Source: a virus
DNA: 38,997 nucleotides
IMG/VR virus record: IMGVR_UViG_3300044712_000465
Location: 1-38,997 of that record
Direction: 5' to 3' (one strand)
Below are positions 1 to 38,997 of this stretch, piece by piece. Both the position numbers and the translations under genes were made by a program. Under the pieces are notes generated by a model that was not told the DNA's origin, made no database searches, and saw only the letters and a list, made by a program, of their open reading frames with translations. Position 1 is the stretch's first letter. The number at the start of each line of letters is the position of its first letter.

Positions 1-78
1 GATCTCCGATTTTGCTCTAGGTTCAGTCATTAACTTTCCTAAAGAAGAACATCTGAATTTGTAATTATCGAACTTCAT
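1..78 (-). CDS. YqaJ-type exonuclease, N-terminal fragment at contig edge
   Basis: These 78 bases encode the first 26 residues of the same nuclease found complete at 38246-38932. Its ATG is at 76-78 and the reading frame runs off the window edge. The bases are identical to 38855-38932, so this is the same gene seen at the other end of a circular map, not a second broken gene. Promoter copy 1 (79-138) lies immediately upstream and is probably the true promoter of the full gene. Confidence 0.85.
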   Translation of the reverse strand, partial: MKFDNYKFRCSSLGKLMTEPRAKSEI

Positions 79-99
79 ATTAATTCAACATCAATTTAT
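1..99. repeat. Terminal direct repeat, left copy
   Basis: Bases 1-99 are identical to 38855-38953. The match stops at base 100, where this copy has T and the right copy has C. A 99-base end overlap is typical of a circular or circularly permuted phage genome assembled as a linear contig, which gives a unit length of 38,854 bp. It could also be a k-mer-sized assembly overlap; the sequence alone cannot separate this from a true short terminal repeat. Confidence 0.9.
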
Positions 100-138
100 T
101 GTGATTAAATAGTATCATATACTACCATTCTTTGTCAA
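79..138 (-). promoter_or_regulatory. Early promoter copy 1 with downstream box
   Basis: Read on the minus strand there is a consensus -35 TTGACA (133-138), an 18-bp spacer and -10 TACTAT (109-114) preceded by TG (extended -10). Then comes the shared 17-bp element AAATTGATGTTGAATTA (81-97), ending 2 bp before the ATG at 76-78. A perfect 15-bp palindrome, tagtatcatatacta (110-124), covers the -10 and part of the spacer, which suits an operator. The -35 is inside the last codons of the gene at 122-418. Confidence 0.85.
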
Positions 139-418
139 CAATCTGTTTCTTTAATCTCCATTTACTTGAGTTAGAAACTTTCTTTCTATATACACCATCC
201 ATTTTCTTCATATATCCTTCATCCTCAGCCTGTTTCCTGTTATCGTGAACAAAAGAATGACAAGCATCAGGATATAATATTCCTTCTGGATTTCCATTAG
301 AACATAATTTCACAACACTTTCTCTATTATGTACTCGGTGATAATCATGATGGTCGCAACACCATCTTTTTCTTTTGCATCTAGGACATGACATTATTAC
401 AAAAGAATTTCTACTCAT
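122..418 (-). CDS. Small Cys/His-rich protein, zinc-binding or HNH-like
   Basis: A 98-residue basic protein that is not assigned to a family. It has CPRC at residues 11-14, a His-rich stretch DHHDYH (22-27), and a later Cys and a CHSFVH motif near 53-58. The Cys pair, central histidines and C-terminal CHxxxH resemble the layout of an HNH or zinc-finger fold, but I cannot confirm the catalytic His-Asn-His set, so nuclease activity is only a possibility. It is last in a run of Cys-rich small genes and overlaps the stop of the gene at 411. Its own last codons (VDKEW) contain the -35 of promoter copy 1. Confidence 0.7.
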   Translation of the reverse strand: MSRNSFVIMSCPRCKRKRWCCDHHDYHRVHNRESVVKLCSNGNPEGILYPDACHSFVHDNRKQAEDEGYMKKMDGVYRKKVSNSSKWRLKKQIVDKEW

Positions 419-671
419 GTTCTGAAATAATTGGAATTGTTACGCATCTGAACATACCTCTCATTGGATTACAGAAACCACAATTCTCACAAACAGGTAA
501 AACATAATCATAATGCTTTTTATCTTTCATGCAATTAGTAATGATTTTATGTTGCTTCTTTGAATAACCCCAATATTTAAAGCATTGAAGACAATGTTTT
601 AAATAGAGTTCTCCGCCACAACTACATCTTTGATTCTTCAAAACTAATCTTCGACTATATATTCTTTTCAT
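411..671 (-). CDS. Small zinc-ribbon-like protein
   Basis: An 86-residue basic protein with two Cys clusters: CSC at residues 16-18 followed by CLQC (28-31), and CENC (61-64) with further cysteines at 67 and 76. The spacing suits one or two zinc knuckles. The function is unknown. Its end overlaps the ATG of the gene at 122-418 by 8 bases, so the two are translationally coupled. The region 122-939 thus holds three neighbouring Cys-rich small proteins, which may be nucleic-acid-binding or host-takeover factors; that role is inference. Confidence 0.7.
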   Translation of the reverse strand: MKRIYSRRLVLKNQRCSCGGELYLKHCLQCFKYWGYSKKQHKIITNCMKDKKHYDYVLPVCENCGFCNPMRGMFRCVTIPIISEHE

Positions 672-681
672 TTAATTACCC

Positions 682-939
682 TTAAACTAAGTTGTAAACA
701 TTAAGTGAATCTAAGAAGCTTTGAAATGACTCGTGAGAATCATATCTGATATTAGTAATAAAACCACATTCTGGACACATATATTCTAAGACAATTGTAT
801 AATCTTCTGTACCTTTTCTTTGTAATTGATATGCCATCAAGTAATCTCTCGAGTTATAAGGCATCTTATGACCACATATTCCACAAAATATTACATCTCC
901 AGTTATCTTTTTATACTTTGGTTTAGATATTGTTCTCAT
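682..939 (-). CDS. Small zinc-ribbon protein with two CxxC pairs
   Basis: An 85-residue protein with CGIC at residues 19-22 and CPEC at 55-58, the four-cysteine pattern of a zinc ribbon of about 40 residues. It starts with ATG behind an A/T-rich leader and no Shine-Dalgarno. It sits 10 bases before the ATG of the next Cys-rich gene (411-671) and 17 bases after the end of the membrane protein gene at 957. No specific family is recognised. A DNA-binding or RNA polymerase-binding role would be typical of such phage proteins but is not shown here. Confidence 0.7.
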   Translation of the reverse strand: MRTISKPKYKKITGDVIFCGICGHKMPYNSRDYLMAYQLQRKGTEDYTIVLEYMCPECGFITNIRYDSHESFQSFLDSLNVYNLV

Positions 940-956
940 GTTATAAAATATTAAAA

Positions 957-1274
957 TTATTCTTCAACATATTTGTAGTCATACCAAACTTTACCATTTT
1001 CATCTATTGAGATTCTATCACCATTTAGAATATCACCTGTTTTCAAAACTGTTTCTCTACATGGTTTAGTACTTGTCTTTTCAACTTCAATTCCTTTTTC
1101 ATAACCTCTTGAATAACCATTGCTATATATTTTACTAGTAATCAAGAAAGCAACTAATTGAATCAAGAAGATAATAAACATTATTATAAATCCTCTTTTA
1201 ATTGAATTCTTTGGTTTATATGCATCATCAATTAGATTGTTCCAATTGTGATTGTGACTTATACCTTCGTTCAT
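957..1274 (-). CDS. Single-pass membrane protein, unknown
   Basis: A 105-residue protein with a soluble N-terminus of about 28 residues and one clear hydrophobic helix (about residues 29-49, FIIMFIIFLIQLVAFLI). A polar C-terminal domain has a short GDILNGDRISIDENGKVWYDY segment that reads like a small beta structure. The orientation is uncertain, although basic residues before the helix favour N-in. It abuts the gene at 1276 (one base between) and lies in the early operon between RecT and the zinc-ribbon genes. It is not related by eye to the lysis proteins. Confidence 0.7.
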   Translation of the reverse strand: MNEGISHNHNWNNLIDDAYKPKNSIKRGFIIMFIIFLIQLVAFLITSKIYSNGYSRGYEKGIEVEKTSTKPCRETVLKTGDILNGDRISIDENGKVWYDYKYVEE

Positions 1275-1275
1275 T

Positions 1276-1515
1276 TTATTTATTATTAATTAATTTATTA
1301 TTTGCTATTATTATCTCTTGTGCATAAGAACCATTTATTTGTCTAATATATTGCAATATATTTTGTTCTCTCATAAAATTCACAATCCTTATTGCCCTTG
1401 TCCATATTGTATCTATATCCCAATATTCTTTATATTTTCTAACATGAATTGTATCTTTAGAAAATCTACTTAATAACAAATGTTTGATATAAGTTGTTGT
1501 AAGTTCTCTATACAT
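1276..1515 (-). CDS. Hypothetical 79-aa early protein
   Basis: A basic, mostly helical-looking protein of 79 residues, rich in Ile, Tyr and Arg. No motif is recognised; a small winged-helix or helix-turn-helix fold is possible from its size and composition but there is no direct evidence. Its ATG lies inside the last codons of recT (overlap 1508-1515), so it is translated from the same message and may be coupled to RecT. Expression in step with recombination genes is the only functional hint. Confidence 0.65.
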   Translation of the reverse strand: MYRELTTTYIKHLLLSRFSKDTIHVRKYKEYWDIDTIWTRAIRIVNFMREQNILQYIRQINGSYAQEIIIANNKLINNK

Positions 1516-2494
1516 CCTTAGTATTTGCTTCTAATTTAACTAATTCATCAAATCTTTCATAGTAGAACAAAGCCAGTTCATCTTCAGAATCTAATGAAGA
1601 TATGTACTTCATAGCATCTGTTAGTTCTTTTGATGTCTTAGCATCCTTTATGAATTGATTGATTCTTTCTCTTTCTTTTTCTTCTGAAACTTCTTTTGGT
1701 GATTTTGGTTTAGTATCATTATCAACATAGTCTAAGTTATTACTATCCCAATCCTGAATCACTGATTGATCTGCAAGGACTGCTTTTTGCATTTCAATAC
1801 TAAGAGGAGCATATCTTGATAATAAGAGTTTCAAGACCGTCTTCTGAGCCATTGAATTAAAATCTGTACTCCATAGACTATTTGTTTTATTCGATTTAAT
1901 ATCATACTTAAAAGACTGAGAGAATCTTTCACCATGCTTATTCATTTCATCAATCGACATGTACAATGTTTTATTGAATCCATTTACTAATTCAAAATAT
2001 CCTGCATATCCAATAACCTTTTCAGATTTAATACTAAAATCAAACTTAAAACCAGTTAAAGGATTTTCTTCAATCAATTGTCCTTCATAAATTGGTGTTG
2101 CCGAAATAGTTTTAAATTGTCCAGACCTCATAGCTAATTGTATAAATCCCTTATATCCCATTTGAAATTGAGCAAGAGATTTTTCATTAAACTGAACTAT
2201 CTCTTTACCATCTCTAATAACAGTTTCTTTTACTTTAGTCTTGTAAGGAACTATATATGCAAAACCTAAATTTGGATTAATTGGTAAATCCATTGAAGCA
2301 GCAGTTGCAGCAGCAAATAGAATTGAATCTCTATCTGCATTCTTCAATTGGTCATTGCTACTAACAATGTTTATAACTGAGATTATAAATCCATTTGCTT
2401 TTTGACCAAGCATATCAAAGAATCTCTTTTTAATATCATCCCTTTCAAAAACATCTTTGATTACTTCCAATTTGTTATTCTTTACTACTTCCAT
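1508..2494 (-). CDS. recT: RecT-family single-strand annealing recombinase
   Basis: A 328-residue protein that matches the RecT/Red-beta-type annealing family. The hallmark block FAAATAASMDLPINPNLGFA lies near residues 61-80, followed by QFQMGYKGFIQLAMRSGQ (about 110-127), an EGQL/GYAGYFEL core, and a MAQKTVLKLLLSRYAP helix near 215-230. It anneals complementary single strands after a 5'-3' exonuclease resects the ends; the likely partner is the YqaJ-type nuclease at 38246-38932, adjacent on the circular map. The C-terminus is acidic and variable, as is common. The start is ATG behind AACAAAT with no Shine-Dalgarno. Length is slightly above the usual 270-310. Confidence 0.95.
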   Translation of the reverse strand: MEVVKNNKLEVIKDVFERDDIKKRFFDMLGQKANGFIISVINIVSSNDQLKNADRDSILFAAATAASMDLPINPNLGFAYIVPYKTKVKETVIRDGKEIVQFNEKSLAQFQMGYKGFIQLAMRSGQFKTISATPIYEGQLIEENPLTGFKFDFSIKSEKVIGYAGYFELVNGFNKTLYMSIDEMNKHGERFSQSFKYDIKSNKTNSLWSTDFNSMAQKTVLKLLLSRYAPLSIEMQKAVLADQSVIQDWDSNNLDYVDNDTKPKSPKEVSEEKERERINQFIKDAKTSKELTDAMKYISSLDSEDELALFYYERFDELVKLEANTKDV

Positions 2495-2514
2495 ATTTGT
2501 TTATTAATAAATTA

Positions 2515-2874
2515 TTATAATTCCCTGTAATTATCTAAATCTGATGCAATCTCACATTTTCTTAGTTGAAGTTCTCCAAATTCTCTTTCTTGAAATCTAA
2601 AAACACAATCTACATCTAGGAAATGAATTTCACTTTCAATTCCAAAATAGAGTGATAATTCACTTAGTCTTTGTCTTAATTGAGTAATGAAAAGAGAGGT
2701 CACACATAACTCTTGAACATAGCTTCCTTTGTCTGGATGATTCTTAAAGTAAATTCTAATCTTGTATAGATCCAATTTTTCAATCATTGCAATGTAGTGC
2801 AATTGCTCAATCGTTTGCTCTCCTTTGAGACCTTCAAACATTTTTTGATATTCTTTCGTATTAAAAAGTTTCAT
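2515..2874 (-). CDS. Hypothetical 119-aa early protein
   Basis: A 119-residue soluble protein with alternating helix and strand character, not recognised. It is the first gene behind promoter copy 2: the shared downstream box ends 3 bases before its ATG (2872-2874), so the transcript probably has a short leader. It lies directly upstream of recT in the same direction, 20 bases apart, which suggests a role in recombination or single-strand DNA handling. That role is inferred only from position. Confidence 0.7.
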   Translation of the reverse strand: MKLFNTKEYQKMFEGLKGEQTIEQLHYIAMIEKLDLYKIRIYFKNHPDKGSYVQELCVTSLFITQLRQRLSELSLYFGIESEIHFLDVDCVFRFQEREFGELQLRKCEIASDLDNYREL

Positions 2875-2877
2875 TTG

Positions 2878-2936
2878 TAATTCAACATCAATTTATTTAT
2901 ATTTCGATAGTATCACGAGATGATACTCTTTGTCAA
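2878..2936 (-). promoter_or_regulatory. Early promoter copy 2 with spacer palindrome
   Basis: On the minus strand: -35 TTGACA (2931-2936), 18-bp spacer, -10 TACTAT (2907-2912) with TG before it, then the 17-bp element (2878-2894). A perfect palindrome with 7-bp arms, agtatca-cgaga-tgatact, lies at 2909-2927 across the -10 and spacer and would hide the -10 if bound by a dimer. The -35 overlaps the TGA stop of the gene at 2933. It drives 2515-2874, recT and the small genes beyond. Confidence 0.85.
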
Positions 2937-3271
2937 ATCCTCTTGTTAAAATTAATCCTATATTTGCGTATTCTCTTATCATTTGCAAGTGACATAATGT
3001 TTTCAGGCTGATATAAAATTCCTCTGATTCTAGGGTATAATTCTTTTCCTCTCATTTGATAACATTTGTTCATTTTGAAAAACTCTTCGTTTGAACTTGT
3101 ATTAACAACAAACTTAAAAAAATGATGTGCATTCTTATCATAAAAATCATGAACGATATTACCAATTATATTAATCTTCTTTCTTTCTTTTGAAGAATAG
3201 AACTTAGCTTTAAATATAGTTCCAACAACCAAATTCTTTTCATTTGACCATTTATACATTTTCACTTTCAT
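2933..3271 (-). CDS. Hypothetical basic 112-aa protein
   Basis: A very basic protein of 112 residues (many Lys and Arg, especially at the C-terminus), probably nucleic-acid-associated, with no recognised family. Two starts are possible: ATG at 3269-3271, or the Met at residue 5 (3257-3259). Both overlap the end of the replication gene at 3252, so coupling is expected. It ends in TGA, which is part of the -35 sequence of promoter copy 2; it is one of only two TGA stops that I verified in this window. Confidence 0.65.
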   Translation of the reverse strand: MKVKMYKWSNEKNLVVGTIFKAKFYSSKERKKINIIGNIVHDFYDKNAHHFFKFVVNTSSNEEFFKMNKCYQMRGKELYPRIRGILYQPENIMSLANDKRIRKYRINFNKRI

Positions 3272-3788
3272 CAGAAATATTACCTAACTTCCATCCAAAC
3301 TTTGATGATAGATATTTTCTTCTTTCATCTCTTCTATTTTCTTTTTCTATTTCTTCTTTGTTTTTTGTATTTAGTATTTTATATTTTACTTTTCTATTTA
3401 TGTCTAGTTGTTGACTAGTTAACAACAGGTTGCCAACTACTTCAATAACACACTCTGGAAGATAACTTAATTCACTCATAAGAGCATTGAATTGTCTATC
3501 ATTTCCATCAAGATAACTTTGATACTTAATCATATTTGTAACAATCACATAACCGTTTAAAAATTTTATTTTGTTATCAGTTTCAAATTTATGTTTGATT
3601 TGATTAACTTCTTCTAAATCTTTTAGGTTTAGATCCATTTGAATAACTCTATCAGGTAATTCATAAGCAGGGAGTAAACCTACACATTCGTTTGAAATGA
3701 AATAGAGGAAAGCGAGTTTCTCAATCTGAGAGAGTGTCGTTATATAGTTATCTCTCCAGAACTTCGTGTGAATAATACGAGTTTTCAT
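3252..3788 (-). CDS. Phage replication initiator / DnaD-like N-terminal domain protein
   Basis: A 178-residue protein whose first 110 residues follow the pattern of phage replisome-organiser winged-helix domains: RIIHTKFWRDNYITTLS, then EKLAFLYFISNECVGLLPAY, then a KIKFLNGYVIVTNMIKYQSY strand-helix. In that family it recruits the helicase loader to the phage origin. The usual C-terminal partner-binding domain is short or absent; instead there is a charged tail (about 140-178), so it may be a reduced version. It is one of the few genes with a visible Shine-Dalgarno (AAAGGAC, 5 bases from the ATG) and it follows a long leader hairpin and promoter copy 3. Confidence 0.7.
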   Translation of the reverse strand: MKTRIIHTKFWRDNYITTLSQIEKLAFLYFISNECVGLLPAYELPDRVIQMDLNLKDLEEVNQIKHKFETDNKIKFLNGYVIVTNMIKYQSYLDGNDRQFNALMSELSYLPECVIEVVGNLLLTSQQLDINRKVKYKILNTKNKEEIEKENRRDERRKYLSSKFGWKLGNISDESENV

Positions 3789-3799
3789 AATGTCCTTTC

Positions 3800-3853
3800 G
3801 GTCTTATAGATCGACAAACTAAATTGATGAAAAGCTTGTCGACCCGTAAAACC
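3800..3853 (-). promoter_or_regulatory. Long imperfect hairpin in 5' leader of replication gene
   Basis: Two 18-base arms, 3836-3853 and 3800-3817, are inverted copies around an 18-base loop. Seven bases next to the loop pair perfectly (TCGACAA with TTGTCGA), and the rest pairs with three G-U wobbles and one mismatch. It sits after promoter copy 3 and just before the Shine-Dalgarno and ATG of the gene at 3252-3788. No U-tract follows, so it is not a typical terminator. It may control translation of the replication protein, or be part of the origin. Confidence 0.65.
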
Positions 3854-3867
3854 TATCAATTTTCAAA

Positions 3868-3918
3868 TAATTCAACATCAATTTTGTATAACATATTCCA
3901 GATTTTCTACCTTGTCAA
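3868..3918 (-). promoter_or_regulatory. Early promoter copy 3
   Basis: On the minus strand: -35 TTGACA (3913-3918), 17-bp spacer, -10 TATGTT (3890-3895), then the shared 17-bp element (3868-3884). The -10 and spacer differ from the other copies and lack an obvious palindrome, while the -35 and downstream element are kept, so the element has been conserved independently of the rest. The -35 lies in the last codons of the gene at 3907-4185. It reads into the leader hairpin and the replication gene. Confidence 0.8.
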
Positions 3919-4185
3919 ATTCTTACTTTTCACTTTGAGAAGAATTGCTTTGTTTTTCTTGTCTTGCATTATCAAATCATAATCATGAATTTCTTTTCTA
4001 ACTTGTTCAATGTATTCATCATAAGTTTGAAGTGTTGCATTCTCAATTGATATTTCAATTTCTTCAAAAGGAAATCGCTTTTCAAACTGATTGAAACTCC
4101 ATGATATTTGTTGGATCTTCTTTAAAGCATTTCTTGCTTTATCAATTAAACGATATGTATCAATATTTTGTTCGTTACTAATCAT
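3907..4185 (-). CDS. Hypothetical 92-aa helical protein
   Basis: A 92-residue, mostly charged protein with long predicted helices (heptad-like Leu/Ile spacing in the first half), likely a small coiled coil. No family is recognised. It stands between the holin-like gene (4219-4428) and promoter copy 3 and so may be the last gene of the late (lysis) operon. Its final codons KNLTR contain the -35 sequence of that promoter. The start is ATG at 4183-4185, with no Shine-Dalgarno. Confidence 0.65.
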   Translation of the reverse strand: MISNEQNIDTYRLIDKARNALKKIQQISWSFNQFEKRFPFEEIEISIENATLQTYDEYIEQVRKEIHDYDLIMQDKKNKAILLKVKSKNLTR

Positions 4186-4218
4186 TTGTGTATAAGAGTA
4201 AACTTGACTTGTTCAGGT

Positions 4219-4428
4219 TTATTGTACAGGTGGAACTACAGGTGTTGCAGGATTTTGAACTTGTGGTGAAAACTTTTGAGCAACATTTGCAGTTGCATAG
4301 ATTCCTAATGCAATTAGTGTTACTTCTTCATACATTTCAGGACCTACTTTACCAACAAATAAAAGAACTGCTGTAAAAATCATGCTCATTACAGTGAGAA
4401 TGAATTTTGTACTCAATAGATTATCCAT
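4219..4428 (-). CDS. Putative holin, two membrane helices
   Basis: A 69-residue protein with two hydrophobic stretches, about residues 8-25 (FILTVMSMIFTAVLLFVG) and 33-48 (EVTLIALGIYATANVA), and a Pro/Gln-rich C-terminal tail. Small size, two helices and position just downstream of the endolysin-like gene fit a holin that makes lesions in the inner membrane so that lysin can reach peptidoglycan. The charged C-terminal tail usual in holins is absent. It follows the micro-ORF at 4432-4560 by three bases. Function is inferred from topology and context. Confidence 0.65.
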   Translation of the reverse strand: MDNLLSTKFILTVMSMIFTAVLLFVGKVGPEMYEEVTLIALGIYATANVAQKFSPQVQNPATPVVPPVQ

Positions 4429-4431
4429 ACA

Positions 4432-4560
4432 TTATTTATAAAAAATTAAAACCAAAACCATAACTATAATAACAAAGAAAAGTGATTTCACAAAGTAATT
4501 AAATCGCTTAACTTTCTTATCGTATTCTATTCTAATAACAGACTTACAATGTACAAACAA
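4432..4560 (-). CDS. Small single-pass membrane protein, TTG start (putative)
   Basis: A 42-codon frame starting with TTG (4558-4560): basic N-terminal half (KSVIRIEYDKKVKRF) and one strong membrane helix near residues 27-41 (LFFVIIVMVLVLIFY). There is no in-frame ATG before the upstream stop. It ends three bases before the ATG of the holin-like gene, the tight packing seen elsewhere in this genome. It may be a second lysis membrane protein. Alternatively, the region is untranslated; the overlapping ATG frame at 4575 gives only 15 codons. Confidence 0.4.
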   Translation of the reverse strand: MFVHCKSVIRIEYDKKVKRFNYFVKSLFFVIIVMVLVLIFYK

Positions 4561-4622
4561 TTTTTATGATCCATTATATTAATCTATCTCATGAACATGA
4601 CAAGGAGATCTGGATGGATTAA

Positions 4623-5321
4623 TTATTTTGCATTCGTAATACCTTTAGATGTTTGAATGTATTTTCCTAAGTTTGATGCTATATATCCAGTATAATCTTT
4701 AAATTGAACTTTTTGGAATAGATAGCCTGAATCATACCATCCACCATCAAGAACTTTATAAATAGAACCTCTTATTGGAGTACAATATGGTTTTGCACCT
4801 AACTTTGGTAGTGGCTTCAAATTAGCAGAATCAATAACTTCATAATTCTTTCCAATAGTCCATGATGTTCTCATTAGTCTTAGAAACTCTCTAGCGGTCA
4901 TAGGACGTGTTATAAGATGTAAGTGTATTGGATATCCTCCATTTTCATTTTGAGATGCTACACAAGCAATTTCAGCCTTAGGAGTTATAACATGATTCTT
5001 AGTAAATGGATGTTCTGCAATATGAACTAAACCAACAAAGATATTGTTCATCATTCCAAACATATAATTTCCACCATTAATTGCTTGAGCAATAACTTTG
5101 AAAGCTGTATCAGACCAGTATCTATTCTTAGGCGCCATATATCCTTTTCTATCTGAAAGGTCTAAAGGCTTTTGTAATTTACCGTCAAAATATTTATTTA
5201 ATAAAGGATTGAATGCTAATCGTAAACTTTTATGAGAGGTAGTATTTTCATCTCCTGTTATAATCATATCTGAAAGGAGTATGTCGGTCTTGTTATTAAT
5301 ATTCTTTAACCAAATTTTCAT
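4623..5321 (-). CDS. Putative endolysin: M23-like peptidase domain plus SH3-like C-terminus
   Basis: A 232-residue protein. Residues 95-140 have the strand pattern of LytM/M23 metallopeptidases, with a GLVHIAEH segment and a closing GGYPIHLHL whose HxH (133-135) would supply a zinc ligand and the catalytic His. The first zinc-ligand pair (H...D) is not obvious. Residues about 180-225 (RGSIYKVLDGGWYDSGY, then FKDYTGYI) look like a bacterial SH3 wall-binding domain. It is flanked by holin-type membrane genes on both sides, so a lysis role is likely. No signal peptide is visible, which fits holin-dependent export. The catalytic class is uncertain. Confidence 0.65.
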   Translation of the reverse strand: MKIWLKNINNKTDILLSDMIITGDENTTSHKSLRLAFNPLLNKYFDGKLQKPLDLSDRKGYMAPKNRYWSDTAFKVIAQAINGGNYMFGMMNNIFVGLVHIAEHPFTKNHVITPKAEIACVASQNENGGYPIHLHLITRPMTAREFLRLMRTSWTIGKNYEVIDSANLKPLPKLGAKPYCTPIRGSIYKVLDGGWYDSGYLFQKVQFKDYTGYIASNLGKYIQTSKGITNAK

Positions 5322-5338
5322 ATAGTTTTATATAATAA

Positions 5339-5626
5339 TTATTTGCTCGAAATATGTTCTCTAAACATCTCTTTAATTTCTCCTATATCATCTTGAATGA
5401 ATTTGATTGATGTTGTTGTTACAGTTGAATTATTAGTAACAACTTGTATAGCTTCTTCCATTGTGTTTACTTTTTCTTCTAGTCTTTTTATTTCTGCTGC
5501 ATTTACTTGAGTATCTCCCCTTAATACAGTGAAGGCGACAACAATACCAATAACTAATAATATAATATCTAAGAATTTTTCTCTAAGTACTCCCATTATA
5601 TTTGTTTGTGTAACATTATTACTCAT
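5339..5626 (-). CDS. Holin-like / XhlA-type membrane protein
   Basis: A 95-residue protein: one membrane helix at about residues 19-35 (DIILLVIGIVVAFTVL) followed by a coiled-coil region (AAEIKRLEEKVNTMEEAIQ, about 43-61) and a polar tail. This is the layout of phage lysis accessory proteins such as XhlA in reverse order, or of a single-helix holin. It lies directly before the endolysin-like gene (18 bases) and after 5629-5937 (3 bases). Its lysis role is inferred from topology and neighbours. Confidence 0.6.
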   Translation of the reverse strand: MSNNVTQTNIMGVLREKFLDIILLVIGIVVAFTVLRGDTQVNAAEIKRLEEKVNTMEEAIQVVTNNSTVTTTSIKFIQDDIGEIKEMFREHISSK

Positions 5627-5628
5627 AA

Positions 5629-5937
5629 TTATTTAACATCTTCTGTTACTTCAACTTCTTGATTTGCTTCAACTTTCTTTGTTTTCAACATTTCAATTAT
5701 TGAAGATTTAGCAAGATAATTCATTCCATTAAATTCATTTAAGAATTTCAATAGTTTTGCTTTTAATTGCTTTGAGATTTCTACTTCTGAAGATTTATGC
5801 ATATCTAAACCTAAAACATGAATATCCATATCAGGAGACTGATAATAAAGGATTTGTGAAAGTGTTGAAGCATAGTTAGCTTCTTGAACGTTTCCCTCTA
5901 TATCTTTGATGGGGACTTTTGAAAAATCGTACTTCAT
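5629..5937 (-). CDS. Hypothetical 102-aa protein before the lysis genes
   Basis: A 102-residue soluble protein with an N-terminal stretch KYDFSKVPIKDIEGNV, a helical middle and an acidic end. I recognise no family by name, though short proteins of this form often sit between tail-fibre and lysis genes in siphoviruses. It may be the first gene of the lysis unit, because a promoter-like sequence stands just upstream (5970-5998) and the next gene begins three bases after its stop. Confidence 0.6.
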   Translation of the reverse strand: MKYDFSKVPIKDIEGNVQEANYASTLSQILYYQSPDMDIHVLGLDMHKSSEVEISKQLKAKLLKFLNEFNGMNYLAKSSIIEMLKTKKVEANQEVEVTEDVK

Positions 5938-5969
5938 ATAAGATTCAAATAATAAATTATTATATATAA

Positions 5970-5998
5970 TATATATCAGAAAGAGTGATTAGTGTCCA
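5970..5998 (-). promoter_or_regulatory. Candidate promoter for lysis cassette
   Basis: On the minus strand TGGACA (5993-5998), 17 bases, TATATA (5970-5975). It lies immediately after the stop of the gene at 6001 and 33 bases before the ATG of 5629-5937. It lacks the 17-bp downstream element of the early promoters, so it would belong to another class. The surrounding sequence is extremely AT-rich, so chance matches to -10 boxes are easy. Confidence 0.4.
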
Positions 5999-6000
5999 CT

Positions 6001-6336
6001 CTATTCTGTTACATTTTCATCTAAAGTTATAACTTCACCTTTCAAAGATGTTTGTTTTTCGCTTACTGAAGGTATAGTTTCAGGTACAACTTCATTATCA
6101 TTTCTTATTGTAATTCCTAATAACCATGAAGCATGATTCATTATTGTTTCGTTTAATACTAGTTCTTCAAAGTTTGCAGTTTCAACCTTAAATACTAAAT
6201 TGTCTTTGTATATTGTATATTCAATCATTCTTTGTTTTATAACATTTCCATTTTCATCTTTAATAGTTTTTCCATTTTCATCCTTGCAAGTAACTATCAT
6301 GTCATTTGTTATTGTTATTTTGTATAGTTCGTTCAT
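6001..6336 (-). CDS. Hypothetical 111-aa protein, tail-fibre region
   Basis: A 111-residue protein with a strand-rich first half, including a near-duplicate run DENGKTIKDENGNVIK, and an acidic C-terminus. No family is recognised. It lies between the fibre-associated gene 6352-6816 and the lysis cassette, with its ATG behind an A/T-rich leader. A minor structural or fibre-assembly role is possible from location only. Confidence 0.6.
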   Translation of the reverse strand: MNELYKITITNDMIVTCKDENGKTIKDENGNVIKQRMIEYTIYKDNLVFKVETANFEELVLNETIMNHASWLLGITIRNDNEVVPETIPSVSEKQTSLKGEVITLDENVTE

Positions 6337-6351
6337 TATATTTGTTTATAA

Positions 6352-6816
6352 TTAATTAAAATGCAATGTACATAGAACTAGGACATTAGTTCCACCAACT
6401 TTAGATTCTAGCACGTGCCCTATTTCTTTGAAATGTGTATCAGTTGCGGGAAGTCCAGAACCTGGATTAGTAGTACCTATTGCTCTCCCATTTGTATCAG
6501 CACATAATGCAATTTCTCCCCTTGTTGCAGCAATAGTATCTTTAAGTAAGACTTGACATGTTGAACCACTAACCCATACATACATTTCACTACCCTCTGC
6601 AATTCCTGCTTCTTGTACAACACCAAAAGCATCATATTCATTCGCTTGTAGTATTGCTTCTTTATCAGCAGTTGTTGAAGGTGAAATCACTTCACCCTTT
6701 ACAGAAGTATGACCAGTTCTATTAATAATTTTGACTAAGAATCCTCTTTCACCAGTAGCAGAATCACTACCTATTGCAACAACCCCGCTTCCATTACTTA
6801 TTAATTGAATAGCCAT
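6352..6816 (-). CDS. Small beta-rich structural protein (DUF2190/decoration-like)
   Basis: A 154-residue Gly, Ala, Thr-rich protein. Its segments (VKGEVISPSTTADKEAILQA, GVVQEAGIAEGSEMYVWVSG, IGHVLESKVGG) read like the beta-sandwich pattern of DUF2190-type capsid decoration proteins, which have a 'dynamic property value' core. It is encoded next to the long tail fibre rather than in the head operon, so it could be a fibre head, fibre cap or decoration protein. The ATG is six bases after the fibre gene's stop. Confidence 0.6.
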   Translation of the reverse strand: MAIQLISNGSGVVAIGSDSATGERGFLVKIINRTGHTSVKGEVISPSTTADKEAILQANEYDAFGVVQEAGIAEGSEMYVWVSGSTCQVLLKDTIAATRGEIALCADTNGRAIGTTNPGSGLPATDTHFKEIGHVLESKVGGTNVLVLCTLHFN

Positions 6817-6822
6817 TTGTAT

Positions 6823-9045
6823 TTATGCTGAAATTATTTGTTTAGTAACATAGTTTCCAGATTCTCTTCTTTCAACAACAAGATTGTTTCCACTTCTTAT
6901 GATCCTCCATGATCCATCAGTTGCTCTATCTCCAAAGTAGAATCCTGCTGCAATAGTAGTTATTTCAACATCTCCATTTGCATATATGTCTAATACTTTA
7001 GCAAAAGCAGCACCATTAGCTAAATGAATCTCTAAATCAGCAGCTCCAATTGTTGCAGAATGACTAACATTCTTAAATGCCATTACACCAGTAAACATAT
7101 TTCCTGCATTCCTATTTGAAATTGCCGCATAGTTTCCAACTGTTGTATTTGTATTTTGTAGAATACTTTGTGTTGTCAATGGAGAAGTTTGAGTACTTGA
7201 CATTAAGTTTCTAAATCCACCATTGATTGATTCAACTCCTAAATCACTTGCAATTAAGAATCTTAATGCACCATTAACAATGAAACTAAGTTGTTGTACA
7301 CCTTCAGTTCCTGTTGTTGTAGATTGTACTGTTATATATCTTTTAGATTCAGCACCAGATACCCATACAGAATTTTCAAACGATATTGTATTCGATGCTT
7401 TTTGATCTGCTGCACTAGTTGCAGTTCCTTGTGTGTTTGCTCTTAGTGTTCCATCTGCAAGATATTCCCAAACTTTTCTAACAGTTGCACCATTTGCTAA
7501 ATGAATTTCAAGATTAGAACTTCCAGTTGTTGGATCATGTGATACATTTCTAAATAGTAGACCTGCAGTTACCATACCACCAGCATTATCATGTCTAATT
7601 ACAGAATAGTTATTAATTGTAGTGTTAAGATTTCTTAATGAAAAAGATGTTGATGCAGAAAGACCCGTTGTTGTTGCAGTAGTAGTTGCGAGTTGTGTTG
7701 ATTGATTAATGAAGATAGTTGATGGAACTCCAGATATACCAGTAAAATACATTGCAACATTAGTACCCATTTTTATTCTCAAATCACTTCTATCTGCTGT
7801 TGTACTTGTTGCTTCTGCAAAAATATTCCATACACCCTTAGCTTCAGCACTTCCATTCCATCTACTACTTTCAAATGTCAAAACATTACTATTTTTTTGA
7901 TCTGCAAAACCAGTTGCATTAGCACCATTTTGTAATAGTTTCAGATTACTATCTGCCGTTATTAATCCTTTAGTTCCTGCTGAATTACTTGAGAGATTAA
8001 GGTTCTCACTATTTTGAGTACCACCTATTATTGTTTGACCACCTGCAATTCCAGTTATAAGATTATTTTTAACCTCATTTAATGTTCTAGTAAGACCATT
8101 GGAGAATGTTAAAACTTGCTCGGGTGTATAACCTATTGCATCTTGTTTTGCATTCCATGTATTTTTTTCAATATCAGTCACTAGTCTATGAGTACTATCA
8201 TCAGTCAATTGTGATAATTGTGTTGGAATATCTCCAATGTCTGCTTTAGCATTCCAATTTGAAATATCCGTATCTGTTACCAATCGATGTGTTGCATCAT
8301 CTGAAAGTTCTGATAATGCAGTCGGTATATCCTCAATAAACGCAAAAGTTCCTGATTTATCAGGTAGACTTGCAGTTTTATCATCATTAGTTGAAAGCGA
8401 TGTAATAAAGTGTCCATTTCCATTTATGATGTTCCTAATTCTTACTCCATTTGAAAATTCGAGAACTACATCTGAGTTCTGATTTAGTAATGAATAGTTA
8501 TGATAATCAACAATAGCAACTAATTCAGATTCTATTACGTAAGTTCCAATAGGTTGAAAAGTGTCATCAGATTCTGATTTAGTATAGTAATTTCCTTTCT
8601 CACTATTCCATACTGGATCGAGTTCAGTTTGTATAGCAGTTGCAATAAGAGAATGGTCAAAAGCAATATTGTGAGCATCCATAATTCCTTGAGCAACTCC
8701 AACGTTTTCTTTTCCACTAATATCATTTATAAATCCTGAATCGTTTATCAGATCAGAAGTCTTAGTTGGTATTAATGGAGTTATTAAAGCAATTATTTCT
8801 GTTGGATTAACTGAGAAGTCTATTTCATTAGCATTGAAAGTAATATCAAGAAGATTATTAGAAGATGTTAGCGACTTAAAAGCAAAAACACTTCCATACT
8901 TATAAGCAAATATACCAGCACCATTCCCTAAATTTGCACCATCCGTTATATCTCCACCAGTTGAAGCATTGATAATACCAATGTGTATAACATTGTCTTT
9001 TTCTGCAACAACTTCAAACTTTTGTTCTAATATGTTAACTGACAT
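6823..9045 (-). CDS. Long tail fibre protein
   Basis: A 740-residue protein, the likely host-recognition fibre. It has an N-terminal part (1-170) with YYTKSESDDTF and SDLINDSGFI repeats, then two short repeats of the THRLVTDT...WNAK type (243-266 and 274-300) common in phage fibres. The C-terminal half has two copies of a module of about 155 residues (376-535 and 543-696) sharing NVSH...LEIHLANGA and ADQK.SN...FE. It ends with GDRATDGSWRIIRSGNNLVVERRE. There is no chaperone or peptidase motif. Its start overlaps the stop of 9035-9394. Confidence 0.85.
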   Translation of the reverse strand: MSVNILEQKFEVVAEKDNVIHIGIINASTGGDITDGANLGNGAGIFAYKYGSVFAFKSLTSSNNLLDITFNANEIDFSVNPTEIIALITPLIPTKTSDLINDSGFINDISGKENVGVAQGIMDAHNIAFDHSLIATAIQTELDPVWNSEKGNYYTKSESDDTFQPIGTYVIESELVAIVDYHNYSLLNQNSDVVLEFSNGVRIRNIINGNGHFITSLSTNDDKTASLPDKSGTFAFIEDIPTALSELSDDATHRLVTDTDISNWNAKADIGDIPTQLSQLTDDSTHRLVTDIEKNTWNAKQDAIGYTPEQVLTFSNGLTRTLNEVKNNLITGIAGGQTIIGGTQNSENLNLSSNSAGTKGLITADSNLKLLQNGANATGFADQKNSNVLTFESSRWNGSAEAKGVWNIFAEATSTTADRSDLRIKMGTNVAMYFTGISGVPSTIFINQSTQLATTTATTTGLSASTSFSLRNLNTTINNYSVIRHDNAGGMVTAGLLFRNVSHDPTTGSSNLEIHLANGATVRKVWEYLADGTLRANTQGTATSAADQKASNTISFENSVWVSGAESKRYITVQSTTTGTEGVQQLSFIVNGALRFLIASDLGVESINGGFRNLMSSTQTSPLTTQSILQNTNTTVGNYAAISNRNAGNMFTGVMAFKNVSHSATIGAADLEIHLANGAAFAKVLDIYANGDVEITTIAAGFYFGDRATDGSWRIIRSGNNLVVERRESGNYVTKQIISA
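6958..7920 (-). repeat. Tandem duplicated fibre module
   Basis: Two coding repeats, 7441-7920 (fibre residues 376-535) and 6958-7419 (543-696), align through shared landmarks: ADQK then FE and WxxGAE/GSAE, a TTxxxxNY segment, xNAGxMxT, F(R/K)NVSH, and LEIHLANGA. DNA identity is clearly lower than protein similarity, so the duplication is old. A modular duplicated fibre end is typical of receptor-binding variation. Confidence 0.75.
8146..8319 (-). repeat. Short fibre repeats (THRLVTD...WNAK)
   Basis: Two copies of a unit of about 25 residues (fibre residues 243-266 and 274-300) with the pattern LSxLxDDxTHRLVTDxxxxxWNAK. These triple-helix or linker repeats are frequent in fibres of phages of Gram-positive bacteria and probably trimerise. 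Confidence 0.7.
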
Positions 9046-9394
9046 CTGGTTTAGTATATTCCTTATTAAGTAAAACTTTTCCTGTTAGAAATTTGTGTAT
9101 AACAACTGGACTTGTATACTTAATTAGTTCAATGTCATATCCAGCATTATCAAATTCAAATCCTGCTGTAGTTTCAGCATCAATTGTTAAAGCAAGTATT
9201 GAAGAACTTGTTTTAACTAAACTTCCATAATGATGATTACTATCCCATACTACTTTGTCTGAGTCTGTAGATTCTCTAATCTGCATTCTAAACTCATTGT
9301 AATCATCAAAGCTAAATGATTCTTCATCTACTACAAATGACAAAACAAAAGTTGCACCTTGATTCAATTTTAAATCGTAACAACCTGGTGTCAT
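9035..9394 (-). CDS. Small baseplate/fibre-associated beta protein
   Basis: A 119-residue protein with the pattern of a widespread phage family: an N-terminal GCYDLKLNQGATF strand, FRMQIRES in the middle, LALTIDAETTAGFEF, then AGYDIELI and a C-terminal GKVLLNKEYT. It is usually found beside fibres or baseplate proteins and probably folds as an Ig-like beta sandwich that links them. Its ATG (9392-9394) follows the stop of 9407-10705 by 12 bases and its end overlaps the fibre start, so it is made together with the fibre. Confidence 0.7.
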   Translation of the reverse strand: MTPGCYDLKLNQGATFVLSFVVDEESFSFDDYNEFRMQIRESTDSDKVVWDSNHHYGSLVKTSSSILALTIDAETTAGFEFDNAGYDIELIKYTSPVVIHKFLTGKVLLNKEYTKPDVS

Positions 9395-9406
9395 TATAGT
9401 TTTAAG

Positions 9407-10705
9407 TTAGTTTAGATATCTATTTTCAGCTCTTAATATTGTTGGCATGTAAGTACTTCCAAAGATTCTGATACTGTTATTTCCCGCTGTTGCGCTTCCT
9501 CTAGTCTGTTTAGCAACTAAATAATAAGGAGTTAGTGTTGTGAGATTCTTAATTGCTGCAAGACTAACAGGTGAATATACTTGAGAGGTAGAACTTGCAA
9601 TAGTCACATTCAATTGTGTATTTACGTACCAATCTTTTCCAGTTATTGCATTGTTTGCTGTTGAAAGAGCAAACTCTCCAATTGGTGTAGAAGTAGTTGA
9701 AACATTTTCAAAACCTGCTTCATATTGTGTTGTTATCTTCCATAATCCTAAAGGAACTGAAACACCTAATGATCCAGGGTTATATATAGTGTTAACAGTT
9801 ACAGGATTTACACTTACATCAGAAGTTGAGGTTGTTATTGCGTCCCATTTATCAGCATCTTTTGAAAAGCCAATAGGTGATTTACTTGATGTAAATCTAG
9901 GATTAATGATTGCTGCATTTGCTAACACATAATCAGTTCCAAAGTTTACAGTTAGCTGTGTATCTTCAACTTTGTGAATAATTCCAAACTTTTCAGTAGT
10001 TTGTGTTATTTCAATAAACATTCCAGGAGCATATCTTGTTAAACCACCAGCAGGAATAGTTATAACACCGAAATTTAAAGTGTTTGTGTTTACAACTGTT
10101 GAAGCACTTGCATAAGCCCATGTTTCATTTGCATATCTCCAATCATTATTTAGATTATTAGATTTCAATTGAACGTATTTTCTTCTATCTGTTATATTTG
10201 CATTTGATATTGAAGCGTAACCATTAGCTAATGTTACTTGAGCAAGTACTAAACAATCATTAGGTACAGCAGGAGCAGAAGGAGAAGCAGCAGGAGTACC
10301 AACAACTACAGTAAGATAAGCACCAAGTTCACCATCATCACCAGGGGCAATTGACGTATCTACTTTCATACATATTAAATCAATTCGTGGATTTCCAGAA
10401 ACATTAGGAGTTACAACAACATTCTCTATTGCAGAACTAGTAACAGTCCAGAACCTTGTTTGAATTGAACTATTAGCAGACCAATTATGATTTGGTACAT
10501 AAAATCTTCCTGGTGCAACATCTACACTTTTGTTTACTCCTAAATGATTTTGAGAAACTGCACCATCAGTTAAACCAACAACTCCTTCACTAACTAAAAA
10601 ATCTTCAGAAAAATGCATATGATCCTTATCAATCATCCCTTCCGTTATCACATCGCTACCTGAAATGGTAGCTTTTCCCATTGCATTTATTATTACTCTT
10701 ATCAT
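9407..10705 (-). CDS. Baseplate / upper fibre structural protein
   Basis: A 432-residue beta-rich protein. The N-terminal region has VITEGMIDKDHMHFSEDFLV and SEGVVGLTDGAVSQNHLG. Then comes a jelly-roll-like block with RIDLICMKVDT, PGDDGELGAYLTVVVGTP and a Pro/Ala-rich stretch, followed by VLAQVTLANG and ITDRRKYVQL, a signature seen in baseplate wedge or fibre proteins of Gram-positive siphoviruses. The second half is a Thr/Ser/Asn-rich beta domain that may bind a carbohydrate receptor. No enzymatic motif is seen. It sits between the Gp37-like tail gene group and the fibre genes. Confidence 0.75.
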   Translation of the reverse strand: MIRVIINAMGKATISGSDVITEGMIDKDHMHFSEDFLVSEGVVGLTDGAVSQNHLGVNKSVDVAPGRFYVPNHNWSANSSIQTRFWTVTSSAIENVVVTPNVSGNPRIDLICMKVDTSIAPGDDGELGAYLTVVVGTPAASPSAPAVPNDCLVLAQVTLANGYASISNANITDRRKYVQLKSNNLNNDWRYANETWAYASASTVVNTNTLNFGVITIPAGGLTRYAPGMFIEITQTTEKFGIIHKVEDTQLTVNFGTDYVLANAAIINPRFTSSKSPIGFSKDADKWDAITTSTSDVSVNPVTVNTIYNPGSLGVSVPLGLWKITTQYEAGFENVSTTSTPIGEFALSTANNAITGKDWYVNTQLNVTIASSTSQVYSPVSLAAIKNLTTLTPYYLVAKQTRGSATAGNNSIRIFGSTYMPTILRAENRYLN

Positions 10706-10742
10706 AAGAATATATTATCAGTTAACTTAATTTTTATCCAGT

Positions 10743-11480
10743 CTAAGAATGATAGAAACGATATGTTATTCCTCCTTCATAAGTAATGTTTCCAACTCTC
10801 CATTGAGTAGTTGAATCACCATTAGGTCTAACAAAGCCCGATGGTGTCATTGTCCCGACAATAAATGGATTCAAAGTTCCATTGTAACAATTGACTAGAT
10901 TACTTGAAATTAGAATTCCATCTAAAGGAGTTTGTTCTTGAATAAATGCAGATGGTGAACCTCCAACTTGAAATGCTCCAATTCTCTTCATAAATAATTG
11001 AATAGTGTCCCCTTTTATTCGATATAGTCCTGTAAAAGTTCCTTGATTCACTATAGTTAGAGGAGGAGTTGCAATTACTGTACTTAGAAAGTTGAACAAT
11101 GGTGGAAATCCATATGCATCATCAGAACGAGATAAAGCGAATGTAGTGAAAGCACTATTATCAAATGTATAATCTGAACCACCTAATAAAGAGATATTTG
11201 AAGAATTAATATCTACAATATTAAAGAATTTATAAGCACCATCTTGAAATATTCTTATTTTGTCTCCTATTTGAAAAGTTCTATTATCTACTAAGCTTTG
11301 ATCCATAGATACTACATTATCGGAGACATAAGCAAAAAGAGTTGGATTGAATTCATACCATTCTCCAACATAAGGTTGTCTTGTTCTTTGAAGATTATTA
11401 ATATTCTTATCCATATCTTTTACTTTATCAATAAAAGAATTATCTACTGGTGAGATTTGAAATAAGTTTGGTGTTATCAT
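10743..11480 (-). CDS. Putative minor tail / baseplate protein
   Basis: A 245-residue protein: a short coiled-coil-like N-terminus (DKVKDMDKNINNLQRTRQPY) followed by a beta-rich domain (residues 35-245) with WYEFNPTLF and a C-terminal ITYRFYHS. The C-terminal part reads like the beta-sandwich of phage structural proteins that resemble C1q or knob domains. It overlaps the stop of 11480-12550 by one base, so it is in the tail operon. No family name can be given. Confidence 0.65.
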   Translation of the reverse strand: MITPNLFQISPVDNSFIDKVKDMDKNINNLQRTRQPYVGEWYEFNPTLFAYVSDNVVSMDQSLVDNRTFQIGDKIRIFQDGAYKFFNIVDINSSNISLLGGSDYTFDNSAFTTFALSRSDDAYGFPPLFNFLSTVIATPPLTIVNQGTFTGLYRIKGDTIQLFMKRIGAFQVGGSPSAFIQEQTPLDGILISSNLVNCYNGTLNPFIVGTMTPSGFVRPNGDSTTQWRVGNITYEGGITYRFYHS

Positions 11481-12550
11481 TATCTTAATATTTCTAACTT
11501 AGGTATAATTGTTGCCACTCCCAGATTGTCAACAGATACTGAAATCTCAATCACTCTAGCTTGAACATTGAAGTTTAAGTACCCTCCAGAATCTTCAACA
11601 ACTAAATCAAGGGTTAGTATATCCCCTAAATCAAAATCATCAACTCTAGGTGTCTTATCAGGCATCAGTTCAAGATTGATTGCATACCCTTCAATACTAT
11701 CTCTATTCAAGTAAGTATTTAGATATAAGCTTAAAGCAGAAGGGACTTGAATATCTTTTTGAGATAATATAACTTCTCTTCTTGTATAGCTTGTTTGTGA
11801 AGCGCCATAATTCAATTCAGATTTAATAACATCACCAGTTCCTTGACCTTCAACAATTCCACTATTTGTTAAATCAGTATTTGTAACAAAGTCTGCTTTT
11901 GCACAATTAACACCAAATTGTATCTTAGGTAAATCAGTCCTAACAGTCCCTTTAAATGGTGAATAACAATTGAATAGTGTGTGTGTAATTAAACTATCAC
12001 TATCTAAAACTGGATCAAGAGTGAAATCAAATCCATCTACTGAGTTGGCCATGTCAATTACATTATCTGCTATTTCTGCATACTCATAAGAATCAGGTCT
12101 TGAATGTGTTGCTGAATAAGAACCTCTTTGTACTAATAAAGTTCCATTATCTCTTAATTGAGAAGTATTCATTAAGTCCCATGCAATGTCTTGTTGGTCA
12201 ATTGTATCATCGTACTGTTTCAATTTATCAGTATATCTGTTTTTAAAATGAGCAAGATATTCAGAGCCTTCAATGGTTATATTACCATCTAAATTTGTAT
12301 ACATTCCTGAGGTTTTATTAATTGGTCCCCACCATCTTACTTTATCACCATCCCTAACTGCATATTGAGTAATCCATCTTTGTAGATTAATTGGTGTAGC
12401 TTTCTTATCATGTACATCAAGTTCAAGAGTAAGACCACCAATATTATTTAATTTCCTTGTGAACTGTAAAGCTTTAAAGGTGGTTAGAACATCTATTCGT
12501 GATAGTGTTTGATTTACTACATCTAATCTATAAACTTCAACTGTATACAT
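11480..12550 (-). CDS. Gp37-like siphovirus tail protein (tail hub type)
   Basis: A 356-residue protein matching the 'siphovirus ReqiPepy6 Gp37-like' tail family. It starts YTVEVYRLDVVN, has LQFTRKLNNIGGLTLELDV near residues 28-46, a WGPINKTSG segment and ITIEGSEYLAHFKNRY, then a long Y-rich middle and a C-terminal PRVDDFDLGDILTLDL block. This family forms part of the tail tip hub and probably replaces a classical Tal protein. It has no lysozyme domain of its own. It follows the distal tail gene by 3 bases. Confidence 0.8.
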   Translation of the reverse strand: MYTVEVYRLDVVNQTLSRIDVLTTFKALQFTRKLNNIGGLTLELDVHDKKATPINLQRWITQYAVRDGDKVRWWGPINKTSGMYTNLDGNITIEGSEYLAHFKNRYTDKLKQYDDTIDQQDIAWDLMNTSQLRDNGTLLVQRGSYSATHSRPDSYEYAEIADNVIDMANSVDGFDFTLDPVLDSDSLITHTLFNCYSPFKGTVRTDLPKIQFGVNCAKADFVTNTDLTNSGIVEGQGTGDVIKSELNYGASQTSYTRREVILSQKDIQVPSALSLYLNTYLNRDSIEGYAINLELMPDKTPRVDDFDLGDILTLDLVVEDSGGYLNFNVQARVIEISVSVDNLGVATIIPKLEILR

Positions 12551-12553
12551 GAT

Positions 12554-13399
12554 TTAAGCACTTATAAATATATCTGAATATGTTATTGTCAATTGAGAAG
12601 TTGCAGAATAACTGCTTGCTGTAAATATGAAGTCATTATTTCCTAACAACATACTAGGTAACTTGCCTTTAAAACTACTCATTAAGTTTGTACCATCATT
12701 CTTATATACAAACAATCCATTTTGGTCATAATAAATATCAATATATTCTCCATCGACTAATGTAGTATCAATTGAAAAACCTACACCCGAAGTTGTATTT
12801 AGAAGAGAAGGATTAGAAACAGCATTAGATATTCTAATTGAAGGATAGTTAATAAAATCACCATTGTTAGCAAGAGTTACCTTGTTTTCACTGCTTCCAG
12901 TCAATGGAGTTGGAATTGGATTAGGAATAGGAAAACCAACTTTAGATATTAGATATGCAGTTGCACTTCTTTGAGTAGTTGCAACATCTCCTGTAAAGAA
13001 TGGAAATGGTGCTTTTAATTCAACATGATAGTTTGTAAAAGTAGTTCTTCCATTAGTGTTAACAATCATTGGTGAGTTGATTACTTTCGCATAGATTTGT
13101 CTAATAGTTCCATCCCACATTGTAATCTTCAAAAGATTGTTAGTATTAATAGCAAATGCTTTAACAAATGCTCTTCTTTGTAGAAAGAAGTCCACTACAT
13201 CATCACCTTTAATGATACCTTCAAAAACAATAGTTCTCATATCGTACTTCTGAGCCCATATGTTACCACCATCACCACCTGTTATTGGATCTTCAGACAT
13301 TCTGATATTAAGGCCATCTACACCTTCAAGCTTTGACACTCGATATTTACTATCTGAATCTATAACAAGTCCATTATATTCTATACTAAAAGGGTTCAT
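12554..13399 (-). CDS. Distal tail protein (Dit-like)
   Basis: A 281-residue protein. The N-terminal half (1-140) follows the distal tail pattern: a conserved YNGLVIDSDSKYRVSKLEG, GGDGGNIWAQKYDMRTIVFEG (residues about 42-62), and FFLQRRAFVKAFAINTNN. The second half is a galectin-like beta domain (FINYPSIRISN, GEYIDIYYDQN). Dit forms the hexameric ring that joins the tail tube to the baseplate. It sits directly after the tape measure, as is usual, with its ATG overlapping the tape-measure stop. Confidence 0.85.
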   Translation of the reverse strand: MNPFSIEYNGLVIDSDSKYRVSKLEGVDGLNIRMSEDPITGGDGGNIWAQKYDMRTIVFEGIIKGDDVVDFFLQRRAFVKAFAINTNNLLKITMWDGTIRQIYAKVINSPMIVNTNGRTTFTNYHVELKAPFPFFTGDVATTQRSATAYLISKVGFPIPNPIPTPLTGSSENKVTLANNGDFINYPSIRISNAVSNPSLLNTTSGVGFSIDTTLVDGEYIDIYYDQNGLFVYKNDGTNLMSSFKGKLPSMLLGNNDFIFTASSYSATSQLTITYSDIFISA

Positions 13400-15714
13400 T
13401 ATGAATTTCTAAATTGAAAACTTAAACGTGAAGATAGAGCATTAGCATCTACTATTGTATTCACAAAGTTATTCACTATAGTTACTCCATTACCTCCTCT
13501 TTGTCCTAAACCTGCATTATCTGGATTATCTGGATTATCATCAGCAGGAACTATCTTTTCACCTTTATGTACCATTGCTATTTGATTTGAAGATAATGAA
13601 TCAGAACCTTTAGCATATGCAGGTGTCATACCTTTAGCATCAAATTCAATAAGCTTAATAAGTTCTGCTGCTTTATCACTTTCTTTTTTACTCGCTTCTT
13701 TATACTTAGGAAATACTTTACCAAACAATGAATTCGCCATTGATGTAGCAACTGCTTGACTGATTTTGAGTATACCCAACACAACATTTCTACCCAACTC
13801 TATGAGCATTTCTTTCATTGTTGGAAGTTGTAGCTTTATAGTAACAGGCATACTTTCAAAAGCTTTATTCCATGCTTTTTGAGATTCTGCTGCTTTCTGA
13901 GCAGAAACTTTCGCTACCTGGTCAAAAGCACCAGCACCCATTGAGACCTCACTTGCATATTGTTTTTTAATATCAAGCAATCTTTGTTTATGAGTTGCTC
14001 TAAGTTCTGTTATTTCATCTTGTCTTGCTTTAACATTTAATCCTTGAATCAATGCAGCATTATCAGTTAACATCTTTTGGTCGTTCTCGATCTTGATTCT
14101 TAATTCATTTGTTCTTTCTTCATAGTCTGCTTTCTCTGAATCTGATTCTTGCTTCTGTTTCATTTGAGCATCTTCTAGTCTCTTTTGATTTTGTTCTTTG
14201 ACTAATTCAACTTGAGTTCTATAGTTAGCTAAATCTTCATCATAACTTGAACTACCAACAATAATTGTTTTTCTGAAACTCTCTTCCATATCCTGCAATC
14301 TATTATTGTTTTGCTCTCTGATAGAATCTGTTTCTTGTTTATATTGTTCAATCTTATCTAATTGATTCTTTTTAAACATCTCTTCTTCTTTGGTTAAAGA
14401 CTTCTTATTTTCATCAAGTCTTTCTCTAGCATTTCTAACTATTTCAACAAGTTGTTCTGTATATGATTTGTTTTCATCATCAATAGCTTTCTTCATCTCT
14501 TTCATTGTAGAAGATGTTGCATCCCCCATATCTCCCATTGAACTTCCAATATTATCTACAAGTTCGCCTGTAGATTTGAATGCAGCATTTAGAGCATTTG
14601 TAGTCTTTCCTATGTCAATCTGTTGACCACTTACTCTTGCCATATATGTATAGAGTGAGTAAATAGCAAGACCAAAAGCAATAGTTAAAGCAATTGTTGG
14701 CACTAATGCAACACTTAAAGCAGATATTCCAGAACCTACGGCAGAAATTACACCAATAACTTTTGTTGCTGCAAATATAGAAATTCCAATAACTGAAGCA
14801 AACTTTAAGAAACTAAGAATAGCAGTTCTATTTGCATTTACAGTATTATATATAGCAGTTCCAACATTCTTTATAACCATTATTCCGATTCTGAATGATA
14901 TAACTAATTTTGCAAAACCATCAGATTGAGAGAATCTATCAAGACTATCTAACAAGAATTTAGATCCATCTTTCATTGTAGCTAACAAACCCGAACTCAA
15001 TCCTAAATTAGTAGCCATAGTCTTTACAGTATCTACAATGTTTGACCATGTACCATAGAGAGTTTTAGATTGCTCACTCATAAGTCCTGCAAATCTTTGT
15101 TTCTCTATATCTTTAATAGTTTCAAGTACAGTACTAAATGGAATATGTAGTTTAGAAACATCTTCATTTAATGTCTTTACTGATACACCAACTTTCTTAG
15201 CAAGAGTTTCAGCAATTGGTAAACCAGTCTCCGTAAGTTGTAATAGTTCTCCACCTTTAAGTTCACCTTTAGCTTTGATTTGTCCTAATGCTCTAATAAG
15301 TACAGGAATTTTGTCTTTACCAACACCTGCTGCAATGTTACCAATAGTTTCAAGAGTTGGAATAATTTGAGTTGCAGAAAAGTTATAAGCAAGTAAAGTT
15401 TTTGCTGATTGTTGTAAATCAGTTAGTTCAAATGGAGTTTTCTTAGCAAATTCTTGAAGCTTTTGAAGTAAGATTATCGCTTGATCTGCCGATCCTAACA
15501 TTGTTTTAAATGCAACTGCTTGTTGTTCAAAATCTCCTGAAGCTTTAGTAGCAGCAGCTCCAACACTAGCAAGAGCAGTTCCTACACCCATGATTGCAGC
15601 TCCAACAAGTTTAGAAACACCTCCTAAACTTAAAACAGAACTGTTAACACCTTTTAAAACACTACTTGCTAAGTCTTTTGCAGTTACACGAATATCTATT
15701 ATATTTGGATTCAT
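13399..15714 (-). CDS. Tape measure protein
   Basis: A 771-residue protein. Residues 60-240 are the conserved tape-measure N-terminal domain (FKTMLGSADQAIILLQKLQ, ELKGGELLQLTETGLP). Membrane-like helices lie near 300-360, a long charged coiled coil at about 400-580, and a further amphipathic tail after it. It sets tail length, lies in the tube lumen and is exported on DNA injection. No lytic enzyme motif was seen. An unusual feature for this genome is a clear Shine-Dalgarno (AGGAGA) upstream of the ATG, placed inside the end of the frameshifted chaperone gene. Confidence 0.9.
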   Translation of the reverse strand: MNPNIIDIRVTAKDLASSVLKGVNSSVLSLGGVSKLVGAAIMGVGTALASVGAAATKASGDFEQQAVAFKTMLGSADQAIILLQKLQEFAKKTPFELTDLQQSAKTLLAYNFSATQIIPTLETIGNIAAGVGKDKIPVLIRALGQIKAKGELKGGELLQLTETGLPIAETLAKKVGVSVKTLNEDVSKLHIPFSTVLETIKDIEKQRFAGLMSEQSKTLYGTWSNIVDTVKTMATNLGLSSGLLATMKDGSKFLLDSLDRFSQSDGFAKLVISFRIGIMVIKNVGTAIYNTVNANRTAILSFLKFASVIGISIFAATKVIGVISAVGSGISALSVALVPTIALTIAFGLAIYSLYTYMARVSGQQIDIGKTTNALNAAFKSTGELVDNIGSSMGDMGDATSSTMKEMKKAIDDENKSYTEQLVEIVRNARERLDENKKSLTKEEEMFKKNQLDKIEQYKQETDSIREQNNNRLQDMEESFRKTIIVGSSSYDEDLANYRTQVELVKEQNQKRLEDAQMKQKQESDSEKADYEERTNELRIKIENDQKMLTDNAALIQGLNVKARQDEITELRATHKQRLLDIKKQYASEVSMGAGAFDQVAKVSAQKAAESQKAWNKAFESMPVTIKLQLPTMKEMLIELGRNVVLGILKISQAVATSMANSLFGKVFPKYKEASKKESDKAAELIKLIEFDAKGMTPAYAKGSDSLSSNQIAMVHKGEKIVPADDNPDNPDNAGLGQRGGNGVTIVNNFVNTIVDANALSSRLSFQFRNS

Positions 15715-15716
15715 TT

Positions 15717-16477
15717 TTATGTTCTCCTATTATTCGAACTGTTATTAATTGAATCTTGAGCATCCTCTTCATCTTGTTGCTTTTTAATTTGCTCAAGTTC
15801 ATTTAGATATATAACCAATTGTAACTCATAAGGGGATATGGTGTCCAATTGTTCCCATGTTAAACCATGAACAATTGTTTGATATTTATATCGGAGATAA
15901 TCATAATATTCTTCATCAGATAGTTTACTAGGTCTAATGGTAACCTTTTCAATCTTTCCAGTTTGCCTATTCTCAATCTCTTCAATCCAGGAATTCTTCT
16001 GTAGAATGAATCGTTTGTATCTATCTAATTTTTTTTTGGGAGAGTACCTAAAGCTGATTGTACTATTTCATCAATGATTTGTTCATCAAACTCTAGTATA
16101 TCTTCTTTAGTCATTTCACGATCTGTTTTAGTTTCATTATCGTAAATACTTCCAGATATAAATCTTTCAACTACAAACTTCTGAAATGTTTTGAGTAAAT
16201 CTTGAGAAGTCTTTTCTGCTTCTTTTAATAAAGCTTCTTCTTTTGCTAGTAATTCTGGTGAACTCTCTTTTCCAAAAGTTGCATCGCTATCCAATTGAGA
16301 TTGAACTCTTTTAAGTTCTCTAGTAAGTCTATAATCTTCTCTAGTGAATTTAATGTTTACTTGCTTGAAATCCATTGCATCACGAAAACCTTTCATTGCA
16401 ATGAGTATGTAACTATTTTTCCATGTATCATCGTATTCTTTTAAGTCAATACGAATTTTTCTAACTATTTTTGACAT
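15717..16477 (-). CDS. Tail assembly chaperone, -1 frameshift product (gpGT-like)
   Basis: Translation starts at the 16025-16477 ATG and slips -1 on the A-run at 16029-16037, then continues in another open frame to TAA at 15717-15719. The product would be about 253 residues: 149 common ones, a Lys, then 103 more (beginning LDRYKRFILQKNSWIEEIE). The downstream frame has no ATG, is open right through the slip site, and fills the otherwise empty stretch before the tape measure. Position between tail tube and tape measure is where siphoviruses encode the G/GT pair. The extension is Glu, Lys and Tyr-rich, and the stop abuts the tape-measure gene. Confidence 0.8.
16025..16477 (-). CDS. Tail assembly chaperone, short form (gpG-like)
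   Basis: A 150-residue, charged, helical protein beginning MSKIVRKIRIDLKEYDD and ending LPKKN at TAG (16025-16027). Like lambda gpG it is made in excess, while a minority of ribosomes make the longer form. It lies directly between the major tail protein (16514-17536) and the tape measure. The assignment rests on position, size and the slippery end; sequence similarity to known chaperones is not visible by eye. Confidence 0.8.
   Translation of the reverse strand: MSKIVRKIRIDLKEYDDTWKNSYILIAMKGFRDAMDFKQVNIKFTREDYRLTRELKRVQSQLDSDATFGKESSPELLAKEEALLKEAEKTSQDLLKTFQKFVVERFISGSIYDNETKTDREMTKEDILEFDEQIIDEIVQSALGTLPKKN
16029..16040 (-). promoter_or_regulatory. Programmed -1 frameshift slippery site
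   Basis: On the minus strand the end of the short gene reads CCC followed by nine A, then TTAG: codons CCA AAA AAA AAT TAG. A -1 slip on A-AAA-AAA lets both tRNAs re-pair fully and leads to AAA TTA GAT in the long frame. The TAG stop sits two codons after the slip position. I did not find an obvious downstream stem, but a nine-A run can slip alone. Confidence 0.75.
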
Positions 16478-16513
16478 AGTATAAAGTGATTCAAATTAAT
16501 TCAATTCTTCTTT

Positions 16514-17536
16514 TTAAGAAGCATCGGCCAATGTATAAGCAGGAACATTATTTACTATTGTAAATTCTACAGGTGCAGTTGCAACAGCAGGATCATCTAC
16601 AGCTAATAATGTTAGTGATTGTTTAACAATATCATTTGCTCCACCTTGTCTTGACCATTGAGTAATGAATTGAGCAGGATATGATATAACAATGCTAGGT
16701 CTTGTACTTGCAACACTTCCATCTACAAATCTTGAGGTATCAATTATATCCACTTCGCTCTTCATTTTGTCATTATTCTCCCAATTTGTTTTGAGAGCAT
16801 TATCAGGCATTAATGCAGTTATTTCATTTTCAAACTTGTCTTGTAATGTGAACAAGTCACTCATTTCATTATCTCCTAAAGAGTAATTACTTTCAGAACC
16901 ACTTAGATTGAATTGATGTTTTGCTGTTAAAGTTAATAACTTCTGAGCAGCAAGAGAATCAGTAGTCTTAGAGATTTGGAAGTTAACATTTCTTCCAACA
17001 AAGTCTAATGGCGCACCAGTTATGACATTAGTTACAGTTTGTTTCTTTGGATATCTAGCTTGACCAGATATTTCAACTGTTACATAGCCACCTGGTTCTG
17101 CAACTAAATCTATCTTTTCATATCTAGCACCTAAAGCAACTAAATCTTCTCTATCTGGATCATCAAAATATAAAGCGAATGATTGACCTAAAGTAGCAGA
17201 ATTAGAATTCAAGTATGTAAGCTTATGACTGAAAACTGCTGTTTCTCCACCAACAAGTGAAGTGACAATACTGAATTTCTGTAAAAGCAAAAGTGGAAGT
17301 ATATTTTCATTCACCTTTAGTTTCATTGTCCATTCCATTCTTCTGAGTGTTTCTTTAACACTATCTACTTCATAAGTACTACCTAACATAGCATTATTTT
17401 CAGCTTTCTCAATAGTTTCTTTCCAACCAAATTCAACAACACCTAAAGAAAAGATGTATGGATTGCTATGTTCAACACCATATTGAACTTCTCTAGCAAT
17501 AGATACACTTGTTTTCCTCAATATTCCGTTTGACAT
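16514..17536 (-). CDS. Major tail tube protein
   Basis: A 340-residue protein in the place of the tail tube gene. The N-terminus (VSIAREVQYGVEHSNPYIFSL) and the central block (VALGARYEKIDLVAEPGGYVTVEISGQARYPKK, given in parts: residues about 130-160) are typical of beta-barrel tube proteins of long-tailed phages. Its length is above the usual 150-250, so it may carry an extra C-terminal Ig-like domain (about 240-340, ending FTIVNNVPAYTLADAS). It is preceded by the 41-aa ORF and followed by the chaperone gene. Confidence 0.8.
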   Translation of the reverse strand: MSNGILRKTSVSIAREVQYGVEHSNPYIFSLGVVEFGWKETIEKAENNAMLGSTYEVDSVKETLRRMEWTMKLKVNENILPLLLLQKFSIVTSLVGGETAVFSHKLTYLNSNSATLGQSFALYFDDPDREDLVALGARYEKIDLVAEPGGYVTVEISGQARYPKKQTVTNVITGAPLDFVGRNVNFQISKTTDSLAAQKLLTLTAKHQFNLSGSESNYSLGDNEMSDLFTLQDKFENEITALMPDNALKTNWENNDKMKSEVDIIDTSRFVDGSVASTRPSIVISYPAQFITQWSRQGGANDIVKQSLTLLAVDDPAVATAPVEFTIVNNVPAYTLADAS

Positions 17537-17541
17537 TTGTT

Positions 17542-17667
17542 TTATATTTGATTGAATTTATTGATTGCTTCCGCTTTGTTACTTGCAACAATCACAACTT
17601 TGTGATTATCCTTAAAAAAAGTATAATATATCTTCTTTGTTTTGTCCAACTGCTTCTTTTTTCTCAT
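17542..17667 (-). CDS. 41-aa basic ORF between tail terminator and tail tube
   Basis: A complete small frame with ATG at 17665-17667 directly against the TAA of 17668-18153, and stop TAA at 17542-17544, six bases before the tail tube start. It encodes 41 residues, very Lys-rich at the N-terminus (MRKKKQLDKTKKIYYTFFKD), ending NKAEAINKFNQI. Contiguous packing with both neighbours argues that it is translated. The family is unknown. It could be a minor tail protein or assembly factor. Confidence 0.65.
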   Translation of the reverse strand: MRKKKQLDKTKKIYYTFFKDNHKVVIVASNKAEAINKFNQI

Positions 17668-18153
17668 TTACATTTGTTTAACTGAAATTAATATATAGAG
17701 AACGAACTTTATACTCATATAGATCCTAATTCCTGCATTTGTTAACTCATAAGATGGTGTAGTTTCCATAGGAATTATTCTGCTAACTCTTATTCCATTT
17801 GCTCCATCTTCAAATATGTTAGGAACTTTTTGTAATGCATTGAGTACTACATCTTCAATATTAGAAAATCTATCAATCCTTGAATCAGCATCTGATTGAC
17901 TAATAGTAGATTCAATATCATCAGTAATAATAGCATTGAAAGCATAACCTCTTTCATCATAGTCGTTTCCAAGAATTTGTGGAGCAGTTCCATCAACAGC
18001 AATTTCACATGCAGGAACTTTCGTTGGGATGTTAACAAACATCTTTTCAACTTGACCAAAAACTAAATCATCAGTCCCTGGATACTTTAGAGTTCTGAAG
18101 TAATCTCTTATCTGAGTATGTATTTCTTTTTTGAATAATTCATTACTATCCAT
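17668..18153 (-). CDS. Tail completion / terminator protein
   Basis: A 161-residue protein in the slot of lambda gpU-like or tail terminator proteins: after the gp10-like neck gene and before the tail tube. Its mixed fold includes RTLKYPGTDDLVFGQVEKM, IAVDGTAPQILG, YAFNAIITDDIES and a C-terminal strand ending YMSIKFVLYILISVKQM. Terminators cap the assembled tube and join it to the head. Similarity is by order and size rather than a motif. It overlaps the start of 18146-18613 by a few bases. Confidence 0.7.
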   Translation of the reverse strand: MDSNELFKKEIHTQIRDYFRTLKYPGTDDLVFGQVEKMFVNIPTKVPACEIAVDGTAPQILGNDYDERGYAFNAIITDDIESTISQSDADSRIDRFSNIEDVVLNALQKVPNIFEDGANGIRVSRIIPMETTPSYELTNAGIRIYMSIKFVLYILISVKQM

Positions 18154-18613
18154 TTGTAGATTCTACCATTTTATTCATCTCTTGTGTGAAATGCATCAGC
18201 ATATGCTTAACTACATACATTCGTGATCCAATTGCAGCACGTGTTGCGAATTTGTTAGGTTTAATACCCCCTGCTCCTTTGTTTGTTTCTCCATTCTTAA
18301 CTCTTCCGAATGATGGATAGTCTTTTTCTGAACCTTTAAAACGTCCTGTACCTCCTGCAACTGCTAAAGGGTATCTAAACCCATTATTAGTGGCAATCGT
18401 TGTTACATCATAGTATATATCATCTCTAATAGCCCAAACACTACTAGCATGAACCTTACTTGCAGCAAGTCCAGATAATCTAGGGATTTCCCTTAGATAT
18501 TGTTTAACTACTAATGGTCTTGAAGTTTCCATTCCTGCTTTTATAACAGGTAATGTAAGTGCTGGATTTTTAATTAGTTTTGATAGTTTGTATCTTGTTA
18601 CTATATCAATCAT
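18146..18613 (-). CDS. HK97 gp10-like neck protein
   Basis: A 155-residue basic protein with a helical N-terminus and a beta/Gly-rich centre (RYPLAVAGGTGRFKGSEKDY). It is in the place and size range of HK97 gp10-like head-tail joining proteins. The sequence shows AASKVHASSVWAIRDDIYYDV, common to this group of capsid-to-tail connectors. The exact subfamily is not certain. Overlap with 17668-18153 (8 bases) and 5-base spacing to the next gene show a compact neck operon. Confidence 0.65.
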   Translation of the reverse strand: MIDIVTRYKLSKLIKNPALTLPVIKAGMETSRPLVVKQYLREIPRLSGLAASKVHASSVWAIRDDIYYDVTTIATNNGFRYPLAVAGGTGRFKGSEKDYPSFGRVKNGETNKGAGGIKPNKFATRAAIGSRMYVVKHMLMHFTQEMNKMVESTNG

Positions 18614-18618
18614 AGCTT

Positions 18619-19002
18619 TTAACTTGCATCAGGTATATAAAGTTCTGATGTTTTTCTAGTGATTATCATGTGCAAATGTTGGTCTTTATCTTCGAATGGA
18701 TCTTCAATATATGAAACACCAGTTACGCCATAATCTACGTCATTAATAGTTATAACATCATTAGGAGAAGGATTTGTTTTATAACCTAACGAATCTATCA
18801 AGCTATTATAAATACTTACATTAGCTTTTGCATAAAACATATATTCTTTTCCCCAATCATTTTGATTTTGTAATTGAGACCTATCATCCTGCATTTGAAT
18901 ATGACAAAGACCTTCAGCAATAGTAACGAGTTCATCAATCTGAGTGTCTGCAACTCTAATCTTTCTCTTGAGGTAATATGTTTTAGTGTAAAAATCATCC
19001 AT
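18619..19002 (-). CDS. Head closure / head-tail adaptor protein
   Basis: A 127-residue beta-rich protein of head-closure type (SPP1 gp16 / HK97 gp7-like position). N-terminal YYLKRKIRVADTQIDELVTI, a central KANVSIYNSLIDSLGYK and a C-terminal VDYGVTGVSYIEDPFEDKDQ are consistent with the small barrel that seals the connector after packaging. The assignment is mainly from gene order between adaptor 19002-19613 and gp10-like 18146-18613. Its ATG is adjacent to the stop of the adaptor gene. Confidence 0.6.
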   Translation of the reverse strand: MDDFYTKTYYLKRKIRVADTQIDELVTIAEGLCHIQMQDDRSQLQNQNDWGKEYMFYAKANVSIYNSLIDSLGYKTNPSPNDVITINDVDYGVTGVSYIEDPFEDKDQHLHMIITRKTSELYIPDAS

Positions 19003-19613
19003 TATATTAGGCTAATCTTTTTATATGGATCAATAAGAATCATCTCTGATTCAGTTAAACTTGCAATACCATTTACATTCTGATAAGTGACTGAGTAATC
19101 TTTCAATTGTTTACTCTTTACATTAGCAACCTTTTCAGATTGTGAGTTAGTAACCATTCTTGCAACAAGTTGTGTAGCTACCATAGCAACAGTGCTAGGA
19201 ACTTCTCCACTTGTGAAAATTGCAGTTATTCGCACATTTGCAACTCCTTCTGAGAATCTAGTTGACCTAAGCATGATAGTATCTTTAATTGTTGAATTGT
19301 TAGGTAATAAACTGAAATCAGTAGTATTAGTGTTATCAAAACTTGTATGAGCATTTCCTTGAGAATCAAGTAATTCAATTAATGTGAGGTCTTTAAAATC
19401 ATCTGTATATAGGAATTGTGAACATTGACCATCAAATAATCTTGTAGACGAAGTAACACTTCTATCACCAACTGAAACCCAATCTCTATGACAATAAGTA
19501 GCTATATAAGTAGAAACAGCATCAATCATTCCTTCAATACTCCCTAACTCATTAGAGTTCAACTTTCTTTGTAAATAAGATTCTACTTTTTCTTTAGTTG
19601 TATATTTAGACAT
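19002..19613 (-). CDS. Head-tail connector / adaptor (gp6-like)
   Basis: A 203-residue protein. The N-terminal 60 residues are helical (TTKEKVESYLQRKLNSNELGS then a Met/Ile/Asp-rich helix) as in phage head-tail adaptors that bind the portal ring. The rest is beta-rich, with TSSTRLFDGQCSQFL and IRVT-type strands. It is the first gene after the capsid terminator and probably the first of the neck-tail transcription unit. The start is ATG at 19611-19613; a promoter-like extended -10 lies about 100 bases upstream. Confidence 0.7.
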   Translation of the reverse strand: MSKYTTKEKVESYLQRKLNSNELGSIEGMIDAVSTYIATYCHRDWVSVGDRSVTSSTRLFDGQCSQFLYTDDFKDLTLIELLDSQGNAHTSFDNTNTTDFSLLPNNSTIKDTIMLRSTRFSEGVANVRITAIFTSGEVPSTVAMVATQLVARMVTNSQSEKVANVKSKQLKDYSVTYQNVNGIASLTESEMILIDPYKKISLI

Positions 19614-19716
19614 TGCTTACAATTTCTAATCTTATGTATTTTACAAACCTCATTGAACTTGTGTTTATGCGATAATATAGCTCTATTATTGACATTCTTT
19701 CCTTGCATCATAATTG

Positions 19717-19745
19717 ATTATAGCATAAATAAAAGAAAAATCCCT
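19717..19745 (-). promoter_or_regulatory. Candidate extended -10 promoter after the capsid terminator
   Basis: Minus-strand TATGCTATAAT, with a perfect -10 TATAAT at 19717-19722 and an extended TGC before it. There is no good -35, since the spacer overlaps the terminator U-tract. It would restart transcription for the neck and tail genes after the capsid terminator. Position supports it, but a lone TATAAT is easy by chance in this AT-rich DNA. Confidence 0.4.
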
Positions 19746-19769
19746 CTCAACTTTTGGTCAAGAGGGATT
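19731..19769 (-). terminator. Intrinsic terminator after the capsid gene
   Basis: On the minus strand, 20 bases past the stop of 19790-21607, a 9-bp perfect stem (AATCCCTCT / AGAGGGATT, arms 19761-19769 and 19739-19747) with a 13-base loop is followed by TTTCTTTTATTT. GC in the lower stem and a U-rich tail are characteristic of a Rho-independent terminator. It separates the capsid-portal-terminase genes from the neck-tail unit, so capsid mRNA can be made in excess. Confidence 0.85.
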
Positions 19770-19789
19770 GTCAAATTCATCTTTTAAGA

Positions 19790-21607
19790 CTAGCTTGATG
19801 CGGTTCCAGTCTTGATTATTGCAAATGCAGATGGGAATCTAACTCTTGCGTTTAATCTCTTAACTGCTCTCAAAGCTTTCTTATCTTCGAGTAGTAAGTT
19901 ATGATACACTTCTGGATTATCAACATCAGCAACAGTACCTGTATTAAAGAGTTCAATCTTTAATTGAGTTCTCTCTCCTAATGTTACATAGTCTAAGTTA
20001 CCATAAGCCATGAATGCTTTGTCTGCACCATCCTCTGCAACTCCTGGCATTACTTCTACTAACTCATAAGGTGCGCCCCATATCGTACCATCTACAGGAC
20101 CATTTACACCTGGCTTCCAAATATAGTTATCTTGTAAGTCCTTAATTTTCTGTAGTACACCTAACAATGTTCTGTTGAAATACCACTTAGCACCTGTTGA
20201 AGCTGCTGTTGATATTGCATACATAGCATCGATTATCTTATCAAAGTTCAATCCTGTAAGAATACTATCAGTTGCAAGTGTAATTATATTTACACCATCA
20301 GCTACTTCTAATTCAAGTAATCCTGGATATACATTTGCATTTGCTTCTCCAACACCCTTTACTCTAGTGAATACAAATACATCTTCATTTCTTGCTACTT
20401 CTCTAGCAAACATATTTGATGCATCTCTGAAAAGGTCAATTGCTGAATCCTCTTCTAGTTCATCAGTCATTGGAAGAATACCAGCAATCTTTCTCCATGT
20501 GAGGAAGAATTCAGTATAACCAAGCTTTGTAGAAGTCTTTTTACCACCTTCTGCTGTATCAGTCATTCTTAGAGTATCATCTCCGATAATCATTTGAACA
20601 CCCTTACCTTTTGTTGATCTGATAAATCTAGCATTTCTTCTAGCTACACCATATTGAGGGATTAATCTCTCAACTTCTGCAACAAAATCCTGAGGTGGGA
20701 GAACTGCTACATCATCTGTAGTGTTCATAACATCTTTTCTATATCTTGAAGTGTTACCAGTTATAACAGCTTTTGCGAACATGTAGAAAGCTTTTTCTTT
20801 AGAAACTTCTTTCTTTTTTGCTCCAATCTTGTTTGGATCAGCAACAGTATTAATAGCTTTTTTCTCAACTGGATCTAAATCAGCTTTCAAAGCTTTTAGT
20901 TTTTCATCCATTTTACTCTCTTGATCTGCAAGAAGAGATTTCATTTCTGAAACAACATCTTTCTCAACCAAAACAGAAGCAAATTTTGCTTTCTCTGATT
21001 CAGTCATATTAGAAGTTTCGCCTTTAAGAAAAGCAATCTCACCAACGGTTAGGTCATTTAACTCTTTAGCGAGAACATCTTTTAGAATGTACATTGTTTT
21101 AGAATTTGTTAAATTTATTTTTTCTAATTCTTCCAAAGGATAGCATGAAATATTTGTAGTGTCCAGACCTTTAGCATGAGCCTTAGCAAGGGCATTAGCA
21201 TTAGCAGGAACTGCTACTACAGAATATTCAAGTAATTCAGTTTTAGTGAATGTATTTCCTTCACCTTCAAAAGCCATAAAGCCAATTGAAAATGCGTTTA
21301 AATACTTTCCTTTTAGAAGTTCGTAAACTTGTCTTGCAAATGGATATTCATTTATTGCAAATTCCATCTTAGCAACTAATCCTTCAGCAGTCTTTCTTAA
21401 TGATACAGTTTTAGCAATTGGTAAACTTGAATAATCATGTGCCCATAAAACAACAGGATTCTTTTTATAGTTCTTTAAATCAATACCATCTAGTTTAACT
21501 TTCTCTCCATGTCTATCAATATCTTCTGTTGAAACAATCGCTTCAATAATACCCTCTCCAATATCTTTAGTGTATGCTTGAATCGTTTTATAAAATTTCT
21601 TTTTCAT
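19790..21607 (-). CDS. Prohead protease - major capsid protein fusion (HK97 type)
   Basis: A 605-residue protein. Residues about 20-160 are an HK97-type (S78) prohead protease with a His in VLWAHDYSSLPI (H57), the Ser in NAFSIGF (S107), and the trailing ELLEYSVVAVPAN. Residues about 165-260 are a charged delta-like scaffold region (KSLLADQESKMDEKLKALK). Residues 270-605 are an HK97-fold capsid protein (VLPPQDFVAEVERL, TEFFLTWRKIAGILPMTDEL, DVFVFTRVKG). The protease would cut itself and the scaffold from the shell. Protease and capsid are usually separate genes; a single-chain arrangement is known but less common. The start is ATG at 21605-21607. Confidence 0.9.
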   Translation of the reverse strand: MKKKFYKTIQAYTKDIGEGIIEAIVSTEDIDRHGEKVKLDGIDLKNYKKNPVVLWAHDYSSLPIAKTVSLRKTAEGLVAKMEFAINEYPFARQVYELLKGKYLNAFSIGFMAFEGEGNTFTKTELLEYSVVAVPANANALAKAHAKGLDTTNISCYPLEELEKINLTNSKTMYILKDVLAKELNDLTVGEIAFLKGETSNMTESEKAKFASVLVEKDVVSEMKSLLADQESKMDEKLKALKADLDPVEKKAINTVADPNKIGAKKKEVSKEKAFYMFAKAVITGNTSRYRKDVMNTTDDVAVLPPQDFVAEVERLIPQYGVARRNARFIRSTKGKGVQMIIGDDTLRMTDTAEGGKKTSTKLGYTEFFLTWRKIAGILPMTDELEEDSAIDLFRDASNMFAREVARNEDVFVFTRVKGVGEANANVYPGLLELEVADGVNIITLATDSILTGLNFDKIIDAMYAISTAASTGAKWYFNRTLLGVLQKIKDLQDNYIWKPGVNGPVDGTIWGAPYELVEVMPGVAEDGADKAFMAYGNLDYVTLGERTQLKIELFNTGTVADVDNPEVYHNLLLEDKKALRAVKRLNARVRFPSAFAIIKTGTASS

Positions 21608-21645
21608 ATTGAAATAATATCATCTTAAATTAATTTAATCCACTA

Positions 21646-23841
21646 CTAGAAATCAGTACCGATTAAAACTGGAAGTATTGCACATCTACATCTAGGATGA
21701 AGAGGTGGAAAGTTAACATCTACATAACTATTCTCATAGTCACTTTCTCCTGCATGGACATGAGCGCCAACTGGAACAAATGATTCTTTAAGTCCAATCA
21801 TTTTACCTTTCAATGATTCGCAAAATGCACATGCATCAGGTTCTGCATACCATCTTTTACCAATAACTTCAGGAGACATCATATAAGCTTTCAAAGTTCC
21901 AAAGTTAACTGCTGCAGTTGCTTCAGTTCTTGCAATGTTTTCTGCATGACTTGTTTTCATTCCAACATAGATTTCTTGTACTCTCTTTCTAAGTTGTGAA
22001 ATAGTTTCACCTTCAAGAATTCCAGTAGACAATGAATCTTGAAGGGCAGAAATAATATCAGCATTTACTTCTTCTGATAGCTTGAGTATTCTCTCTTTAA
22101 TAAATTCAACAGTTGCAGCATCAATACTAATTATTTGATCCAATTCATCTAGTATCTTTAATCCTAATTTTGCACCAGCATTAATAGCTTCATAACCTAA
22201 AACAGTTAAAGCTTCTTTCATCCTTTCTGCTGCTTGTGCTTCATCAAATAACCATCCTTCAATATCTTTAGTGATAATTCCTTTACTTCCCTTTATAGGA
22301 TTATTAGAGAATATTTCTTTCTCTTGTCTATTAAACTCCTTAATGAGTAATTCTTTATATACTGGAACGAATGAATCTTGTGTTGCTAGTATTTGATCAA
22401 AATAGTTTCTATCTATCTTTTCTCTAGCTTTCTCTATTTTTTTTTTGCTAGGCTTAAACTTCTTTTTCTTTATTTTCTCAGGCTTAGTATCTTTTTGTTC
22501 TGGATCAGATTCTTCAGGATTATCTTCACCATCTCCCATATCTTCACCATCACTTGAATCTTGAGGTTCTTTTGGTTTACTTGAAGAGTTTGGCTTATCA
22601 TTACTTGTATCAGTAGTATTATTATTTGAGTTTTCATCTTCTTCTTTTGATTCAATAGGAACCATGTTTATAGGTACATAAATAGTATCTCCTCCTTCAA
22701 CAGGTTGTAAACCTTTTTCTGCTCTAATCTCATTTACTGTTAACCACTTGTTAACTGCAATCTCCCATCCTTCATTCTTTTCCTTTTCACTACTTGTTAC
22801 AAATGGAGAGTACTTAATCTTAGCATTCTGTAAATCAGATAATTGAGGGTAGAGGAAAGCATTGAGATGGTCAATAAGTCTATCTACTTCAGGGATAATA
22901 ACATTCTCATGAAGAACGATTCTAGCTTCTCTTGCATTTGCTCTATTTACATCATCACTAATACCTAACATTGTTTTGCTCATTCTAAACATTATCATGA
23001 TGTCATCTCTAGTTAGATTCTTAATCTCTTTGAGTGCAATATCTCCTAATTCCATTCCCAACTTCTGGTAATCAAGACCACCTGCAACACCTAACAACAT
23101 AGTTTTTCCTGCATTCTTTACACCAGAATATGTATCTTTGAATTGTTGTTTAATCTTTTTAAAGTTATCTTCATTTGTTACCCCTCTAATGTTTAATACT
23201 CCTGATGGTCGACCAGAATTCTTTATAGCATTCTTAGTCCAATCAGATGAATATTCTTCAGTAAGAATATAAGTTTTACCTGCTTCAATAGGGCCATAAC
23301 CTCTAAATGGATTATTAGGATTTGGCATCTTAAAGTGTAGAATCTCATTCACATCAAAAGGTATTCTTTCACCTTTCGAGTTAATAAGAACATATCCAGT
23401 AACTGTAGCATTAGCTAAACTATCATCAATTACAACTTCCATTCTACTAGGATCAAGCAAATAGAGTTCTCTAATCTTCCCTGATTTAACTCCTCTCGCA
23501 AGATACCAGAATGATTCGCCACATAGTTTCATATAAGTGAAATGCAACTCTAGGAACATAAATTGAGATTGTTCTTTGTTTGGCTTCTTTATTAATTCCA
23601 GAAATGGATCACTAGTCTTGATAGTTTCGTTTCCATCCTTATCTGTAGTAACAACTTGAAATTCAACTTTAGCAGCATTTTCAGCGATTTGAGAAACAAT
23701 TGGATATACATATCTCTTGTATTGCTCCATTAATTGTTTTCGTGACCAATGTTTATCACCGGAACTCCAAGGCCAATAACCAGAACTCAAGCCTACTGAT
23801 TTAGAAGAGAATCTGCTTAATATGCTTTGTATTATATTCAT
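21646..23841 (-). CDS. Portal protein fused to MuF-type head morphogenesis domain
   Basis: A 731-residue protein. Residues about 20-385 are an HK97-type portal (RKQLMEQYKRYVYPIVSQIA, LHFTYMKLCGESFWYLARG, VNEILHFKMPNP, and NRANAREARIVLHENVI). Residues 400-480 form a low-complexity Asn, Ser, Asp, Glu, Lys-rich linker. Residues about 480-731 form a Mu gpF-like minor head domain with ARTEATAAVNFGT, the C..C cluster in EPDACAFCESLKGKMIGL and the terminal PPLHPRCRC that defines the family. The portal makes the packaging ring; the MuF part would go inside the prohead. No toxin-like C-terminus is attached after the RCRC motif. Confidence 0.92.
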   Translation of the reverse strand: MNIIQSILSRFSSKSVGLSSGYWPWSSGDKHWSRKQLMEQYKRYVYPIVSQIAENAAKVEFQVVTTDKDGNETIKTSDPFLELIKKPNKEQSQFMFLELHFTYMKLCGESFWYLARGVKSGKIRELYLLDPSRMEVVIDDSLANATVTGYVLINSKGERIPFDVNEILHFKMPNPNNPFRGYGPIEAGKTYILTEEYSSDWTKNAIKNSGRPSGVLNIRGVTNEDNFKKIKQQFKDTYSGVKNAGKTMLLGVAGGLDYQKLGMELGDIALKEIKNLTRDDIMIMFRMSKTMLGISDDVNRANAREARIVLHENVIIPEVDRLIDHLNAFLYPQLSDLQNAKIKYSPFVTSSEKEKNEGWEIAVNKWLTVNEIRAEKGLQPVEGGDTIYVPINMVPIESKEEDENSNNNTTDTSNDKPNSSSKPKEPQDSSDGEDMGDGEDNPEESDPEQKDTKPEKIKKKKFKPSKKKIEKAREKIDRNYFDQILATQDSFVPVYKELLIKEFNRQEKEIFSNNPIKGSKGIITKDIEGWLFDEAQAAERMKEALTVLGYEAINAGAKLGLKILDELDQIISIDAATVEFIKERILKLSEEVNADIISALQDSLSTGILEGETISQLRKRVQEIYVGMKTSHAENIARTEATAAVNFGTLKAYMMSPEVIGKRWYAEPDACAFCESLKGKMIGLKESFVPVGAHVHAGESDYENSYVDVNFPPLHPRCRCAILPVLIGTDF

Positions 23842-23879
23842 AGTCTTATATTATCAAATAAAGCAAATTCATTCCATAG

Positions 23880-25208
23880 TTAGAACGAACTTACAAACAC
23901 TCCTCCATTATTAATCAATCTCAATGCCATTTCTAAAGTATCAAGCACGTCAAACTTCTCACAATCAGGATAGTCTTGCATCTCATTCCATAATTCATTA
24001 TCACCTTTAAACAGGATTTGTCCAGTATTTATGAAAGGTTCAAGACTTTCAATTCTTGTTTCTTTACTTTGTGATTGTTGTATCGCTTCGAATGGTATGT
24101 ATAATTCTTTCTCTTTACTCTTAGCTTCTATTGTATTAAGCAAGTATTTCTGAAATTGTATAGCCTCAACTCCATATCTTTGAAACTTATAAGGAGAACT
24201 TAAAACTCTATTAATAACCAAATCAATTCCAATATCAAAACCATTACTATCTACTTCATAGATTTGACCAGTTGTAACATGTTGACCTAAGATTACATTT
24301 CCTATCAAACTTCCTTTCTTGTTTTCACCTAAAGCAGGATCAAGAGCAGCAAATATCTTCAAGTCTTTAATAGGAGGGAGAATATCATATTTCTTTGGTT
24401 TAAAGTAAGTGAACTCATTAGACTTAGGAAATCGTACAAGATAGTATCTCTTCCAGTCCTTAGTAGTTGTTTGTGTTTTCTTTTGAGCAAGTAGTGTTGT
24501 ATCAATACGTCCTTCTTTAATTGCTTGTTTAAGTGAGATTCTAACTTTAGTAAATAGTTCATCATTCCATGCATCTTCAAATATACTTTTCTCTTTACAG
24601 TTTCCAGACATGACAATCTTTCCCCATCCGCTATCTGTTTCAATCATTCTTACTACTTTTGAGTATTGTTCTTTTCGTTTAATCAATCCTGCTTCTTCTA
24701 ACAGAATGACATCTCCACCTTCTCCAACTACTCCTTCTCCTTCGCTTTGAATACTCTTTGAATCAATAGAGGTAACATAAATCCATCCTCCTGTTTTCCA
24801 CTTCAAAGCTTGTTGACTTGCTTGAACTTTAAGTTTATCTACATTAGTCATATTATTAAGATTGAGCAACCCATCACTAATATCAGGATGGTCACCTAAA
24901 TGCGCAATAACATATTCCATAATCTTTTCAGCTTTGGCTTTAGAACCTGCAACAATAGGAACTTTTAAATGATAAAGTACAGCAAGAAGAATTGCTGCAA
25001 TAGCTAATGTTTCTGATTTACCATATCGAGTTGGTGCTGAAATCCAAACGAATCGTTCTCGCTTATTTAAAACAGCTTCAATCATTTGCAATTGACCATA
25101 TACAGCGAGATATGGCTTTTGATTGTCATGTCTAAATAGCTTACTAATTAGTTCCCGTAAGTACTTTTGCGTCTTTGTTGTTAGAATCTTGTTCTTGTTC
25201 TGTATCAT
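23880..25208 (-). CDS. terL: Terminase large subunit
   Basis: A 442-residue packaging ATPase-nuclease. Walker A is SAPTRYGKSE (residues 57-66), Walker B is GDVILLEEAG (165-174) with the catalytic Glu, and the coupling motif is MSGN (200-203). The nuclease domain starts at FAALDPALG (about 287-295), and its last acidic site is in FDVLDTLEMAL near the C-terminus. It cuts and pumps DNA into the prohead through the portal encoded 39 bases downstream. At 442 residues it is at the short end of the usual range. The chosen ATG (25206-25208) overlaps the small-subunit end by 65 bases; a later start would lose N-terminal residues that look genuine. Confidence 0.92.
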   Translation of the reverse strand: MIQNKNKILTTKTQKYLRELISKLFRHDNQKPYLAVYGQLQMIEAVLNKRERFVWISAPTRYGKSETLAIAAILLAVLYHLKVPIVAGSKAKAEKIMEYVIAHLGDHPDISDGLLNLNNMTNVDKLKVQASQQALKWKTGGWIYVTSIDSKSIQSEGEGVVGEGGDVILLEEAGLIKRKEQYSKVVRMIETDSGWGKIVMSGNCKEKSIFEDAWNDELFTKVRISLKQAIKEGRIDTTLLAQKKTQTTTKDWKRYYLVRFPKSNEFTYFKPKKYDILPPIKDLKIFAALDPALGENKKGSLIGNVILGQHVTTGQIYEVDSNGFDIGIDLVINRVLSSPYKFQRYGVEAIQFQKYLLNTIEAKSKEKELYIPFEAIQQSQSKETRIESLEPFINTGQILFKGDNELWNEMQDYPDCEKFDVLDTLEMALRLINNGGVFVSSF

Positions 25209-25638
25209 TTTGTTCTAATATTTGTTGTAATCCATCTGCAATTGATTGTAATGGTTTGGCAATACTTTCACCATTACTTGTTTGGTCAAACTTCTTTCTA
25301 AAGTTAGCATACTTCATTTGTAGCAATTCCATATATCTGAAATCTGTATAAGCTTTCTTCCATGAGACCTTATCTAACATAAACATAGAATTCTTCATAT
25401 GAGTATCCCAACAAGTATTCCACCAGTTAACAAATTCTGGATCTTTATTCCAGGTATACCAAGTATCACGATTAATTCCGGTTCCGACAATCTCCTTTCC
25501 TTCTTCATCTAAATCATTAGCACACATTGCAGTTATAGTTGGCTTCCCTTCCATGTTAAATGATTTCTGTAAAATCTTCACTTGTAATTCTGAAGGAGCA
25601 AAAGTTGTCGTTTTTTTGTCGGTTGTTTCTGGTGTCAT
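25144..25638 (-). CDS. terS: Terminase small subunit
   Basis: A 164-residue protein directly upstream of terL. After a short polar N-terminus (TTDKKTTTFAPSELQ) there is a helix-turn-helix-like region (residues 18-60, with LDEEGKEIVGTGINRDTWYTW), then WWNTCWDTHMKNSM and a helical central domain (65-115), and an acidic Gln/Glu/Asn-rich tail. Small subunits bind pac or cos DNA and feed it to TerL. The order and overlap with terL support this assignment even though no exact family is recognised. The sequence around TerS would be the place to look for the packaging site. Confidence 0.8.
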   Translation of the reverse strand: MTPETTDKKTTTFAPSELQVKILQKSFNMEGKPTITAMCANDLDEEGKEIVGTGINRDTWYTWNKDPEFVNWWNTCWDTHMKNSMFMLDKVSWKKAYTDFRYMELLQMKYANFRKKFDQTSNGESIAKPLQSIADGLQQILEQNDTEQEQDSNNKDAKVLTGTN

Positions 25639-25645
25639 TTTTATA

Positions 25646-26668
25646 TTAGTTCAATTTAGATAAAAGTTGCCTATATACCTCATTAGCCACATTAGCCATC
25701 ATAACAGGTGGTACACTCATTCCTATTAAGTACTTAGGAAATATATCAAGATAATCATAATCTAAAGGAAAACTTCCACATAATGCATATTCCTTAGTTA
25801 CTAATTGTCTAGGTTCAGAATAATGAAATTGCCCATCATGATTAGCATCAATAGTTGAAAGAACTTTATCTTTAACAATCTTTCTTTTAGTCTTGAACTT
25901 TCCAACTGATTCTCCTGGTCTTGCTCTCTTCCAATACTCAAGATACTTATCAGTTAGCGGTTTCTTTTCATCATCATTGATAACAACCAATTTCTCAATA
26001 GTAGAAAAGAGAATAGGTTTATCATCGAATTTTAGAACTAACTTAGGAAGATTCAAATCTTTTCGTTTACATATAAAGAAAACCCTTTCTCTCCTTTGAG
26101 GTAATCCCATACTAGCACCATTAAGCAAGAACAATTGAACTTCATATCCTATCGAATTAAGAGCATCTATAATTGATTTAGTGTATGCTTTTGCATTCCC
26201 TGCTAACATTCCTTTCACATTCTCAGCTATAGCAATCTTTGGTTTAAGTCTATCTACTAGTTTGATCCATTCAAAGAATAAATCTGAAAGTATCTGTTCT
26301 GATTGTCCCTCTCTAAACTTCTTCATCTTCTTCCATGTCTTTTCGCGAGTTCCAGCCATTGAGAACGTAGAACATGGAGGAGAACCATCTAGTATATCTA
26401 AATCATACAATCTTTCATCAAGTTCCATGTTTAGTAAATCGGTAATTGGACATTCATAGTAAATAGATGGATTATGATTTGCTTTGTATACCTTCGCCAT
26501 TTGAGGATCAATATCATTAGCACCAATCACATCATATCCTGCTAATTTATAACCCATTGTTGAACCTTCACCACATGCGAAAGTACTAAATACTTTACAT
26601 CCATGATGTGTAATATTCTCAACATTGTAGTTATCTCTTTTTAACCATCTATAATCAAAGTTACTCAT
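25646..26668 (-). CDS. C5-cytosine DNA methyltransferase
   Basis: A 340-residue enzyme with all main motifs of the Dcm/HhaI family in order: I FACGEGS (residues 30-36), IV GSPPCSTFS (95-103, catalytic Cys99), VI AENVKG (148-153), VIII QRRERVFF (191-198), and X near the C-terminus (SVPPVMMANVANEVY). The variable target-recognition region lies at about 215-300. It transfers methyl from SAM to C5 of cytosine. Placed between ParB-like and terminase genes, it probably modifies phage DNA against host restriction. No partner restriction gene is seen, so it is a solitary methylase. The target is unknown. Confidence 0.95.
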   Translation of the reverse strand: MSNFDYRWLKRDNYNVENITHHGCKVFSTFACGEGSTMGYKLAGYDVIGANDIDPQMAKVYKANHNPSIYYECPITDLLNMELDERLYDLDILDGSPPCSTFSMAGTREKTWKKMKKFREGQSEQILSDLFFEWIKLVDRLKPKIAIAENVKGMLAGNAKAYTKSIIDALNSIGYEVQLFLLNGASMGLPQRRERVFFICKRKDLNLPKLVLKFDDKPILFSTIEKLVVINDDEKKPLTDKYLEYWKRARPGESVGKFKTKRKIVKDKVLSTIDANHDGQFHYSEPRQLVTKEYALCGSFPLDYDYLDIFPKYLIGMSVPPVMMANVANEVYRQLLSKLN

Positions 26669-27218
26669 ATTGCATTAATAATTTCATTAGACATTCTTCA
26701 TCTGTATCAGATTCTGTTTTCTCTATTGCATTAGCAAGTAGTTGCTTAGCTTTCATATAGTCTTGATATGGTAATCTAAATATCAAAGTTCCAGTTCCAT
26801 CTAAATTATTTGGATCTACTTCTTTGTTTTCATTTGCATAACTCTTAGTGAGCATATCATCCATTCCTAATTCTCTTGCTTCATTCTCATATTCTTCTTC
26901 AAATATCTCCATATCATAATCTCCTCTTTGTTTGTTGTCTAAAAGGATTATCTTCTTTCGTGTGGATGATTTAAGAGTTTTATTAGGTATAGATACCATT
27001 ACTTCATAATCTTCTCCATACTTCTCTAATAGCTTTTTATATCTTTGATTTCCACCTAAGATAGTTAGCTTAGTATCTACAACAATATTCTTGAAGTTAC
27101 CAAACTCTAAATCTTTTCTTAATCGCATTAATCCCTCTTCAGTTATAGTTCTAGGATTTCTTTCAAGAGGTGTAAGTTCTTTAAGCTTTCTTAGTTCAAA
27201 TTTCCATTGTATTGACAT
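26661..27218 (-). CDS. ParB/Srx-like N-terminal domain protein
   Basis: A 185-residue protein whose first 100 residues look like the ParB N-terminal nucleotide-binding fold: NPRTITEEGLMRLRKDLEFG (21-40), then VVDTKLTILGGNQRY (46-60) in place of the usual GHRR box. The GGNQRY variant is common in phage ParB-like proteins next to DNA methylases and terminases. A helical, acidic C-terminus follows. The CTP-binding or nuclease activity is not established. It overlaps the methyltransferase start by 8 bases and is preceded by a 29-aa membrane micro-ORF whose stop overlaps its ATG (TAATG). Confidence 0.75.
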   Translation of the reverse strand: MSIQWKFELRKLKELTPLERNPRTITEEGLMRLRKDLEFGNFKNIVVDTKLTILGGNQRYKKLLEKYGEDYEVMVSIPNKTLKSSTRKKIILLDNKQRGDYDMEIFEEEYENEARELGMDDMLTKSYANENKEVDPNNLDGTGTLIFRLPYQDYMKAKQLLANAIEKTESDTDEECLMKLLMQYE

Positions 27219-27307
27219 TAGTCTTTCTTAATAAGTTTAAATAACCACCATAATAATAATATCAAGTAAATAAACCATATAGCACCAACAATATATAATA
27301 AAAACAT
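27218..27307 (-). CDS. 29-aa membrane micropeptide
   Basis: A complete frame with ATG 27305-27307 and stop 27218-27220. The product MFLLYIVGAIWFIYLILLLW then WLFKLIKKD is a single membrane helix with a basic C-terminal tail, so the C-terminus is probably cytoplasmic. Both ends use TAATG overlaps: its ATG overlaps the stop of 27307-27579, and its own stop overlaps the ATG of 26661-27218. Such exact joins on both sides make chance unlikely. Function is unknown; comparable micropeptides may bind host membrane proteins. Confidence 0.7.
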   Translation of the reverse strand: MFLLYIVGAIWFIYLILLLWWLFKLIKKD

Positions 27308-27579
27308 TATATGTGATTCTTTAATTTATATCCGTAATTAATTATCTTTATACCTGTTATTAACAAGAAGAACTTTAAACCAGACATAATAGCAACTTCA
27401 TATATATTGACTGTTATCTTTGAATATCTATGGTGATATATCTCTGAGCCATAAGTTGCAACACAATTATTCTTTTCAAGTAATCTCTTTCTCTTGAAAT
27501 AAGTTTCTGGTTTCTTGATATGATATGTTCCTGGTTTCATTATGAATTGTTTATTCTTTTTAAATAAATTTCTGAACAT
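27307..27579 (-). CDS. Small basic protein with C-terminal hydrophobic segment
   Basis: A 90-residue protein, Lys/Tyr-rich in the first 55 residues, with a hydrophobic helix near 64-80 (IMSGLKFFLLITGIKIINYG). The start may be the ATG at 27577-27579, overlapping the glycosyltransferase stop by 20 bases, or the Met at residue 14 (27538-27540). No family is recognised. The Lys-rich N-terminus and monotopic helix suggest an inner-membrane-associated protein. It may work with the sugar cassette that ends here. Confidence 0.6.
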   Translation of the reverse strand: MFRNLFKKNKQFIMKPGTYHIKKPETYFKRKRLLEKNNCVATYGSEIYHHRYSKITVNIYEVAIMSGLKFFLLITGIKIINYGYKLKNHI

Positions 27580-29128
27580 GTTGTTTTATCATCAAATTAA
27601 TCCAATCACTATTCATATTGGCAATGTTTAATGTATTCCATTGTCCGCTATTAGCATCTTTCAAATAATATCTTTGTTCTGTTGGAGTTTCACCAACAAT
27701 CAATGATTCTTTTTCTGTAAAGTGTTCAACCTTAATATCCCATCTATGCAAAAGTTTGTAACCACTATGTGATAGAAGATAACCTAATTTCACATCAGGT
27801 CCTAAAGGTAAATTATCATCCAAAGGGATATCGTATTTTCTGAATATATCTGTATAGGTTACAAAGCAATACCATCCAGTCCCTTGAACTTCATCCAATC
27901 CTTCTGATTTCTCTTTTTCACTATAGAGGACAACAGGTTTACAATTAACATCAATTACTTTCCATGCAGGGCATAATCTTACACCCCATCTTCCAATAAT
28001 ATTACCTTGAACAAAATGTGCTTTCTCTTGTTTAAGTGTTTCTAATAGTTTTATATATGCATCAGGTTGTGGAAGTGAATCATCTTCTGATCCTAATAGT
28101 ATTTCTCCTCTTGCTTCAGTTAGTATTCTATGCCAATTCTGTTTGATTCTTGCTCTTCTTTGAGCAACGTTTGCAAATTCTGGTAAAGGATTATTACCAG
28201 TTCTTATTAATTTTGCTCCTGCAAATTTCTTAGAGTTAGTAAAGAAGTTCTTTAACCATGTATATAGAACTTGATCCTGAGAGTCAATTAATACAATAGC
28301 TTCTGTATTCTTTGGTATCTCTAGTTTGTTCATACAAAGAATATACTTATCAAGTGCCCATGGTCTTGAGAACATTAATGAGAATGTGAACTCTGGACTT
28401 TCACAATACTTTAGTGTTTCAACTCTTTCAGCAGTTCCATTTGCTCTATTTTCAACAGCTTTAAGTGTGCTAGTCATTGAATGATAAACTGATAGTTCAT
28501 TGAGATATTCTTTTTCTAATGGATTTCTAGCACATAGGAATTCAATCTTGTCTTTCTTTCTTACTACATTTGAAGAATCTCTGAAATTGAATACTCTCAC
28601 ATTCATATAACAGATTTTGGTATTCAAACTATAGTTCTGATCTGAAGCAATAAAATTATTCTTGCCGTCAAATAGCCAATGATGTCTCCCTGCATAATGC
28701 ATTCCCTTGCGCCATTTGAATAATCTAGTTACCATGTAAGGAGTTTCGTAGAGATTTGATAAAGCCCATGCATAACCAACTTCACAATCCATATACTTTC
28801 TAATCTCTTCTGCATTAGTTATATATTCATCTCCATCAAGTTTAAAGAAATAATCTCCTTCTTTTCCAGTCTTAAACATTAAAGTTCTTTTCTCAATCTG
28901 ATTCCCGTAAGGAGTTGTACATTCAAATAGTTTGATTTTGTTCTCTACATCAGGAAACTTCTTTATTAAATCAATAGTTCCATCAGTTGAATATGGCTTT
29001 TCATGAGGATAGTTCTTGTATGCTCCATCGTAAATATGAATTTCATCTGCTACCCTATAAATGCTATCTATTGCTTTAAGAATATTCTTAGCTTCGTTAA
29101 ACACATTCATTACAAATATCAGTCTCAT
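27560..29128 (-). CDS. Two-domain glycosyltransferase (GT-A fold, bifunctional)
   Basis: A 522-residue protein with two nucleotide-sugar domains. The first (1-250) begins RLIFVMNVFNEAKNILKAID and has the metal-binding DGDE at 98-101. The second (about 280-510) begins EAIVLIDSQDQVLYTWL, has a DxD-like GSEDDS (346-351) and ends with GYKLLHRWDIKVEHF. Each follows the GT-A plan, so the enzyme could add two sugars in turn. Acceptor and donor are unknown: possible acceptors are modified DNA bases, phage structural proteins or host surface glycan. It is last in the sugar cassette and overlaps its upstream neighbour by four bases (ATGA). Confidence 0.85.
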   Translation of the reverse strand: MRLIFVMNVFNEAKNILKAIDSIYRVADEIHIYDGAYKNYPHEKPYSTDGTIDLIKKFPDVENKIKLFECTTPYGNQIEKRTLMFKTGKEGDYFFKLDGDEYITNAEEIRKYMDCEVGYAWALSNLYETPYMVTRLFKWRKGMHYAGRHHWLFDGKNNFIASDQNYSLNTKICYMNVRVFNFRDSSNVVRKKDKIEFLCARNPLEKEYLNELSVYHSMTSTLKAVENRANGTAERVETLKYCESPEFTFSLMFSRPWALDKYILCMNKLEIPKNTEAIVLIDSQDQVLYTWLKNFFTNSKKFAGAKLIRTGNNPLPEFANVAQRRARIKQNWHRILTEARGEILLGSEDDSLPQPDAYIKLLETLKQEKAHFVQGNIIGRWGVRLCPAWKVIDVNCKPVVLYSEKEKSEGLDEVQGTGWYCFVTYTDIFRKYDIPLDDNLPLGPDVKLGYLLSHSGYKLLHRWDIKVEHFTEKESLIVGETPTEQRYYLKDANSGQWNTLNIANMNSDWINLMIKQHVQKFI

Positions 29129-29640
29129 AATTGTACGATTTCAAAATAATATTTATTCTTTATATAGTTATCAAAATGAACAACTGATAATCCATTATTA
29201 AGCATAACTTCTTTCAGCATTTCATTTGTATCAATAACTGATTTCACACTACCTTGAATAAATCCCCATTGGTCTGATTTAGGAATTGGATTAAAACCAA
29301 TAATTGTTTTTCCAACCCTCATTGCTTCTTTCAAAGCTGTTTTCCAATCTTCAATTTGTTCAAGTACACAACTAAGAACAACAGTATCAAATACTTTATT
29401 CTCAAAAGGTAACTTACAAGCATCTGCTTGAATTACATCAAGTCCTTTAGCAACTGCTTTCGCAACCATAAGACTAGATGCATCTACACCTCTTGATTCT
29501 CCTTTGTATACACTTAATAGATACCCTGTATTACATCCAATGTCAAGCACTTTTCCATTTAATCTGGGGAGAAGATAATCAAAAATATCATCATTGATTT
29601 TGTCCCGTCCTCTTTCTATTATTGTTGAATATTCTTTCAT
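29125..29640 (-). CDS. SAM-dependent methyltransferase, class I
   Basis: A 171-residue protein with the class I signature VLDIGCNTGYLL (residues 31-42), then GVDASSLMV (second-strand acid), ADACKLPF, and DTVVLSCVLEQIED. It matches Methyltransf_11-type small-molecule or sugar methyltransferases and not a DNA methylase (no NPPY or PPC box). In a sugar cassette it probably methylates a sugar or a sugar nucleotide. Its ATGA stop/start overlap with 27560-29128 shows coupling. Its stop TGA supports the standard code. Confidence 0.85.
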   Translation of the reverse strand: MKEYSTIIERGRDKINDDIFDYLLPRLNGKVLDIGCNTGYLLSVYKGESRGVDASSLMVAKAVAKGLDVIQADACKLPFENKVFDTVVLSCVLEQIEDWKTALKEAMRVGKTIIGFNPIPKSDQWGFIQGSVKSVIDTNEMLKEVMLNNGLSVVHFDNYIKNKYYFEIVQL

Positions 29641-29641
29641 G

Positions 29642-30205
29642 TTATTTCAAAGTTACTTTAACCATTTGAACAACTATATCACCAACATCAGTATCGAAAG
29701 TTAGAATAGGCCCTATAAATTCTTTCTTATATTTCTTATCAAGTTCATCTACTATCTTTTTTGCTCCTATATCTTCTCTATTATGATAGTAATCATCAAA
29801 GACAACAATTGAATTTTCATCAATGATTCTTTCTACATTATTCCAATCACTTTTGATTGTCTTGACACTATGACCACCATCAATAAAGACAAAATGGAAA
29901 TTAACATCTAAACTCTTGAGAGTTTTTCTTGTGTCTCCTTTCAATAGCCTAAACAAAATTGGTTCACTTTCAATCAATTTGGCAACAGTTTCAATAGTTG
30001 GAGCATCTTTTGGAAGTTCATAATCTGGTGCTTTCTCAAACAAATCAGCTCCTAAATAATAAGGTTCGCAATTAACTACAGCATTACACATTCTTATTGC
30101 ATTTGTTCCATCATAAGTTCCTATTTCTAAAATACGATATTGCAATGTTCCTTGTTTCGATGAATGTTCTGAAATGATATCTGTTAAAGTCTTATATCTG
30201 TTCAT
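29642..30205 (-). CDS. SAM-dependent methyltransferase, Methyltransf_24-like
   Basis: A 187-residue protein with LEIGTYDGTN (26-35), GADLFE, and VFIDGGHSVKTIKSDW (about 106-121), then SIVVFDDYYH. The IDGGHS box is the hallmark of Methyltransf_24/CmcI-type enzymes, which often methylate sugars or O-groups in polysaccharide and antibiotic clusters. The start ATG (30203-30205) is at the end of the previous gene and overlaps it by one base. A metal ion is usually bound by Asp residues like those in DGGHS and FDDYY. The substrate is not known. Confidence 0.8.
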   Translation of the reverse strand: MNRYKTLTDIISEHSSKQGTLQYRILEIGTYDGTNAIRMCNAVVNCEPYYLGADLFEKAPDYELPKDAPTIETVAKLIESEPILFRLLKGDTRKTLKSLDVNFHFVFIDGGHSVKTIKSDWNNVERIIDENSIVVFDDYYHNREDIGAKKIVDELDKKYKKEFIGPILTFDTDVGDIVVQMVKVTLK

Positions 30206-30762
30206 TATAATACGATTCTTGTAAAGTTATCTTGATGTTTAATAACTCGGTAATTATCAGGTTCATAACCGTCCCTAACATCACAAATAGTCATTTTGCT
30301 TTTGACTTTATAAGTACTTAGTGGATAGTGATAACCCCATGATAGTAAGGAAATAACTAAATCAGCCTTTAGAAGCCCTTTAGAGCCTATTGGTTTCCAT
30401 TTATATCTAGTAATGCCATTCATTTCTAACAATTTGTTTACAACTTCTCTTGAAGTATATGGTGTATATGTTTGATGAAATCCCCCTACCTCTTCTCTAT
30501 TCCCATCTTCATCTAAAAGAATTAATGATGCATTAGGATATCTTTGCATTAAAAGAATATCAATTCCTGCAACTCCGCAACCTATATCCATAATGCTATT
30601 AATCTCTTTTGGAAGATATGGCAATATCTCATTAAATTCAATTATCATTTGGTCTCTATAACTTTGTATTGCTTCTTGTGTAGATAAGTCACTATATTCA
30701 GTTCTATGTTTTTTAATTAATCCTGCTAATCTTTCTTCTAGTGGTTTAGTTAATGGTTTCAT
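30205..30762 (-). CDS. SAM-dependent methyltransferase-like protein
   Basis: A 185-residue protein with a Rossmann methyltransferase core: SIMDIGCGVAGIDILLMQ (56-73), NASLILLDEDG, KADLVISLLSWGYHYPLSTY and a C-terminal DVRDGYEPDNYRVIKHQ. It is probably a sugar or small-molecule methyltransferase; the ISLLSWGYHYP block is unusual for standard families and may bind the sugar. It is the third SAM enzyme in a row, overlapping its neighbours by 1 base (30205) and 17 bases (30746-30762). Confidence 0.7.
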   Translation of the reverse strand: MKPLTKPLEERLAGLIKKHRTEYSDLSTQEAIQSYRDQMIIEFNEILPYLPKEINSIMDIGCGVAGIDILLMQRYPNASLILLDEDGNREEVGGFHQTYTPYTSREVVNKLLEMNGITRYKWKPIGSKGLLKADLVISLLSWGYHYPLSTYKVKSKMTICDVRDGYEPDNYRVIKHQDNFTRIVL

Positions 30763-31327
30763 TTCTAAGTTTGTTTAAGAAGTTATCTAATTTCTCCCAT
30801 GAATACATAGTTCCAAATCTCCATGAATGACAATATATTATATCAGTAGTTGGCATTCTATTCTTAACAATACAGGTCTCAAGTGAATCACATTTTGCAC
30901 TCACTTTCAGTCCTGCAAATAAAGTTGGATATTCTCCCTCATTAAATGGTGTAACAAAATAACTAGGTTTCAACCCTAAGCCATTTAGAAAATCTCTACC
31001 AGTTCGAACTTCATCTAATGTTGGCTGATGTGAATGATATAAGCCATGAACTCCAATCAAATCTTTCCTTGTTTTAAGGTATTGGTACACTTCTTTGTTG
31101 TCATCAAGCGCTTTAAGGCCATCTGAGAATGCATGTTTTTCAAGTTGTTCATTAGTCCAAGAAGAATCGATACCAAGGCATTTTCCAGAAGGTGTTATTG
31201 CTTGAAGTATCTGAAATCTATTCTTATCACAAATTTCACAAAACTTCTTGAAATTCTCAATATCTGTATCATATCCAACATCATCATTTCGAATAATAAT
31301 CTTTCTATATTTATATTGCTTTTTCAT
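30746..31327 (-). CDS. Polysaccharide deacetylase-like protein
   Basis: A 193-residue protein (start chosen at ATG 31325-31327, which has AAAGGA five bases upstream; a further ATG at 31337-31339 adds 4 residues). It starts with IIIRNDDVGYDT (residues 10-21), the metal-binding NDD motif, and has VHGLYHSHQPT (93-103) with the HxxxH zinc pair, then KPSYFVTPFNEGEYP and YCHSWRFG. This matches carbohydrate-esterase-4/DUF2334-like folds that remove N-acetyl from sugars. A role with the neighbouring glycosyltransferases is likely. The activity is not proven. Confidence 0.75.
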   Translation of the reverse strand: MKKQYKYRKIIIRNDDVGYDTDIENFKKFCEICDKNRFQILQAITPSGKCLGIDSSWTNEQLEKHAFSDGLKALDDNKEVYQYLKTRKDLIGVHGLYHSHQPTLDEVRTGRDFLNGLGLKPSYFVTPFNEGEYPTLFAGLKVSAKCDSLETCIVKNRMPTTDIIYCHSWRFGTMYSWEKLDNFLNKLRNETIN

Positions 31328-32102
31328 AAATCCTTTCATTAATTAATTTACATATATGATCCCATGAATAATCTGAAATCACTTGTGGTGAAGTATAAAA
31401 CTTTTTAATCTCATAAAGCAGGGAATCATAATTTCTCTCAAATGTATGACAAGGAAGAAATGCAGGTATACCGACTTCTGTTGTCAATACAGGAGTATTT
31501 AATAATAAGCATTCCATTGCAGGAGCAGAAAACCCTTCATTTTCAGAAGCGCATATAAACAAATCTAAGCTTCTATACCAACCAATCATTTCATCCGGTG
31601 ATAGATTGTGAGCAACTTTCAAAGTTATATTTAATTCATCACATACTTTTTTCACAAGATTATAACCTTTGTACTCATAGTTTTCAGGAGTGTTTTGAAA
31701 TGCCATTCCTACAACAAAAGGTCTTCTTTGTTTGTCTTCTATGAAAATTCCATCAGGGACATAGACAGGATTATTAAATCCAAGTGTAAACATATCAGGA
31801 TGAATTATATGTGTTTTCTTCATGTAACTAGATAGTTCAAATGCAAAAGGCTGCAATCTAAAACTTCTAACACTCATAACTTGAGGTGTAGCAATCTTGC
31901 TAATCACCTTTGAATATTTCTTCATACCCCAATTGTTATAGTGAATCAGATCATAAAAGAATGACTTTTCATATAGCTTTTCTGGTGTAAGTACACTAGC
32001 TTTCACAATGTCTATATGATGATTTGATATCAGTCCTTGATACTTATTACTAATCCTATCTACTATCCATCCTTGACCATCAGTAACTAATAATATTTCC
32101 AT
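31311..32102 (-). CDS. Glycosyltransferase, GT4/GT-B type
   Basis: A 263-residue protein with a Rossmann N-terminal half and the GT4 C-terminal signature SENEGFSAPAMECLLLNTPV (186-205, E189 to E197 = EX7E), then TTEVGIPAF. Its N-terminal half is shorter than in standard GT4 enzymes (usually 350-400 residues). Members use NDP-sugars to extend glycans. It overlaps the deacetylase start by 17 bases. Donor and acceptor are unknown. Confidence 0.85.
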   Translation of the reverse strand: MEILLVTDGQGWIVDRISNKYQGLISNHHIDIVKASVLTPEKLYEKSFFYDLIHYNNWGMKKYSKVISKIATPQVMSVRSFRLQPFAFELSSYMKKTHIIHPDMFTLGFNNPVYVPDGIFIEDKQRRPFVVGMAFQNTPENYEYKGYNLVKKVCDELNITLKVAHNLSPDEMIGWYRSLDLFICASENEGFSAPAMECLLLNTPVLTTEVGIPAFLPCHTFERNYDSLLYEIKKFYTSPQVISDYSWDHICKLINERIYEKAI

Positions 32103-32104
32103 AT

Positions 32105-32788
32105 TTATTTATGAACAAAATAAGCTTTAGAATCTTTTTCGTATGCTTTGAACTTAGAATGAAGTGGATAACCAGTTATAATATCTTCATCTCTTAATCT
32201 ATGTATTACCTCATTAAATACAAACATATTGCAATTTCTTTCTTTAACATCAAGAACTTCCATCATAGTCACCATTGAACTAAGAAGAAATATTGCCCTT
32301 TCTCTTTTACAACCCCAAACTCCAGGATTGTATATTATACGTTTATCATATTCCTCATTTAACAACTTCTCATAGCGTTCACCTGTTACATTTGCGTTCT
32401 TAAATTGCATTCTTGACCATTTGCTATTGCACCAGTAGTTTTCTTCATTTGAAACATAAACCACTTTATTGTTCTCTATCTTTGGAAGATGATTAATTGT
32501 TACATCAAATAAATCTGTAAACCAACAATCGTCAAGTTCTTCATGCTTTAGAATATAATCTAAATAGAAACTAAATCTTTGGTCATTGGCACTCCATGGA
32601 TAGTCAAATACTCTAACAAAAGTAACCTTAGGATAGTTTTGCTTGAAAGCATCGTTTAATTCATCATGAAAGATTACACCTTTATCAATACCTTGATACC
32701 AATACTTCATGTATACATCTACATTTGGAGGGAATACACTTGCACCTTGTGGATCAGATTTCTTAGTCAAGTATGTTGTGAAAACCAT
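32105..32788 (-). CDS. Glycosyltransferase-like protein, GT-A type
   Basis: A 227-residue protein starting MVFTTYLTKKSDPQ, a common N-terminus in phage or capsular sugar-nucleotide transferases, with DLFD at 92-95 as the DxD-like metal site, VYVSNEENYW, and IIYNPGVWGCKRER (about 150-163) whose NPG/GxxGC form is typical of galactosyl- or glucosyltransferases. Assignment by these patterns is moderate. It lies three bases before the GT4 gene and four bases after the GT2 gene, all cotranscribed. Confidence 0.75.
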   Translation of the reverse strand: MVFTTYLTKKSDPQGASVFPPNVDVYMKYWYQGIDKGVIFHDELNDAFKQNYPKVTFVRVFDYPWSANDQRFSFYLDYILKHEELDDCWFTDLFDVTINHLPKIENNKVVYVSNEENYWCNSKWSRMQFKNANVTGERYEKLLNEEYDKRIIYNPGVWGCKRERAIFLLSSMVTMMEVLDVKERNCNMFVFNEVIHRLRDEDIITGYPLHSKFKAYEKDSKAYFVHK

Positions 32789-32792
32789 AATA

Positions 32793-33467
32793 TTATGATT
32801 TTGAAGTTAGTCTTTCTGAATGTCTCCTACAATAATAGAGAGGTTCAGGTTCATAGCCAAAAGTAATTTTCTTGTTAATCAAATCTGTTAACCATTTTGT
32901 ATCTTCTTTCCGTTTCAAATCTGTTTTGATTCCTACTTCTGTTAGATTTGTTTTGAATATTGCTGTAGCAAAATTCTGATTGTTATGAAGTCCCTCACGA
33001 TTAATATACTTGGAAACATCAATTCTTTGTACAGTTCTTGTCTGGTAATACTCATTAGGCTCAGTAAAGAAGTACATTGCCGAAAATAGCATATCTACTT
33101 TTTGATTTTCAATTGCTCTCACTAAATATTCTAATCTATATTTATGTGAAATATCATCTGAATCTTGCCATACACAATAATCTGCTTTCTTCCACTCTTC
33201 CATATAATCAATAGTTGGCTGATTAATAATCTTAAAGATTTCATTCCTTGCATAGCCTACACCTCTATTTGTATGACTAGTAATAAGATTAATATCTAAA
33301 TCATCATGTGCATCTATTATCTTGTTAACAATATCATTTGTTTTATCTGTAGAGCCGTCATCATAAATAATAATTCTGAACTCCTGGTATGTTTGATCCA
33401 AAATACTTTGAATAGCTTGTTCAACATACTTCTCACGATTAAATACAGGCATTAATACATTAATCAT
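32793..33467 (-). CDS. Glycosyltransferase family 2
   Basis: A 224-residue enzyme. The GT2 start is at the Met of MINVLMPVFNREKYVEQAIQ, ATG 33465-33467; an earlier ATG (33494) would extend it into the upstream gene. It has IIIYDDGSTDKT (about residues 32-43, the UDP-binding Asp) and VWQDSDDIS (about 92-100, DxD-like). It transfers sugar from a nucleotide donor. Its ATG overlaps the stop of 33460-33687, so translation is coupled. It is the first enzyme in the sugar cassette. Confidence 0.9.
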   Translation of the reverse strand: MINVLMPVFNREKYVEQAIQSILDQTYQEFRIIIYDDGSTDKTNDIVNKIIDAHDDLDINLITSHTNRGVGYARNEIFKIINQPTIDYMEEWKKADYCVWQDSDDISHKYRLEYLVRAIENQKVDMLFSAMYFFTEPNEYYQTRTVQRIDVSKYINREGLHNNQNFATAIFKTNLTEVGIKTDLKRKEDTKWLTDLINKKITFGYEPEPLYYCRRHSERLTSKS

Positions 33468-33687
33468 CATCTTCATCAATAAAGTTATCTTCAATCAATA
33501 TCTTGAGTTTTGCAATAAGTTCTTTCAACTTAGCATCTTTCAAGATCTGTTTCTTTTGTTCAAGTAATTTCAATATACTTTCAATCACAATCTTTTTCTC
33601 AGATTCTGCAAAAGCTATAACCAATCTCTTATCATAATCTTCTGCTTCTTCTCCAAACTTCTGATAATATCTTTGTTCTATTGTCAT
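33460..33687 (-). CDS. Hypothetical coiled-coil protein, 75 aa
   Basis: A short acidic/basic coiled coil (residues about 27-66: SEKKIVIESILKLLEQKK then a Lys/Leu repeat) with an acidic tail EDDD. No family is recognised. Its end overlaps the GT2 ATG (GATGATTAATG), and it may regulate or scaffold the sugar enzymes, or be a DNA-end protein. Only its position and composition support this. Confidence 0.65.
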   Translation of the reverse strand: MTIEQRYYQKFGEEAEDYDKRLVIAFAESEKKIVIESILKLLEQKKQILKDAKLKELIAKLKILIEDNFIDEDDD

Positions 33688-33753
33688 AATAATAAAGTGT
33701 CATTTCAATAGTACAACATATCACCAGTTTCAATACTAATCAATATCTTAATA

Positions 33754-34503
33754 TTAATTAAATGCTGCTTCTTCTGTTTCTTTAAGTTTTTCATATGTAA
33801 GAGCATCATCTTTTGTTTCTTCTCCAATGTGAATAATCTCAAGCTTCTCACGACTTTCATTTTCATCAAATAATTGTGGCTGATTCCAATCCATCTTTTC
33901 ATATCCAATATTCATTTTTAGTACTAACATTGGTACATGCTTTTTAAATCCAAAATCAATATTGAAATCTAACACATAAACTTTCTCCATTACTTTCAAA
34001 AACGCTTCCATGTTTACAATATCTCTAGTATCTATAGCACCTTGATTCTTATAAACTTCTGCTTCAATCTTAGTTCCATTCTTTCTATTCACTACCCGAC
34101 TGATAAGAGAATACTCTGGATTGATTTGAACCATTGCTCGACCTTCCACAAGCTTCTTAGTGATATCATTGACTGCATCCACATCAAATATATCTTTAGC
34201 ATCTTTTGGTTGTTTATAATCATGTACAAGTCTAACCTCACGAACCATTGGAATTAGTTTTACTTTGTCATTCTCAACACTATTGAAGACAACTATCTCA
34301 TTGTTTAGTTCATCATTACTATAGTCATAATTTGTAACAAAATATGTATGTTCAAATTCAATAACCAACTCGAATTGATTCTGTTCTATTAGAAATCTAT
34401 TGTCTACAACATCATACTTTACTTTTTTATGCTCAAAGAATCCTCCAGGTTTAACTTTTGTAATTTCTTTTGCAATAGTTTCATCTACATACATTATTTT
34501 CAT
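33754..34503 (-). CDS. Hypothetical 249-aa protein upstream of the sugar cassette
   Basis: A 249-residue soluble protein with many charged residues and beta-like stretches (VDNRFLIEQNQFELVIEFEH, FVTNYDYSNDELNNEIVVFN), an Asp-rich centre and a Glu-rich tail. No family is recognised and no enzyme motif is visible. It sits after the DUF1351-like gene (20 bases) and before the 75-aa coiled coil (66 bases), in the early-to-middle region. It could be a DNA-binding or annealing partner, but nothing shows it. Confidence 0.65.
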   Translation of the reverse strand: MKIMYVDETIAKEITKVKPGGFFEHKKVKYDVVDNRFLIEQNQFELVIEFEHTYFVTNYDYSNDELNNEIVVFNSVENDKVKLIPMVREVRLVHDYKQPKDAKDIFDVDAVNDITKKLVEGRAMVQINPEYSLISRVVNRKNGTKIEAEVYKNQGAIDTRDIVNMEAFLKVMEKVYVLDFNIDFGFKKHVPMLVLKMNIGYEKMDWNQPQLFDENESREKLEIIHIGEETKDDALTYEKLKETEEAAFN

Positions 34504-34523
34504 ATTAAATATAATAAATAAAA

Positions 34524-35675
34524 TTAAATCTTTTCGATATTCTCAACTATATACACATTGACTTTCTGTATCAAAACTTTCACATTGCTCAGAATCTCTT
34601 TTGATTCCTCGGATTTCAACTCAGGATATTTAATATCAAGTAAAACAGCAGCTAATGCTTTTAGTTTATCTTTATCAGGCGCTAATCTCATTGCTTTTTC
34701 TTTTGCTATATTTTCTTTCTTTACTCTCTCCTCTTCATCTTTCTTTCTCTTTAATGTTTCTTCTGCTTTAATCTTAGCTTTTTCTAAATCTTTTAGTCGC
34801 TTATCTTCTTCTGCTTTGATTCTTTGTTGCTCTTTCTCATTAGCAATTCTTTCTTGTTCAGCTTTCTCAATCTGTATTCGTTTTTCTTCAAGTCTGCTTT
34901 TCATCTCAATTTCTAACTCACTAAACATCTTTTCAAAGTCTTTACTTTCTTTTACTAAATCGAAACTGATTTCAAGTTCATCAAACTTAAATGTAATACC
35001 ATCGAATACAAGACCAATACTAACAAGTCTATTAATCTTCTTATTATTTTCTTCTTGCTCTATTTTAAGTCTTTCATTCTCTTCTTTAATTCTGATTTGC
35101 TCTTTCCTCTCTTCTTCTTGTTGTCTGATTTTCTCTTCTTCTTCTTTCTTAATCTTCTCTTGCTTAATCTCGTATAACTCTTTCATATTCTTTAAAAGAA
35201 TCTGATAAACTTCTTCAGTCATATGTTTAATATCGTAAACTGCAGAAGCTTCAGGAAGATATACAGAAATTTCTTTATTTCTTGTTTCAAATAATTCATT
35301 CAATCTTTTCTCCTCTTGAAGTTCAATGAACTTCTCTTGCTCTTCTAGTTTATCTTCTAATGGAACGATATATGATTTAATGATATTTGCTAAACCATCA
35401 ATAGCTTTACTCTTCAAAACTAAATTCTCTTTCAATCCTTTTCTTGTTTTCTCAACATTCACTCTAATCTCTTTTAGCTTTAATCTAGCATCCCTTGCTT
35501 TCAACATCATGTCTTTATCATTTACATCTACAACAACAATATCTTTAACAATTGTTTCCCATTCTTGAGCAGCTTTGAATAAAGGCTCAAAAGTATTTCT
35601 CAAATCAGTAACTAAAACTGAATCTAATCCTTGCAACTCTGGAATGTTTTTGAATTCCACTATGTTATTTTGCAT
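34524..35675 (-). CDS. DUF1351-like coiled-coil protein
   Basis: A 383-residue protein. The N-terminal 120 residues fit the start of DUF1351 phage proteins (KARDARLKLKEIRVNVEKTR, LKENLVLKSKAIDGLANIIK, PLEDKLEEQEKFIE). Two long Lys/Glu/Arg coiled coils follow (residues about 120-215 and 255-335), with a hydrophobic C-terminal helix. DUF1351 genes are commonly near recT-like and YqaJ exonuclease genes in Firmicutes phages, as here. The mechanism is unknown; a replication or recombination accessory role is inferred. The heavy antisense ORF on the plus strand (34558-35205) is a composition artefact. Confidence 0.7.
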   Translation of the reverse strand: MQNNIVEFKNIPELQGLDSVLVTDLRNTFEPLFKAAQEWETIVKDIVVVDVNDKDMMLKARDARLKLKEIRVNVEKTRKGLKENLVLKSKAIDGLANIIKSYIVPLEDKLEEQEKFIELQEEKRLNELFETRNKEISVYLPEASAVYDIKHMTEEVYQILLKNMKELYEIKQEKIKKEEEEKIRQQEEERKEQIRIKEENERLKIEQEENNKKINRLVSIGLVFDGITFKFDELEISFDLVKESKDFEKMFSELEIEMKSRLEEKRIQIEKAEQERIANEKEQQRIKAEEDKRLKDLEKAKIKAEETLKRKKDEEERVKKENIAKEKAMRLAPDKDKLKALAAVLLDIKYPELKSEESKEILSNVKVLIQKVNVYIVENIEKI

Positions 35676-35710
35676 AACTTTAATTAAATAAATTTATATA
35701 TTAAGTTCAA

Positions 35711-35797
35711 GTAGTAAACTGGATTTGAACCAGTACCGCCATTTTAATTTGGCTTTTGGCTTGTTTCCTCAATGTCTACCAATTGCATCATTACTAC
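35711..35797 (-). tRNA. Class II tRNA-like gene with degenerate anticodon arm
   Basis: An 87-base minus-strand element. Acceptor GTAGTAA pairs fully with TTACTAC (7 bp). The D region ATGCAATTGGTAGACAT carries the conserved GGTAGA of tRNA-Leu-type D loops. The T arm is perfect: ACTGG-TTCAAAT-CCAGT. A stem GCCA/TGGC with loop AATTAAAA may be a long variable arm. No good 5-bp anticodon stem forms and the expected U33 is missing, so the isotype is uncertain (Leu-like by shape and D loop). A tandem AAGCCAA heptamer lies in the bad region. CCA is not encoded. It may be a decayed tRNA or one needing unusual folding. Confidence 0.6.
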
Positions 35798-35800
35798 ATT

Positions 35801-36355
35801 TTATTTACATTCCCAAATTCCTTTTCCCCCCATTCTATATTTCCATAAGCTATTCCTAACTTGAGCATCTCCATCAAAGATATTATCTTTAGGAAATTGT
35901 TTCCTCCAATAGTAAGGAGACCATTGAAACAATCCAGTATATCCAAGTTTATTCACAACTTGAGTTCTACAACTACTTTCACACCTCATTATCCTTTTTG
36001 CCCAAGTACTTTCAGCATTGCTCTTAGCATACTTATCAATGACTTTATCCCAATACTTACAATCTCCTTCATGTGTTTTAATGTTTGTTTTCGGTTTAAC
36101 TGTATTTGTAATGATTCTTTTTGTTGCATTTGTATATTCATTCTTTGTGATGCTAACTTTGTTTGCTCTAGTAAGAACTTCGCCCTCTTGCTTCCTTTCT
36201 TTGTCATCATTCTTTCGTTCAAGTATTGATGCATCAATCGAAACTCTTTCTGTATCTTGTTGTCTAGCACCTTCAACTTTATTAATCCAATTATTAAATT
36301 CATAGTTAGTTATACTAATATTAATGAATAAGAGGAACAATAAAATTATTCTCAT
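35801..36355 (-). CDS. Secreted or membrane-anchored lysozyme / transglycosylase-like protein
   Basis: A 184-residue protein from ATG 36353-36355 (the longer frame from 36439 overlaps the upstream gene). Residues 1-16 (MRIILLFLLFINISIT) form a signal or anchor. A polar linker with no strong fold follows. The C-terminal 60-70 residues have IMRCESSCRTQV with the likely catalytic Glu, NKLGYTGLFQWSPYYW and GGKGIWECK, as in small transglycosylase/Rpf-like lysozymes of phage heads or tails. It could open the wall for DNA entry or exit. It is separate from the lysis cassette and ends next to the tRNA-like gene. Confidence 0.75.
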   Translation of the reverse strand: MRIILLFLLFINISITNYEFNNWINKVEGARQQDTERVSIDASILERKNDDKERKQEGEVLTRANKVSITKNEYTNATKRIITNTVKPKTNIKTHEGDCKYWDKVIDKYAKSNAESTWAKRIMRCESSCRTQVVNKLGYTGLFQWSPYYWRKQFPKDNIFDGDAQVRNSLWKYRMGGKGIWECK

Positions 36356-36356
36356 T

Positions 36357-36620
36357 CTACTTTTTAGCTTTTGGCTTTCTTTCATATATTCCCCTAAATT
36401 TTTGAGTAAAATATTTATTGAAATCTTCCTCACTAACAACCTTTTCTTTCTTCTGTACTAATTTGTAATGTACTCCCCACTTCTTACTATTCTTGCCATA
36501 AAATCTCCTTCTAATTGTAAGAGGATTTAAAGGACTTCTTTTTTTTGTTTCATCAAAATTATAATCCATAATGTATTGTATTAAATAAACTAATCCATTG
36601 ACCCAGATAGTAATATACAT
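36357..36620 (-). CDS. Small basic protein, unknown
   Basis: An 87-residue frame. The first 17 residues are hydrophobic, and the likely true start is the Met at residue 18 (MDYNFDETKKRS, ATG 36567-36569), giving about 70 residues. It is rich in Lys/Arg (RRRFYGKNSKKW and ERKPKAKK at the end), which suggests nucleic-acid contact. It abuts the lysozyme-like gene: its TAG ends one base before that gene's ATG. No family is recognised. Confidence 0.6.
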   Translation of the reverse strand: MYITIWVNGLVYLIQYIMDYNFDETKKRSPLNPLTIRRRFYGKNSKKWGVHYKLVQKKEKVVSEEDFNKYFTQKFRGIYERKPKAKK

Positions 36621-36639
36621 TCCAGATCAAGGGAGCAAT

Positions 36640-36909
36640 TTATTTTATACTGTAAACCATAATTATATTAGCTATTGTCATAACTATAACTGCAATACAA
36701 ATAAGAATAGTTATAATATCGAATATTTCAATATTCTTGAATCTGTATGTTGCTTTAGTTCTCTTAGAATCTTTATTCACTTTGGTATGAACTGCTTTTC
36801 TTTTTTCAACAAAAGGACTAAGTGTATGCTTAAATGGACTGCTTTCAACTTTGACTGGTCTACCAAATACAAATGAAGCTTTCTTTGTATCTAATTTCAA
36901 ATTTCTCAT
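36640..36909 (-). CDS. Basic protein with C-terminal membrane helix
   Basis: An 89-residue protein: a Lys/Arg/Phe-rich N-terminal 55 residues, then one membrane helix at about 63-86 (IFDIITILICIAVIVMTI and onward). A tail-anchored arrangement is probable, with the basic part in the cytoplasm. It is the first gene behind promoter copy 4: the downstream box ends 2 bases before its ATG. Function is unknown. Confidence 0.65.
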   Translation of the reverse strand: MRNLKLDTKKASFVFGRPVKVESSPFKHTLSPFVEKRKAVHTKVNKDSKRTKATYRFKNIEIFDIITILICIAVIVMTIANIIMVYSIK

Positions 36910-36974
36910 ATTAATTCAACATCAATTTATCTACATTTGAATAGTATCACACACACCTATTCTTTGTCAACAGA
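36906..36974. repeat. 69-bp repeat, internal copy (same as window end)
   Basis: Identical over 69 bases to 38929-38997, the right end of the window. It contains the complete promoter copy 4 and the last codons of the gene at 36957. The match is exact, while other promoter copies are only partly alike, so the two came from recent exchange or from an assembly branch. Confidence 0.85.
36912..36970 (-). promoter_or_regulatory. Early promoter copy 4 with downstream box
   Basis: On the minus strand: -35 TTGACA (36965-36970), 18-bp spacer, -10 TACTAT (36941-36946), extended -10 TG present, then the 17-bp element (36912-36928). The arms AATAG...CTATT frame the spacer and -10. The -35 is inside the last codons (SVDKE) of the gene at 36957. 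It drives 36640-36909 and beyond. Confidence 0.85.
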
Positions 36975-37235
36975 TTTATTAAAAATACGATTAAAATAAC
37001 TCTTTAGTAAAGAAGTCTTTTCTTCATCTAGTTCATCAATGAACTTGGTAATTGCCATGTATACCATATCAAGATAATCACTATCACTACTTAATTGTGT
37101 ACTTGAAGTAAAGAACTTCGGACCTAAATATGCCTTCAAGATTAAAATAGATCCCCTCGAATTCCTTTCAACTTCATATCCAATATTATTCGCAATGCAA
37201 CGATACTCACATATTTCACCTATTGAATTTTTCAT
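36957..37235 (-). CDS. Hypothetical 92-aa protein
   Basis: A 92-residue protein starting with ATG at 37233-37235 (the longer form would use TTG at 37245-37247). An N-terminal strand-rich part (EICEYRCIANNIGYEVER) is followed by a helical, acidic C-terminal part (YMAITKFIDELDEEKTSLLK). No family is recognised. Its last codons SVDKE encode the -35 of promoter copy 4. Its start is one base after the stop of the 46-codon frame at 37237. Confidence 0.65.
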   Translation of the reverse strand: MKNSIGEICEYRCIANNIGYEVERNSRGSILILKAYLGPKFFTSSTQLSSDSDYLDMVYMAITKFIDELDEEKTSLLKSYFNRIFNKSVDKE

Positions 37236-37236
37236 C

Positions 37237-37377
37237 TTATTTAGCAACTAATTTAATTAGATAATTAACCAACTTACCTACAAAATCCCAAATGAAGTCA
37301 CTAAAAACAATTCTTATCAAGAAGCAACTAGCATAGTAAATAATTAACCATCTTTCTTTAATTAACTTCTTAATAAT
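37237..37377 (-). CDS. Possible 46-aa membrane micro-ORF without ATG (ATT start)
   Basis: An open frame from ATT (37375-37377), placed directly after the stop of 37380-37679, to TAA (37237-37239), one base before the next ATG. It encodes about 46 residues with an amphipathic basic start, IIKKLIKERWLIIYYASCF, a hydrophobic middle and a KLVAK end. It has no ATG, GTG or TTG at the right place, so either a rare ATT start, a sequence error or untranslated RNA is possible. The exact fit between neighbours is the only support. Confidence 0.35.
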   Translation of the reverse strand: MIKKLIKERWLIIYYASCFLIRIVFSDFIWDFVGKLVNYLIKLVAK

Positions 37378-37379
37378 GT

Positions 37380-37679
37380 TTAATTTAATTTCTGAATCAT
37401 ATTATTTGCTATTTTTATTGCTTTCTCAAGTGCAATACCTGTACCCATCGAAAAACCAGGAATGATCTGCATTTCTAACATTCCTACAATTTCAGTACAA
37501 ATCTTCTCACCAATTAAATTCTTCTCTTTATCATAGATAGCCACATCATATCCATTCAAACAACTTTCTAAACATAATTCGCGACCATCTTCAAAGATAT
37601 AACTAAAATAGTGTCCGAAACTTCCTGATATTCCTTCTCTTTTAAAATCTCCTAAACATAATTTTCTTTGTTTATTCAT
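37380..37679 (-). CDS. Hypothetical 99-aa protein
   Basis: A 99-residue protein, possibly two small sheets with a C-terminal helix: FGHYFSYIFEDGRELCLESC (22-41), GYDVAIYDKEKNLIGEKIC, then a Met/Ile helix to the end. Several cysteines are spread out without a CxxC pair. It belongs to no family I can name. It is preceded by the micro-ORF 37697-37837, 17 bases away, and followed by the possible ATT-start frame. Confidence 0.65.
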   Translation of the reverse strand: MNKQRKLCLGDFKREGISGSFGHYFSYIFEDGRELCLESCLNGYDVAIYDKEKNLIGEKICTEIVGMLEMQIIPGFSMGTGIALEKAIKIANNMIQKLN

Positions 37680-37696
37680 TTTATGAAATGACTAAT

Positions 37697-37837
37697 TTAA
37701 TTAATTGATCCATCTATTCTATGAATCAGATCTATAATATAAACTATATATACAGAACCTAACTTTTTATTTGCAATAAAGAACTGTAAAGCTTTTATAA
37801 TTATTTCTTTTTCAAAGTCACTACAATCTTTCATCAT
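37697..37837 (-). CDS. 46-aa micro-ORF
   Basis: A complete frame: ATG ATG at 37832-37837, stop TAA 37697-37699. The product begins MMKDCSDFEKEIIIKALQFF and ends DLIHRIDGSIN. It is amphipathic and helical with no membrane segment. It is cotranscribed in the small-gene group behind the YqaJ gene. Being too short for most gene finders, it is easily missed. Function is unknown. Confidence 0.55.
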   Translation of the reverse strand: MMKDCSDFEKEIIIKALQFFIANKKLGSVYIVYIIDLIHRIDGSIN

Positions 37838-37855
37838 TATGTTTTAGTAATTAAT

Positions 37856-38008
37856 TTAATTCTCTAGCAGATGACCTAAATCACCTAAACCTAAAGCATT
37901 TAGTACTTCTTGACCTTCTTCAAATGTAATTTCACTAGATTCAACAGCTTCAACTATATTTTCAATTACTTCAACTTCTGTTTCTTCAGGATCACTAAGA
38001 GTTTCCAT
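37856..38008 (-). CDS. 50-aa acidic micro-ORF
   Basis: A complete frame with ATG at 38006-38008, overlapping the TAA of the gene at 38008 (TAATG), and stop at 37856-37858. It encodes 50 residues, strongly acidic (METLSDPEETEVEVIENIVE then SSEITFEEGQEVLNALGLG). Small, acidic phage early proteins often mimic DNA or bind a host protein; that is inference. Codon use and TAATG coupling indicate a real gene. Confidence 0.65.
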   Translation of the reverse strand: METLSDPEETEVEVIENIVEAVESSEITFEEGQEVLNALGLGDLGHLLEN

Positions 38009-38244
38009 TACTTTATATCTATACATCTACAATAAACTATTTCTGGATAGTGATCCACCTCAAGAACCATTTTTACTATTCCTTTAAACCCATCAATCTT
38101 TCTAAGTTTTTCTTCAACTTTAGTAATAAAGCTTCCTATTCCATCTTTGTAATTTACAGTCACGACTAATATAGTTATATTCTGTATTCTTATATTACCA
38201 TAATGATCTGAAATATTTTCTGTATGAATCGTTTTAAACTTCAT
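38008..38244 (-). CDS. Hypothetical 78-aa protein
   Basis: A 78-residue mixed alpha-beta protein: IRIQNITILVVTVNYKDG strands, a helix ITKVEEKLRKIDG, then VKMVLEVDHYPEIVYCRCID. It is followed immediately by the acidic micro-ORF and preceded two bases upstream by the nuclease gene, so it is in the recombination operon. A dsDNA-end accessory role is possible but there is no motif. Confidence 0.65.
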   Translation of the reverse strand: MKFKTIHTENISDHYGNIRIQNITILVVTVNYKDGIGSFITKVEEKLRKIDGFKGIVKMVLEVDHYPEIVYCRCIDIK

Positions 38245-38245
38245 T

Positions 38246-38932
38246 CTAATTAAGCTTTAAGTTATTCATGTATTCTCTAGCAACCATAATCTTCAATATC
38301 AATTTGTTTATTCCTGCTTCATCATAATCATAATTAAACACTTTAATTCTATCTTCTGGTTTCAAATCATCAAACATCATATTCTTTTCAACTTGCAGTT
38401 CCATTTCATCATATGCATCAGTACCTTCTTCTAAGAACTTTTGATACACCATTCTATTCTTTTCGGCAACAATCATATGAATAGGAGCATTATTAAGACA
38501 ATATACTAAATCGAACTTCTTTTTATCTTTGAGCATCATATAACCTTGACCTTGCCAATAATAATCTTTATTATCACCTTTAGATTTAAAGTAAGTGTGC
38601 ATATCCCACGATGACTTTACATCCACAATCCTATCTCCCATTATGTAATCAGGTTCACCAGAAATATATTCATTCTCAAATCTCTCTTTGTTCTTTAATA
38701 CTAAACCACCACCATAATGCTTTTGAACGAGAGTCAAAGAATCTTCTTCTGTATATAAACCCTTTTCAATATACTTATTGAATATCTCTTTAGTTCTTCC
38801 ATATACAGCTTCAATCCATAACTCTTCAAGATATGTCTTAGTAGTTTCTGAAAGGATCTCCGATTTTGCTCTAGGTTCAGTCATTAACTTTCCTAAAGAA
38901 GAACATCTGAATTTGTAATTATCGAACTTCAT
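38246..38932 (-). CDS. YqaJ-type viral recombinase / exonuclease (PD-(D/E)XK)
   Basis: A 228-residue nuclease of the lambda-exonuclease/YqaJ fold. The active site is GEPDYIMGDRIVDVKSSW (residues 92-109), with D95, D104 and K106 as metal/catalytic residues, followed by YYWQGQGYMML (124-134), the conserved Gln segment. It resects double-stranded ends 5'-3' and hands single strands to RecT at 1508-2494, which is close by on the circular map. An N-terminal LGKLMTEPRA segment is usual in this family. It follows promoter copy 1/5, with the ATG at 38930-38932. Confidence 0.92.
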   Translation of the reverse strand: MKFDNYKFRCSSLGKLMTEPRAKSEILSETTKTYLEELWIEAVYGRTKEIFNKYIEKGLYTEEDSLTLVQKHYGGGLVLKNKERFENEYISGEPDYIMGDRIVDVKSSWDMHTYFKSKGDNKDYYWQGQGYMMLKDKKKFDLVYCLNNAPIHMIVAEKNRMVYQKFLEEGTDAYDEMELQVEKNMMFDDLKPEDRIKVFNYDYDEAGINKLILKIMVAREYMNNLKLN

Positions 38933-38953
38933 ATTAATTCAACATCAATTTAT
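38855..38953. repeat. Terminal direct repeat, right copy
   Basis: Identical to bases 1-99. It includes the start of the YqaJ-type gene and the first part of its promoter leader. After 38953 the two ends differ, so the contig does not simply circularise through this copy. Confidence 0.9.
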
Positions 38954-38997
38954 CTACATTTGAATAGTATCACACACACCTATTCTTTGTCAACAGA
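38929..38997 (-). promoter_or_regulatory. Early promoter copy 5 at contig end (duplicate of copy 4)
   Basis: The last 69 bases equal 36906-36974: -35 TTGACA (38988-38993), -10 TACTAT (38964-38969) and the 17-bp element (38935-38951). Here it stands before the YqaJ gene instead of the 36909 gene. The beginning of the window shows a different promoter (copy 1) in front of the same gene, so this one is either a variant, a recombinant, or an assembly chimera. Confidence 0.75.

Follow-up and report, generated by a model that had tools for sequence, protein, structure and literature searches.

The DNA analysed, here called the window, was the whole 38,997-nt stretch of the IMG/VR virus record IMGVR_UViG_3300044712_000465. 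An exact 17-mer, AAATTGATGTTGAATTA, was found in it at five sites, all on the minus strand (Table 1). The chance expectation, estimated from shuffles, was 1.27 matches even with up to three mismatches.

An earlier note on this DNA had described these sites as five copies of a phage-wide promoter family. The 17-mer was exact at all five, but the one at the window end is not independent, because 38855–38953 is an exact repeat of 1–99 and 38929–38997 an exact repeat of 36906–36974. The first of these repeats closes the contig on itself as a circle. The last 44 nt (38954–38997) are identical to 36931–36974, with the join at a shared 25-nt repeat, and this tail stems either from a chimeric assembly or from a variant promoter in the population. 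The independent loci therefore number four. Nor are they phage-wide: on the circular map of 38.9 kb, all four fall in a stretch of about 6 kb that runs from 36.9 kb past position 0 to 3.9 kb.

This region holds the exonuclease gene, recT, the gene of a DnaD-like helicase loader and small ORFs, and is probably the early region of the phage. The exonuclease gene spans the contig ends, bases 1–78 being the 5' end of the gene at 38246–38932.

Table 1. Positions of the promoters, 17-mer copies, copy-3 leader features and examples of the start-linked motif in the window
Feature	Position	Strand	Remarks
Promoter, copy 1	109–138	-	TTGACA 133–138, 18-nt spacer, TGA-TACTAT, -10 at 109–114
Promoter, copy 2	2907–2936	-	-10 TACTAT 2907–2912; spacer dyad AGTATCA-TCTCG-TGATACT
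Promoter, copy 3	3890–3918	-	TTGACA, 17-nt spacer, TATGTT
Promoter, copy 4	36941–36970	-	Match to the TTGACA/-10 pattern
17-mer, copy 1	81–97	-	5'-UTR; with T98 gives TAAATT (93–98) at -20 of ATG 76–78, exonuclease gene
17-mer, copy 2	2878–2894	-	TAAATT (2890–2895) at -21 of ATG, gene 2515–2874; recT (1508–2494) next downstream
17-mer, copy 3	3868–3884	-	79 nt upstream of DnaD-like gene 3252–3788; A replaces the preceding T, TAAATT lost
17-mer, copy 4	36912–36928	-	TAAATT (36924–36929) at -20 of ATG, gene 36640–36909
17-mer in terminal overlap	38935–38951	-	Repeat of other copies' sequence, not independent
20-bp hairpin in copy-3 leader	3800–3853	-	Folding of all 121 nt of the leader: -28.8 kcal/mol, z -3.35
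TAAATTGATG in hairpin loop, matching part of the element in inverted orientation	3820–3829	+	Only exact match besides copies 1, 2, 4 and the window-end copy
Possible 19-codon leader ORF	3819–3878	-	From ATG in the 17-mer or TTG 3864–3866; TAG at the 3' edge of the loop; speculative
TAATTT	2509–2514	-	At -20 of recT; outside the promoter family
TAATTT	6831–6836	-	At -20 of gene 6352–6816
TAATTT	16493–16498	-	At -21 of gene 16025–16477
TAAATT	25653–25658	-	At -20 of gene 25144–25638
TAATTT	27594–27599	-	At -20 of gene 27307–27579; inside upstream ORF
TAACTT	32804–32809	-	At -21 of gene 32105–32788
TAAATT	37853–37858	-	At -21 of gene 37697–37837
TAACTT	38259–38264	-	At -20 of gene 38008–38244

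Promoters preceding the 17-mer

Read on the minus strand, copies 1, 2 and 4 had the order TTGACAAAG, spacer, TGATACTAT, 11–12 nt, 17-mer, 2–3 nt and ATG. The spacer in these three was 18 nt, and the -10 was of the extended type (TGA-TACTAT). The order in copy 3 was TTGACAAGG, spacer, TATGTT, 5 nt, 17-mer, 79 nt and ATG. The distance of about 11 bases after the -10 that had been given for all copies was thus seen in copies 1, 2 and 4, but not in copy 3. On the other hand, the observation that the element is intact in copy 3 despite its changed -10 and spacer was confirmed: the 17-mer there is exact, with TATGTT and a spacer of 17 nt.

The pattern TTGACA-N16-19-TANNNT gave five matches in the window, every one at a copy of the 17-mer and none elsewhere. 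Since about five matches anywhere in the window were expected by chance, the weight is carried not by their number but by their coincidence with the 17-mer. Pairwise identity between the copies was 100% in TTGACAA and in the 17-mer. It fell to 20–70% in the sequence immediately preceding TTGACA and on either side of the 17-mer. The likeness among the copies starts at TTGACA and stops at the start codon.

The presence of TTGACA in all copies, with a spacer of 17–18 nt, supported the view of a promoter family. A -35 TTGACA and a -10 TANNNT, 16–19 nt apart and upstream of a gene, point to sigma70-type promoters, from which RNA starts can be predicted. Like the sigma70-type early promoters of phages, these have TTGACA, a 17–18-nt spacer and TACTAT, with the extended -10 TGN in three copies; they differ in having a fixed leader that reaches the start codon. 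They are also unlike the Bacteroidota promoter, in which a -7 box TAnnTTTG has TTG about 20 nt upstream: this box was not found at the 17-mer copies, which carry TACTAT instead.

A different set of TTGACA promoters was noticed in L136 (1436, 1495 and 2240), with a spacer dyad AGTAC(A)...(T)GTACT that is a possible repressor operator.

A motif at a fixed distance from start codons

The 17-mer adjoins the ATG in three of the four loci, a feature that the earlier note had missed. This position suggested that it belongs to the 5'-UTR. With an RNA start some 7 nt past the -10, the 17-mer would be 5'-UTR, and the leader of copies 1, 2 and 4 would consist mostly of it.

A Shine-Dalgarno sequence (GGAGG-like, 5–10 nt before the start) was absent from the 17-mer. 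Shine-Dalgarno motifs were essentially absent from the phage as a whole, and AGG before its starts was depleted, not enriched. With the T that precedes it, the 17-mer reads TAAATTGA, placed at -20 in copies 1 and 4 and at -21 in copy 2.

A related motif was present before many other genes. The starts were taken from 54 genes, called in this analysis as ATG-first ORFs. TAANTT occurred at -23 to -18 in 22 of them (about 40%), compared with 13 of 1,089 non-start ATGs (1.19%) on the same coding strand. With the three 17-mer genes left out, 19 of 51 still had it, against a mean of 2.46 and a maximum of 9 in 1,000 shuffles of the upstream sequences.

Alignment of the 54 starts showed T at -20, A at -19 and -18, and T at -15. 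The consensus was TAANTTNA, with A at position 8 in 15 of 21. TAA peaked at -20 or -21, where it was found in 27 genes, and only four of these 27 were stop codons of the upstream ORF. A bias from ATG-first calling is conceivable for TAA in frame at -21, but not for TAA at -20. From the position of TAAATTGA at -20 or -21, the 17-mer was taken to be a full instance of this start-linked motif.

Two other identities for TAANTT were rejected. The Bacteroidota -7 box TAnnTTTG occurred zero times at -23 to -18 before the genes. A promoter -10 was not indicated either: there was no TTG peak at a fixed distance upstream, and eight of the 22 instances lay within the preceding ORF.

Possible roles of the 17-mer

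On balance, and with moderate confidence, we favour a leader for translation initiation as the role of the 17-mer, coupled to an early promoter of sigma70-like type. The earlier note had offered three roles, an operator, an antitermination signal and a leader aiding translation without a Shine-Dalgarno. The last appears to fit best, given the contact with the start codon, the lack of a Shine-Dalgarno and the TAANTT inside.

Each copy would be a compact expression module, made of a sigma70-like early promoter (TTGACA-N17/18-TACTAT) and, downstream of it, a short leader. The leader of copies 1, 2 and 4 would run for about 24–27 nt from the predicted RNA start, consist almost wholly of the 17-mer and end at the start codon. 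The 17-mer would act in the RNA as an initiation region, used by ribosomes independently of Shine-Dalgarno pairing. The core of this region would be TAANTT(NA) at -20/-21, and the stretch from there to the AUG would be A/T-rich and weakly structured. The module may have been copied to several early operons, namely those of the exonuclease, of the gene heading the recT operon and of the small gene before the next operon. The positions, the identity of the copies and the start-linked motif with its enrichment were observed directly; the RNA starts, the early timing and the recruitment of ribosomes by TAANTT are inferred.

Several points go against the leader reading. The gene starts are those called here, conservation of the element is seen within one genome, and the weak enrichment of TAANTT in eight cultured Bacteroidota phages (below) gives no sign that the motif is general. 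A motif of 6–8 letters would not require the 11 letters that follow TAAATT to be invariant, yet they are. Moreover, copy 3 keeps all 17 letters at 79 nt from the DnaD-like start, although the T of TAAATT is lost. The retention of all 17 letters, not just of TAANTT, is left unexplained by the leader reading, copy 3 included.

A rival reading is an operator or activator site. The 17-mer would then be a DNA site at the transcription start, where binding of a phage regulator would control the early promoters jointly. It is identical at all four promoter loci, even where the -10 and spacer have changed, and a partial inverted copy lies near copy 3. However, only five of seven pairs are symmetric by eye, which is not a convincing palindrome, and the distance to the promoter is shifted by 7–8 bp in copy 3. 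Among the ORFs scanned, neither Pfam nor PHROGs revealed an HTH repressor; the sole HTH match was weak, transposase-like and beside the terminase. The spacer dyads of copies 1 and 2 were more operator-like (chance in random 24-mers about 0.04 and 0.008, respectively); such dyads were suggestive in these two copies and absent in copies 3 and 4. If any operator exists, they are better candidates than the 17-mer, for which this role is unlikely.

It is also quite unlikely that the 17-mer has no separate function and marks a promoter segment that was recently duplicated or spread by gene conversion and kept uniform by the phage exonuclease and RecT. The phage does encode these two proteins. A 25-nt stretch that includes the element is common to copies 1 and 4, and it is exactly at this repeat that the contig end looks joined. 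Neutral copies, however, would not be expected to keep only the 17-mer and TTGACAA at 100% in surroundings of 20–70%. The start-linked TAANTT would also be left without an explanation.

The leader of copy 3 brings in a further possibility. Its hairpin stands between the 17-mer and the DnaD-like start, and the loop carries CATCAATTT, complementary to the first nine letters of the 17-mer. The loop could thereby expose CAUCAAUUU(A) for pairing with UAAAUUGAUG, either at the 5' end of the same leader or, in trans, in the leaders of the other early mRNAs, and so block access of ribosomes. The complementarity is perfect over 10 nt and centred on the 12-nt loop, the predicted duplex has about -9.7 kcal/mol, and the hairpin is strong (z -3.35). 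Such a match in the copy-3 leader had a chance of about 0.003–0.013, but it is a single observation found after looking. The pairs are mostly A-U, and a free small RNA had no support. We regard this regulation as improbable; the complementarity is noted, not claimed.

Similarly improbable is that the AUG within the 17-mer opens a tiny upstream ORF that couples or attenuates translation. An AUG is present in every copy, and the stops adjoin or overlap the main AUG in copies 1, 2 and 4. Copies 1 and 4 would encode MLN*, copy 2 would encode MLNYK*, which overlaps the ATG, and the ORF of copy 3 would have 19 codons. An upstream AUG at -16 to -10 is nevertheless usual in this phage (10 of the 54 genes, compared with a column-shuffle mean of 8.9), and was rejected as a special feature. 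In copy 3, the ORF extends across the hairpin's 5' arm as far as the loop, where it stops, a possible leader-peptide arrangement; TTG 3864–3866 lies near where the start codon sits in the other copies.

The antitermination signal was unsupported, as copies 1, 2 and 4 had no boxB-like or conserved hairpin, a hairpin was present in copy 3 only, and no nut-type signal (boxA with a boxB hairpin shortly after the RNA start) was found in the four loci.

Relatives and comparison with initiation in Bacteroidota

A search of 2.9 million viral contigs for the exact 17-mer gave 98 stretches. No TTGACA-type promoter preceded any of them; a single one had TTGAC, by chance, and most resembled coding sequence for proteins, so they were taken as chance matches. 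TTGACA together with the 17-mer gave two matches in 85,000 genomes, both within genes. No relative carrying the element was found in either set, and its conservation is therefore seen within one genome only.

Close relatives were also sought through the DnaD-like and portal proteins, and none was confirmed. The relatives of recT and the exonuclease were distant (at best 58% and 45% over the best segments) and without the element. Named phages gave no nucleotide match. Phages of Nonlabens, Leeuwenhoekiella, Riemerella and others had the closest exonuclease and tape-measure proteins. This suggested that the host is likely, though not proven, to be a member of the Bacteroidota.

Initiation without a Shine-Dalgarno in Flavobacterium johnsoniae (PMC6847099) and Prevotella bryantii (PMC3155529) involves an A/T-rich upstream region with A enriched at -3 and -6. 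The determinants given there for F. johnsoniae are A at -3, -6, -12 and -13 (PMC6847099). The phage likewise lacks a Shine-Dalgarno, is A/T-rich and low in structure upstream of its starts, and is enriched in A at -3 (63% of the 54 genes) and -6 (59%). Both adenines are present in copies 1 and 4, whereas copy 2 has C at -3 and T at -6. The strongest feature of the phage, TAANTT at -20/-21, is absent from the parts of these two accounts that were consulted, where A at -12/-13 is described together with A at -3 and -6.

Eight cultured Bacteroidota phages conformed to the published pattern. A dominates at -11 to -14 and at -3 in these phages, and TAANTT at -23 to -18 is only about 2.7-fold enriched. 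At -14 to -12, A was found in only 33–50% in the present phage, compared with 58–63% in the eight. An uncultured phage (L058 record / L226–L227, IMGVR_UViG_3300017719_000088) had TAANTT at -23 to -18 in six of 21 genes.

As a general host signal, TAANTT was rejected: in about 200 Bacteroidota genomes, TAANTT-N14-ATG was at most in modest excess over the reversed pattern. No peak at -20 was seen in 200 kb of genome G161, whose excess was among the largest. In another such genome, G008, a small sample of 82 genes had seven with the motif against 1.1.

Binding sites of ribosomal protein S1 are loose in sequence. Such a site, or an A/U-rich enhancer, is likewise an A/U-rich segment upstream of the usual Shine-Dalgarno position (PMC5397173), from which the 17-mer and TAANTT differ in their fixed letters and spacing; a role of S1 here is conjectural. 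A/T-rich bias at -20 to -10 has been discussed as a signal of leaderless promoters or of S1 (PMC5397173). No S21 or other ribosomal protein encoded by the phage was found in Pfam scans of its ORFs.

A description of TAANTT at -20 was not found in the literature searched, which is weak evidence since subscription papers were mostly outside its coverage. We propose, tentatively, that TAANTTNA at -20/-21 may be a previously undescribed, dedicated ribosome-recruitment signal that replaces the Shine-Dalgarno at a fixed position. It might be read by a feature of the host ribosome, rRNA or protein, in a lineage of the Bacteroidota, with the 17-mer as its strongest form. The 17-mer itself is known from one genome, and the start-linked TAANTTNA is the part of the finding most worth pursuing. 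How start codons are found without Shine-Dalgarno pairing is only partly understood, and the published determinants are single adenines at -3, -6 and -12/-13. If the proposal is true, a multi-letter motif at a fixed distance before about 40% of the genes of a phage would be a concrete target for mutagenesis, and the promoter-leader units might serve as portable parts for Bacteroidota.

Other repeated leaders were seen in other sequences. The cultured Bacteroidota phage phi39:1 of Cellulophaga (L208) has a 17-nt A/T-rich block, TAACAATTAAACAATTA, a few nucleotides before the start codons of gp01, gp02 and gp06 (upstream of 80, 496 and 3317). This block is comparable to the 17-mer in its placement, but has another sequence and no tie to a TTGACA-type promoter. 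In L104, L105, L110, L118, L120 and L125 (e.g. L104:4351–4385), ACCTTTAAATCAGAATAGAATG is repeated with small variations before several start codons, and also encodes the C-terminus TFKSE* common to the upstream small proteins. In L166 (7935, 8220 and 8998), CCTCCGGCACTAAGT is repeated closely before three start codons. A leader repeated three times in L179 (5042, 5363 and 5812) contains GCCGAAAGGC, which may form a GNRA hairpin, and then, ahead of the ATG, a stretch resembling GGAAAGGA.
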